From the IMG/VR virus record IMGVR_UViG_3300036851_000712, positions 1 through 44,299 of that record: a stretch of DNA of 44,299 nt, one strand, 5' to 3'. Positions 1 to 44,299 of this stretch are shown here, in pieces. A program made the translations under genes and the position numbers. Each line of letters opens with the position of its first letter. Position 1 is the first letter of the stretch. Origin of the DNA: a virus. The notes beneath the pieces are model-generated. The model made no database searches, was not told the origin of the DNA, and saw nothing but the letters and a program-made list of their open reading frames with translations.

Positions 1-246
1 GATCAACTCGTTGAGGTGGGCCTCGACGGGCACGAAGGCCCGGAAGATCTCCAGGAGGCCGGGGGTGTCCAGGCCGGGCGCCGGATCGCCGAAGTCGACG
101 GCCAGCTTGCGGCCGTGGCGGGAGGGGTGACCAGCCGCCGTGCGGGCCCCGGGCCGGAAGGTGGACGAGACGTGACCGAGCACGCCGGTGGCCCGGAAGT
201 ACTCGACGATTCCCTCGATCTCGCGGCTGGCATGGAGGTCGATCAT
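1..246 (-). CDS. M15-like peptidoglycan peptidase, partial (runs off left edge)
   Basis: Only the first 82 codons are inside the window. The ATG at 246 directly follows the TAG of the Pup gene, so the two are translationally linked. Residues 42-51 read S-R-H-G-R-K-L-A-V-D, which fits the S-x-H-x(6)-D zinc-ligand spacing of the M15/VanY D-Ala-D-Ala carboxypeptidase and endolysin fold, although the usual Gly before Leu-Ala is Lys here. A preceding segment (GVLGHVSSTFRPG) resembles the start of such domains. By position, last in the late operon after the fibre genes, it is probably the cell-wall hydrolase used in lysis or entry. The rest of the active site lies outside the window, so the family call is moderate. 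Confidence 0.6.
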   Translation of the reverse strand, partial: MIDLHASREIEGIVEYFRATGVLGHVSSTFRPGARTAAGHPSRHGRKLAVDFGDPAPGLDTPGLLEIFRAFVPVEAHLNELI

Positions 247-438
247 CTACTCTCCGCCCTTCTGGACGAAGTTGCGGACGAACTTCTCGGCGTCGTTCTG
301 TTCCAAGACGGCGTCGATCTCGTCGAGCCAGTCGGCGGCGTCGTCGACCAGGGCGTGGTCGGTGACGGGGGGCTCGACCACCTCGGGCTCGGGCTCCCGG
401 CGGGACCGCGCCCGGACCTGCTGGGAAGCGGCCGTCAC
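247..438 (-). CDS. pup: Pup, prokaryotic ubiquitin-like protein
   Basis: A 63-residue protein whose last 26 residues match Pup closely: LDEIDAVLEQN, then FVRNFVQKGGE (mycobacterial Pup has LDEIDDVLEEN, then FVRAYVQKGGQ). Pup is attached through its C-terminal glutamate to lysines of target proteins by the ligase PafA, and the coiled-coil region delivers targets to the Mpa/proteasome. This copy already ends in Glu, so it would not need deamidation by Dop. The N-terminal half is charged and probably disordered, as in host Pups. The start is GTG at 438, overlapping the fibre stop (GTGA); the next gene begins right after its stop. No PafA, Dop, Mpa or proteasome gene is in the window, so it would depend on host enzymes. 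Identity is strong; role in infection unknown. Confidence 0.93.
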   Translation of the reverse strand: MTAASQQVRARSRREPEPEVVEPPVTDHALVDDAADWLDEIDAVLEQNDAEKFVRNFVQKGGE

Positions 439-941
439 CAGCCCACCGCCAGCCAGTTGACGCGGTACAGGCCGCCGTCGCCCACCTCGGCCCCGGCGGT
501 GTCGAAGACCTTGTACTTGAACGACGACACCGTGTTGTTGGCGTTGACAACCGACGGGATGGAGGCATTGTTGTCGCCCTGGCTGACGAGGACGGTCAGC
601 ACCCCGGTCGGGAAGGCCGTGGAGTAGGTGACGGTGAGTCCGCCAGCGGCGTAGGTCTGGACGTCGGAGCCGCCCTTGACGACATAGGGGATCGGCGAAG
701 TCGTCTGATCCGGGGACGCCCCACCGACCACACCCGTGGTCGTCCCGACAACACGCACGGGGCCACGCTGCACCCAGTTGGTGCCGTCGTAGACCAGCAA
801 CCGGTCGGTGTCCTTCTCGTAGATGACCTGGCCTTCACGGGCGTTGGCCGGTCGGGCGGTGGAGGTAACCACCAGCACGGCAGGCGTCGGCTCCGGATGG
901 CTGTGGTAGTCCGGGTCGACGGCGGTATGAAGGCCGTTCAC
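435..941 (-). CDS. tail fibre tip / receptor-binding protein
   Basis: 168 residues from GTG at 941, which overlaps the stop of the upstream tail gene (GTGA). The open frame extends further upstream but there it only shadows that gene. Residues 30-60 contain a short collar-like stretch (REGQVIYEKDTDRLLVYDGTNW) of the kind that precedes fibre tips in many phages. The C-terminal 80 residues are beta-rich and end in a pattern of alternating hydrophobics (VSSFKYKVFD...YRVNWLAVGW), like the tip domains of gp53-type tail fibres that end in W-x-A-x-G. It probably trimerises at the tip and touches the receptor. The specific family was not confirmed. Confidence 0.65.
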   Translation of the reverse strand: MNGLHTAVDPDYHSHPEPTPAVLVVTSTARPANAREGQVIYEKDTDRLLVYDGTNWVQRGPVRVVGTTTGVVGGASPDQTTSPIPYVVKGGSDVQTYAAGGLTVTYSTAFPTGVLTVLVSQGDNNASIPSVVNANNTVSSFKYKVFDTAGAEVGDGGLYRVNWLAVGW

Positions 942-3274
942 CCGGCCACCGTCACCATCTGGACGACCATCTTCCCTTCGGAGAACCGCCGCCTCGGTCC
1001 CTCCCAGTGGGTGCCGGTGAACTCGGAGGCCCCGACGTAGCCCACGAAGGTGTCCGAGCCGACCTGGAAGTCGACCACGGTGCGGGCCCACTCCAGGGCC
1101 TTGATGGCGGCCACCTCGGCGGGCACGTCCAGGGGATAGGGCTGGCCGTCGCCGGCGGTGGAGAGGACCGACGAGTTGAGTAGCAGGGTGAGGGTGAAGA
1201 CCTCGTCGGAGCGCGGCGTGGGCAGCACCTTCTCCGTCCAGCGCACCAGCTCGGGGCCGGTGGCCGGCACGGTGGAGGAGCGGGTCGACGTGAAGCGCAA
1301 CTCGAACGTCTCGGCCGACAGGCTCCCGGCGTCGAGCGAGGTGCCGTTGGACCCGGCCACCGACGACGTCCCCACCGAGGCGTAGGCGCCGTCGTCGCGC
1401 TTCATGTCCACCGCCACCGTCCCCGCCAGGGCATGATGGCGGATCTCCACCGCCCGGGCCGTCTTGGTCTCGGTGGTGGCGAAGCGGATGGCCCCGGTCT
1501 CGAGCGTTCCCGACGGGACCTTGTAGCCGGTGTCCTCGATGTAGACCCCCACCCCGGAGACGGCGAAGGCCCGGGTCACCGGCGACTGGGTGGCCTGGTA
1601 GTTGTAGGGGATGTAGGTCACCGCCGAGAGGATGTCGCCCTGGGTGGTGGCGGGCGTCATCAGGTCACTGGCCCAGGCGGGCACCAGGGATTCGGTGAAG
1701 TAGCCCAGATCGATGCGCCCCAGCCCAGTGGTGGTGGCGTCGTAGTCCCTCCAGCCGAACCAGCAGTAGCGCCCCTGGGGCTCGAGCGCCCGCACCGGCC
1801 AGGTGGTCTCGATCAGGGGGCCGTAGTCGAGATTGCCCGCCCCGTCGGCGGTGGCGATGCGCACGCCCTTGCCCGTGCCCAGGATGGCCGCCCCGGCGTA
1901 GTAGTAGATGGCGTGGATGGTCTCGCCCTCGGGGAAGGGGGCGCAGGGAGTCAGCGCCCCGAGGCCACCGGTGGTCTGGTCGATGCCGATGCGGTAGAGC
2001 TCGGCGTTGGCCCCGGAGTTACCGGCCACGTACAGGCAGTTCCGGCCGCTGGCGATCACCGTCCAGTCGAACTCGGCGTTGGCGTGGGTCTTGAGGATGG
2101 AGGCCGCCGGTGTGCCCAGCGGGTCAGTGATCTCGTAGAGGATGTTGCCGTTGGCCGCCAGCAGGTAGGGGGCGGCGTAGCCCACCAGGTTGAAGGTGCC
2201 GGCGGGGACGTTGGCCGTCGAGCCGGTGGCACTGACGTTGGTGCGGTGGATGCCCGAGGTTCCCAGCGCCGCCCAGATGTGGTAGCCGTTGGTGGTGACC
2301 GAGGCGATGGGCTGGGCGGCCTCTCCCGCCTGGATGTCGGCGGTCTGGAAGACACTGCCGCCACCGAAGGGCCCGATGTTCGGCTGGAGGTAGACGACGT
2401 CGGCGTAGTGGGCCTCACCCACCACCGCGCCGGGCCACTCCACCCGCATGGAGGCGAAGGCGGCGGTAGCCGGAGAGGTGGTGACGCTGGAGTTGAGCAG
2501 CAGCCAGCCGGTGGAGCTGTCGACGACCAGGCCCACCACGCTGTCGCTCGAGATCGACGCCCCGGCGGCGGTGTACCAGTCGACGAAGACGGTGGGGATG
2601 CGCCCCGCCCCGGTGCCTCCCACCCAGCGGCAGGCAGCCCCGAAGCGGTAGGTACGGCTGGCGTCCACGGCGATGCCCGAGACCCCGGTGGGGGTGTTGG
2701 CCGAGATGGTGCCGGTAGAGGTGGTGCGCTCCGCCCGCAGCGAGGCCGACCCGACGTAGGACTGGGTGGTGGAGCGGGTGAGGATGGTGTTGGTGCCGGC
2801 CAACCAGCCGCCGGTAGAGACCTCGAAGGAGGAGGCGTCCCAGGACAGGAGATTGAAGGGCTGCTCGTTCCAGTACAGCTCATTGCCGTCGGCGATGTAG
2901 AGGTAGGTGCCGAGCGAGCCATTGAGGGCCAGAAGAGCGAGGTTGGTATTGGCCGAGGACCACACCTTGACCGTCTTGTTCAGGAGAGAGAGCTCGCCCC
3001 TGGTCCAGGGGTCGATGCCCTTGGAGGCCCGGAAGCGGGCCTCGTCCGAGTCCTTGGCGTCACAGAAGACCTGCCCCGCCCCGTGGTGGAAGGTCTCCCG
3101 GGAACGCCGCCAGAGGCCCTGAGGGTTGAGCGAGTGCTCGCCCGGTGCCTCGCCGGTATCGGCCTGTTGGCGGATGACGGGCAGGGTCTCGCGCTTGTAG
3201 GTGGGCTCGCACAGATAGGGGCGGCCGTTGATGGCGCAGGGTAGGACGGCGGGGACGAGAGTGGAGGTGGTCAT
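938..3274 (-). CDS. large tail / appendage protein
   Basis: 778 residues; ATG at 3274 overlaps the preceding stop (ATGA). The N-terminal 110 residues hold a conserved-looking block (RFRASKGIDPWTRGELSLLN) typical of a phage tail protein family that I know only as structural. Residues 140-310 look like a carbohydrate-binding jelly roll (ARTYRFGA-type turn, aromatic strands). From about 320 to 560 there are repeated blade-like segments with Gly-Asn-x-Leu-Tyr motifs, suggesting a beta-propeller. The C-terminal 200 residues are again beta-rich. By position it is a major tail or spike component next to the fibre tip. The exact function is not recognised. Confidence 0.6.
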   Translation of the reverse strand: MTTSTLVPAVLPCAINGRPYLCEPTYKRETLPVIRQQADTGEAPGEHSLNPQGLWRRSRETFHHGAGQVFCDAKDSDEARFRASKGIDPWTRGELSLLNKTVKVWSSANTNLALLALNGSLGTYLYIADGNELYWNEQPFNLLSWDASSFEVSTGGWLAGTNTILTRSTTQSYVGSASLRAERTTSTGTISANTPTGVSGIAVDASRTYRFGAACRWVGGTGAGRIPTVFVDWYTAAGASISSDSVVGLVVDSSTGWLLLNSSVTTSPATAAFASMRVEWPGAVVGEAHYADVVYLQPNIGPFGGGSVFQTADIQAGEAAQPIASVTTNGYHIWAALGTSGIHRTNVSATGSTANVPAGTFNLVGYAAPYLLAANGNILYEITDPLGTPAASILKTHANAEFDWTVIASGRNCLYVAGNSGANAELYRIGIDQTTGGLGALTPCAPFPEGETIHAIYYYAGAAILGTGKGVRIATADGAGNLDYGPLIETTWPVRALEPQGRYCWFGWRDYDATTTGLGRIDLGYFTESLVPAWASDLMTPATTQGDILSAVTYIPYNYQATQSPVTRAFAVSGVGVYIEDTGYKVPSGTLETGAIRFATTETKTARAVEIRHHALAGTVAVDMKRDDGAYASVGTSSVAGSNGTSLDAGSLSAETFELRFTSTRSSTVPATGPELVRWTEKVLPTPRSDEVFTLTLLLNSSVLSTAGDGQPYPLDVPAEVAAIKALEWARTVVDFQVGSDTFVGYVGASEFTGTHWEGPRRRFSEGKMVVQMVTVAG

Positions 3275-3525
3275 GGATCAACCAGTCCAAGTGCTCGCCA
3301 GCCGTAAACGTGGAGGCCCATCCTGCTCACGCGCTCGAAGAACTCGTACTCGACGAGACCGTGCTCGGGATGCTCCTGCTGGTGTGCCCTGAAAGCGAAG
3401 TCCACCAGGGAACGGATGTGCGCGAGCTTCCACTCCGAGGGCGTACCGAGATGCCGGGTGACGTAGTTCCCGTATTCGACGACCATCCGCCCATCGGGGA
3501 TCACAGTGCCCGGTACGAGATCCAT
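3271..3525 (-). CDS. hypothetical tail-region protein, 84 aa
   Basis: Starts at ATG 3525 within an ATGA overlap and ends in another ATGA overlap, so it is firmly part of the late operon. It is acidic and aromatic, with a predicted helix around residues 34-52 (SEWKLAHIRSLVDFAFRAHQ). No transmembrane segment, signal peptide or cysteine pair. Lying between an adaptor-like protein and the large tail protein, it may be a small neck or tail component. Family not recognised. Confidence 0.6.
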   Translation of the reverse strand: MDLVPGTVIPDGRMVVEYGNYVTRHLGTPSEWKLAHIRSLVDFAFRAHQQEHPEHGLVEYEFFERVSRMGLHVYGWRALGLVDP

Positions 3526-4409
3526 CAGATCCTCGCCAGGGTCGGGTGATGGGCATGGAGGCGAGTCGCCTCCTCCCTGATGCGCTGGTTGCGCAGGGCC
3601 ATCAGGTACTGGGACGCTCCCCGGGCCGTGCCCGGAGGCACGTCGGCAGCGTCGCGGCTCTCGGGCTGGGACTCGGTGAACGAGCGCTTGACCTCCCGAG
3701 TGGCCACCAAGCGGGCGGCGGCACCGAGTGGCAGGATGTCGTGGGCCTCGGCGTGCAGGCCGGTGTCGATGGCCACGTCCGTCGAGGTGGTGGCCAGCGC
3801 CGCGTAGGGCGCCTTGTAGACCATGTGGATGGTACGTCCGGGGCCCGCCCCCTCGTAGAGGAGGAGGGCTTTGCCACTGGCGAACTCGGCGGTGTTCATG
3901 TTCTCGGCAATGCGATAGCGCCGGATCTCCGGCCACTCGCCCGTGCTGTAGCCCTTCCAGGCGATGTTGAGCACGCCCTGGAAGTCGGTGACGGCGGTGA
4001 GGTCGTAGCCCTCCCGGCCGGGGGAGTAGGTGAGGTCGACGGTGCGGGCCCGGTAGAGGCCGTTGAGGGGCGAGGAGAGGGCGGCGAGCTCCTCGGCCAG
4101 GGCCCGGTAGATGGACCAGTCGCTGAAGATCGGGTTGACGTAGATCAGGGTGTCGTCGGCGTGGGTGGCGCCGGCGGAGCCGAGATAGCCCCGCTGGACG
4201 GTGGCTATCTGGCCGGTGGCAGAGAACACGTAGATAACCTCGTACTCGATGCCCAGCAGGGCTCCCTGGGCGATGCCTCCCATGGCCAGCTCGGCAGTGA
4301 GGGCGGTCTGGCTGGCGGTGGCGGCGCCGTCGAGGCGATTGAGCTCGTCCCTGGCCCCGGACTGGAGGTGGCGGCGGGTCTCACTGACTAGTTCCGAAGT
4401 AGTAGTCAC
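3525..4409 (-). CDS. head-tail adaptor-like structural protein
   Basis: 294 residues from ATG 4409. Residues 5-30 form a helix, followed by a beta section that ends in VQRGYLGSAGATHADDTLIYVNP (about 70-92), a motif that recurs in phage connector and adaptor proteins where an element like TRGYxGTTAAxH sits before a helix (FSDWSIYRALAEELAALSSP). The C-terminal 40 residues are helical and rich in Arg. It is most likely a neck or tail-completion protein linking the portal to the tail. The assignment is from sequence pattern and gene order only. Confidence 0.5.
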   Translation of the reverse strand: MTTTSELVSETRRHLQSGARDELNRLDGAATASQTALTAELAMGGIAQGALLGIEYEVIYVFSATGQIATVQRGYLGSAGATHADDTLIYVNPIFSDWSIYRALAEELAALSSPLNGLYRARTVDLTYSPGREGYDLTAVTDFQGVLNIAWKGYSTGEWPEIRRYRIAENMNTAEFASGKALLLYEGAGPGRTIHMVYKAPYAALATTSTDVAIDTGLHAEAHDILPLGAAARLVATREVKRSFTESQPESRDAADVPPGTARGASQYLMALRNQRIREEATRLHAHHPTLARI

Positions 4410-5749
4410 CCGGTCAGTACCCCCGCTTCGATGTCGTCGGCCCTGGTGGGCTGGCTACCCAGTCGTTGGTGACAAGTACCGCAGTAGCTCTGGCTGGCAG
4501 AGGCGTCGATGGGCAACTGGCTCGGGTGCAGGCCGGTGTCGTCCCCCTTGGTGCAGACAGGGTCGAGGACCCCTGCTTCCCACAGCACCCTCTTGATGTC
4601 CGCCTGCTCCAGATAGGTCTGGCCGGCGAGGAAGTGGAAGGTCGAGCCGGCGATCTCACACATCCAGTTGCGGTTGGTCACCACCTCGTAGCGCAGGCGC
4701 TGCGGCTCATACCAGGAACCGTTACCGGAGTAGGGGACTTCTAGTCGCTCGGGTCCAATAGCCTCAACGAATCCCTGCGCCGTACGGGCCCAGGTGAACT
4801 CTTCTGCCACCACCATGGCGGCGGCGGCAGCATGGGCGAGAGCGTCGTCATAGTGGTCGTAGACCCATCGCATCCGGTCACAGAGGTCGTCAAAGGATGG
4901 CTCCCACCACTCCCCGGCTTCCCCGTAGACGAAGTACGCAGACTGGGTCCGCTCGGCCGAGAGACCGAGACCGAGATGTGCGAAGGAGTCGTGCCCATGA
5001 GCAGCCGTGAGGACAGTCGGGCAACCTTGAGCCAGAGCCTGTAGCGGCTGAAGCCCGAAGCCTTCCCCTCTAGATGGTCCCAGGTAACAGTGACTCGTCG
5101 CGTACAGGTCGACCTCTGCTTCTGCGGAGATTCGTCCACTGATGACCTCCACTCTCGGAGCTCGGAACTCGCCACCCTTGGGTGACTTCATGCGCAGGTA
5201 GGGGACGGGCCCGCTGCCCCAGGAGCTCTCCTTACCGAAGACAGCCTGGAACGCCTTCCAGGCCAGGTCGGTGCCCTTGCGCTCCCCGGAGCCGCCGATG
5301 AGGAAGCTGAAGCGGTCGGCGGGCTGTTGCCGAGGCTCGTAGTGCCAGACGGTGGGGTCCACGCCGAGGGGAACCATGTGGACGTTGTTGTGGTAGCGGG
5401 AGAACAGCTCGAGGTTGTGGTGGGAAGGGACGACGACGACGTCGAACTCGTGGAGAGTGTCACGGAAGGACTCGGGCAGACGACCGGACTCCCACATGGT
5501 GGCCACGACCGACAGCTGGCCGTCGAACCAACCCCGACCATGGGTGGGCACCGAGACCCAGGCGACGACGTTGCACAGCTTGGACGGCGCCCCGGTGTGC
5601 TGCTCGTGCGGCCTGCGGTACTCGGCCGGTATCGGCATGTCGTCGTAGACGTCGATGCCGGCGGCGGTGAGGGCCTTGGCCAGGTTGGCCCCGAACCGGC
5701 CGTACCCGATGGCCTCGCTGCTCACCCTGTAGAGCGTCAGCTCTCTCAC
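4406..5749 (-). CDS. GT4-type glycosyltransferase
   Basis: 447 residues. The GTG at 5749 overlaps the stop of the upstream HNH gene (GTGA); the longer open frame before it is shadow. The N-terminal Rossmann part carries YGRFGANLAKAL (about 16-27), and the C-terminal nucleotide-sugar site has YLGPSRGEGFGLQPLQALAQGCP. In GT-B family 4 enzymes this region is E-x7-E; here the second Glu is Gln, a change at a normally catalytic or donor-binding position. The last 70 residues are extra, with a C-x2-C pair (CGTC) suggesting a metal-binding tail. Phages of actinobacteria are known to glycosylate capsid and tail proteins with genes placed among structural genes, so virion decoration is the likely role. 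Confidence 0.8.
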   Translation of the reverse strand: MRELTLYRVSSEAIGYGRFGANLAKALTAAGIDVYDDMPIPAEYRRPHEQHTGAPSKLCNVVAWVSVPTHGRGWFDGQLSVVATMWESGRLPESFRDTLHEFDVVVVPSHHNLELFSRYHNNVHMVPLGVDPTVWHYEPRQQPADRFSFLIGGSGERKGTDLAWKAFQAVFGKESSWGSGPVPYLRMKSPKGGEFRAPRVEVISGRISAEAEVDLYATSHCYLGPSRGEGFGLQPLQALAQGCPTVLTAAHGHDSFAHLGLGLSAERTQSAYFVYGEAGEWWEPSFDDLCDRMRWVYDHYDDALAHAAAAAMVVAEEFTWARTAQGFVEAIGPERLEVPYSGNGSWYEPQRLRYEVVTNRNWMCEIAGSTFHFLAGQTYLEQADIKRVLWEAGVLDPVCTKGDDTGLHPSQLPIDASASQSYCGTCHQRLGSQPTRADDIEAGVLTG

Positions 5750-6222
5750 TTGTTCCTCGCTCTCCACTGCCGCGTCCGCTCCCGGGAACACTCTCGGCAC
5801 ACACGCTCTCCCTGGTGGTGCCAAGTGTTCTCCTCATCGAATGGGTGGCCATGCGCGCAGTGCGTCTTAGCAGCATTCATCGCTGCGAAGTTCGTGGGAG
5901 CCCGCAACACATTCTCTTGCTGAGTCACCGCCTTCAGGTGACGAGGGTTGACGCAACGTCGATGTTCGCAAACACCGCCGGCACACACTTCGGTGTGGCA
6001 CAAGTGGTCGATGACCAAGCCATTCGGGATCGGTCCCACCGCCAGCCCATAAGCAATGCGATGTGCTAGATGCTGATCGAACTGCCCATAGCCATTGTCG
6101 AGGACGTTAGAGCGCCACTCCCAACAGTCATCTGGGGTGGCCCCAACCAGGGCAACCTTCCACCAGAACCGATACTCCAAGGGCAGGAAGCGCTGCCGGT
6201 AGAGGTTCCCCTGGAATTTCAC
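5746..6222 (-). CDS. HNH homing endonuclease
   Basis: 158 residues from GTG at 6222, overlapping the upstream stop (GTGA). An HNH_3-like core is visible: HRIAYGLAVGPIPNGLVIDHLC (catalytic His73) followed by CVNPRHLKAVTQQENVLR (second His95 and helix). The C-terminal 40 residues are a separate zinc module, C-x2-GH-x-F-x3-NT ... C-x2-C, found in two other proteins of this window (7098-7589 and 13131-13772). Such free-standing nucleases spread themselves among phages. It sits between two late genes without breaking either frame, and its codon use appears less GC-rich than that of its neighbours. Confidence 0.88.
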   Translation of the reverse strand: MKFQGNLYRQRFLPLEYRFWWKVALVGATPDDCWEWRSNVLDNGYGQFDQHLAHRIAYGLAVGPIPNGLVIDHLCHTEVCAGGVCEHRRCVNPRHLKAVTQQENVLRAPTNFAAMNAAKTHCAHGHPFDEENTWHHQGERVCRECSRERTRQWRARNK

Positions 6223-6503
6223 TGAGGGCCTTTCAATCCCAATTCGTAACACCTGTCAACGCCTTCTTCTGCGAGAGCTTTGCCCTGCTTCGATTTGGCT
6301 ATCCAGCCCATCTCCACCTCGATCTCCAGCGTGGCGTGCTGCTCGAGGTGGCGGGAGCCCTTGACATGGCCGGGCTGGAGGCCGTTGGCCCGCAGGCGTC
6401 GATAGGCGTCCCGGTCTCGGCCCAGCTGAGCCTCGGCGGCGTTGACCGCCCGGGTGGCGGGACGAATGACACCGATCGAGCGCCACTTCTCCAGGTCGCT
6501 CAC
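6219..6503 (-). CDS. hypothetical protein, 94 aa
   Basis: GTG start at 6503 overlaps the FkbM stop; the end overlaps the HNH start. Basic N-terminal half with a helix (TRAVNAAEAQLGRDRDAYRRLRANGL), then a short beta region (ATLEIEVEMGWIA) and a helical end. No cysteines or membrane segment. Between a methyltransferase and a glycosyltransferase it could be part of the virion modification cassette, but nothing in the sequence shows that. Not recognised. Confidence 0.55.
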   Translation of the reverse strand: MSDLEKWRSIGVIRPATRAVNAAEAQLGRDRDAYRRLRANGLQPGHVKGSRHLEQHATLEIEVEMGWIAKSKQGKALAEEGVDRCYELGLKGPQ

Positions 6504-7114
6504 CGAGCCATCACCCACCAGTGGTTGCGCCATGTGTAGCCCCCTTCCCTCACGTAGTCGCCGTGACGAAGCTCAGTCAGGTCGTATCCGGGTAACAGGT
6601 CCCGGACGAGCGGCCCGTGCCTCTCCCGGTGGACCTCGACGACGACCTGGGGATGGTGCTCGGCCAAGGTGCGCTGGGCCCCCTCGAGCACCCCGATCTC
6701 CGCCCCCTCGACGTCGATCTTGCAGAAGTCGGGGGGGCCGTACACGCGGGTCAGCCAGTCGATGGTGACGCAGGGGACGGTGCGCTCACCGACGATGGCG
6801 CCCCAGGACAGGCCCTCGCCGGTGGTGAGCTGGCCGCTGCGGATGGAGCGGGCGGTCTCGGTGAGGGTCAGCTCGCCCTCGTGGTCGGCGGCAGCCAGGC
6901 ACAGGACGGTGACGTTGTCCGGGGTCTCGGTGGCGGCGATCTCGTAGGACTCGGTGCAGGGCTCGAGGGCGACGACGTGGGTGAAGTTGGGAGCCATGGC
7001 CCTGGCCGTAATACCAATGTTCGCTCCAATATCAAAGGCGAGGCTTCCATGGGCCGCGCAGATGACCTCGTGCGCACCAGCCTGATCGCGGTGATTATCA
7101 AGACGAGTTATCAC
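6500..7114 (-). CDS. FkbM-family SAM-dependent methyltransferase
   Basis: 204 residues. The SAM-binding motif is FDIGANIGITAR (27-38), and the FkbM signature CKIDVEGAEIGVLEGA lies near residue 135. FkbM enzymes O-methylate sugars or similar hydroxyls, so together with the glycosyltransferase downstream it may finish a glycan on virion proteins. The start chosen is GTG 7114, which overlaps the 3' end of the HNH gene by 17 bases. The first 30 residues are nearly identical in layout to the orphan peptide encoded at 7586-7699, showing that the gene's 5' end is duplicated around the HNH gene. Confidence 0.85.
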   Translation of the reverse strand: MITRLDNHRDQAGAHEVICAAHGSLAFDIGANIGITARAMAPNFTHVVALEPCTESYEIAATETPDNVTVLCLAAADHEGELTLTETARSIRSGQLTTGEGLSWGAIVGERTVPCVTIDWLTRVYGPPDFCKIDVEGAEIGVLEGAQRTLAEHHPQVVVEVHRERHGPLVRDLLPGYDLTELRHGDYVREGGYTWRNHWWVMAR

Positions 7115-7589
7115 GTCGGCTCCTGTAGTCCCGCTGCTTCTGTCGAGCCTCTTCTGGGTGCTCGCGCCAGAGGCGCCTGATCCGCTCCGCGTCGCAGGCT
7201 CGGCAACGGCGAGCACCTCGGTGAGAGCGTCCCGTGTTCTCCGGCGTGAACTCGTGACCATTGACACAGTGCGTCTTGCGAGCGTTGATCGAAGCGAGAG
7301 CGGTTTCGCTCTCCATCAGGTTCGCCTGTTGGCTCTTCGGCTCCATGTGGTCGGGCCGGGCGCAGGTCACATCGCCGCACTGGTGAGCCAGGGTCAGCCC
7401 CGGAGGAATCGGTCCTCGCATCAACTCGTAAACCATCCGTGCTGCTGGAGTGCGGACGCGCTTGCCGTCGATGCGAACGCGAGCCATCGCCCGGTCGGTG
7501 AACCTGTCCTTCTCTCCGCGCCATCCCCAATGATCGTCGTCGAGGAGAAGCTTGTCCCAGATGTATTCCAGAACCGTCTTCTGCTTCAT
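7098..7589 (-). CDS. HNH homing endonuclease beside FkbM
   Basis: 163 residues. ATG at 7589 is chosen because it forms an ATGA overlap with the FkbM fragment; an ATG at 7604 in the same frame would add MGDWG, which looks like displaced FkbM sequence. HNH-like core: AARMVYELMRGPIPPGLTLAHQCG with His69, then CARPDHMEPKSQQANLM with His81. The usual Asp before the first His is Ala here, so activity may be reduced. C-terminal zinc module C-x2-GH-x-F-x3-NT ... C-x2-C as in the HNH gene at 5746. It separates an FkbM 5' remnant from the intact FkbM gene, indicating an insertion event. Confidence 0.85.
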   Translation of the reverse strand: MKQKTVLEYIWDKLLLDDDHWGWRGEKDRFTDRAMARVRIDGKRVRTPAARMVYELMRGPIPPGLTLAHQCGDVTCARPDHMEPKSQQANLMESETALASINARKTHCVNGHEFTPENTGRSHRGARRCRACDAERIRRLWREHPEEARQKQRDYRSRRDNSS

Positions 7590-7699
7590 GCCCCAGTCCC
7601 CCATGTGGCGCCGATGTCGAAGGCCAGGGCGCCGGCGGCGGAGGAGATCACGTCCCAGGCGCCGGCCTGGTCCTCGTGGTTGTCGAGCCGTGTGATCAT
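7586..7699 (-). pseudogene. 5' fragment of an FkbM methyltransferase gene
   Basis: A 37-codon frame from ATG 7699 (ATGA overlap with the preceding gene). It encodes MITRLDNHEDQAGAWDVI, then an Ala/Ser stretch and LAFDIGA, which aligns residue for residue with the N-terminus of the intact FkbM protein (VITRLDNHRDQAGAHEVI...LAFDIGA). After the glycine motif the frame changes: the +1 reading continues as MGDWG, which would fit a typical FDIGAxxGDW motif. The fragment then stops in an ATGA overlap with the HNH gene. It is probably the remnant of the original gene, cut off by the HNH insertion. Confidence 0.8.
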
Positions 7700-7965
7700 C
7701 AGGTCACCGTGTACCCGGCGGCGGTGAGGGCGTCGGCCACCGCTTGGGTGACGGTGTAGACGTGGCCGCCGAGATAGACCTCGCTGGCGGCGTCGATGTC
7801 GGTCTGAGATGGGTTGTCGACGGTGCGGTAAACGCCGGCTGTCTTGAGGACCGAGCGACCGCGGGGCAGGTTGGAGCAGTGGCGGGCGAAGAGGTACTGA
7901 ACGCCGCGGGTGTCGGGCAGGACGCGGGGTACATCCGCCACGGTCGGAGGTTGGAAGGTCGGCAT
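7699..7965 (-). CDS. small tail-region protein, 88 aa
   Basis: ATG 7965 and the stop at 7699 are both in ATGA overlaps. The protein starts MPTFQPPTVADVPRVLPDT and has FARHCSNLPRGRSVLK in the middle; the last third is a small alpha/beta segment ending GYTVT. Short proteins with this kind of opening occur next to tail or connector genes in actinophages, as far as I recall, but I cannot name the family. It follows the lectin-like tail protein, so a structural role is likely. Confidence 0.6.
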   Translation of the reverse strand: MPTFQPPTVADVPRVLPDTRGVQYLFARHCSNLPRGRSVLKTAGVYRTVDNPSQTDIDAASEVYLGGHVYTVTQAVADALTAAGYTVT

Positions 7966-10010
7966 CAGCCCTCCACCTGCCAGTCCCAGCCAGTGCCGTT
8001 CAAGGTCCACGTCTCCCCCGTGCGAGACGGAACGGTGGTAGGAGAACGGGTGTCGGTGACCCGGACGGCCTGGGGATCGAACACCCCGACCACCGTGCCT
8101 GCTATCCCGTTGCGGATCTCGGCGTAGTAGACACGGCCACTGATGTTCTCGGCCGATCCGTCGTTGCGCCCACTGATGACTGCGGCAGCGGTGGAGTCGA
8201 AGATCGATGTTGTCAGCGCCGTGGTGACCGTGGTCCCGAGTTGCGTCCAGGTCACCCCGTCACTCGACGTATAGAACTTGACGTCGTGGCCTACGAGACC
8301 GTTGTCCACGTCGAGGGTGACCCTGATCCACAACGTCCCGCCATCGGCCACCGTAGGGGCGACGGTGGACTCCTTGGTGGAGAAGGCGGTCCCGTCTGTC
8401 GACCAGGCGATCTCCAGTCTGCCTGTCGCCGTTAGCGAGAAGGCGTAAGCACGCTGGTTACCAGTGGTGTTGTACTTGGTAACGAGCATCTGGCGAGCAG
8501 AAGGGGTCCAGTCATTCAGCGCTACCTTCGCCCGGATATCGATGTCGCCGGTGATCGACAACGCAGCCGAGTCTGGCGTCGAGGCGTAGTTGCCAGCCGT
8601 GTTCGGTAGGCGCAGGGCGTTGGTGTAGCGCTGGGTCCCGGTGTATGTGCCCCACCACCAAGCAGTGCCGTTGATAGTCCAGGTGGTGGGCGGGGTCCAG
8701 TAAGCGACCGTGCCTTCGTAGAAGGCCATGGTGTCGAAGTTCGCCACGACACCTGTTCCCGGCGTCCCGGCGAACGTCCAGTAGGGAACACCCCAGGCAG
8801 CTGTGGCGGGAGCAACACCAGAGACAGTTCGCAACGTCCAGGTGGATGACAAGTTGAAGCTGGCCGCTGCCTGGCTGATGAAGGCATTGGCCGAGGTGTA
8901 CCAAGCGATCTTGATCTGGAGGGAGTTCGTTGCCAGGAGTGATCTGGCGTAACCGATGAAGGTGTACGTCTTGCCCGGCGTGACGGCAAAAGTCCCGCCG
9001 CTACCACCTACCCCACCGGCTCTTCCGAGGAAGGTGGCCGGGTTGGCCCCTGCCCCGGTGGTCATCTCCAGGGAAGCGGCACCGGTGTTGAAGGCAACCG
9101 CAGTCTGGGCCAGCGTGCTACCACCGGTTGCACCGAACCCGGTGGTGTCGGTCTCCACATCAGCTTGGTTGGCCGTCAGCAGGTTACGAGGCAGGACAGG
9201 TGTGGTGGTGGGAGAGGCGAAACCCCGCACCGGGATCTTGGTCACGTCGAAGTTGGCGACGACGTTACCGTCGATACCGGAGCGGACCTCGGCGTAGTAG
9301 ACGTGACCCAGCATGGGCTCGCTGCCGCTATCTCTGGCTCCGATCTTGAGCGTCTCGGTGTTGTCGAAGAGGTCGCCGGTAGTGTCGGTCCCTCCGGTCA
9401 AGCTCGTCCAGTTGACTCCGTCAGTGGACTTGTAGAAGACGTAGACCCCGGTGGCCGACACACGGGTAAAGCGGATCCAACCAACTGCGCCATCGGCGAA
9501 GTCAGTCGCCGAACCGGAGTTCAGGAACCGCTCGACCGTTCCGTCGTTGGAGATACCGGCGCCGAGTAAGCCGCTGGCCTGGACGTACATGTACCAACCA
9601 CGCTGTCCAGCATCGCCTCGCTTGCCGAGGACCACCTGCGCCGAGGCCGGGGTCCACCGATCCATCGCCACCTTGGCTCGGATGTCGATGTCACCGGTGA
9701 TGCTGATAGCTGAGTTGTCGGGGGTGGAGACGTAGTTACCGGACACGCCCGGTAGTCGGAGGACGTTCTCGGTCAGGGCCAGGGCCTCACCGGGATCACG
9801 GGTGGCGATGCCCAGCGCCTGGAGGATGCCGTTCAGCTCCAGGCAAGTGCCATCGACGGGGCGGCCGAAGCGGGCGTTGAGGGCGCCGACCAGTTCCAGG
9901 TTGGTGGTGCCGGCCCACAGGTTGGCCGCCCCGGCGGGGCCGAGGTAACCGTCGGCCTTCGACACTCCGGCCAACCGGTTCAGCGCCGCGGTCAGCTCCT
10001 CCTGGGCCAT
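7965..10010 (-). CDS. tail adhesin with two LamG-like domains
   Basis: 681 residues. After a helical start (1-75) comes a concanavalin A-like lectin domain (about 83-270: LRLPGVSGNYVSTPDNSAISITG onward, closing with GHVYYAEVRSGIDGNVVANFD). A CBM4/9-like jelly roll follows (about 278-425, TPGKTYTFIGYARS and GVVANFDTMAFYEG). A second lectin domain (about 466-650) repeats the first closely: LRLPNTAGNYASTPDSAALSITG and GRVYYAEIRNGIAGTVVGVFD. The protein ends in TGWDWQVEG. This is a typical sugar-binding tail protein and a good receptor-binding candidate. The two lectin units arose by internal duplication. Confidence 0.8.
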   Translation of the reverse strand: MAQEELTAALNRLAGVSKADGYLGPAGAANLWAGTTNLELVGALNARFGRPVDGTCLELNGILQALGIATRDPGEALALTENVLRLPGVSGNYVSTPDNSAISITGDIDIRAKVAMDRWTPASAQVVLGKRGDAGQRGWYMYVQASGLLGAGISNDGTVERFLNSGSATDFADGAVGWIRFTRVSATGVYVFYKSTDGVNWTSLTGGTDTTGDLFDNTETLKIGARDSGSEPMLGHVYYAEVRSGIDGNVVANFDVTKIPVRGFASPTTTPVLPRNLLTANQADVETDTTGFGATGGSTLAQTAVAFNTGAASLEMTTGAGANPATFLGRAGGVGGSGGTFAVTPGKTYTFIGYARSLLATNSLQIKIAWYTSANAFISQAAASFNLSSTWTLRTVSGVAPATAAWGVPYWTFAGTPGTGVVANFDTMAFYEGTVAYWTPPTTWTINGTAWWWGTYTGTQRYTNALRLPNTAGNYASTPDSAALSITGDIDIRAKVALNDWTPSARQMLVTKYNTTGNQRAYAFSLTATGRLEIAWSTDGTAFSTKESTVAPTVADGGTLWIRVTLDVDNGLVGHDVKFYTSSDGVTWTQLGTTVTTALTTSIFDSTAAAVISGRNDGSAENISGRVYYAEIRNGIAGTVVGVFDPQAVRVTDTRSPTTVPSRTGETWTLNGTGWDWQVEG

Positions 10011-10013
10011 GGC

Positions 10014-10190
10014 CTAGCGATTGCCGCCGATGTTCTTGGACGGACCCGTGCCCTTGGCCGCCCCCTGGGGCAGCGTGGACTTGTTCCAACCCCCATAGGC
10101 GTTCTTGGAGGCGATGGTGCAGGGGGTAGCAAAGGCATCCTCGAGCGGAGTGACCTCGTCGGTGGCGGTGGTCTTGTCAGCGTCAGCCAT
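10014..10190 (-). CDS. small hypothetical protein, 58 aa
   Basis: A short frame from ATG 10190 (directly after the stop of the upstream gene) to TAG at 10014, in phase with the operon. Acidic at the start (MADADKTTATDEVTPLEDAF), then Gly/Lys-rich (GGWNKSTLPQGAAKGTGPSKNIGGNR). It has no recognised domain. The tight fit between neighbours supports it being real; it may be a minor head component. Confidence 0.6.
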   Translation of the reverse strand: MADADKTTATDEVTPLEDAFATPCTIASKNAYGGWNKSTLPQGAAKGTGPSKNIGGNR

Positions 10191-10391
10191 CTACTTGCCT
10201 CCGATGTTGGGGTAACGGCGCTTGACCGCCGCCCGCACCCTGGCCTTCTCGGCCGGCGTGCCGTGCTGGGCGACCCGGGCCAGGGCGTTACGAGCGTGGG
10301 CCGCATCATGGATCGGGTACTTGCGCTCGCCGGGAATGGCGAAGGACTGTGTCTTCAATGCCTTGCGCTTCTTGCCACTGAGCTCGGCCAT
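10191..10391 (-). CDS. DUF6582-like small protein
   Basis: 66 residues from ATG 10391 in an ATGA overlap. The core AIPGERKYPIHDAAHARNALARV followed by QHGTPAEKARVRAAVKRRYPNIG matches a widespread small phage domain (KYPIxDxxHARNALxRV, called DUF6582 from memory). It is usually found as a free protein or at the end of prohead proteins, near head genes. Function is unknown. Strongly basic. Confidence 0.75.
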   Translation of the reverse strand: MAELSGKKRKALKTQSFAIPGERKYPIHDAAHARNALARVAQHGTPAEKARVRAAVKRRYPNIGGK

Positions 10392-10507
10392 CACTTCTTT
10401 CCTTTCTTCTTCACCACCTTCCCGCCGTACTTCTTGTCCCATCTCTTGGCCAGCGCCGGCTCCTTGGCATGCAGGTAGGCCCGCTGCTTGGCGCTGCGAT
10501 AGGGCAT
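10391..10507 (-). CDS. very small basic protein, 38 aa
   Basis: ATG 10507 and the stop at 10391 both lie in ATGA overlaps. The peptide MPYRSAKQRAYLHAKEP...KRWDKKYGG ends in a Lys-rich tail and has a pattern (RSxKQRAYLHAxxPxLAxxW) that recurs in tiny phage head-region proteins. It may bind DNA or be packaged with it. Function unknown, but the conserved pattern supports a real gene. Confidence 0.65.
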   Translation of the reverse strand: MPYRSAKQRAYLHAKEPALAKRWDKKYGGKVVKKKGKK

Positions 10508-10980
10508 CAGTAGCGACCTCCTCTCGTGAGCTGGTCGGTGTCGATGTCCATGCCCACCGGGACACGCCCCAGGCGGGCGACCAGCTTGGGGATGCCACCT
10601 CGGCCGGCGAACGGGTCGAGCACGACACCGTCGGGCGGACTGTGGCCCAGGATCAGAGGGACCACATCGGCTTCGGGGACCGTCCCCCAGGTGATGCCGG
10701 GCCCCGCCATTTTGGGAAGCTCCGCCGCGCCGGCATGCGCCCAGCAGCAGGTCTCCTTGTCGAAGGTGAGCCACTGCTCGGCACCCTGGGGGTTGCGGAC
10801 CAGGAACCAGCCCCGGCCCCGTGCCCGCAGCACCCGCTGGCATTCGCTCACCGCCGCCCCGAGGACCGCCCACCAGTTTCCGCCCCAAGGGCTACTGCCG
10901 GGATAAGGCGGGTTGCTGATGACCACGTCCACACAGGACGGGGCCAGCGGGAGGGCGAGGGCATCGGCGCGCACCCGCAA
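10507..10980 (-). CDS. N6-adenine/N4-cytosine-type DNA methyltransferase, short
   Basis: 157 residues. The catalytic motif IV (NPPY, residues 23-26) comes first and the SAM-binding motif I (DPFAGRGG, about 121-128, followed by GMDID) last, the permuted order of beta-class enzymes. No separate target-recognition domain is visible, so it is a minimal enzyme. The reading starts at TTG 10980, immediately after the TAG of the upstream gene; GTG 10974 is an alternative. A modification gene inside the head operon is unusual; together with the cytosine methyltransferase at 32368 the phage has two DNA methyltransferases, probably to evade host restriction. Confidence 0.75.
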   Translation of the reverse strand: MRVRADALALPLAPSCVDVVISNPPYPGSSPWGGNWWAVLGAAVSECQRVLRARGRGWFLVRNPQGAEQWLTFDKETCCWAHAGAAELPKMAGPGITWGTVPEADVVPLILGHSPPDGVVLDPFAGRGGIPKLVARLGRVPVGMDIDTDQLTRGGRY

Positions 10981-11088
10981 CTAGTCGGCGTCCTTGTACT
11001 TGGTCGTCTCCCCGCAGATCAGGCAGGCGTAGCCGTCGGTCATGGTCTGGGTCTCGGCACTGCCGCAGTGAGAGCAGATTTGGGCCAC
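10981..11088 (-). CDS. zinc-ribbon peptide, 35 aa
   Basis: Frame from GTG 11088 to TAG 10981, fitted between two genes. Two C-x2-C pairs (CSHC near residue 5 and CLIC near 23) separated by 14 residues make a small zinc ribbon. Function unknown; such peptides are common in phages. Confidence 0.55.
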   Translation of the reverse strand: MAQICSHCGSAETQTMTDGYACLICGETTKYKDAD

Positions 11089-11091
11089 GGC

Positions 11092-11406
11092 TCACCCCTC
11101 GAACTTGGCAATGAGATCGGCTTTGGTATCGCCGGAGTTGTACTCGACGCCCTGAGCGTCGAGCTCCGCCTGCAGCTCAGCCTTGGTCCAGGTCTCGTAG
11201 CCACCTTCCTCACCGTCGCCGGCCGGCGCCTCTTCGGGACCGGGACCGGGCGAGCGCATCATGTCGGCGATGTTGCCGACGAGATTGACCTCCTTGGGCT
11301 TGACGGCCGACAGCTGAGCCTCGACCGTGCCGGGGTCGTCGCCCCGGTCGAGCATGGCCTGGCGCAGGACGTCGACCGCTTCGGATACGGCGGTGTCGTC
11401 GGGCAT
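11092..11406 (-). CDS. head-region protein with HeH/LEM-like C-terminus
   Basis: 104 residues when started at ATG 11406, which has an excellent ribosome site (GGAGGAGG five bases upstream). An ATG at 11451 would add 15 residues, some of them encoded by that ribosome site. The N-terminal half is helical and acidic; after a Gly/Pro/Glu linker the last 35 residues (YETWTKAELQAELDAQGVEY...TKADLIAKFEG) form a helix-extended loop-helix of the HeH/LEM/SAP type, often seen in small phage head proteins beside the capsid gene. Probably a capsid-associated or head-completion protein. Confidence 0.7.
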   Translation of the reverse strand: MPDDTAVSEAVDVLRQAMLDRGDDPGTVEAQLSAVKPKEVNLVGNIADMMRSPGPGPEEAPAGDGEEGGYETWTKAELQAELDAQGVEYNSGDTKADLIAKFEG

Positions 11407-11456
11407 GGAGCCTCCTCCAAAGGTCTTGGTGGTCGTCATCTGATCAGCCATCAGGA

Positions 11457-12410
11457 TCAGGCGTTCGTCCCAATGGTGGAAGCGCTCTCCACCCGGCGGA
11501 GACTGGCTTCACGGAAGCGGGCATAGCCCACGAGGTGGTACCAAGAAATTGGAACGAACCTCTTAAGCTTGTCGACGATGGGGCTCATGATGACGCGCGG
11601 CGTGGCACCCAGTCCCTCGACGTCCGAGTAGGCCTTGGCGATGGCCTGCTGGCCGGTGAAGAGCGTGGCGTAGACATCGGTGAGGGTGGTGGACGAACCG
11701 GCGTCGGCGAAGACAGGAGCACGCGGTGTCTCGATGAAAGCGAAGCCGCCGAAGGCCCCGATCTCTGACGTCCAGATGTTCTCGGGGGAGGAGTAGACGT
11801 GCGGTGCTCGCCAGCCGGCCTCGCCGGTCTCGCCGGTGAAGTCGTAGGCCACGTCGGGGTGGATGTAGGCGGTGTAGAGGTTGCCCCGGTTGGGGGCCAC
11901 GTTGGCCCCGACCAGCTCGGCCCGGGCCCGGCGGACGTTGCGGGCCAGCAGGGTATCGACGGGCTCGACGGTGTTGCGGGCGGTGGCGTCGCCGGCGTAG
12001 CGGACGTTGGAACCGGCTCGCACGGTGATCTCGGCCACGCTGTCGATGGAGCGCCCGGCGTTGAAGCCGATGATGTTGGCCACCACCGGGTTGACCTCGA
12101 TGTAGGAGGTGGCGCGCAGCTTCTTGGTGGTATTGACCGAGTTGCCGTACTCCAGCAGGGTGACGGTGACATTGGAGTCGGCCATGGCCACGGCGTCGAT
12201 GTCCACCGACTCCGAGATGGCGGCGGTGACTACCGTCAGGTCGGTGATCTGAGTGAAGATGACGGCCGAGCCGGGCATCGACTGACGAGTCGGCTGCACG
12301 TCGGCGATGACGTCGTAGTGAAGCTCTGGTCTTAATGCAAAGTAGGCGAGCTTGTCATACGCGGACTGGTCCAGACCTACTGAGCCAGTGGTGGTCATGC
12401 TGTCAGCCAC
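11457..12410 (-). CDS. major capsid protein, N4-gp56 family
   Basis: 317 residues starting at GTG 12410 after a strong GGAGGTGA site. Recognisable features of the N4-gp56 major capsid family: the start (SAYDKLAYFALRPELHYD), a central beta segment (VTVTLLEYGNSVNTTKKLRATSYIEVNPVVANIIG), and the closing part with TGQQAIAKAY and SPIVDKLKRFVPISWYHLVGYARF. It has the HK97-like fold and builds the icosahedral shell. It follows the scaffold gene, as expected. Length is slightly below that of many family members. Confidence 0.9.
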   Translation of the reverse strand: MADSMTTTGSVGLDQSAYDKLAYFALRPELHYDVIADVQPTRQSMPGSAVIFTQITDLTVVTAAISESVDIDAVAMADSNVTVTLLEYGNSVNTTKKLRATSYIEVNPVVANIIGFNAGRSIDSVAEITVRAGSNVRYAGDATARNTVEPVDTLLARNVRRARAELVGANVAPNRGNLYTAYIHPDVAYDFTGETGEAGWRAPHVYSSPENIWTSEIGAFGGFAFIETPRAPVFADAGSSTTLTDVYATLFTGQQAIAKAYSDVEGLGATPRVIMSPIVDKLKRFVPISWYHLVGYARFREASLRRVESASTIGTNA

Positions 12411-12459
12411 TTACTCACCTCCAAAGGTGGGTGGGACGGGCAACATGACCGCCCCCTGG

Positions 12460-12942
12460 TTACGTGACGATGGGACCGGTGACCCCGTACTTGTCGGGGT
12501 CGCAGCGGGCGATGATGGCCAGGACCTCTTCCTGGGAAGTGGCCTTGGCGATCTCGGCGGCGGGATCGAAGGGCGGCGGAGGTGCGGCCCCCGCCTGTGC
12601 CTGGGCCAGGCGCTGGTGAGCAGCCAGGTCGGCAGGATTGTCGGCGGAAGGAGGGGGAATGGTCTCGGCCGGAGCCTTGGCGAAGCCGGCGTCGGTGACG
12701 GCCTGGCGGATGGCCTCGGTGGTGAGCTCCCCCTTGTAGCCAGCCTGGAAGTACTCGAACCAGGGCTCACCCGTTCCTGTGCCGATGGCCTTGGCGAAGG
12801 CGTTCTCGCGCTCCATGGAGGTGAGGCGCTCCTTCAGTTCCTTGGCCTCCTTGGCCTGGGCTTCGAGCTGGCGGATATGGGACCGGGGCACCAAGTCCTG
12901 GCCCTGGTCGTCCTCTTCCTGGTTCTGGTCGTCGTCAGCCAT
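12460..12942 (-). CDS. capsid scaffolding protein
   Basis: 160 residues, very acidic at the start (MADDDQNQEEDDQGQD). A coiled coil occupies about 22-48 (HIRQLEAQAKEAKELKERLTSME), followed by a linker rich in Pro and Ala and a short C-terminal helix. This composition, and the position directly before the major capsid gene, are typical of scaffolding proteins that guide shell assembly and then leave. Ribosome site AGAAAGGA precedes ATG 12942. No protease domain is visible. Confidence 0.8.
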   Translation of the reverse strand: MADDDQNQEEDDQGQDLVPRSHIRQLEAQAKEAKELKERLTSMERENAFAKAIGTGTGEPWFEYFQAGYKGELTTEAIRQAVTDAGFAKAPAETIPPPSADNPADLAAHQRLAQAQAGAAPPPPFDPAAEIAKATSQEEVLAIIARCDPDKYGVTGPIVT

Positions 12943-13095
12943 GGGGTTCCTTTCTGGGGCTACGCACCCTTCCCGATACGCACGCCAGCGGGTGGGAGTG
13001 GCGTGGAGGGTGGAGAAACGGTCCCACCCGGAGACCTCAGGTGGGTCAATCCGGGGACCAAACTCCGCAGAGATCGTATACCAAACTCAAGTCGC

Positions 13096-13124
13096 TTCCC
13101 ATCGTTCGGTTACTTTGATATACT
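13096..13124 (+). promoter_or_regulatory. promoter of the plus-strand zinc-finger gene, leaderless
   Basis: TATACT at 13119-13124 ends six bases before ATG 13131, so transcription would begin at or next to the start codon. The -35 region (TTCCCA, 17 bases upstream) is weak. The 188 bases between 12943 and 13130 hold this promoter, the scaffold ribosome site and a hairpin (CCCACC ... GGTGGG, about 13023-13045); I see no gene in them. Confidence 0.55.
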
Positions 13125-13130
13125 GCGCCG

Positions 13131-13772
13131 ATGGTTAAGAAGCCCGGTGGTATGGCGTGGCAGAGCCTAAAGACCCATTGTCCGCGCGGGCATCCTTATG
13201 ACGACCAAAACACGCGTTATACCAAGCAGGGATACCGCCAGTGCCGTACTTGCATGACTCGCACAAAAGCACTTCGAGAAAACACGGGCTACTACGTCAA
13301 GAGGTATCGAGACCAGGAATGCCCGATCTGCGGACTCAAGTGGTTCGTCAACGCCTCGTCCCATGTCCGTCAAGCACATGGACAAAAAATTCCCGGGTTG
13401 GTGAGCGAAGACTGCCGCTTCATGAGCCTGGCCCGCTTCACTGATCTTGGCCTTTTCGATTACTCCCCCGCAGCCATTCGGCGACGACACCGGCAATGGG
13501 CAAAGACGATCTTGCGAGAGCAAGCCCGGGGTGGGGAGTATGTCACTGAACTAATGCGGCTGTGGAAGGTCAGCCGAGGAGGAGCCGAAAAACGAATCAA
13601 GCTCGTACTAGATGACGGACTCATCCCTCCTCGGCCAGGGAGAACGCATCGAACCCATTGTCGTAAGGGGCACCCTTACAACGAAGAAAACGCTTATCTC
13701 AGAAGCGACGGCAAGTATCAATGCCGTGTGTGCAAACGAGAAGCCTGGCTACGTCGCACTCCCAAGACCTGA
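13131..13772 (+). CDS. three-zinc-finger DNA-binding protein related to HNH gene tails
   Basis: 213 residues on the opposite strand to the late operon. Two copies of the module C-x2-GH-x-Y-x3-N ... C-x2-C lie at the ends (about 17-42 and 180-205), the same module that ends the HNH proteins at 5746 and 7098. Between them are a C2H2 finger (CPICGLKW...HVRQAH, about 63-82) and a helix-turn-helix-like part (VTELMRLWKVSRGGAEKRIKLVL, about 138-160). No HNH catalytic core is seen, so it may be a degenerate mobile element or a regulator. Its lower GC content suggests transfer. It overlaps the end of the facing late gene by 24 bases. Confidence 0.75.
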   Translation: MVKKPGGMAWQSLKTHCPRGHPYDDQNTRYTKQGYRQCRTCMTRTKALRENTGYYVKRYRDQECPICGLKWFVNASSHVRQAHGQKIPGLVSEDCRFMSLARFTDLGLFDYSPAAIRRRHRQWAKTILREQARGGEYVTELMRLWKVSRGGAEKRIKLVLDDGLIPPRPGRTHRTHCRKGHPYNEENAYLRSDGKYQCRVCKREAWLRRTPKT

Positions 13773-14912
13773 CTGCTGGCCGCCGATGCCCGCCGCCCCA
13801 CCGCCGCCACTGAACCGGGCCTGACGGGCGGCGCGCCGCTTGGCCAGGGCCTCCTCGGCACCAGCCTGACCGGCGGCCGCCCCCAGAGCGGTGGCCCGGC
13901 CCAGGTCGCTGGATTCCTCGGCCGTCTCGCTGAACAGCGGGGCGAGGCGGGTGACGTTGCCCAGGGTCTCGGCGGTGGCGCCTCCCTGGAGGGCAGCGGC
14001 GGCCTCGGCCTGGGTGAGCTCGCCGCCGAAGGCCGCCCCGAAGCCGCCACGCTCCCCTGCCCCGGCCAGCTGGGCGGTGCCGTAGAGGAACTTGCGCTCG
14101 ATGAAGGGCATGGCCTTGTCGGGGTTGAGCCAGAAGGCGGTCATGTCGCCGTCGGTGATGCCCCAACGCTTGAGGGTGGCCAGGGTCTCGGGGGGAGCGG
14201 TCTGGGCGGCGGTGCCGGCGGCCTCGACGGCATCGACGATCTCGTTGGGGGACCAGCCATTCTTGATGAAGTCGCCGAAATCGTCGTGGCTGTCGTAGAA
14301 GCCGGCGGGGAGGCCGGCAGCCTGCATGGCCTGGGTGACCGACTGCTCGTACTGGATGTACTGGGCGGGGGACCAGGCCAGACCCTTCTGAGCCAGGGTG
14401 TCGAAGCCGGGGAAGCGGGCCTTGAACTGAGGGGTCTGCTGGATGTCGAGACTGATCTGCTCGATGGGGCGACCCTCGTTGACGTACCAGTCGGTCCACA
14501 GCGTCTGGGCCAGGGAGGGATCGAGGCCGAATTGCTGAAGAGTGGCGGCGATGGTGGCCTTGGCAGAGGCGCCCGCAGGGGAGGTGGCCCGGATCTCGGC
14601 GGCGGTGGGGGTCTGGGTCGTGGTCGTGGTTGTCGGGGTGGTGGGGAAGAACTCGTAGCCGGCCTCGCCGGGGGTGGCGGTGAGCGAGCGGTAGCCACCG
14701 CCGGCGGTGGCTTCGATGCCGGTGAAGCGCCGGTTGGGATCATTGCGGTTGACGGCCATCTCGGGGGAGAAGTAGGAGCCGAGGAAGGGAGCCCCACCCT
14801 CGGCGAAGACCCCGCCCTGCTCGCCCTGGAGCCAGAACCCGCCGCCGGGAGCAGGGATCTTGGCGACGATGTGCTCGTTGGTGCCGGGATAGATGTCGCC
14901 GATCTCAGCCAT
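13749..14912 (-). CDS. putative internal virion protein, 387 aa
   Basis: 387 residues from ATG 14912, three bases after the upstream stop. The first 90 residues are Gly-rich and mention no known motif; a Thr-rich linker (about 92-103) is followed by a mostly helical domain (about 108-300) with repeats of short amphipathic helices. The end is rich in Ala, Arg and Gly (SGGGGAAGIGGQQSG). It lies in a run of three large proteins between portal and scaffold genes, the usual place for ejection proteins in short-tailed phages. Family not recognised. Confidence 0.5.
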   Translation of the reverse strand: MAEIGDIYPGTNEHIVAKIPAPGGGFWLQGEQGGVFAEGGAPFLGSYFSPEMAVNRNDPNRRFTGIEATAGGGYRSLTATPGEAGYEFFPTTPTTTTTTQTPTAAEIRATSPAGASAKATIAATLQQFGLDPSLAQTLWTDWYVNEGRPIEQISLDIQQTPQFKARFPGFDTLAQKGLAWSPAQYIQYEQSVTQAMQAAGLPAGFYDSHDDFGDFIKNGWSPNEIVDAVEAAGTAAQTAPPETLATLKRWGITDGDMTAFWLNPDKAMPFIERKFLYGTAQLAGAGERGGFGAAFGGELTQAEAAAALQGGATAETLGNVTRLAPLFSETAEESSDLGRATALGAAAGQAGAEEALAKRRAARQARFSGGGGAAGIGGQQSGLGSAT

Positions 14913-14915
14913 GGA

Positions 14916-16382
14916 TCACCCCACTGCGCCGAAGGTCTCGAGAAGCTTGCGGGAGAACTCTGCCGCCTCGGTGCGGGCGTTGTTGGTGTAGTCCCAGCCG
15001 TAGGCGGAGTCAGAGCGGATCAGGCGCTGCCAGGACGAGGGCTGCATGGGCATGCCCGTCTTGGGATCGAGCTCGAGGGCCTTGCGCCACTTGGGGTCCA
15101 TGAGGTCGATCTGGTCGGGGTTGAGCTCCAGGTCCTTGGCCGCCATCTGGACGAAGGGATCAGCGAGCTGGCGCACGGTGCGGCCGGCGTCGAGGTCGTC
15201 GGCGTAGTGGGCGAACATGCCCTTGGCCACGTTCTTGGCGTAGTTGGTGAAGTCCTCGGTGCGGGCGGTGCCGGCGATGATCTGGCGACCCCACTGGTCG
15301 ATGGTCTGCTCGGAGAGCGGGACGAGGTAGTCGGAGGCCAGGCCCCGGAGGTCGCCGACGATGCGGGAGGTGCCCTGGGCTCCGGTGTCGGGGTTGTAGT
15401 CGAACTCGGAGGCCAGAGCGGCCCGCCTCTCGACGTCCTCCCAGCCGAACTCGTAGGACTGGCGGGCGATCTCCCGCAGGCGGCCCTCGGGGAGGGAGAA
15501 GCCCAGCTGGCCCATGAGGTAGCTGATCTTCTTGAACTCGCCCTCGACGCCAGAGTTGTAGGTGGCGGGGTCCTCGCCCCGTTCCTCGATCTTCTCGCGC
15601 TGGGTGGCCTCGTGTGTCTTCCACCACTCGGTGGCGGAGAGCCGGCCCTCGATGGTGAGCTCGTCGACCGGGGCGCCCTGGAGATCCCGGGCGATGTCGA
15701 CGAGAGCCTGGCGGATCTCAGGGATGTCGAGAGCCCAGGCGGAGAAGCCGTAGTTCTTGCGGATGTAGCGCTCGACCTCGGCGTCGGAAGCGTTGGGGGG
15801 CAGGGCCGGGGCGGCCGGACCAGGGGCAGGGGTGGTACCGGTGCCGGGACCGGCCAGGGTGCCTCTGGCCCGGGCGGTCCTGGCCCTCCCGGCCACAGTG
15901 GGGGTGGCAGTGGAGGGGGTGGCCGGGGGCGCAGGGCCGGCGATGCGGGTGCTGGGACCCCGGACGACACCGGAGCGCTCTACCGGGGCATTGGCGGTGG
16001 GGGCCTCGCCCTTGAAGGCGAAGGCGTGCTGGGTGCGGATGCGGTCGTAGTTGGCCGACTGCTCCCCGGAGAGCCCGAGCTCCTTGGAGGCGTAGGTGCC
16101 ACCGATCTCGCCCATGGCCTTACCGATCCGGGCCGCCTTCTCCAGGTCGGAGCGAGAGATCCCGGCGCGCAGGGCCCGGACGGCGGCGTCGTTGGCGAAG
16201 CGGCGGTTGGGGTCACGGTCGGAGAGGCCCTGGAGAAAGGCCACGTCGAAGCCGAGAACGGCGAGACCGTTGAGGAGAGCGGCCTCGTCGGCCTCTCCGC
16301 CGCCGAGAACCTCGACGATCCGATTGACGTAACTGGAGTCCCGAGAGGCGTTGGTGGGGGTGACGAGCTGGGGGGTGGCCAT
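14916..16382 (-). CDS. putative internal virion protein, 488 aa
   Basis: 488 residues; ATG 16382 overlaps the upstream stop (ATGA). The N-terminal 130 residues are helical and contain DRDPNRRFAND, similar to NRNDPNRRFTG in the next gene, hinting at a shared interaction motif. A Pro/Ala/Thr linker (about 138-200) leads to a helical C-terminal domain (about 205-480). No enzymatic motif was found. It is probably packaged and ejected with the DNA, judged from position and composition. Confidence 0.5.
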   Translation of the reverse strand: MATPQLVTPTNASRDSSYVNRIVEVLGGGEADEAALLNGLAVLGFDVAFLQGLSDRDPNRRFANDAAVRALRAGISRSDLEKAARIGKAMGEIGGTYASKELGLSGEQSANYDRIRTQHAFAFKGEAPTANAPVERSGVVRGPSTRIAGPAPPATPSTATPTVAGRARTARARGTLAGPGTGTTPAPGPAAPALPPNASDAEVERYIRKNYGFSAWALDIPEIRQALVDIARDLQGAPVDELTIEGRLSATEWWKTHEATQREKIEERGEDPATYNSGVEGEFKKISYLMGQLGFSLPEGRLREIARQSYEFGWEDVERRAALASEFDYNPDTGAQGTSRIVGDLRGLASDYLVPLSEQTIDQWGRQIIAGTARTEDFTNYAKNVAKGMFAHYADDLDAGRTVRQLADPFVQMAAKDLELNPDQIDLMDPKWRKALELDPKTGMPMQPSSWQRLIRSDSAYGWDYTNNARTEAAEFSRKLLETFGAVG

Positions 16383-17233
16383 CAGCCTCTCCTTCCCAGG
16401 ATCTTGGTGAAGGCGTCGTAAACGCGAACGAAATCGTGAGCACCGGCCTCGGCGGGAGCGGCACGTTGGGCGAAGGCCTCAGCGGCAGCTTCCGGGGAAG
16501 CGGCCTGCACAACGGTGCCACCCGCTTCGTCCGCTCGGTAGTTACCTGCCTGGGCCCCGCTCTGGGCGGCGTGGAAGGAGGAGACGAAGCGGTTGAGCTC
16601 GTCAGGCTTGAAGCCCCGACCCAGGATGGAGACGGCGGCTCGCTGCGCGGTCTTGCGGAGATCGTCAGGGTTGGTGAGGGCGACGGAGAGGGGCTGGCGG
16701 CTGCCGGTACCACGGCCCCGGCCGCCGGCTTCATCTCCGGCACCGGAGGCCATGTCGATGACCTCGTCGAGGGTGTAGTCGGCTCCGGCGGCATTGAAGC
16801 GAGCGGCCCGCTGGACGGCTTTCTGGTAAGCGGCGTAGGTCTGCTCGTCGTAGTCACCCCGGATGATCTCATCGGCCCGGACGCCCTGGCCGTAGAAGCC
16901 ACCGGCCCACAGGCGACCCTGAAGGTCGGAGAGGTCATCCTCGTTGCGGGAGTAGAACTCCTTTTCCAGTTGCGATTGGAGCTTGGTCTCGGAGAACTCC
17001 CGGGTGTAGTCGGCAGGAACCCCGCCGTAGAGAAACTGCGCCTCCTCCTCGGCGGTGAACTCTCCACCAGCGCCACCCCCGAGAACACCGGGCTTAGGAG
17101 CCCGGCGCTTGCGACCGACGCGGACAGGGAGATCTTGAGGGTCGTTGGCCATCTCGCCGCCAAAGATGGGGCCGGTGTCGACACCAAGAGTCTGAGCCTG
17201 AGCTATCGCCTCAGGAGGGAGACCGTTTGCCAT
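16382..17233 (-). CDS. putative internal virion protein, 283 aa
   Basis: 283 residues starting at ATG 17233 (ATGA overlap with the 1420-residue gene); the open frame before that is shadow. Low-complexity basic and glycine-rich stretches (RVGRKRRAPKPGVLGGGAGG, about 37-56) are followed by helices containing SRNEDDLSDLQGRLWAGGFY and a C-terminal helical half ending DAFTKILGRRG. The part GRGFKPDELNRFVSSFHAAQ resembles short peptide motifs in phage internal proteins. Role inferred from position only. Confidence 0.5.
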   Translation of the reverse strand: MANGLPPEAIAQAQTLGVDTGPIFGGEMANDPQDLPVRVGRKRRAPKPGVLGGGAGGEFTAEEEAQFLYGGVPADYTREFSETKLQSQLEKEFYSRNEDDLSDLQGRLWAGGFYGQGVRADEIIRGDYDEQTYAAYQKAVQRAARFNAAGADYTLDEVIDMASGAGDEAGGRGRGTGSRQPLSVALTNPDDLRKTAQRAAVSILGRGFKPDELNRFVSSFHAAQSGAQAGNYRADEAGGTVVQAASPEAAAEAFAQRAAPAEAGAHDFVRVYDAFTKILGRRG

Positions 17234-20200
17234 CAGGTCACCTCGATCTTGTCGTGCTCCAGCCAGCGGTAGTAGAGCTGGGAGAAGGGGAGATTGGCCT
17301 CGGTCATCTTGCCCGTCATCGACGCCCACCAGCGGGCCAGGTCGGCGTTCTGGGCGGAGTCGAGGGTCTTGGCCCCACCGGCAGCGTCACGGCGCTTGAG
17401 CTCGGTGACGAGGGTGTCACGGGCGGAGAGGTAGGTGCGCAGGCCCTGGATCTCCTGGCGGCCGGCGAGGCGGTCGTCGGCAGCCACTTCCCGAAGGCCA
17501 GCGAGCTTGCGGGCGGCCTTGGAGCGGTCGACGGTGGAGAGCTCCTGGTACCACTCCGGGTACTTCTCGGCCAGCTTGTTGGTCATGGCCCGCTTGAAGG
17601 CGGCGAGGTCGGCAGCAGCCTTGACCTGGAGGTTGGGGAGGCCGCGCTGAATGCGGGCGTGGTCGACGAGGTCCATCATCTTGGTGTACTCCATCCAGCC
17701 CCGCTTGATATTGGGGGCGGCGGCCGCCTCCTCGAAGGAGAAGGCCCGCCGCTGGGACTCACCGGAGCCGGGACGCAGCTTGGTGGTGAACTGAGAGTCG
17801 TAGACGGAGCGGGAGAACTCACCGGCTCCCTCAGCGCCGATGATGAGGCCGCCGATCTCGGGATGCTTTTGGATGAGGTCGGCGTACTTGCGCTGGGCGA
17901 CAGCGCCCTCCATGGTGGGCGGGACGCCGTTCATGGACTTGGAGAGGGTCTGGGTGAGGGGGAAGTACTCCTCGCCGTACTGCTCGAGGAAGACCTCGTC
18001 GGCGGTCTCGGGGTTCTTCTCCTTGAGCGCCCGGTAGATGTCTATGTACATCTGGAAGGGGGAGGTGAAGGTGGGAGCGACCGGGGAGACGAACGAGGCC
18101 ACGGCTCGCATGTTGTAGAAGGACTTGGCCTTCTTCTCGGCTTCCTCGTAATCGGGGCGCTCCGCCCGCTGACCGAGGTTGTACTTGACCAGCTCGTCGT
18201 TGTAGAGGCGGATGACGGTGTTGGAGAAGGTGCGGTCCTCCTCGCCGCCGAAGCGGGTCTTGAGGCGCTTGGCGGTAGCGGGCATGAGCGAGTCGACGAT
18301 CGACTGGGGAGCGCCGAAGGGGAGGATGAACTTGAGCGACTCCTCGAGCTCGGGGCGGCCCTTGGCGATCTCGCCTAAGGGGATGGCCACGATGGGGCCG
18401 GCGCCAGGCATGCCCTGGAGGATGGTGTTGAAGCCGTCCTTGGGCAGCTTGGCCGACTCGACCGTCTTGACGCCGGGGAGGTGGCGGGTCAGGTCGTTGA
18501 AGAGGGCCTTGCCGACAGGGTTGGACTCGGCGAAGAGGCGCATGTTGATGATGCGCTCCTTGCCGGCTTCGACCTTGTCGCCGAGGGGGGAGGTGGCGGT
18601 GCCGTCCTCGTGGATGCGGTTGCCGTTCTCGTCGATGACGAGGCCGGCCTTCTCGGGGGAGTTCCACACCTGGCGCATGCGGCTGACGAAGGCGGGGTTG
18701 GTGACGGCGATGCCCGTCCAGCGGGTGAGGACCTCCTGCCAGGCCGAGTAGAAAGGGCTGACGAAGCGCAGCATGTGGGACAGCTCGGACTCCTCGGCCA
18801 GGTCGTAGAGGAGGGACTTGGACTCGCCCAGGGCATGGGAGCGGGCCTGGCGGGCGAGCTTGTCGGCGAGGGCGGGGGTGAAGTCGATGCCCTGGCCGGC
18901 GTAGATGTCGACCAGGCGGGTGATCTCGGCGTTGTAGACGGCCTCGAAGTAGGGCTGGCGGGAGAGGACATTGGTGGGCAGGGCGCCGAGCCAGCGGAAG
19001 ATCTTGTCGCGGACGGAGCCCAGCTCCTTCTGGATGACGGACTGGCCGACGATGTCCTTCACGACCTCGGTGTTGACGACCGGCCGGAGGTTGGGGTCGG
19101 GCATGTGGGTGAGGGCGTCGGCGGCGGTGGCCTTACCTTCGAGAGCCAGGAGCTTGAGCTCGGCGGTGGGAAGGAGCTCGTCGGCCTGGGTCTTGGCCGC
19201 CTCCACCCAGTCCTCGGTGCGGGTCTTCCAGTGGGGCCGGGAGGCGAGGTAGGACTTACCCTCGGGAGTGTTGCGGAGGAAGTCGAGTACCTCGTCGATG
19301 GTGTCCCCCTCGACCAGGCGGGCCCAGACCGGGTCGGTGGTGACGATGTGGGTGGACTCCTCCCAGGCGGAGGGCCAGTCAGGATCGTCGGGGAGGATGG
19401 AGCGCTGCTTGGCGGCGACCGAGTCGCGCAGGCGGTTGACCTCCCGGTCGGCGACACCGGGGAGGGGGAAGTTGCGCTCGGCCGAGTTCATGGCCCGGGA
19501 GGCCTCGGCCAGGGTCTCGGGAGTGCCGAAGGCCGACTCCATCTCCCAGCCGTGGATGTCACGGGAGCCGAGGCGGAGGCCCTTGTACTCGGCGGCGATG
19601 CGCTCGTCCTTGGGGATGCGCCGAGCGGCGGCGGTGGCGTTGCGGACAGAGTCGACCACGAAGCGGGCGCCGGCCACGGAGGTCTGGCGGACGGTGGCCA
19701 TGGCCCCGATCATGGCCATGATGCGGACCTGCTCCTCACCGACGACCCGGAGGGGCCAGCCGACACGGAGGAGGACGGCCGGCTTCCACAGGTTCTGGAA
19801 CTTCTCCAGGTAGTCGTTGGGGATGGAGGCGGCAGGGTGGCGGGCCTTGAACTGGCCGATGCGGGAGAGGGTGTTCTCCAGGGCGTCGTAATCGGCCAGG
19901 GGGTAGAAGGAGCCGGAGTCGGCAGCGGGGTTGTAGGCCTTGTGGGTGACGCCGCGGTCGTCGACCACGTTGAAGTGGGACTTGCCCCGGGCGTCGGTGG
20001 CCTTGGAGGCGGAGAGCTGGGTGACGGCCCGGCGGCGGTGGGCGGCGGCCTGGGCCACCAAGGCATCGACGTCGGTGAGGGTGGCGCCGTGGCGCTCGGC
20101 GATGGTGCGGATGGCCAGGGCCTCGGCCTCCTCGAGGACGAGCTGGCGGCCGGCGGCGTTGGGGGCGGTCATGTAGGCGCCCCGGAGGCGGTCCTGGTCG

Positions 20201-21495
20201 TCAATGGTGGTACGGGCCTTCTCCAAGAGGCGCTGGACCTGAACGTCACCGGCAGCGTCCTCGAGGTTGACCAGGGTGCGGGGGCGCATGTTGAAGGCGA
20301 CCCGGAGGGGGGCACCGGCTCTGGATTGGTAGAAGTCCGAGCGGGTGAGGCGATGCCGGGCGGCGGAGGAGGCGGAGATGCGGGGCATCTCGGAGATGGT
20401 GGCGGTGGCGGCGTCGAGGCGGTCGAGACGGGTGGCCTCGGGATAGAGGAGGTCGTGCTCGGCGGTCAAGGCGTCGAGGCGCCGGGCCTCGAGGTCGAAG
20501 GGGAGGGTGCCCTCGGCCCGCTCGAAGGTGGCGATCATGGCCTGCTCGCCCTGGATACGGGAGAGCTGGCCGCCGAGGTCGGCGCGGGCGGCGGTGAGGG
20601 CCTCGATGTCGGAGCGCCGGCCGAGGAGGGCCCCCCAGGCGGTAGGGAGGTCGTCGGCCTCGGCCAGGACGGCGGCGATGGTGGCGCCGTCACGATGGTC
20701 GTGAAAGGCGAGGTCGCGGATCTTGGCCGCCGCCTCTTCGGTGGAGGCGGCGGCATTGCGGATGTCGGTGATCTGGGAGTTGACCCGGGCCATCTCCGGG
20801 CGCTGGAGGGCGGCCTCGATGTCCCTGGCGTTGCGGATGCCCCGGGCCACGAAGGGCTGGACCCGCTCGGGGAGCTTGGTGGCGAGGCGACCGACGCGGG
20901 AGCCGGCGCCCGCGGCCCGGACCTTGGAGGCGACCCCACCGATGAGGATGTCGGGCTCAAGGAAGAGCCGGGTGAGGCCGTCGGCGGTACCGGAGATGGC
21001 CTTGTACCAGTCGGTGCCCTGGGCCCGGGCTACCTGGGCCTCGTCGGTGATGTCGTCGGTGGTGAAGGCCAGGGCCAGGGCCTGGCCGGGGGAACGGGTC
21101 TGGGCGATCTTGTGGGCCCGGCCGAGATCGAAACCCTGGCCGGCGTCAGCCAGGGAGGCGGCGGTGATGACGGTGGAGAGGGGTTCACGGATGTACTCCC
21201 GGCCGGCGGTCTCCAGGCCGGCGAGGACCGGCTCGGTGACGGAGCGGACGGGCTGGCGCACGGCCTCAGGAAGGCCACCGAAGGCGGCACCGAGACCGGA
21301 GGTGGGGCCAAGGGCGGAGCCGAGCATCTGGCCACCCCGGCGGGTGACGGAGCCGTAGAGGGTGTTGACGAAGCCGTCGAGCTCGTCCTCGTCTACGAAG
21401 GGAGCCCGGGCCAGGTCCCAGACGAGGCCGACGGGAGCCTGGGCGGCAGAGGCGAACCCGGTGGCGATCTTCCCAAGTCGGTCGAGAAACCCCAT
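17233..21495 (-). CDS. very large putative ejection protein, 1420 aa
   Basis: The largest gene of the window. Starts at ATG 21495 with an amphipathic segment (MGFLDRLGKIATGFASAAQ). Most of the chain is helical and charged. A part around 560-640 includes FQNLWKPAVLLRVGWPLRVVGEEQVRIMAMIGAM, which is amphipathic and may enter membranes. Around 900-1000 are MLRFVSPFYSAWQEVLTRWTG and similar aromatic helices. No polymerase, lysozyme or protease motif is seen, so it is not an N4-type virion RNA polymerase on present evidence. Size and position after the portal suggest a channel-forming or ejected virion protein; a tape-measure role cannot be excluded. Confidence 0.55.
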   Translation of the reverse strand: MGFLDRLGKIATGFASAAQAPVGLVWDLARAPFVDEDELDGFVNTLYGSVTRRGGQMLGSALGPTSGLGAAFGGLPEAVRQPVRSVTEPVLAGLETAGREYIREPLSTVITAASLADAGQGFDLGRAHKIAQTRSPGQALALAFTTDDITDEAQVARAQGTDWYKAISGTADGLTRLFLEPDILIGGVASKVRAAGAGSRVGRLATKLPERVQPFVARGIRNARDIEAALQRPEMARVNSQITDIRNAAASTEEAAAKIRDLAFHDHRDGATIAAVLAEADDLPTAWGALLGRRSDIEALTAARADLGGQLSRIQGEQAMIATFERAEGTLPFDLEARRLDALTAEHDLLYPEATRLDRLDAATATISEMPRISASSAARHRLTRSDFYQSRAGAPLRVAFNMRPRTLVNLEDAAGDVQVQRLLEKARTTIDDQDRLRGAYMTAPNAAGRQLVLEEAEALAIRTIAERHGATLTDVDALVAQAAAHRRRAVTQLSASKATDARGKSHFNVVDDRGVTHKAYNPAADSGSFYPLADYDALENTLSRIGQFKARHPAASIPNDYLEKFQNLWKPAVLLRVGWPLRVVGEEQVRIMAMIGAMATVRQTSVAGARFVVDSVRNATAAARRIPKDERIAAEYKGLRLGSRDIHGWEMESAFGTPETLAEASRAMNSAERNFPLPGVADREVNRLRDSVAAKQRSILPDDPDWPSAWEESTHIVTTDPVWARLVEGDTIDEVLDFLRNTPEGKSYLASRPHWKTRTEDWVEAAKTQADELLPTAELKLLALEGKATAADALTHMPDPNLRPVVNTEVVKDIVGQSVIQKELGSVRDKIFRWLGALPTNVLSRQPYFEAVYNAEITRLVDIYAGQGIDFTPALADKLARQARSHALGESKSLLYDLAEESELSHMLRFVSPFYSAWQEVLTRWTGIAVTNPAFVSRMRQVWNSPEKAGLVIDENGNRIHEDGTATSPLGDKVEAGKERIINMRLFAESNPVGKALFNDLTRHLPGVKTVESAKLPKDGFNTILQGMPGAGPIVAIPLGEIAKGRPELEESLKFILPFGAPQSIVDSLMPATAKRLKTRFGGEEDRTFSNTVIRLYNDELVKYNLGQRAERPDYEEAEKKAKSFYNMRAVASFVSPVAPTFTSPFQMYIDIYRALKEKNPETADEVFLEQYGEEYFPLTQTLSKSMNGVPPTMEGAVAQRKYADLIQKHPEIGGLIIGAEGAGEFSRSVYDSQFTTKLRPGSGESQRRAFSFEEAAAAPNIKRGWMEYTKMMDLVDHARIQRGLPNLQVKAAADLAAFKRAMTNKLAEKYPEWYQELSTVDRSKAARKLAGLREVAADDRLAGRQEIQGLRTYLSARDTLVTELKRRDAAGGAKTLDSAQNADLARWWASMTGKMTEANLPFSQLYYRWLEHDKIEVT

Positions 21496-21547
21496 ATCTC
21501 AGGGCTCCCGGCACAGGGGATCGGGCGGCGGCGTCAAACTACGGAGC

Positions 21548-21772
21548 ATGGACACGAACCCCGACGACATCTTCTTCGCCACCGTCAAGAACAAGAACCG
21601 GCCCGTTGCTGTGGTAACGGAGCGGGCGCCTCTGACGTACAAGCGCGCCCCCCTGGGCGAGGCGGTTGGCGAGGTGCTCGAGGGTGGCCTCACGCTGTGG
21701 CTGATCTTCGGTACAGCCATCTTCTTCCTCGGGTCGGTGCTCGGCATGCTCGGCCTCATCAGCTACGGCTGA
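21548..21772 (+). CDS. single-helix membrane protein on the opposite strand
   Basis: 74 residues from ATG 21548. The N-terminal 45 residues are polar (MDTNPDDIFFATVKNKNRPV...), followed by one clear transmembrane helix (LTLWLIFGTAIFFLGSVLGMLGLI, about 48-71) at the C-terminus. It is transcribed against the late operon and overlaps the end of the 155-residue gene by 10 bases. Codon choice and a natural amino-acid mix favour this strand over the reverse frame. It could be a membrane-acting early protein (for example exclusion), or a holin, but nothing shows which. Confidence 0.55.
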   Translation: MDTNPDDIFFATVKNKNRPVAVVTERAPLTYKRAPLGEAVGEVLEGGLTLWLIFGTAIFFLGSVLGMLGLISYG

Positions 21773-22230
21773 GGCGGGATGGCGCCGCGGATGCGGCGGA
21801 CGAAGTTGCGGGCGGTGGGTGAGGCGTCGGGCATCGACGCCAGCAGTTCGAGAGTCGGCAGGTAGCGGGCCAGGGCGGAGAGCTCGGGGTTGGCCGGCGG
21901 CGGTGCCGGCTGAGGACGAGGACCGGCGCCAGGGCCGAAGGGGAGCCCAGCGGTGAGGGGCTCGTCGGGGCGAGAGGTGGGGGTGCCGAAGGTGGGCACC
22001 TGATCGGGCGTGACCATCGGTGGCCCAGGGGCAGCGGGGAGCGGGACGGCCTGCTGGGCCCGCTCCAGGCGGGCGCCCTGTCCGTACTCCTTCGACGGCG
22101 GGGCCTTCACCGCCTGGCGGGGCCCGGTCTGGAGATCGCTCCGGTTGGAGTACTGGGCGCCCTGAATGCCCTGGCGGGGACCGCCTCGGGGGTCGGGAGC
22201 CTGGCCGGGGGACTTGCGCTTCCTGGGCAT
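21763..22230 (-). CDS. proline-rich virion-region protein, 155 aa
   Basis: 155 residues, starting immediately after the portal gene stops. Basic N-terminus (MPRKRKSPGQ), then long disordered Pro/Gly/Gln stretches, and a helical end (PELSALARYLPTLELLASMPDASPTARNFVRRIRGAI). Such a protein next to the portal occurs in several actinophages of this type, to my knowledge without known function. It may be an internal head or packaging accessory protein. Confidence 0.6.
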   Translation of the reverse strand: MPRKRKSPGQAPDPRGGPRQGIQGAQYSNRSDLQTGPRQAVKAPPSKEYGQGARLERAQQAVPLPAAPGPPMVTPDQVPTFGTPTSRPDEPLTAGLPFGPGAGPRPQPAPPPANPELSALARYLPTLELLASMPDASPTARNFVRRIRGAIPPQP

Positions 22231-24030
22231 CTACGCCGCTCCTACTCCGGTCCCCCGCAGGGAGCCCATCAGGTCTCGCAGGTTGTTAAGTGACGGCGGC
22301 TGCTCGGGGATAGCCACACCGGCCTCCGCCCCCATGCCCGGCTGGGCCAGGCCGGGCTGGGCCTCGGGAGCTCCGGGGGCGACCGGCTCGACGGCGGTGG
22401 CCTGGCGCTCCTGGGCCTCCTCCTGGGCCTGCTGGACGGCCTTGTAGAGGGGGAGGCGCTTCTCCATGACCAGCTGGGAGATGCGGGCCAGGTCGGCGGG
22501 GGGAATGGCCCCGGTGGAGGCCTGCTGCTGGAGGCCGGAGAGGAAGGCGGCCTCAAGGGCCTCGGCGGTGATGCGGGACATCTCCAGCTCGGGGTCCTCG
22601 ATGAGCGGGTCGATCTGCATGAAGCGCTCTTTGGACATCGCCCCCATGCCCAGGCGCTGGCCGCCGGAGATGACGAGCTCGTTGGCGTCAGCGCCAGCGA
22701 AGGAGTAGCGGACGGAGTGGCGGTCGGTGTCCCAGGTCTCGGCGGGGTCGTAGGTGCCCGAGCCCTTGCGCCCCTTCCAGTCGTAGTAGTAACTCCGTGG
22801 CTGAGTGCCGTAGTAAGCCCGGTCGACGGCGATGGCCCGCACGTTCTCCTCGCGGAGGGAGACCTCGAGGATCTGCTGGGCTTCGGCTATTGCGAAGTCG
22901 ATGGCGGCGGAGAGGATCTGCTGGCCACGCCGGCCGGTGCGGACGTTGGAAACGGACTCGCCCCCGAACTCGGCGGGGATGCCGCCCTCTAAGCGCATGG
23001 CCCGCTCGAGCATGTTGATCATCTGCATGGTCTGCTGGCCGGGGGACTGGTGGATGGACTTGATGTCGCCGCCGGTCAGCTTGCCCCGCTCACCTCTGAG
23101 GCCGTCGGCCTCCTCGAGGATCTCGACCACCTCGCCCTGGCGGGCGACAGCCCACTCGTCGGGGAAGATGTCGCGCTCAACGGACAGGCCGCCCAAGGCC
23201 ATGAGCTTGGCCTGCCACCAGAACACACCGACCAGGCCGTCGAACTGGCCCATGGGCTTGTTGCGGTTGAGCACGATGCGGTAGGGGGCGACGACAGGGC
23301 AGATGCCGGCCCGGTTGGGGATGCGCTCGGCCACGATGAAGGGCTTGCCGGCGCCCTTGGGTGATTGCCAGATGTCGTCAGAGCGGTGCTCGCCCAGAAT
23401 GACGAGCACGGTCTCGTCGAAGCTCAAATACTCACAGCACACGAAGAGGGTGTCGGGCTTGGGGTCACGACCCTTGTGGAGCTGGGCGAGGTGGTCGGGG
23501 TAGAGGCGCTCCAGCCAGCGCAGGGGCTGGGTGTAGGTGTGGATGGCGTCGAGGGGGGTCATCTCCCGGGTGGGGGAGGTGGGGGGCAGGTAGGTGGTGA
23601 AGGGGTCGAGCACTTTCCATACCGGATAAGGTCTCGTAGGGTCATACTGTATACTTACGGGCGCACAGGAGTAGCCGATGAGGTGACGGGCCCGCTCTTT
23701 CAGTTTGAGGGTCAGGTCGTTCATGGCCCACCAGGACAAGACGATGTCAGCCTTGGTGCGGGCCCGGTCCTCGTGGACGTCGAAGCCCGGGCGCATGGGA
23801 GGGAAGTCGGGCTCAGGCAGGGTGGAGGCGACGCGCATGGCCGTCTGGTCGAGGCCGGACTGCAAGAGGTTGGCCACCATCGGCTTCTCGTTGCGGGAGA
23901 TCTCGGGGAGGGGCACGTCGAGCTCGCCGGCGTAGGCCAGGTCCAGCTCACGCATGACGGCGAAGCGGGGCTCCTGGCGCTTCTTACGCTCTGCGTAGTA
24001 CTCGACCACCTGCTCAGCCGTGATCGGCAT
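22231..24030 (-). CDS. portal protein
   Basis: 599 residues. ATG 24030 is preferred because GGGGAG lies five bases upstream; a GTG six bases earlier is inside that site. The order of elements fits portal proteins: N-terminal helix (VVEYYAERKKRQEPRFAVMRELDLAYAG), a wing region with beta strands (PVWKVLDPFTTYLPP), a stem/tunnel region with SPGQQTMQMINMLERAMRLEGGIPAEFGGESVSNVRTGRRGQQ (about 335-378) and a C-terminal helical barrel rich in Gln and Ala. It forms the dodecameric DNA gate at one capsid vertex and docks the terminase. The call also rests on its place right after the terminase gene. Confidence 0.85.
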   Translation of the reverse strand: MPITAEQVVEYYAERKKRQEPRFAVMRELDLAYAGELDVPLPEISRNEKPMVANLLQSGLDQTAMRVASTLPEPDFPPMRPGFDVHEDRARTKADIVLSWWAMNDLTLKLKERARHLIGYSCAPVSIQYDPTRPYPVWKVLDPFTTYLPPTSPTREMTPLDAIHTYTQPLRWLERLYPDHLAQLHKGRDPKPDTLFVCCEYLSFDETVLVILGEHRSDDIWQSPKGAGKPFIVAERIPNRAGICPVVAPYRIVLNRNKPMGQFDGLVGVFWWQAKLMALGGLSVERDIFPDEWAVARQGEVVEILEEADGLRGERGKLTGGDIKSIHQSPGQQTMQMINMLERAMRLEGGIPAEFGGESVSNVRTGRRGQQILSAAIDFAIAEAQQILEVSLREENVRAIAVDRAYYGTQPRSYYYDWKGRKGSGTYDPAETWDTDRHSVRYSFAGADANELVISGGQRLGMGAMSKERFMQIDPLIEDPELEMSRITAEALEAAFLSGLQQQASTGAIPPADLARISQLVMEKRLPLYKAVQQAQEEAQERQATAVEPVAPGAPEAQPGLAQPGMGAEAGVAIPEQPPSLNNLRDLMGSLRGTGVGAA

Positions 24031-24102
24031 AGCCACTCCCCGGTACTAGATGACCTGGAACTCGATCTGCGGGTCTTAGATCAGGCTGTAGCTGTTCACT
24101 CA

Positions 24103-26166
24103 TCAGACACCGACCGCCACCCGGCGTGAGGAAGACAGCCAGGACGGGCGGTGGGGCTTGGTCTGCTTGGTGGAGCGCCGGGGGGTGAGAGCGGCGAGAT
24201 TGTGCTCCAATTGCCAGTGGGCCATGACTTGGTCGTCGGTGACGGAATGGGGCCAGCGGGTGATCTCTTTGACCAGTAACTCAGCCTGCTGGCGGGATCC
24301 GTCGAATTGATTGCCGGGCAGGCGGATGCGGCCCGTTCGCCACAATGGCTTGACCATGGGGATGCCTCTATCGGCATCCGTCTTGTAGATCCCGGTGGTG
24401 TGAGGCTTGAAATTGATGCCCACCTTGGTTGCCCATTCCGTGGCATGGCGGTACTGGAGGAGCCACTTCTGGGCCACGTTCACCTCGATCACCCAGGTGC
24501 GGATGGGGGCGCCCATGTCGACACTTCGGGACTGGAACTCGGGCAGAAGGCCGGTGTAGGTGCCGTCGGCCTGCTGCTCCAGGAACTCGGGGGCGGTCAT
24601 GCGCCGGCGCTCGATGGCGACGAGGAAGCGCTGCTCTGATTGGGGGTAGTAGGCCCACACCTGGATGGCCCACCAGTTGGCGATGGAGGGGTCGACCGAG
24701 GCCAGCATGTGGAGAGGGCCGGCCACGCCCGGGGGAAGTGTCCACAGGGAACGGGTGTCGTCCCAGCACCCCCGGTAGAGGACACCGTCGGGGCCCGTGC
24801 CTCCTTGGACCCAGTGACGGGCCACCAGCTGGGAGGTGGGATCGAGATCCTCCTGCTGGTAGACCACCCGGTAGGTGTCGGGCTGTTCGGTCTCCAGGGT
24901 GCGCAGCGCCCCCCAGTGGAGACGCCGGGGATCCAGCAGGCAGCCACCGGGCTCGCCCAGGGCGGGGGAGGTGCGCTTGTGGGCCCCCTGGCAGATGTCC
25001 TCCCGGTGAGCGGGGTAGACCACGTGGCGGTACTTGGGCCCGAGCTCCTCGGCCAGGGTGGGGTCGTCGTCGTCGATGCGGATGGCCACCTTGTCGATGT
25101 TGTGGCGGTAGAGGTCGTCGTGGCGGAGGCGCTGGCCCTGGAGGAGGAGGAGGCCGGGGGGCTCCACCCGGGGCTCGGCGATGTTGTCCCACAGCTCGCG
25201 GATGTCGTCACGCTGCTCGGCGTTGCGGATGTTCTTGAGGTCGACGAGGTCGTCCCAGATGGCCACGTCGGGGCGCTGGCCCAGGTAGTCGGCGTCGAAA
25301 CCGAAGGCGGTGACGGTGAACTCCTTGTCCGAGACCTCCTCGCCCGCCAGCTGGGCCACGGTGAAGCCGCCGGCCTGGAAGGCCTCGCCCCGAGCGGCGG
25401 GGCGGAAGCGCCCGAAGTCGTCGCCGAGACAGGCCAGGGCGTCGACCGCCCCGTCCTCGATACGGGCCCGCTCGGTGGGCCGGTAGGGGACCATACTCAC
25501 CAGGGTGCGGCGCACCCGACGTGAGTACTTGATGGCCTGGCCGTAGGTGCGAGAGCCCAGCATGATGCGGATGCGCCGGTCCCTACAGATCAGCCACAGC
25601 ACCAGATCGTGGGTGAAGAGGGTCGACTTGCCCGCCGAGGGCGGGGCGTTGACGACCACGAACTCGGTCTCGGGCGAGGCCAGCCACTCCACCGCCCGCT
25701 GGCCCGCCTCCTCCTGCCACGGACTCCTGCCCCGGCCCAGGTAGCGCCGCCGGAAGTAGCCGAAGTCCGACAATGCCCGGGCCGCCTCGGGACAGAGCAG
25801 GTGGCGGGGCAGGGGATCGGCCAGGGCCAGGTCGCCGATGGCGGCCGAGAACCGCAGGGCATTGGCAGCGGGGTTGCCGTGGCCGGCGAAGCGGGCCGAG
25901 GCCCGATTGGCCACCGAAGTGGCCTCCGCCTCCGTCAGGCCCTCCCCGAGGGCCTCGGCCATGGCCTCCGCCCGCACGGTGTCGCCCCGGCGAACCTTGG
26001 CGTCCATGGCGACGGCATGGGCCTTCCACAGGGCATCGCCGGTCTTGCGGTTGATGCCCGCCACCCGGGAGGCCGCCACCCCCGACGCCCCCTGGGAACG
26101 GGCCCGGAAGTAGGCCCTGACCTTCTCGGGTGGGGTCCCGGTGCCGGTGGGGACGTTGTGCGGCAT
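24103..26166 (-). CDS. terL: terminase large subunit
   Basis: 687 residues. The N-terminal 100 residues look like a fused DNA-recognition helix region (QGASGVAASRVAGINRKTGDALW). The ATPase carries Walker A at APPSAGKS (about 175-182) and Walker B at VAIWDD (about 301-306). The nuclease domain opens with LASVDPSIANWWAIQVW (about 485-500). It cuts concatemers and pumps DNA into the head through the portal. No separate small subunit was found upstream, so the N-terminal part may serve that purpose. The first gene of the late operon, with a promoter just ahead. A 72-base stretch (24031-24102) before the portal holds only its ribosome site. Confidence 0.88.
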   Translation of the reverse strand: MPHNVPTGTGTPPEKVRAYFRARSQGASGVAASRVAGINRKTGDALWKAHAVAMDAKVRRGDTVRAEAMAEALGEGLTEAEATSVANRASARFAGHGNPAANALRFSAAIGDLALADPLPRHLLCPEAARALSDFGYFRRRYLGRGRSPWQEEAGQRAVEWLASPETEFVVVNAPPSAGKSTLFTHDLVLWLICRDRRIRIMLGSRTYGQAIKYSRRVRRTLVSMVPYRPTERARIEDGAVDALACLGDDFGRFRPAARGEAFQAGGFTVAQLAGEEVSDKEFTVTAFGFDADYLGQRPDVAIWDDLVDLKNIRNAEQRDDIRELWDNIAEPRVEPPGLLLLQGQRLRHDDLYRHNIDKVAIRIDDDDPTLAEELGPKYRHVVYPAHREDICQGAHKRTSPALGEPGGCLLDPRRLHWGALRTLETEQPDTYRVVYQQEDLDPTSQLVARHWVQGGTGPDGVLYRGCWDDTRSLWTLPPGVAGPLHMLASVDPSIANWWAIQVWAYYPQSEQRFLVAIERRRMTAPEFLEQQADGTYTGLLPEFQSRSVDMGAPIRTWVIEVNVAQKWLLQYRHATEWATKVGINFKPHTTGIYKTDADRGIPMVKPLWRTGRIRLPGNQFDGSRQQAELLVKEITRWPHSVTDDQVMAHWQLEHNLAALTPRRSTKQTKPHRPSWLSSSRRVAVGV

Positions 26167-26175
26167 CGGGACCAG

Positions 26176-26204
26176 ATACTACCGGTGTTGGCCCATCTGC
26201 CCAA
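26176..26204 (-). promoter_or_regulatory. late operon promoter
   Basis: Read on the minus strand: TTGGGC (-35, 26204-26199), 17 bases, then TAGTAT (-10, 26181-26176). The predicted start is only a few bases before the terminase ATG at 26166, giving an almost leaderless message. This is the only good promoter seen for the 26-kb late operon. Confidence 0.7.
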
Positions 26205-26247
26205 CCGATGGCGGGCCTGCCCAATCAGCCTAGAATGGGGCTCTGAC

Positions 26248-26294
26248 CTGGGGGAACGGGTCAGGGCTGGGGGATCGGATTGGTCACTGGGGGA
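26248..26294 (+). repeat. three CTGGGGGA direct repeats, 19-20 bp apart
   Basis: CTGGGGGA begins at 26248, 26267 and 26287, and the first two are followed by A(A/T)CGG. The spacing of about two helical turns puts them on one face of the DNA, as in iterons or operator clusters. They lie upstream of the late promoter. They could be a replication start, a regulator site or part of a packaging site. Confidence 0.65.
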
Positions 26295-26359
26295 GAGAGG
26301 GCCCGCCCAATTCGGACATACCGCCCTAAAGGCACACCCCGGGTCAAAGTGGACAATTG

Positions 26360-26377
26360 TTGGCCCGTGAGGGCCAA
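26360..26377. repeat. GGCCC-GTGA-GGGCC hairpin, copy 1
   Basis: TTGGCCCGTGAGGGCCAA is a perfect 7-bp stem closed by a GTGA (GNRA-type) loop. The same core with flanks CAA(C/T) recurs at 26509-26524, just after a promoter. As RNA both would form stable tetraloop hairpins. Confidence 0.75.
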
Positions 26378-26471
26378 CATTTGGGGCTTTTGTCCGAAAT
26401 GCTCCTGTCGCTTTGTCCGATTCGTGGTGGTTCGTCCGGCCATGCAATCGCTATGCATGGTGAGGTTTCCC

Positions 26472-26508
26472 TTGACAATCATGTATGTCCGCATTGTGTA
26501 GATATATA
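26472..26508 (+). promoter_or_regulatory. TTGACA promoter ahead of a short terminated transcript
   Basis: A perfect -35 (TTGACA, 26472-26477) is followed by TGTGTA at 17 bases or TAGATA at 21 bases, in the unusually AT-rich run ending in GATATATAGG. Which -10 is used cannot be decided. Transcription would enter the GTGA hairpin and the terminator 50 bases further on. Confidence 0.5.
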
Positions 26509-26583
26509 GGCCCGTGAGGGCCAATGTTCTTCCCCAATTCGGACATTCTGCCCAAAGAAAGGCCCTCAAGGGCCTTTCTTTTG
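26509..26583 (+). ncRNA. candidate small RNA of about 75 nt
   Basis: Bounded by the TTGACA promoter on the left and a strong intrinsic terminator on the right. The RNA would fold into a GGCCC-GTGA-GGGCC hairpin, a single-stranded middle part containing CCCAATTCGGACAT, and the terminator stem. No open frame of useful size lies in it. It may be an attenuated leader or a regulatory RNA. Known family not recognised. Confidence 0.5.
26554..26582. terminator. bidirectional intrinsic terminator
   Basis: AAAGAAAGGCCCT and AGGGCCTTTCTTT form a 13-bp perfect inverted repeat with two bases between (four-base loop in practice), followed by T. Flanking A and T runs make it work on both strands. It isolates the late and early transcription units. 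Confidence 0.85.
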
Positions 26584-27042
26584 CACCCCTATGCATTTCT
26601 TTTTACATGGCGCGTAAAACGGACATTTCGGGCGGTCGCCCCCCGTGCGCCTACGTGCCTGCGTGCGGCCTGCGTGCGTTCGGGCCCTACTCCACCATGT
26701 CCCCTTCGCCCACTATGTCCACCATCTTAGTGAACATGGTCTAGGAAGGCTCCGGCAGGCCTCCTCGAGCTCCGACCCCCAGAACTCGTTCACTCTGCCC
26801 ACCTGTCGCACTGCCGGCCCCACCTCGACCTCTACCTCAGGTTGAAGGTGTGAGCGATGGTTCACGCCGTAGTGGTCGAGGGTTGGGCGGGGTCGGCACT
26901 TTGGCTAACCCTCTAGCTGAGGTAGAGAGTTCGCCGGAGCTCGCCCTTGTCGCCCCGTGTCGTGATCTCCGAAACCCTAACCCTCTAGCTGAGGTCGAGG
27001 GTGGCCCGGGGGGGCCATCCTCAGCTATGCACTCTCGATAGG
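26584..27042. other. gene-free early control region
   Basis: No convincing gene was found in these 459 bases on either strand. They contain a GCGTGCG-rich stretch (about 26645-26680), three ATGTCC-like words (26698-26720), and two copies of TAACCCTCTAGCTGAGGT described separately. Together with 26167-26583 this makes a 900-base divergent control region. Confidence 0.6.
26906..26995 (+). repeat. TAACCCTCTAGCTGAGGT direct repeat, two copies
   Basis: Exact 18-bp copies at 26906-26923 and 26978-26995, 72 bases apart, both followed by (A/C)GAG. A partial inverted copy (CCTCAGCTA) lies at 27019-27027. They precede the early promoter by 50-140 bases, so they are good operator candidates. Confidence 0.75.
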
Positions 27043-27071
27043 TTGCGTTCGTGGGCGCTACCCTGTAAGGT
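27043..27071 (+). promoter_or_regulatory. early promoter, leaderless
   Basis: TTGCGT (27043-27048), 17 bases, TAAGGT (27066-27071). Start of transcription is expected at or next to the A of ATG 27079, so the first early message would be leaderless, which actinobacteria translate well. No ribosome site precedes the ATG. Confidence 0.7.
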
Positions 27072-27078
27072 TGCACTC

Positions 27079-28128
27079 ATGAGCAAACACGAAACTCCCC
27101 AGGCCCACACCACTACTACCCGTACCGTCTCGGCCTCCGGTCCCGGCGGCGTCGGCGGTACCGAGATCACCTGCACTTGCGGACTGGTCTGGACCGTCTC
27201 GCTGGCTGGCATGGCGGCAACCGAAGCCAGCGCCCATCTCGCCTGGCACGGTCGAACCCCGGACCGTAGGCGCCATCGCCCCGGGCCCACGCTGACGCTC
27301 CGGGCCGATGGCACCATGGAATGCTCCGCTGGCTGTCCACTCGTCATTCTTCCGGAGAATGCCGAATACCACCTCGACTGGCATACCCAGGAGGAGAGCG
27401 CCACCGCCGCCCCGAGCTCCGAGCCCGAGACCACGCCCGCCTTCGACCCTTACGACGTCGCCACCTACGCCGGCCGCCGCTTCACCTTCGTCGACCATGC
27501 CAACGCCTCGTTCTTCGGCATGGGGCCATGGCGTCTGGCCGATGGGGAGACAGGCAAGAGTCCCGCCGGCCTGGCCATCGCCCTGACTTTCGTACCCGTG
27601 GCCGACAGATTCGCCTACTCGCAGTGGGTCGTGGTCTGGCCTGCCGACGTACGTGCCACCTTCGCTATCGACGAGGAGGAAACCATGCGCAGCGATCACT
27701 GTCATGCCGACGACCGTGGCGAGACCTGCTTCGGCGCCGACGAGAATTGCCACCCACAGGAGGAGACCATGCGCAGCGAAGAGACCACCACCAAAGCTTC
27801 ACCGACCGACGCCGGCTGTTGGATTGACGGGCATTGGGGCCAATACAGCGTGGCCCGCATGGTCGACATCGCCATGGCCCACGGCTACCGCGATGAGGAG
27901 GTCACTGGCCTCGCTGCCCGCATGCTGGCGCACATGGGCCCGAACATGGGCCGGACCGACATCGCCGATCTCACCGACGACGAACATGAATCGTTGTCGT
28001 GGGCAGCCGACGAAGTTGAGCAGTGGCTGAACGACAACGTCGCTCCTGAGGGCTATTCATTCGGTTGGCACGACGGCGAATTCTTCTTGCAGCCGGAGCA
28101 GTGGTGGGAGGAGGAGGAGGTCTACTAG
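27079..28128 (+). CDS. early protein with Cys/His-rich N-terminus and internal start sites
   Basis: 349 residues from the leaderless ATG 27079. Two C-x-C/C-x3-C ... H-x3-H units (about 32-58 and 83-105) resemble small zinc fingers. The middle (about 125-200) is an alpha/beta domain with GRRFTFVDHANASFFGMGPW. Two ATG codons inside (27685 and 27769) each follow a full AGGAGG site in the same 22-base context, so shorter in-frame products (about 147 and 119 residues) are likely; the C-terminal one has ARMVDIAMAHGYRDEEVTGLAARML. The gene may be a fusion of three former genes that lost their stops. Family not recognised. Confidence 0.65.
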   Translation: MSKHETPQAHTTTTRTVSASGPGGVGGTEITCTCGLVWTVSLAGMAATEASAHLAWHGRTPDRRRHRPGPTLTLRADGTMECSAGCPLVILPENAEYHLDWHTQEESATAAPSSEPETTPAFDPYDVATYAGRRFTFVDHANASFFGMGPWRLADGETGKSPAGLAIALTFVPVADRFAYSQWVVVWPADVRATFAIDEEETMRSDHCHADDRGETCFGADENCHPQEETMRSEETTTKASPTDAGCWIDGHWGQYSVARMVDIAMAHGYRDEEVTGLAARMLAHMGPNMGRTDIADLTDDEHESLSWAADEVEQWLNDNVAPEGYSFGWHDGEFFLQPEQWWEEEEVY

Positions 28129-28205
28129 GCGAAACGGGGTTTGCCCCGTCGCCCGGATTGGCATGCCGGGCCTGACGATGCCTGCCGACGAGAGAGGAAA
28201 AAACC
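28129..28205 (+). ncRNA. structured leader RNA element, copy 1
   Basis: Between two genes. Helix 1: ACGGGG (28134-28139) with CCCCGT (28144-28149). Helix 2: GCCCGG (28151-28156) with CCGGGC (28166-28171), loop ATTGGCATG. The loop part GGCAT (28160-28164) can pair with ATGCC (28178-28182), giving a pseudoknot. An AGAGAGGA ribosome site follows. Copy 2 keeps the loop and changes both stems in a compensating way. Confidence 0.75.
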
Positions 28206-28409
28206 ATGCTCCCTACCTTCGCTCCCGGCATCACCGCCTACGGCGTCACCCACACTCCCTACGGACAACTGCGCCACCACGGCGGTCGGGTCTACTGGTC
28301 CGATTGTTGGGAGCGCATCTGGGATCTGGTGGCCGACGGGACCGTCACCGAAAAGTGCTACGGACCTGCCACCTACAACCATTCCGAGTTCTTCGTGGTG
28401 GCCACCTAG
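28206..28409 (+). CDS. small early protein, 67 aa
   Basis: ATG 28206 follows RNA element copy 1 and its ribosome site. Aromatic-rich sequence (GGRVYWSDCWERIWDLVADGTVTEKCYGPATYNHSEFFVVAT) without known motifs; two cysteines, no membrane segment. Its expression is probably controlled by the element. Not recognised. Confidence 0.65.
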   Translation: MLPTFAPGITAYGVTHTPYGQLRHHGGRVYWSDCWERIWDLVADGTVTEKCYGPATYNHSEFFVVAT

Positions 28410-28490
28410 GCGAAACGCCGGCCCGCCCGGCGTCCGCAGGATTGGCATTCCTGCGCTGACGATGCCTGCCGATGAGAGAGGAATCAACCG
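28410..28490 (+). ncRNA. structured leader RNA element, copy 2
   Basis: Helix 1: ACGCCGG (28415-28421) with CCGGCGT (28427-28433). Helix 2: CGCAGG (28435-28440) with CCTGCG (28450-28455), loop ATTGGCATT. Loop GGCAT (28444-28448) can pair with ATGCC (28462-28466). Stems differ from copy 1 but still pair; loop, pseudoknot arm and the following CTGACGATGCCTGCCGA are conserved. It precedes ATG 28491. Confidence 0.75.
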
Positions 28491-28865
28491 ATGAGCGACC
28501 AGACCGAAGCCGCCGACCAACTACGGGAGATGCTCCCACCCGGCTCCACCGCCCAAACCATTCTGCGCCACGTGTCCGCTTCCGGTATGACGCGCTGGAT
28601 ATCCGTTGTGATCGATGGTGAGGACTACTCCTGGCTGGTGGCCCGGGCCATAGGGACCCACATCGATTCCCGCCATGGTGGCCTGAAGCGTGTCGGTTGC
28701 GGCATGGATATGGGTTTCGACCTCGTCTACTCGCTGTCGCGCACGCTCTATCCCGACGGCTTCGCTTGCATCGGCGACAAGTGTCCCGCCAACGATCACA
28801 ACAATCGGGTGGAGACGGATTGGCACAAGAGCGGCGGCTATGCCGTCAGTCAACGGTGGTTGTGA
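28491..28865 (+). CDS. conserved actinophage protein of unknown function, 124 aa
   Basis: Pattern ILRHVSASGMTRWISVVIDGEDYSWLVARAIG, HGGLKRVGCGMDMGFDLVYSLSRTLYP and a final basic part. I recognise this as a protein family common in phages of actinobacteria and others (RHVSxSGMxR, GCGMDMGF), without a known function. Full length. Preceded by RNA element copy 2; its TGA overlaps the next ATG. Confidence 0.8.
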   Translation: MSDQTEAADQLREMLPPGSTAQTILRHVSASGMTRWISVVIDGEDYSWLVARAIGTHIDSRHGGLKRVGCGMDMGFDLVYSLSRTLYPDGFACIGDKCPANDHNNRVETDWHKSGGYAVSQRWL

Positions 28866-29002
28866 TGGCCTGCCGACACTGCGATTCCACCGACGTCATC
28901 GGCCCGTTCACTATGGATGGCCACCAGGAGGGCGAGTACCGCTCCGACTGGTCGTGGCTGGTCTGCCGCGAGTGTCACCGAAGCACGGGGCTGGGGCGAT
29001 GA
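28865..29002 (+). CDS. zinc-ribbon protein, 45 aa
   Basis: Short frame from ATG 28865, overlapping the previous stop. C-x2-C near the start (CRHC) and again near the end (CREC) form a small zinc ribbon; the middle is acidic (GPFTMDGHQEGEYRSDW). Ends in an ATGA overlap with the next gene. Function unknown. Confidence 0.65.
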   Translation: MACRHCDSTDVIGPFTMDGHQEGEYRSDWSWLVCRECHRSTGLGR

Positions 29003-29223
29003 ACCTCGTTCGCCTACATCCTGATACCACGGTCTGCGGCCCGTCCCGCTACCGCGGGCTGTGCGGTTGTGGCGCCGATGTCTGCTCCGACTGTGACGGT
29101 ACCGGCGTGGTGAGGATTCCCGACGACCTGGGCGACCAGTGGTCACCGCCGGCCGGCCCGTGGACCTACCGACTGTGCGATTGCGTATCCGAACCGATCG
29201 ATGGAGACGAGGACTACCGATGA
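28999..29223 (+). CDS. cysteine-rich small protein, 74 aa
   Basis: From ATG 28999 in an ATGA overlap. Cysteines at C-G-C and C-x2-C (LCGCGADVCSDCDGTG, about 21-36) and C-D-C near the end; CSDCDGTG resembles one DnaJ-type zinc repeat (CxxCxGxG). Not a chaperone by length. Probably binds zinc. Followed by another ATGA overlap. Confidence 0.65.
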   Translation: MNLVRLHPDTTVCGPSRYRGLCGCGADVCSDCDGTGVVRIPDDLGDQWSPPAGPWTYRLCDCVSEPIDGDEDYR

Positions 29224-29375
29224 CCAGACAAGAGGCTACCGACTTCCTGCGGGCCCGCTACGCCACCCAGGTGGCCAGGTTCCCCCGCACCGCCCGCATT
29301 CCCGAGGTCCTCTACGTGCGCAGGAACCTCCGCGCCGCCATGGCCATGACCGATCCGAAGGGACTCGACCGATGA
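29220..29375 (+). CDS. small basic protein, 51 aa
   Basis: ATGA overlaps on both sides. Helical and basic: MTRQEATDFLRARYATQVARF and EVLYVRRNLRAAMAM. No known domain. Real by context; function unknown. Confidence 0.55.
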   Translation: MTRQEATDFLRARYATQVARFPRTARIPEVLYVRRNLRAAMAMTDPKGLDR

Positions 29376-29608
29376 ACGTTGCCGACTACAAACCGGGTGG
29401 TCGCTGGCCCGCCAGCTGGCCCACTCCCCAAACAGACCCCGACCTCTTCAGCGACGACCAGCTGAAGGCGGAGATCCGCCATCTTCTCCGAATCGACAAG
29501 CGCCACGGGAACCATCCGTTGCGAGCGGCAGCCCGGTTGAGGTTGTACGGAGTTTTGAACGATCGCATCGCAGCCCGCACGCTTCCGAGAGAGGACCTGA
29601 TCCGATGA
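29372..29608 (+). CDS. hypothetical early protein, 78 aa
   Basis: ATG 29372 overlaps the previous stop and the end overlaps the next start. C-terminal helices (DDQLKAEIRHLLRIDKRHGNH, RAAARLRLYGVLNDRIAAR) are amphipathic and might bind nucleic acid or form a helical bundle. Not recognised. Confidence 0.55.
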   Translation: MNVADYKPGGRWPASWPTPQTDPDLFSDDQLKAEIRHLLRIDKRHGNHPLRAAARLRLYGVLNDRIAARTLPREDLIR

Positions 29609-30285
29609 ATGAGGACTACTGCCGCGAGGACGCCGTGGCCGACGGTACCGACCGCCGGCCGCGCCTGATTCCCAAGCGACCAGCGACCGAGGCGCCTCCC
29701 GGTGTCACCCAGGAGCACTGGGAGCTAGCCAGCCGTGATGCATGCCTGGGAGTAGGCCACACCTGGACCGCTACGACCTGCCCCGCCTACCGAACTCTCG
29801 ACCCTACCGACTGCACCTGTACTCCGAAAGGAGGAGAAGTGACTATGCCCGATCCCGAAACCTTTACCGACGATGCCGGCAGATATGCCGACCAGCACGC
29901 CCACAACGTCACCTGGATGACTGCAGAGGAGAGGAACGCAATGAGCTCGCCCGAACCGACCGTCAATCCCTGGGAAGAGCTGAACCGGCTGCGCAAGGCG
30001 GCCCGGCTGGCGCTGGCCTACACCACGCACGCACGGGAGTTACTCGGCGCCGAGACGGTAGAAGAAGTCTCCCGCATGGCAGGCGGGGCCAATTGGCACA
30101 CACTGGCCAGAGCAAACCACATCAGCCGACCGTCAGAGGCCACCATCGCCCTGGCTGTGGAGCTCCTGGCCAGCGCCGCCCATCCCTCGGCCACCCGCCA
30201 CCCGGAGGCGCCGGCCCGGCTGGCTCGGCCTCTGGCCTACGAGGACCGCCAGCCCTGGGGCCCGCACGGGCCCGGGCCGGCCTGA
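29605..30285 (+). CDS. hypothetical early protein with internal start sites, 226 aa
   Basis: Open from ATG 29605. The first 75 residues hold scattered Cys/His (CREDAV, CLGVGHTWTATTCPAY, DCTCTPKGG). Inside lie two strong in-frame starts: AAAGGAGGAG before GTG 29839/ATG 29845, and GAGGAGAGG before ATG 29941. The last part (about 113-190: NPWEELNRLRKAARLALAYTTHAREL...) is a helical unit that could stand alone. Shorter products are therefore likely. Not recognised. Confidence 0.55.
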   Translation: MNEDYCREDAVADGTDRRPRLIPKRPATEAPPGVTQEHWELASRDACLGVGHTWTATTCPAYRTLDPTDCTCTPKGGEVTMPDPETFTDDAGRYADQHAHNVTWMTAEERNAMSSPEPTVNPWEELNRLRKAARLALAYTTHARELLGAETVEEVSRMAGGANWHTLARANHISRPSEATIALAVELLASAAHPSATRHPEAPARLARPLAYEDRQPWGPHGPGPA

Positions 30286-30333
30286 CTCCCAGACTCTCAC
30301 CGCACCTCGCGATCGAAAGGATCAGTAACCGCC

Positions 30334-30570
30334 ATGCGCATCAACCACGACTACGAAGGGGCCGCCGCCGGCGTCGCCTTCCGACTCCGCCAGCTAGCCG
30401 CCGAGCTCGAGGCCGGTAGCGCCAATCACATTGCCTCCAGCCTGGCCGGCTGGTGGGGGGACACGACGCAGGGAGTTATGGAACTGCTCCAGCTAGCCGA
30501 GGTGGTGCGTACCACCGCCTTCCTCGACTCCCAGGTTCTCACTCCACCTAGCGATCGGGAGCAGTCATGA
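30334..30570 (+). CDS. hypothetical early protein, 78 aa
   Basis: ATG 30334 follows GAAAGGA. Mainly helical: AAGVAFRLRQLAAELEAG and TTQGVMELLQLAEVVRTTAFL. Its end overlaps the next gene (ATGA). Not recognised. The 48 bases before it (30286-30333) hold only the ribosome site. Confidence 0.6.
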   Translation: MRINHDYEGAAAGVAFRLRQLAAELEAGSANHIASSLAGWWGDTTQGVMELLQLAEVVRTTAFLDSQVLTPPSDREQS

Positions 30571-30884
30571 TTCTCGACCTCGTCATCCTTGCTGTCTTCG
30601 TCGGTATCGGTTGGGCCATCTGGTGGGGGGCTTTCCGATCTTGCTCCAGATGCCTGCCCGGCGGAGGACCCTGCGTCCACCAGATCACGGCCAAGCAGGT
30701 GCGAACGGCCAAGAAGGCCGGCACCTACCGGGAGCCGGCGGAGTGGTATGTCTGCCCCCGCTGCGCCCGCTACGGGACCGATCCCCGCGAGCACGGCTGC
30801 GCCAGCCCCGCCAACGAAGCCGCCCTGCGCCAGTACCACACCCCACCTCGCGATAAACTTGCCCACCTGGAGGTTGACGAATGA
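30567..30884 (+). CDS. membrane-anchored zinc protein, 105 aa
   Basis: N-terminal transmembrane helix (MILDLVILAVFVGIGWAIWW, 1-20), then two Cys pairs (CSRC about 26-29, CPRC near 65) and a final Cys/His-rich part (HGC). A small membrane-bound zinc protein, of the type often seen among actinophage early genes. Function unknown. ATGA overlaps on both sides. Confidence 0.65.
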   Translation: MILDLVILAVFVGIGWAIWWGAFRSCSRCLPGGGPCVHQITAKQVRTAKKAGTYREPAEWYVCPRCARYGTDPREHGCASPANEAALRQYHTPPRDKLAHLEVDE

Positions 30885-31270
30885 CCCGATTCTTGCCCAC
30901 TGGCGAGGCAGCACCGAACGTGGCCGAGCGACCACTCTCCGGCCCAATCGATGCCCCAGCCTCTGCCCCATCGCGGGAGAAGCGAGTCCGGACCTTCCAG
31001 GTGTGGGCAGACGATCCCGAGCCGTCTTGGTTCCCCACCCTGGAAATGGCCTTCGAGCAGGTAGAACAGGCCAGCCGGCGGGCCCGGGACCGACGCGACC
31101 TGACCGTCTGGGTGGCCGTCAAGCGCCTCGGCGTGAGCACGCGGTGGTTGGGCAGGCGCCTGGGGCTGCCCAATACCTACGTCGGCCGGCTGGTGGCGGC
31201 GGGGGCGGCCGTGGTCGAGCGGGAGGGACTCAGCGGGGAGCAGGCCGAGGCCAGGGTGGGGTTACGGTGA
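30881..31270 (+). CDS. possible helix-turn-helix protein, 129 aa
   Basis: The N-terminal 55 residues are disordered; the centre is a helix (FPTLEMAFEQVEQASRRARDRRDL), and the C-terminal part (TVWVAVKRLGVSTRWLGRRLGLPNTYVGRLVAAG, about 74-107) has the spacing of a helix-turn-helix. It could regulate early transcription. Ends in GTGA overlap. Confidence 0.5.
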   Translation: MTRFLPTGEAAPNVAERPLSGPIDAPASAPSREKRVRTFQVWADDPEPSWFPTLEMAFEQVEQASRRARDRRDLTVWVAVKRLGVSTRWLGRRLGLPNTYVGRLVAAGAAVVEREGLSGEQAEARVGLR

Positions 31271-31443
31271 GCCATGCCCTGCTCGACTACGCCGTCGCCT
31301 GGGCGGAGAAGAAGCGCTCCATCGAGGCCCAGGTCGAGGCGGTGTGCTTCACCTGGGAGATGGTGGTGGCCCAGCAGCGGCGCCAGGTCATCGCCTTCAT
31401 GTTCGACATGCACACCAAGGCCCCGGCTCCTCAACCCACCTAG
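31267..31443 (+). CDS. small helical protein, 58 aa
   Basis: From GTG 31267 overlapping the upstream stop. One long amphipathic stretch (DYAVAWAEKKRSIEAQVEAVCFTWEMVVAQQRRQVIAFMF). Last gene of this early block; it ends four bases from the end of the facing endonuclease VII gene, with no clear terminator between. Confidence 0.55.
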   Translation: MSHALLDYAVAWAEKKRSIEAQVEAVCFTWEMVVAQQRRQVIAFMFDMHTKAPAPQPT

Positions 31444-31447
31444 CGGT

Positions 31448-31777
31448 TCAGTGGGCCGGCGGAGCGTCGGTGTGACGGCGGGGAGGACCGGCCAGGCGGG
31501 CCGCCGGTGGCTCCCGCAGATAGGCCGCCACCCTCTCGTAGAAGGCGGGGTCCTCGCCGAAGCGGCCCAGCAGGTCGTAGTTCTCCCGGGCACAGAGGCA
31601 GCCGCGTAAGGCCCCGTCGCCATGGGCATGGTCGATCTGAGGTCCCCGGCCCTGGCGGAAGGGGCGCAGGCAGGCGGGGCAGGCGTGGCCCTGGAGCTCC
31701 AGCAGGTCGGTGAAGTCCTTGGGGGTCATGCCGTAGCGGGCCAGGCGCCGGCGGAGAGCAGCGTTGGCCTCAGCCAC
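31448..31777 (-). CDS. endonuclease VII-type recombination nuclease
   Basis: 109 residues from GTG 31777. Motifs of phage T4 endonuclease VII: first zinc pair CPAC (33-36), catalytic part QIDHAHGDGALRGCLCARENYDLLG (about 47-71) with Asp49, His50, His52 and the second Cys pair C60/C62. The family has RG-x2-C-x2-CN; here the second pair is closer and C-x-x-N becomes CARENYD. Cleaves Holliday and branched DNA before packaging. The final gene of the replication operon. Confidence 0.82.
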   Translation of the reverse strand: MAEANAALRRRLARYGMTPKDFTDLLELQGHACPACLRPFRQGRGPQIDHAHGDGALRGCLCARENYDLLGRFGEDPAFYERVAAYLREPPAARLAGPPRRHTDAPPAH

Positions 31778-31928
31778 GCTCAGCCCCGTCGATAAGTCGT
31801 ACCTGCTCCGCTGCCCAGCAGTGGGCGCAATAGCCGTCGTAGCCGATGCAGGCCAGAGCTTCTCGGGCACAGACTTGGCTCGCCATCATGCGGAGGCGGC
31901 GCACTAACTCGGCGTGCTGATCGGCCAC
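31770..31928 (-). CDS. small Cys-containing protein, 52 aa
   Basis: Frame from GTG 31928, after a GAGAGGAGG ribosome site, to TGA at 31770. Helical start (ADQHAELVRRLRMMASQVCAREAL) then C-IGYDGYCAHCW with three close cysteines, perhaps a metal site. Overlaps its neighbours by one and eight bases. Not recognised. Confidence 0.6.
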   Translation of the reverse strand: MADQHAELVRRLRMMASQVCAREALACIGYDGYCAHCWAAEQVRLIDGAERG

Positions 31929-32371
31929 TACTGCCTCCTCTCGTCGAGCCAGCCCAGCCAGTCGCTGTCATAGCCGGTGATCGAGCGGGCCACGGGGCGG
32001 CCCTGGATGGCCCTCTCCCGCGTCCGGGTGGTCAGGTCCACTATCCGGCCCGGGGCGGTCCGACAGCGCCTACAGCGGCCCACGAGGGCCCCCTCGAGGA
32101 TGATCGTGGCCCGCTCCGAGGGGGAGAGGACGCCGCCGCAGCTCACACAGAGGCGGGCAGCCTTGCGCCGGCGGGTCACCTCGGAGGTCCCGCCCCAGGT
32201 CCCGGGCTCGTTGTGGGCGATGGCATAGGTCAGGCAGGGGTGGCGCACACAGCAGGCCTCGCAGAAGCGGGCGGCGTAGGCGGAGACGTAGCTCTTGGAG
32301 TTGCGGGCGGGGAACCAGGGGGTGGCGTCCTGTCCCCGGCAGGCGGCGAGTGACCACCAGTTCTCGCTCAC
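31928..32371 (-). CDS. WhiB-family iron-sulfur regulator with extra C-terminal zinc part
   Basis: 147 residues. WhiB hallmarks: W-x-x-AACRGQD (Cys11), FCEACCVRHPC (Cys37, Cys40, Cys46) as the 4Fe-4S ligands, and GTWGGTSEVTRRRKAARL (57-74), the turn that contacts the sigma factor region and the basic DNA-binding tail. WhiB proteins are restricted to actinobacteria and their phages; mycophage TM4 WhiB represses host whiB2 and blocks superinfection. Unusual here: 75 more residues with C-x2-C pairs at 75-78 and 100-103. ATG 32371 overlaps the methyltransferase stop (ATGA). It may shift transcription during infection. Confidence 0.88.
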   Translation of the reverse strand: MSENWWSLAACRGQDATPWFPARNSKSYVSAYAARFCEACCVRHPCLTYAIAHNEPGTWGGTSEVTRRRKAARLCVSCGGVLSPSERATIILEGALVGRCRRCRTAPGRIVDLTTRTRERAIQGRPVARSITGYDSDWLGWLDERRQ

Positions 32372-33267
32372 CGGCCGATCACCACAGAGTGAGCTGCTCG
32401 CCGTCCGCCGGCGAGGATGTAGCGGCCGATGTACTCGGCGACCTGGGGGACGACGGCGTTTCCGAGAGCTCGGAGCTGATCTCGAGCCAGTCCAGGGGGA
32501 AGCCCATGAGCCACGCGACCCACTTCGGGTTCAGCTTCCCACCACTGGCCCCACCGCCCCGGGGAGGAGCCGCCCCCGTCGCTCCCGGCAGGGTCGGGTA
32601 GTCCCTCCCGCTCCGGTGCATGTAGCCGGCGTTGAGGTGGTCGTTGGCCGTCGGCGTTGGCCAGAGGTCGTGCCTGGCCATGTGCTCCAAGGACGGCCGG
32701 GCCTTGCCCTCCCGGGAGTAACCCCTCGGGTCGCTCGAGTCCGAGCCCCCCTTGTTGGTTCCATAGCTGACGGCGCTGGGCGTGGGCAACGACGAAGATC
32801 CGTTGCCGGAGGTGAGGAGCTCCAAAGGCGGCAGCTGGTAGGCGACCCCATTCCGCGTCATACCCCAGTAGGGCCAGGTCCCCGAAGACCTCTTGCGCCG
32901 CTCGCCCGCCGCCAACCGTGAGGAGGGCGGGCACGTTCTCCAGCAACGCCCATCGGGGTCGTAGGTGGCGAAGGCAACGGGCGAATTCGGGCCAGAGCCA
33001 GCGCTCGTCTTCTTGCGCTTTCTGGCGGCCGGCGGCGGAGACGGGCTGGCAGGGGAAACCGCCGGCGACGAGGTCGACAGGGGCGACTCCGGCCCAGTCG
33101 ACGTCTCGAATGTCTCCGTAGCGGGTGACGTCGGGCCAGTGGTGGGCGAGGACCCGTCGGCAGTAGTCGTCGACCTCGACCTGCCAGGCGCAGGTGAAGC
33201 CCGCCCGCTCGAGGCCGAGATCGATGCCGCCGATGCCGGCGAAGAGACTACCGACGGTGAGCTCCAC
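32368..33267 (-). CDS. dcm: DNA (cytosine-5) methyltransferase
   Basis: 299 residues from GTG 33267 after GGAGGCG. All main C5 motifs are present: I GSLFAGIGG (6-14), IV GGFPCQPVSAAG with the catalytic Cys73, VI ENVPALL (110-116), VIII RQRIFVVAHA (154-163) and X RALGNAVVPQVAEYIGRYI. The target-recognition part between VIII and X (about 165-245) is short and low in order. Methylates cytosine in a specific site, probably to resist host restriction. Almost the whole gene also lies inside an open frame continued from the polymerase gene. Confidence 0.9.
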   Translation of the reverse strand: MELTVGSLFAGIGGIDLGLERAGFTCAWQVEVDDYCRRVLAHHWPDVTRYGDIRDVDWAGVAPVDLVAGGFPCQPVSAAGRQKAQEDERWLWPEFARCLRHLRPRWALLENVPALLTVGGGRAAQEVFGDLALLGYDAEWGRLPAAAFGAPHLRQRIFVVAHAQRRQLWNQQGGLGLERPEGLLPGGQGPAVLGAHGQARPLANADGQRPPQRRLHAPEREGLPDPAGSDGGGSSPGRWGQWWEAEPEVGRVAHGLPPGLARDQLRALGNAVVPQVAEYIGRYILAGGRRAAHSVVIGR

Positions 33268-35108
33268 TTTTTCGCCTCCACCATGTGCTTGACGATGCTG
33301 AACGGATTGACGTCGTCGACCACCGCCTGGAGCATGACGCCGACCACCTCGCCGGTGCCCGGGGGCACCTCGGCCACCAAGGAGTCGTAGACGTTGAGCA
33401 CGAAGCGCCCGCCGATGCCGGCCAGCAGGGGGGTGGCCTGCATCTGTACGTCGCGGATGAACTCGCCGACGTTGCCCTGGCAGCCGGCGTTCCAGGCATC
33501 CTTGTAGGGGTCGAGGTAGCCCGGACCCCGGAAGTGGCGATAGCGGCCCGGGGGATAGAGGCGGATCTTGCCCTCCTCCCGGGCGATGTCCTCGTAACGG
33601 GCCTTGGCCCGCTCGAGGGTGGGGAACATGTGCGCCAGGCGCACCACGAAGGTGCGGGCCCGGCCGACGTCGGGCAGCACCAGCTTCCCGGTGCGCTTGC
33701 ACGCCTCGGTGGCCAGCACCTGGGCCAGCTTGGCCGGGCCCCCGCCGTACTGGCGGGCGAGGACCACCGTCTTGGCCGTCTGGCGGGGGCAGTCCAGGTC
33801 GGCGGCGATCTCGGAGTAGAAGTCCCGGTCGGGGTCGTTGAGGATGGCCAGCATGGCCGGATCCCGCGACAGCGCCGCCGCCTTGCGCACCTCGGCCTGG
33901 GCCAAGTCGTACTCCCACAACTCCAGCCCCTCTGCTGCCACCAGCACCTCCCGCACCTCGGCGATGGCGTTGTCGGGGCGGGGGATGGTCAACAGGTTCG
34001 GCTCCCTGGCCGTCACCCGGCCGGTGCGGGTGTAGCCGTAGGAGGGATGCACCCGGCCCGTCGGGTCGGCCCGGGTGAGGAGGGGCTCGTAGTAGCCGAC
34101 GATGGCCTTGGCCAGGTGGCGGTACTCGAGGATGAGCCCGACCCGGGGATCGTGGGCCAGCTCGATCAGCGCTTCCTTGGCGGTGGAGTCGGCCCCCGAG
34201 TCGGTATGCCAGCGACAGCGATGGCCCCACGTCCCGTAGACCAGTTCGGCCACTTTCGGACCCTGGGCGTTGGCACCCAGGTCGATGCCCTGGCTGGCGA
34301 AGACCGCCCGCAGACGCTCCAGGCGAGCGAGGTCCCGGGCTCGTAGCACCTGAGCCCGGGCCTCGCTCACGCCGAGGCCGACGCGCTCCATCTCGTAGAC
34401 GGTGCGCTGCCAGTCCATCTCCCTGGGCATGGCCACGCCGATGTCGGGGCGGCCATCGGCGATCAGGGCCTGCTGGTGGTGATACAGCCGGAGCGTCAGC
34501 TCGGCGTCCTTGGCCGCGTAGGCGGAGATGTCGGCGACGGTGAAGGTGCCCCAGTCCTTGGGCTGGCGCCGGGGGTCCTGCTCGGCCAGGGCCCGGGCCT
34601 GCTTGCGGGTGTATCCATTCTGCTTGCTGTTGTAGTACTCGTCCTCGAGATCCTTGAGCGTGGCCCCCCGGCGCAGTCGGTCGAGGTGGCGCTTCTCGTC
34701 GCCGGCGTCGTGACCGAAGAGCAGCGAGCACCGTTCCTTCAACCCGTGGTTGAGACCCTCGGCCTCCAGCCAGCACCCCACCCAGGTGTCCCAGGCGTTG
34801 ACCGCCCAGTCCTTCTCGGGGACCAGCTGGGAGAGCGAGAGCCAGTCGACACCTTTGGCATGGTGGTAGAGGAGCGGGCCGGCGTGGCCGGCCAGGCGGT
34901 AGGCCACCCGCCAAGCCGACTCCTTCGACCAGTTGCCCCCGCCGGGGTGGGAGACGGGCACGTAGACCGACCAATCGCCGGCGGCGACGGAGAAACCTCG
35001 CAGCTCGGAGCCGGCCCACCTCGGGGCGCCGTTGGTCTCGACATCGACCGAAATTGCTTCTCCTGATGGGACTGCCATGATCCGATCAAGGAGTTCAGAC
35101 TCAGACAT
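32379..35108 (-). CDS. polA: family A DNA polymerase with long open C-terminal extension
   Basis: 909 residues as read; about 1-615 are polymerase I-like. 3'-5' exonuclease: DVE near 22, and YAAKDAE near 199. Polymerase: TGRVTAREPNLLTIPR, motif A YDLAQAEVR (Asp about 401), motif B RQTAKTVVLARQYGGG (about 442-457), motif C NVYDSLVAEV (Asp about 575; the usual HDE is YDS). There is no 5'-nuclease domain. The homology ends near KHMVEAKKW, yet no stop occurs until 32379: the frame runs through the methyltransferase gene in another phase. ATG 35108 overlaps the upstream stop (ATGTCTGA); an earlier in-frame ATG is at 35141. Main replicative polymerase. Confidence 0.88.
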   Translation of the reverse strand: MSESELLDRIMAVPSGEAISVDVETNGAPRWAGSELRGFSVAAGDWSVYVPVSHPGGGNWSKESAWRVAYRLAGHAGPLLYHHAKGVDWLSLSQLVPEKDWAVNAWDTWVGCWLEAEGLNHGLKERCSLLFGHDAGDEKRHLDRLRRGATLKDLEDEYYNSKQNGYTRKQARALAEQDPRRQPKDWGTFTVADISAYAAKDAELTLRLYHHQQALIADGRPDIGVAMPREMDWQRTVYEMERVGLGVSEARAQVLRARDLARLERLRAVFASQGIDLGANAQGPKVAELVYGTWGHRCRWHTDSGADSTAKEALIELAHDPRVGLILEYRHLAKAIVGYYEPLLTRADPTGRVHPSYGYTRTGRVTAREPNLLTIPRPDNAIAEVREVLVAAEGLELWEYDLAQAEVRKAAALSRDPAMLAILNDPDRDFYSEIAADLDCPRQTAKTVVLARQYGGGPAKLAQVLATEACKRTGKLVLPDVGRARTFVVRLAHMFPTLERAKARYEDIAREEGKIRLYPPGRYRHFRGPGYLDPYKDAWNAGCQGNVGEFIRDVQMQATPLLAGIGGRFVLNVYDSLVAEVPPGTGEVVGVMLQAVVDDVNPFSIVKHMVEAKKWSSPSVVSSPASAASISASSGRASPAPGRSRSTTTADGSSPTTGPTSPATETFETSTGPESPLSTSSPAVSPASPSPPPAARKRKKTSAGSGPNSPVAFATYDPDGRCWRTCPPSSRLAAGERRKRSSGTWPYWGMTRNGVAYQLPPLELLTSGNGSSSLPTPSAVSYGTNKGGSDSSDPRGYSREGKARPSLEHMARHDLWPTPTANDHLNAGYMHRSGRDYPTLPGATGAAPPRGGGASGGKLNPKWVAWLMGFPLDWLEISSELSETPSSPRSPSTSAATSSPADGEQLTLW

Positions 35109-35628
35109 CTGCACTGAGAAACCGTCCTGTGACTGGGTCATTCCTTCTACCTGGACCTTGATGGCTTAGTGCAATTTCAAAGGCTGACCGTTTTACAGAG
35201 CCGAGGTACGGCCAGAGACGCCCATATACCTGCCTGATGGTCACCATGCTGTCGGTCTGCCACTGCCAGTATGGCTTCCGCTGGTGTCCGTTGCTCTTGT
35301 TGAGATACGGGCCGCGAACTCGACCGACACCGACTATCCAGCAAAAGCGATCCAATACCTCCCGGTGATTCTGAGCAATAGAGGTAACAGGGCGTGTGTA
35401 ATGTTTCCCCCGCTTTTTGTTGAAGCAGGCGGTAATACCGGCGTATCCCTCACCATCAAAAAATCCAGCCGCCCACGCGTAATCTGTTTCCCCAGGCTCA
35501 ACTGCTTCTCTCCAGACCACGTTCCCCCCAGCTTGACTCGGCTTGACAGGCTCAATAAGCTCACGCTCCGCAGAGCGGGCGGAGCCCCGGAGCGGAGCTT
35601 CCCTGACGGGGGTGTGCCCGTTTACCAT
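35101..35628 (-). CDS. LAGLIDADG homing endonuclease
   Basis: 175 residues; ATG 35628 overlaps the upstream stop. One LAGLIDADG helix is clear (AWAAGFFDGEGYAGI, about 51-65), so it should act as a dimer. C-terminal half has VGRVRGPY, YWQWQTDSMVTIRQVYGRLWPYLGSVKRSAF, typical of the family. The first 45 residues are unlike the family and may derive from a neighbouring gene. Base composition is visibly lower in GC than the helicase and polymerase genes it separates, suggesting recent arrival. Confidence 0.85.
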   Translation of the reverse strand: MVNGHTPVREAPLRGSARSAERELIEPVKPSQAGGNVVWREAVEPGETDYAWAAGFFDGEGYAGITACFNKKRGKHYTRPVTSIAQNHREVLDRFCWIVGVGRVRGPYLNKSNGHQRKPYWQWQTDSMVTIRQVYGRLWPYLGSVKRSAFEIALSHQGPGRRNDPVTGRFLSADV

Positions 35629-36479
35629 TTCGCCGGTCCCTCCACGAACTTCCTTTTTCCCGGCTTGTGCCCGTTGGCCGAAGGCACGCCGACCGGCAAC
35701 AGCACGCAGGACCCGGTGCCTTCCACGTCCACCCGCTCGTAGATCACCGGATCGGTCTCGGCGGCGCCGTCTTTCTGCTTGTCCACCACGAGCCGACAGC
35801 GCCTCGTCTTCGGCGGCGGCCCAGCGATCTCGTAGTCGTCCTCGTCGTAAGCCTCAGGCTCCTCCTTCGCCCGGCGCTTCACCGGCTTGAGATAGAGCAC
35901 GGTGTCACAGGCGGCGTAGAGAGCCGAGCTTCCCCGCTGGCGTTCGCCCGACCAGCCGGTGTGGTGGAGCAGTAGAGCGGAGGCGCCGCCGGCACTGGCC
36001 TGGAGAGCAGTGACGTTGGCCACCGCGATGCTGGTGTCCTTGGCCGAGTTCTCGTCGGCGCCGGCCATGAAGCGGGCGTAGGTATCGAAGACCAGCAGGT
36101 CGAAACGGCCGGCGGCCCGCAGCTCCTTACCGAGTTCGGCTGCCCGCCTGGGGTCGGTAAGGGCAGCAACCCCAGGTCGCACCAGCAGGTTCTCCTCGGG
36201 TACCAAGCGCTCGTGGTGCTCCTCCCAGGCGTCGACACGGCTGTTGATGCCGGAGAGTCCCTCGGCCAGCAGCAGAGCGACCCTCGCTCCTCGGTAAGCC
36301 AGGGCGCAGGCCCAGGTCACAGCGAGGAAGGTCTTGCCCACCTGGGAAGGGCCCACCAGCTGCGCCAGAGAAGCGGTGGGGAGGTACGGCTCTACCAGCC
36401 ATACGGGTGGTTTTAGGTCACGGAGAGTTGTCCGCGTGTACCACCCGGCTGGTAAAGTATGCAAAGGAGTAGGGGCCAC
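35622..36479 (-). CDS. RecA-fold replicative helicase (AAA_25/RepA-like)
   Basis: 285 residues from GTG 36479. Walker A GPSQVGKT (43-50), Walker B LLVFDTYARF (about 128-137), sensor LLLHHTGWSG (about 165-175). N-terminus LKPPVWLVEPYLPTASLAQL fits the strand before Walker A in RepA/AAA_25 hexameric helicases. It lies after the prim-pol and before the polymerase, so a fork helicase role is likely. A terminator-like hairpin separates it from the prim-pol gene; which promoter serves it is unclear. Confidence 0.82.
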   Translation of the reverse strand: MAPTPLHTLPAGWYTRTTLRDLKPPVWLVEPYLPTASLAQLVGPSQVGKTFLAVTWACALAYRGARVALLLAEGLSGINSRVDAWEEHHERLVPEENLLVRPGVAALTDPRRAAELGKELRAAGRFDLLVFDTYARFMAGADENSAKDTSIAVANVTALQASAGGASALLLHHTGWSGERQRGSSALYAACDTVLYLKPVKRRAKEEPEAYDEDDYEIAGPPPKTRRCRLVVDKQKDGAAETDPVIYERVDVEGTGSCVLLPVGVPSANGHKPGKRKFVEGPAKW

Positions 36480-36500
36480 GCATCGGCACCTTTCTCAGCA

Positions 36501-36532
36501 AGAACCCCCCGGTTGACAAGCCGGGGGGTTCT
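36501..36532. terminator. strong hairpin between prim-pol and helicase genes
   Basis: AGAACCCCCCGG (36501-36512) pairs with CCGGGGGGTTCT (36521-36532): 12 perfect pairs, eight-base loop. It begins at the prim-pol stop. The following T-run is short (TTCTT), so it may be a leaky terminator or an mRNA end-stabilising or processing site inside the replication operon. Confidence 0.7.
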
Positions 36533-37310
36533 ACTTTTCGACCAAGCCGGGGCGGCTCTCTCCGATGAAAGTGACGGGCTCGTCGTCGTCGTCGTCCCAC
36601 TCCACTGTGACATCTCGGTCCCGTTCTCCGACGGCGTAGTGTGCCACGCTCCGGGCGATGCGGGCAAGGTCTTCATCGGGCAGAGAAGGCCTGCAAATCA
36701 AGGCGTTCAGCGTTTCCAGAACACCGGCGATGGTGTGCTGTGACGCACCATGGCGACGGAGCTGGCCGGCCAGGGAAGTGAGGGCGTTGTCGCGGTGGCC
36801 CTCGGGGATGTAGTTCCATCCATCGCCCCCGCCCTCGGCCCAGATGTCATCGATCGGGACCTGCTCGAGCAGCCACTCCTCGGGAGCCAGAGGAAGATAG
36901 GCAGGGTCCGTCAGCGCCTGCATCGTCCACTCGTAGTTGCGGCCGCAAGGGTGTACGGAGGGTGGTATCACCTGCTGGGCTCCGGGACCGGTGCGGATCT
37001 CCAGATCGGGATGCAGACGGAAGGTGCGCAGCTTGGTGTCGACCGGTCGGGCGTACCAGTAGGCACACCGACCCGGGCGCCCTCGGCTGACAACGGTCGT
37101 CCGTACCGGGCAGTTGTCGGCCCACCAAGAAGAGGCGTCCTGCGAATCGCAGTCGGCCACGACGATGTCGTCGAGGCGCATGCCCCAGTTGCAGTCGGGC
37201 ACCGACGCCGCCACCTTGGCCCAGGTGGGCGACTCCGGCGGCAGAGACGACCAGCCGTAGACCAGCGGACGCTTGTCCCTCGGCACCAGCGGGATGCGGA
37301 CCAGGCTCAC
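36531..37310 (-). CDS. bifunctional primase-polymerase (Prim-Pol)
   Basis: 259 residues from GTG 37310 (GTGA overlap). Prim-Pol domain of the archaeo-eukaryotic type: IVVADCDSQDASSWW with the metal-binding D-x-D (about 53-55), VVSRGRPGRCAYWY (about 73-86), and LEIRTGPGAQQVIPPSVHPCGRNYEW. After a linker, about 178-235 is a helical C-terminal primase domain (GHRDNALTSLAGQLRRHG...DEDLARIARSVAHYA) typical of PriCT-1. Ends acidic. Makes primers for the polymerase downstream. Confidence 0.85.
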   Translation of the reverse strand: MSLVRIPLVPRDKRPLVYGWSSLPPESPTWAKVAASVPDCNWGMRLDDIVVADCDSQDASSWWADNCPVRTTVVSRGRPGRCAYWYARPVDTKLRTFRLHPDLEIRTGPGAQQVIPPSVHPCGRNYEWTMQALTDPAYLPLAPEEWLLEQVPIDDIWAEGGGDGWNYIPEGHRDNALTSLAGQLRRHGASQHTIAGVLETLNALICRPSLPDEDLARIARSVAHYAVGERDRDVTVEWDDDDDEPVTFIGESRPGLVEK

Positions 37311-37621
37311 TTCTTTGCCTCCGCCACCATGCACTCCCAGCCCAACGCCCCGTAGCCGCAAAGGTCGGTCCACGAGTCCATGGAGCCGGGCGAGGTCACG
37401 CAGCGCCAGAGCTTGAGGGCAGCCAGGCAGAGGGCCACCTCGTGGGAGGCCACCGGGCGGTGGAGGATCACGCTCCACAAGGCGGCGACGTTGGCGAAGG
37501 ACTCGGCCGCCGGCCCGTAGTCGTTGCGCCGGTCGCCCCGGATCAGCGACTCGGCCCGGCGCAGCACCTGGGCGCTCTCGGGAACGACCTCGGGAATCTC
37601 CGGCGGATGGTCTTCAGTCAT
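37307..37621 (-). CDS. DUF6378-like phage protein
   Basis: 104 residues. The pattern LRRAESLIRGDRRNDYGPAAESFANVAALWSVIL followed by HEVALCLAALKLWRCVTSPGSMDSWTDLCGYGALGWE matches a widespread phage family (gDRxxDYG ... KlxR ... DSwxDxxGY), called DUF6378 from memory. Function unknown, often beside nucleotide metabolism or replication genes. Overlaps on both sides place it in the replication operon. Confidence 0.78.
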   Translation of the reverse strand: MTEDHPPEIPEVVPESAQVLRRAESLIRGDRRNDYGPAAESFANVAALWSVILHRPVASHEVALCLAALKLWRCVTSPGSMDSWTDLCGYGALGWECMVAEAKK

Positions 37622-38967
37622 GGTTCGATCTCTCCTACTCTCAAGGCATCGATGACCGATCTCTTCTGGGCCAGCAGGCGGTTGATCTTGACATCCACGG
37701 TGTTCCGGGCCGTCACCATCCAGGCGAAGACGGCATCGACCTGGCCACTCCGACGGATGCGCCCGATGGCCTGCTCCTCGTCACTGGGGCGCCACGGGCG
37801 GTCGAGCAGCACGACGTGGCGGGCCACCTGGAGGCCGTCGACTCCTTCCCCCAGGGTGGCCAGTGTGCCCGCCAGCACCCGCACCTTGCCCGCCTTGAAG
37901 GCCTCCAGGGCCAGCTGACGATCGGCGCCGGCGACGCCGCCGTGAACGTAAGCCCCTCCTGTCTCACTAGCAACACGCTCGGCCGCCGCTCTCGACCACG
38001 TCAGCACCACCACCTGCTCGGGGTCGAGGTCGGCGATCAGTTCCAGGGTGGCGGCGATCTTGGTGCCGGGCTCGGCCCTGGTGGCGCCGAGCGCCTCCAT
38101 GTCGGAGACGATCTGGCGGAAGCGGGTGATTCTCGACACTTCGTTCGCCGTCTGGATCAGAGTCCCGTCCTCCAGCTGGGTCCAGTGGCGCTTCTTCAGG
38201 TCGTCGTAGGCCTTGCGCTCCTGCGTATCGAGGTCGACCTCGAGCACCGTGACAGTCACCGGGGGCAGGTCGGGGAGGAGCTCCTCGAGAGAGCGCTGGA
38301 GGAGGACGGGGGCGAGCTCGCGGCGAATCTTGGCCACCGCCTCAGGGCGCAGGCCGGTGATGATCTTGACTGGGGCCCGGCCACCGAAGCGGGCGAGATC
38401 GACGATGCAGTGCTCGTTCACCCATCGCCAAAATGAGGGCCAGTACCTCGGATAGAGCATGTGGAGAAGCGACCAGGCCTCGTCGGGCCGATTGGGGATC
38501 GGCGTTCCCGTCAGTCCCCAGACCCTGGGGACCCTGGCCGCCAGGCGCCAGGCCGCCTTGGTCTGCTTGGCGTTGCGGTTCTTGAGACGGTGAATCTCGT
38601 CGAAGATCACCGTGTCCCAGTGGACCGGGAGCAGATGCTCCACATCGATCCGCATCGCCTCGTAGTTGAGAATCAGGGCGGCTGGCTTACGAACGCACAT
38701 CACGTCGTCTTCTGCTCTGAGACGCCGCTCGGCAGTGCCCCGACCGTCAAGCACAGTGGCTCTTGGCCACCATGTCTCCGCCAATTCCTGCCAGTGGTGG
38801 GCCACGTTGTTGGGGCAGACGATCAGTGCCCGCTCCGCCCCCACTTCGGCCAAGCTGGCCAGTGCCACCGGAGTCTTCCCCGATCCAGGCGCGTCGCCGA
38901 GGATGGCCCGGGGCTTGGCCAGGAGAAAGCTCATGGCCTGTTTCTGGTAGGGGCGGAGCTCGGGCAT
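37618..38967 (-). CDS. SNF2-type helicase/translocase
   Basis: 449 residues. Motif I GDAPGSGKT (24-32), Ia IVCPNNV, II DEIH (123-126), III LTGTPIPNRP (152-161), and in the second lobe VVVLTWSR, LAGTLATLGEGVDGLQVA and motif VI EQAIGRIRRSGQ (near 405). Typical phage SNF2 proteins remodel DNA-protein complexes at replication or recombination forks. First gene of the replication operon; the ATG lies six bases after a -10 box, so it is probably leaderless. Confidence 0.88.
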   Translation of the reverse strand: MPELRPYQKQAMSFLLAKPRAILGDAPGSGKTPVALASLAEVGAERALIVCPNNVAHHWQELAETWWPRATVLDGRGTAERRLRAEDDVMCVRKPAALILNYEAMRIDVEHLLPVHWDTVIFDEIHRLKNRNAKQTKAAWRLAARVPRVWGLTGTPIPNRPDEAWSLLHMLYPRYWPSFWRWVNEHCIVDLARFGGRAPVKIITGLRPEAVAKIRRELAPVLLQRSLEELLPDLPPVTVTVLEVDLDTQERKAYDDLKKRHWTQLEDGTLIQTANEVSRITRFRQIVSDMEALGATRAEPGTKIAATLELIADLDPEQVVVLTWSRAAAERVASETGGAYVHGGVAGADRQLALEAFKAGKVRVLAGTLATLGEGVDGLQVARHVVLLDRPWRPSDEEQAIGRIRRSGQVDAVFAWMVTARNTVDVKINRLLAQKRSVIDALRVGEIEP

Positions 38968-39036
38968 TACGCCAAGTTACAGTATGGAGAGCCCCCAAGC
39001 TAGTAACTGACGTACCCCTCTGGTACGCTTTCCTTC
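38968..39036. promoter_or_regulatory. divergent leaderless promoters with inverted-repeat operators
   Basis: Minus strand: TAACTT (38979-38974) ends six bases before the helicase ATG. Plus strand: TACGCT (39024-39029) ends seven bases before the nuclease GTG. A perfect inverted repeat CGTACC-CCTCT-GGTACG (39011-39027) covers the plus -10 box, and AGTTAC (38975-38980) with GTAACT (39003-39008) covers the minus one. Both look like operators that control the two recombination/replication units together. Confidence 0.65.
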
Positions 39037-39891
39037 GTGCCCCGCATGCCCCAGCCGACCGAGCCCCTCCCCGAACCCATCGAGATCCTGCGGCCCAACG
39101 CTTGGCCCCAGATCAGCTACTCATCAGCCACGACGATGGGTGCGTGCGAGAAGAAGTTCTCCTACCGATATCTCCAGCGCCTGCCCGAGGAGCCCACTCC
39201 GGCCATGGCCAAGGGCTCGCTCTTCCACCGCGGAGCACGAGCGTGGTGGTCGGGCGGTAGCTGGGAGGCTGAGGTCAAGTCAGCGGGCGAGGAGTGGATT
39301 GCCGCCAACCCCGAGGCGATGGCCGTTCCCGACTGGATTCCCGACTGCTCCTGGCTGCTGCAGCGCTACGCCAGCATGTACGAGGCCGAGCGTGAGGCGG
39401 TAGAGGTGGTGGGTACCGAGATCCCCTTCCGCCTGCGCCTCCCCGGTCGCTACGCCTGGCTGGTGGGCTCCATGGACATGGTGCTGCGCATCGGTGGCCG
39501 ACTGTGGGTGGTCGAGATCAAGACCATGGCCGACTTCGACCGACTCGAGGCCTTCACCTGGGACAGTCAGCTCACTCTGTACTACTGGGCCGCCGCCGAG
39601 CTGGGCATGGCCCCCTGGGGCATCCTGCTGGAGGCGGCGAAGACATACCGTTGGAAGAACCCGCGGCCCGTCGAGGACTCCTTTCAGCGCCGCTGGCTGG
39701 ACCGCTCCGCCGACCACATCGCCGAGGCCCTGGCCGACGCCGACGCCGTCCTGACCCGGCAACGTGCCCTGGCCAACGGCGCTCGGCCGGTGCGCAACAT
39801 CGACAGGCCGTGCAACTGGTGTCCCCACCGGGAACCCTGCCGCACAGAGCTCGCCTTCGGCCCCATGACCGTCGAGTGGGAGGAAGACTAG
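39037..39891 (+). CDS. Cas4/RecB-like PD-(D/E)XK exonuclease with Fe-S cysteines
   Basis: 284 residues from leaderless GTG 39037. Active-site residues: His64 (GSLFHRGA), Asp147 (GSMDMVL), Glu160 and Lys162 (VVEIKTM), Gln178 (DSQLTLYYWA). Four cysteines, Cys37 and Cys259-x2-Cys262-x5-Cys268, match the iron-sulfur cluster layout of Cas4/AddB nucleases. It probably resects DNA ends to make single strands for the Sak4-like ATPase and ssDNA-binding protein that follow. The next gene starts immediately after its stop. Confidence 0.88.
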   Translation: MPRMPQPTEPLPEPIEILRPNAWPQISYSSATTMGACEKKFSYRYLQRLPEEPTPAMAKGSLFHRGARAWWSGGSWEAEVKSAGEEWIAANPEAMAVPDWIPDCSWLLQRYASMYEAEREAVEVVGTEIPFRLRLPGRYAWLVGSMDMVLRIGGRLWVVEIKTMADFDRLEAFTWDSQLTLYYWAAAELGMAPWGILLEAAKTYRWKNPRPVEDSFQRRWLDRSADHIAEALADADAVLTRQRALANGARPVRNIDRPCNWCPHREPCRTELAFGPMTVEWEED

Positions 39892-40662
39892 ATGCCAGGC
39901 CCGGTGATCCGACCGCCAACCCCTATCTCACTGGCCAGGGAGCGACTGCGGATCCTCGTCTACGGGGATCCCAAGGTGGGCAAGACCACTCTCGCTCTCA
40001 CCGCCCCCCGGCCAGTCGTCATCAACACTGACGACGGCCTGGTTTCCGTCGCTGTCCAGGGTGCGACCGGCTTGGAGTTCCGGCCCACCGGCTACAAGGA
40101 GATGGAGGGCATCTTCTGGTGGTGCAAGGAGAACGCCGGCGAGTACGACACCATTGTCGTCGATGACCTGACCACGCTCCAGCGTCTGCTCATCGACGAG
40201 ATCCATGACGCCGGCCTCGCCGCCGGCAAGCAGGGAAAGCCGGTGATGCAGTTTGTCCCCGAGCAGGGCGAGTACCTCGCCAACCAGGGCCAGGTGGCAC
40301 GCATCCTCACCGACCTGCGACGCCTGGGCAAGCACATGATCGTGATAGCTGGCGTGCGTGAGCGCCTCGGCAAGCGCTCTCCCGACGTCTCTCCCGGGCT
40401 CACCTCCATCGTCACCCACTGGGCGTCGGTCATCGGTGAGTTGGACAAGATCATCCACAACCCCAAGACGGGCGAAGAGCTCGACACACCCCGTCGACTG
40501 CTCCGCACCAGCGGATCGAACCGGGAGGCGGGATCCCGCTTCCGGTCCCTCGAGCCCCACGTCTGGGATCCCACTTTCGAGAAGCTGTGGGACGCGGTAA
40601 CCAAGGAGTACGCCGAGGCCGAGGCCAAGAGCCAAGCCACCGTCAGAAAGGAAAGCGCGTGA
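39892..40662 (+). CDS. Sak4-like RecA-fold recombination ATPase
   Basis: 256 residues. Walker A YGDPKVGKTT (24-33) and Walker B TIVVDDLT (87-94); HMIVIAGVRE (about 145) is the sensor strand. Short core RecA fold as in phage Sak4/AAA_24 proteins, single-strand annealing recombinases that work with an SSB. Context of exonuclease before and SSB-like protein after supports this. Starts at ATG 39892 with no gap to the nuclease gene. Confidence 0.85.
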   Translation: MPGPVIRPPTPISLARERLRILVYGDPKVGKTTLALTAPRPVVINTDDGLVSVAVQGATGLEFRPTGYKEMEGIFWWCKENAGEYDTIVVDDLTTLQRLLIDEIHDAGLAAGKQGKPVMQFVPEQGEYLANQGQVARILTDLRRLGKHMIVIAGVRERLGKRSPDVSPGLTSIVTHWASVIGELDKIIHNPKTGEELDTPRRLLRTSGSNREAGSRFRSLEPHVWDPTFEKLWDAVTKEYAEAEAKSQATVRKESA

Positions 40663-41177
40663 GCGACGATGAGTACCGGGACGAGGAGCTGGAGAAGATG
40701 TTCGCCGAGGGCCCTGCCGCCTCCGACGACGAGCAGTGGGATATCGACTGGAGTCCCGAGCAGGGACTCGTCCCCACCGGCGAGCGCGACGCCCTGCTGG
40801 CCGATGTGAAGAAGGGCGAGACCTCCGGCTTCGGCGGAGCGACCAAGAAGCCGGCGATCATCTGGTCGGTGACCGATGTGGAGACCGGACGCACACTGAC
40901 CAAGGCCATCCCCATGCGCGATGGCAACGGCATTGAACGGCTCAACATCGACTGCGCCCGGGCCTTCGGCGTCGAACCCGTCGAGAAGCCCAACGGCGGC
41001 TGGTCGATTCCCGGCACCCAGGTGCGTTCCCACATCGGCGAGAAGTGCAGGATCAAGGTGAGCCACTGGACGGACAGCAACGACAACCTGCGCGACTCCC
41101 TCGACACCATCCTGCCCTCGGTGCTGGGCCAGGAGGCACTCGACCTGCCCGAGTATCCCGACGAGCCGGAGCCGTGA
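40659..41177 (+). CDS. probable ssDNA-binding protein (DUF669-like)
   Basis: 172 residues from GTG 40659 (GTGA overlap, GAAAGGA ahead). Acidic N-terminus (DDEYRDEELEKMFAEG), then an OB-like beta domain (about 60-150: ATKKPAIIWSVTDVETGRTLTKAIPM, IGEKCRIKVSHW) and an acidic, Pro-rich end (DLPEYPDEPEP) like the protein-binding tails of SSBs. Genes of this type regularly follow Sak4-like ATPases. Identity as DUF669 was not tested. Confidence 0.6.
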   Translation: MSDDEYRDEELEKMFAEGPAASDDEQWDIDWSPEQGLVPTGERDALLADVKKGETSGFGGATKKPAIIWSVTDVETGRTLTKAIPMRDGNGIERLNIDCARAFGVEPVEKPNGGWSIPGTQVRSHIGEKCRIKVSHWTDSNDNLRDSLDTILPSVLGQEALDLPEYPDEPEP

Positions 41178-41728
41178 GCGATCCCCAGCCCCCCGAAGGC
41201 GTCCTCTACGAGTACCGTCCCTCGTGCAGCCGTTCTGACTGCGACGCGTGGCCGGTGCCGGGGGGTGTGTTCTGTGCCCGCCACATCGCCGAGATCGAGG
41301 CCGGGGTGAAGCCCGGACTCTCCGAAGCGCAGTGGGTGGGAGGCGTGGACCCGGCGGTGGCACAAGCCAAGGCCGATGCGCTCGAGCCCGGCTTCGCCAC
41401 TCAGATGGAGGACGCCATCGTGGCTGATCTGGTGAAGGACGGCTGGACGGAGGAGGACGCCCGGATCAAGGCTCGTGCGCTGAACCGGGACAAGCCTCAG
41501 CCCCTGGCCTCGGTGGGTCCCGACCCCGACACCGCCTACCCGGCCGAGGCATTGCGTATCGACGTGCCGACCTGGAATCAACGAGTGGGGATCGATTCCC
41601 CCGAGAAGCAGCCATTCGACCCCGCCGCCGAACTGCGGGCCTACCTCGATGGGGCGCACGGAGCGGTGAAGCAGGCAACTGCCAGGGTTCTACTGGACGC
41701 CATGCTCATGGTACTGGCGAGGCTCTGA
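41174..41728 (+). CDS. hypothetical protein with N-terminal zinc motif, 184 aa
   Basis: From GTG 41174 (GTGA overlap). Cys-rich start (CSRSDCDAWPVPGGVFCARH, about 16-35) forms a probable zinc site. The middle has a helical part (DAIVADLVKDGWTEEDARIKARAL), and the last third is helical too (ELRAYLDGAHGAVKQATARVLLDAMLMVLARL). It follows the recombination genes in the same operon. Not recognised. Confidence 0.6.
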   Translation: MSDPQPPEGVLYEYRPSCSRSDCDAWPVPGGVFCARHIAEIEAGVKPGLSEAQWVGGVDPAVAQAKADALEPGFATQMEDAIVADLVKDGWTEEDARIKARALNRDKPQPLASVGPDPDTAYPAEALRIDVPTWNQRVGIDSPEKQPFDPAAELRAYLDGAHGAVKQATARVLLDAMLMVLARL

Positions 41729-41958
41729 TGGGCGAACAGATCGCCGAGAGTATCGTCGAGACGAGGCTCTACTACGTGGCCGAAGCGTTGAAGCGGGCGA
41801 CCGAGTTCTTCGTCGCTCGGGACGAGATGAACGCCCATGTCCATTGTGCTGACGTGCGTTTGTCTCCGATCACGCTCCAGGTCATCAAGGCGATGGAATA
41901 CGCCTGCGACATGGTGATCGAGGAACGACAGTCCGACGGGACGGCCGCACATGACTGA
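41728..41958 (+). CDS. hypothetical protein, 76 aa
   Basis: ATG 41728 overlaps the previous stop. Helical (RLYYVAEALKRATEFFVARDEM, TLQVIKAMEYACDMVIEE). Its final codons, ERQSDGTAAHD, are part of a repeat element seen before five gene starts in this region. Not recognised. Confidence 0.6.
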   Translation: MGEQIAESIVETRLYYVAEALKRATEFFVARDEMNAHVHCADVRLSPITLQVIKAMEYACDMVIEERQSDGTAAHD

Positions 41959-42190
41959 ACCGACGCAGCACGCCGAGACTGTGCTGGCCGAGATTCGGGA
42001 GCGCCTCGCCAACATTCCGCCTGACCAGTGGTTCTGGGACCATTTCACAGCAGAGGACATGTGGCTGGTGTTGCAACACTTCGATGGGATCGCTCAGTCC
42101 AGCGCCCCCAAGCAGCCTCAGACGCCCGAGGAGTGGGTGGAGTGGGGACGCTGGGACAACGAACAATCCGACGGGAGGGACGATGCCTGA
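41951..42190 (+). CDS. hypothetical protein, 79 aa
   Basis: ATG 41951 overlaps the previous gene by eight bases. Begins MTEPTQHAE, as does the protein at 43964, then differs: VLAEIRERLANIPPDQWFWDHFTAEDMWLVLQHF. Ends NEQSDGRDDA in a repeat copy. Acidic, Trp-rich, no known domain. Confidence 0.6.
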   Translation: MTEPTQHAETVLAEIRERLANIPPDQWFWDHFTAEDMWLVLQHFDGIAQSSAPKQPQTPEEWVEWGRWDNEQSDGRDDA

Positions 42191-42419
42191 CGGACTCATC
42201 TGTCCGAGGCTGAGTGACCTCCCCGTGCCCGAGTCCGGTTCGGCTCTACTGATCTGCTCCCGCTGTGGTGTGGACGTTGTGGCTGCACCATCGAGCCTTG
42301 ACTATCTCGGGCGGGTACCGGACCTGATCCCGATCTACTGCCCAGGGTGTGCGCTGGCGATTGCGAAGCAGGCGAAAGCACAGTTCGACGGGGCTGACGC
42401 TGGGAAACTAGAGCCATGA
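42183..42419 (+). CDS. zinc-ribbon protein, 78 aa
   Basis: From ATG 42183. C-x2-C (CSRC, about 25-28) and C-x2-C (CPGC, about 53-56) make a zinc ribbon; the C-terminal helix ends AKQAKAQFDGADAGKLEP. Overlaps both neighbours. Function unknown. Confidence 0.65.
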   Translation: MPDGLICPRLSDLPVPESGSALLICSRCGVDVVAAPSSLDYLGRVPDLIPIYCPGCALAIAKQAKAQFDGADAGKLEP

Positions 42420-42574
42420 GCGACGAGCGGATCAAGCATCTTGAGATGGCTCTCCAGAACATCCGGGGTGAGTGCAAGCTGCGACTGAAGGGCAGCACCG
42501 AGGACTCGCTGGCGTGGATTCTAGAGGTCGCCGAGGCCGCACTAGTCGACGGGGAGGGGCGCGCCGATGGATAA
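42416..42574 (+). CDS. small helical protein, 52 aa
   Basis: A short frame from ATG 42416 (ATGA overlap) to TAA 42574. One helix (DERIKHLEMALQNIRGECKLRL) and a second (SLAWILEVAEAALVD). Overlaps the next gene by eight bases. Not recognised. Confidence 0.6.
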   Translation: MSDERIKHLEMALQNIRGECKLRLKGSTEDSLAWILEVAEAALVDGEGRADG

Positions 42575-42875
42575 GCGACAGGGCGCCGATTCAGTCGCAC
42601 CCCGGCGGTGCGAAAAACAGCCCCGGGACGTGCTGGCCGAGCGGATCACCAAGTGGGCGGGCGACGCTGGCGTCTACGACTACGCCGACCGTCTGATCAA
42701 TGATCTCTTCAATGCTGGTTGGGAGATCACGCCTGAACTGTGCCTCGCCGAGGGCTGTACCGAGGAGCTTGGTGCCCACTGCGACACCCACGGTTACGTC
42801 CTCTACGGGGGCGGCAAGGGTGCCCACATGGAGAAGCCGACAGCTGCACAGTCCAACGGGACCGATGATGAGTAG
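42567..42875 (+). CDS. hypothetical protein, 102 aa
   Basis: ATG 42567, in the shared 27-bp start. After MDKRQGADSV the protein has a helical segment (RDVLAERITKWAGDAGVYDYADRLINDLFNAGWEIT) and a C/H-rich end (CLAEGCTEELGAHCDTHGY), maybe a zinc site. Not recognised. Confidence 0.6.
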   Translation: MDKRQGADSVAPRRCEKQPRDVLAERITKWAGDAGVYDYADRLINDLFNAGWEITPELCLAEGCTEELGAHCDTHGYVLYGGGKGAHMEKPTAAQSNGTDDE

Positions 42876-43071
42876 GCGCTCTTGGGGAGCCATCATCTGC
42901 GAGGGAACCATGGGCATTCCCAATCCTGGATGTCCCAACGCTGCCAACCACACACCCTGCCCTCAGGGCTATGCCGCCTGGCACACCTGGGCTGACCAGA
43001 TGAGGAAGTCCCATCGGCAGGTGAAGTGCCCTGAGTGCCACCTCTACGTGATCGCCGTGGTCAAGGGATGA
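42865..43071 (+). CDS. Cys-rich small protein, 68 aa
   Basis: Two adjacent ATG codons (42865, 42868) overlap the previous stop. Cysteines at C12, C22, C30 and a C-x2-C near the end (CPEC) with several His. Probably a zinc protein. Function unknown. Confidence 0.6.
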   Translation: MMSRRSWGAIICEGTMGIPNPGCPNAANHTPCPQGYAAWHTWADQMRKSHRQVKCPECHLYVIAVVKG

Positions 43072-43101
43072 TACGGCAGTCCGACAGCAGGGACCACACC
43101 G

Positions 43102-43266
43102 ATGGATAAGCGACAGGGCGCCGATACCGTGCGGGTGCGAGACGCCCTCAACGGCATCCTTGCCGCCCTCCAGACCTTCGTTCCCGTGATTGCCAAGGCG
43201 GGACTCACCTACGAAGACCTGAACGAGGTGATCGGGCCGTATGGCTACACCGTCCACGCCAAGTAA
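43102..43266 (+). CDS. small protein, 54 aa
   Basis: Frame from ATG 43102 in the second copy of the shared start. After MDKRQGADTV it has a helix (RDALNGILAALQTFVPVIAKAGL) and ends YEDLNEVIGPYGYTVHAK. Overlaps the next gene by 26 bases. Not recognised. Confidence 0.6.
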   Translation: MDKRQGADTVRVRDALNGILAALQTFVPVIAKAGLTYEDLNEVIGPYGYTVHAK

Positions 43267-43774
43267 CGCCGATACTGTTCGGCTCCGCTACTACCTCGAC
43301 ACCGAGTTCATCGAGGACGGCCAGACCATCGAACTCATCTCCCTCGGCATCGTCTGCGACGACGGGCGGGAGTACTACGCCGAGGTCGATGAGGTGCCCT
43401 GGGAGAAGGCCGACCAGTGGGTCCTGGACAATGTGAAGCCGCACCTGATGGGTGGCGAGTGCATCCGCTCCAGGCAGCAGATCGCCGAGGACGTGGTCCG
43501 GTTCGTCAGTCAGGGTAAGGGACAGCCGCAGTTCTGGGGCTACTACGCCGACTACGACTGGGTGGTGCTGTGTCGCCTCTACGGGCGAATGATCGACCTC
43601 CCCAGCGGCTGGCCGATGTACTGCATGGATCTCATCCAGCTTGCCGTGGAGAGCGGCGACCCCAAGCTGCCAGGCCAGCGCGGGGTCGAGCACCACGCCC
43701 TCGCCGACGCCCGTTGGAACCGTCACATTCACCAGTTCCTGCTAGCACTGATTGACGGGGACGACCGTGGGTAG
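43241..43774 (+). CDS. DnaQ-fold 3'-5' exonuclease (Rv2179c-like)
   Basis: 177 residues. Exonuclease motifs: YYLDTEFIEDG with Asp20 and Glu22, WGYYADYDWVVL (second Asp, about 108), and EHHALADARWN (His and Asp, about 150-156). LDTEFI-x-DG and the compact length match the Rv2179c family of 3'-5' exoribonucleases found in mycobacteria and many phages. It may trim RNA or single-stranded DNA. ATG 43241. Confidence 0.82.
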   Translation: MATPSTPSNADTVRLRYYLDTEFIEDGQTIELISLGIVCDDGREYYAEVDEVPWEKADQWVLDNVKPHLMGGECIRSRQQIAEDVVRFVSQGKGQPQFWGYYADYDWVVLCRLYGRMIDLPSGWPMYCMDLIQLAVESGDPKLPGQRGVEHHALADARWNRHIHQFLLALIDGDDRG

Positions 43775-43967
43775 CCGGGGGCCGAGGTCATCACGCAAAC
43801 CCGGCGATTGCGTCTGCGAGTGCCATAAGAGCGGCATGACAGGTGCCCTCGGACCCTGCCGGTGGTGCGCCGAACTCCACCGGCCCAAGGCCGCTCTAAT
43901 CGACGGTTCTCTGACCCCGGCGCAGGCGGCTGAACTCGACTCCGGCGGGATGGACCACATCCGATGA
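43767..43967 (+). CDS. Cys-rich small protein, 66 aa
   Basis: GTG 43767 overlaps the previous stop (GTGGGTAG). C-x-C-x-C (CVCEC) then C-x2-C (CRWC) with two His between; likely zinc-binding. C-terminal helix (SLTPAQAAELDSGG). Function unknown. Confidence 0.6.
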   Translation: MGSRGPRSSRKPGDCVCECHKSGMTGALGPCRWCAELHRPKAALIDGSLTPAQAAELDSGGMDHIR

Positions 43968-44194
43968 CTGAACCCACCCAGCACGCCGAGAGTGTCGCTT
44001 CTGTGATGGAGGAGGCGTACCGGCCACGGCTGGTCGCCGAGATGCGGATGCACGCCTCGTCGCCCTTCACAAGGGACGCTGACCGGCCCTTCTGGAACCG
44101 GATGGCCGAGCTGTTCGCCACGAAGCCGTGGGACGAATGCGTCGCCGTGTACCTGGGCGCCAGCGAACAGTCCGACGGTGGTGCCGCACGGTGA
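43964..44194 (+). CDS. hypothetical protein, 76 aa
   Basis: ATG 43964 (ATGA overlap). Starts MTEPTQHAE like the protein at 41951 and ends ASEQSDGGAAR in a repeat copy, but the middle (MEEAYRPRLVAEMRMHASSPF, RMAELFATKPWDECVAVYLG) is different. Not recognised. Confidence 0.6.
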   Translation: MTEPTQHAESVASVMEEAYRPRLVAEMRMHASSPFTRDADRPFWNRMAELFATKPWDECVAVYLGASEQSDGGAAR

Positions 44195-44299
44195 AGCGCT
44201 ACGCCAGCGAGCTTCCCGCCTGCCCCAACTGCGGTGATGAGTGGGCTTATGAGGCAGATGGCAAGTGGGGCTCCAGAGTCATCGGTATCTACTCCAGGG
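44191..44299 (+). CDS. zinc-ribbon protein, partial (runs off right edge)
   Basis: GTG 44191 overlaps the previous stop (GTGA). The visible 36 codons read KRYASELPACPNCGDEWAY and on, with one C-x2-C pair (CPNC). The rest is outside the window. Confidence 0.55.
   Translation, partial: MKRYASELPACPNCGDEWAYEADGKWGSRVIGIYSR

Follow-up and report, generated by a model that had tools for sequence, protein, structure and literature searches.

The 44,299-nucleotide stretch of viral DNA analysed here (IMG/VR record IMGVR_UViG_3300036851_000712; hereafter the window) raises the question of what a gene built from the zinc modules of HNH endonucleases does among capsid genes when its product, P0001, shows no nuclease of its own. 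The initial annotation had described two HNH-tail zinc modules flanking a C2H2 finger and an HTH-like part, and had proposed either a mobile gene that lost its nuclease and became a regulator or a new kind of nuclease. The coordinates of the gene, its parts, and its surroundings are collected in Table 1.

Table 1. Features of the P0001 locus and related zinc modules, numbered from the first base of the window
Feature	Position	Strand	Basis or remark
Junction holding the insert, between scaffold-like and internal-protein genes	12943..13748		806 bases, compared with the spacing in relatives
Direct repeat ACCAAACTC, two copies, 23 bases apart	13057..13088	+	Upstream of the promoter-like site; only copies in the window
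Promoter-like site TTCCCA-17-TATACT, TG before the -10	13096..13124	+	Consensus match; ends 7 bases before the ATG
P0001, 213-residue ORF	13131..13772	+	ATG start; zinc-module protein without a recognised nuclease family
Zinc module, copy 1 (residues 17-41)	13179..13253	+	Pattern match and module alignment; pLDDT 93-98
C2H2-like finger (residues 64-84)	13320..13382	+	Sequence, alignment to L092/L095, beta-beta-alpha in models
HTH-like stretch (residues 137-166)	13539..13628	+	Weak: Pfam DIP2311-like_C below cut-off, low model confidence
Zinc module, copy 2 (residues 177-201)	13659..13733	+	Pattern match and AlphaFold model
Zinc module ending the HNH_3 protein 5746-6252	5788..5859	-	Pattern match; HNH_3 match of the host protein
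Zinc module near the end of the HNH_3 protein 7098-7604	7194..7268	-	Pattern match; HNH_3 match

A six-frame search of the window located the module pattern C..GH-x(4,12)-N-x(5,16)-C..C four times: twice in P0001 and once in each of two minus-strand proteins matching HNH_3 (PF13392; E 3.7e-10 for 5746-6252 and 1.6e-6 for 7098-7604). The two copies in P0001 are identical at 13 of 27 residues and arrange their ligands as C-x3-H...C-x2-C. AlphaFold modelled them with good confidence (pLDDT 93-98 and 79-94), predicting a beta-hairpin followed by a helix beginning at the final CxxC. A treble clef comprises a knuckle, a beta-hairpin, and a CxxC at the start of a helix, and the predicted element order can be read as fitting this fold; the PDB rows for module 2 were weak matches to RING/IBR chains (Z 2.1-2.4). 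Between the modules lies C-x2-C-x10-H-x4-H (residues 64-84), which has both the C-x2-C...H-x(3-5)-H signature and the beta-beta-alpha topology of a C2H2 finger, modelled at intermediate confidence (pLDDT about 70-80), with an x10 spacing shorter than the classical x12. The sequence retains every zinc ligand of the two modules and the finger. The ~85 further residues between the modules are mostly helical in the AlphaFold model, where residues 149-172 are unreliable (pLDDT <50). Modelled alone, the middle of the protein gave a poor result (mean pLDDT 54.6) and kept beta-beta-alpha at the finger, a topology that the two C2H2 rows in the input alignment may have favored. The six-frame pattern, the sequence, and the models thus bear out the two modules and the finger of the initial annotation; the HTH part is weakly supported, by one sub-threshold Pfam match (DIP2311-like_C, residues 137-166, E 0.013, 16.2 bits against a cut-off of 27) that runs into the low-confidence stretch of the model.

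No nuclease family was recognised in P0001. Pfam at E<=1 returned three sub-threshold matches, none of them to a nuclease, and NCBIfam at E<=1 returned no nuclease family; the HNH core (HNH_3) is absent by Pfam, unlike in the two HNH proteins of the window. In PHROGs, the hits below E 0.001 were two HNH families, covering module-length stretches, and PHROG 928, a family of unknown function. A Foldseek search of the model against BFVD and PDB gave nothing at E<=0.001, a result with which a nuclease fold is still compatible. Near the top of the BFVD results were mostly HNH proteins matched over ~40-60 residues, along with a podovirus protein in a single 219-column row (probability 0.54), and the best VIA-align matches were unrelated chains (Z 3.7). 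Structure comparison, the check originally proposed, therefore gave no clear match of P0001 to a complete nuclease, by Foldseek or by VIA-align. The suggestion of a new kind of nuclease gained no positive support, and a degenerate nuclease is conceivable, given a weak resemblance of residues 61-118 to the endonuclease VII profile.

That resemblance underlies an alternative in which residues ~61-118 are an endonuclease VII domain that has degenerated or diverged very far. P0001 would then belong, in decayed or altered form, to the module-module-endonuclease VII proteins and would have an extra C-terminal module. The endonuclease VII profile (PF02945) aligned to residues 61-118 with hhalign probabilities of 73% (5 sequences) and 55% (10), pairing a CxxC, an H...H, a further C, and a G-x-F-x(3)-P-like segment, and P0001 outscored every one of 150 shuffles in one control and all but one of 300 in another, the C2H2 residues being kept in both. 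Several endonuclease VII proteins carry two modules (L020, L034, L166, L167, and L170); these rank near the top of the tblastn matches listed for P0001 and, like P0001, place their N-terminal module(s) ahead of a CxxC segment. They possess the full endonuclease VII motif, however, whereas P0001, as aligned, has neither the catalytic D-H pair nor the N nor a fourth cysteine for zinc; the residue roles behind the DH.H motif, the four zinc cysteines, and CxxCN are described in PMC6083498. A true member scored 118 against 29-31 for P0001, and of the 120 module ORFs that do not belong to the endonuclease VII set, one scored as high as P0001 did. The models, including the one informed by two C2H2 rows, give the finger the beta-beta-alpha topology of C2H2, and a C2H2 finger occupies the equivalent place in L092, an intact HNH_3 protein that ends in a module followed by a finger, the order seen in the N-terminal half of P0001 (L095 is similar). 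Because P0001 lacks the catalytic residues and a fourth zinc ligand, and given the score controls, we read its middle as a C2H2 finger plus helices and keep a dead endonuclease VII remnant as the main competing reading, though an improbable one.

Relatives of this middle region were sought in several ways. It had no match in 50,697 phage records (tblastn, E<=10) or in 295 genomes of Streptomyces, the genus of G001, and its sequence patterns retrieved no relative. Because none was found for residues 52-169 in the searches made, selection on this segment is not demonstrable. Patterns drawn from P0001 itself likewise gave no full-length relative in viral or genome contigs. A two-module DNA pattern with the P0001 spacing returned 0 stretches, although its first copy must contain CACCC, where P0001 has CATCC, so that the pattern would miss P0001 itself. 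Among 396 phylum-level and 394 class-level genomes, partly overlapping draws, matches occurred in 8 and 9 genomes, respectively, and nearly all were of module length. A match to Pseudomonas plasmids spanned residues 25-188 at E 8-9 and was dropped as chance. The parts of P0001 and the principle behind it are known; these searches turned up no other instance of the assembly.

The module itself also occurs in other proteins. We scanned IMG/VR with an alignment of module fragments and with a narrower one, and also scanned bacterial genomes. The 80 and 79 top-ranked loci from the two IMG/VR scans yielded 129 de-duplicated, plus-strand module ORFs, of which some are fragments or were read from stop to stop. 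The counts depend on the ranking, by similarity to P0001, and on the choice of loci; since one scan covered its best matches only, the proportions that follow are not population estimates. Pfam recognised HNH_3 in 91 of the 129, endonuclease VII in 9, NUMOD4 in 7, GIY-YIG in 4, and LAGLIDADG_3 in 2. Modules in these loci are often tandem, two or three in a row. The invariance of C, H, N, C, and C in the resulting alignment (A8) is partly by construction, as the motif used to pick ORFs demands these residues. Judged by sequence, the module is a head or tail piece common to at least four unrelated nuclease families; the name "HNH tail" holds for the two HNH_3 proteins of the window, which both end in it, and is too narrow for the wider set. 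No model for the module turned up in Pfam or NCBIfam, and we found no published description of it in the accessible portions of the literature consulted, which leaves its absence from print unproven.

Proteins carrying the module without a nuclease family also exist. On Oerskovia/Cellulosimicrobium chromosomes, an HTH and a zinc knuckle precede a module (L136, L140, and L142); the knuckle reads C..C...C..H, and these genomes hold several module loci each. The likeness to P0001 lies in the same zinc module, the HTH-like part, and the lack of a nuclease family, whereas these proteins have one C-terminal module, an N-terminal HTH, and no C2H2 finger of the P0001 type. Small solo-module ORFs without a nuclease were seen at four further loci (L052, L070, L072, and L121). 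A Streptomyces plasmid protein (L016:775-1869) combines sigma-70 region 2, a mid-protein zinc module, and a C-terminal HTH-like segment. In two further cases that resemble each other (L105:2494-3129 and L218:2042-2665), a module is joined in frame to the C-terminus of a phage-structural-looking protein that is not a nuclease, a fusion that possibly arose by capture from an inserted nuclease gene.

The initial annotation placed the gene between internal-protein and scaffold genes. This position is confirmed, with P0001 on the strand opposite to both neighbors: the scaffold-like gene spans 12460-12942 and the internal-protein gene 13749-14912, the 3' end of which the P0001 ORF overlaps by 24 bases. 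Relatives retrieved with the capsid protein keep the gene order of 488-residue protein, internal protein, scaffold-like protein, and major capsid protein. Free-standing homing endonucleases characteristically appear as an optional gene between two conserved genes, and the presence-absence comparison proposed at the outset reveals the same here: the internal-to-scaffold junction measures 806 bases in the window, and among the matches listed all 67 measurable relatives lie within 58-167 bases, with a median of 129. The comparison set held 84 loci, namely the best 80 from the capsid search, L004, and three Streptomyces phages; 67 of these had both internal and scaffold hits, and the other 17, including all four added loci, were not counted. 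Read by eye, the L004 junction is ~128 bases and has no insert. By a strict module pattern, none of the 84 loci carries the module. All three Streptomyces phages examined (Zeigle, Abafar, and RosePharie) have 14-21 tRNA genes annotated at this junction; the window has no tRNA genes. The junction thus looks like a variable cargo site occupied by a tRNA array, the P0001 gene, or nothing (window 12943-13748; L006, L007, L008, and L004; 67 listed relatives).

Base composition sets the insert apart as well. The P0001 region has the lowest GC of all 642-base segments of this DNA, and its GC3 is 58%, compared with 68-74% for the HNH genes and 80-93% for eleven other genes compared. The ~70 bases upstream are 48% GC and hold the -10-like site. 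Given the long junction and the low GC, we conclude that the gene came in with these ~70 bases. Two other observations concern the remainder of the window. A 920-residue ORF (32379-35141, minus strand) matches DNA polymerase families at residues 15-607 and a DNA methyltransferase at 690-896, and by sequence may be a polymerase-methyltransferase fusion or a read-through. Near one HNH gene lies a glycosyltransferase gene (4406-5698, minus strand; PHROG 2170, E 4e-33).

A leaderless promoter belonging to the gene had also been proposed. The promoter-like site in Table 1 is the sole one between 12800 and 14000, where 0.2 were expected, and as a consensus match 7 bases before the ATG it is consistent with a start that is likely leaderless. 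Leaderless initiation is likewise proposed for a mycobacteriophage HNH insertion, which has flanking zinc fingers (PMC11855218). The two ACCAAACTC copies upstream are speculative candidates for operator half-sites; by our own estimate, a 9-base direct repeat would arise by chance in about one in eight stretches of 256 bases. Separately, the leader of the scaffold-like gene contains a perfect 9-base inverted repeat, CGGGTGGGA/TCCCACCCG, around a 24-base loop (12989-13030).

Known systems offer several points of comparison. The actinophage HNH_3/NUMOD4-HNH endonucleases (PHROG 826 and PHROG 1492) share the zinc module of P0001 (E 2.4e-17 and 2.8e-18) and, like it, are free-standing insertions between conserved late genes. 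P0001 differs in having no HNH core and in modules that flank a finger and a helical part rather than trail a nuclease; the C-terminal module that it has in common with actinophage HNH_3 members is accessory and not diagnostic. I-TevI binds an operator through its DNA-binding domain and represses its own expression, with a DNA-binding half that sets a zinc finger, an alpha-helix, and an HTH on a long site (PMC2988022). I-TevI, however, keeps its GIY-YIG nuclease and has another type of zinc finger, and the HTH of P0001 is not established. CapR, encoded by the PLE satellite, represses ICP1 capsid expression and is homologous to the Zn-finger domains with which T5orf172 homing endonucleases target DNA (PMC10448857). 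CapR and P0001 are both Zn-finger proteins related to homing endonuclease targeting domains, and P0001 adjoins the capsid genes of its own phage. CapR is satellite-borne, has a reported function, and carries a CxxC...CxC finger (PMC10448857); P0001 is phage-borne and known from sequence, and its modules (C-x3-H...C-x2-C) do not contain the CapR-type motif.

Taking as observed the architecture, the shared modules, the lack of a recognisable nuclease domain, the insertion, the foreign base composition, and the promoter-like site at the ATG, we place about even confidence in P0001 being a recently captured relative of a free-standing homing endonuclease gene that has DNA-targeting modules only and is a putative regulator. 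The proposal of a mobile gene that lost its nuclease fits best with the insertion, the lowest GC, the absence of nuclease family and structure matches, and the nuclease-free module proteins elsewhere; its regulatory part goes further than these data. The anatomy of P0001, in the order zinc module, C2H2-like finger, helical (possibly HTH) part, and zinc module, leads us to predict multi-point DNA binding without cutting. Each module would be a small treble-clef-like finger touching DNA, and together they would bind one long site, so that the protein probably binds DNA without cleaving it. With expression driven by a promoter of its own, probably a leaderless one, P0001 would repress or tune transcription in the manner of the I-TevI DNA-binding half and of CapR, and by this analogy it is probably a regulator. 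Its likeliest targets would be its own promoter and/or the scaffold-capsid genes, which start 189 bases upstream on the other strand.

The same anatomy could also be that of a non-functional remnant, a homing endonuclease gene shuffled by recombination into a nuclease-less, neutral chimera that is being lost. An orphan middle without relatives, low GC, and an insertion missing from relatives (67 of 67 measurable among the matches listed) all agree with this, and domain swapping among homing endonuclease genes is documented (PMC10448857). Decay sits poorly, however, with 213 intact codons, with the retention of all zinc ligands in three fingers, and with a promoter-like site placed exactly at the start codon, and we consider a remnant unlikely. 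Another possibility starts from the targeting module common to P0001 and both HNH_3 proteins of the genome: P0001 might be a protection factor that occupies and shields the target of its own or a rival module-bearing HNH enzyme, and would be kept beside two HNH genes for that reason. As the modules differ among the three proteins and the common target is hypothetical, we consider this very improbable. The preferred reading, that of a captured gene with targeting modules and a putative regulatory role, can be extended further. Among phages of high-GC bacteria, the targeting modules of homing endonucleases may make up a toolkit independent of any nuclease, from which the stand-alone P0001 assembly would have moved into the capsid operon with its own leaderless promoter, where it would control capsid expression as an independent invention of the CapR principle; we advance this broader view as doubtful.

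P0001 is a clear case of homing endonuclease DNA-targeting parts standing alone. Its module, for which no Pfam or NCBIfam model was found, appears on sequence grounds to be common to at least four unrelated nuclease families and to HTH and sigma-like proteins; if such modules are portable DNA readers, they would constitute a natural kit of targeting domains. The locus further suggests that a variable cargo site lies immediately upstream of the scaffold and capsid genes, holding tRNA arrays, the P0001 gene, or nothing. Within that site, the P0001 gene offers a case in which the possible change of a selfish gene into a regulator can be put to the test.
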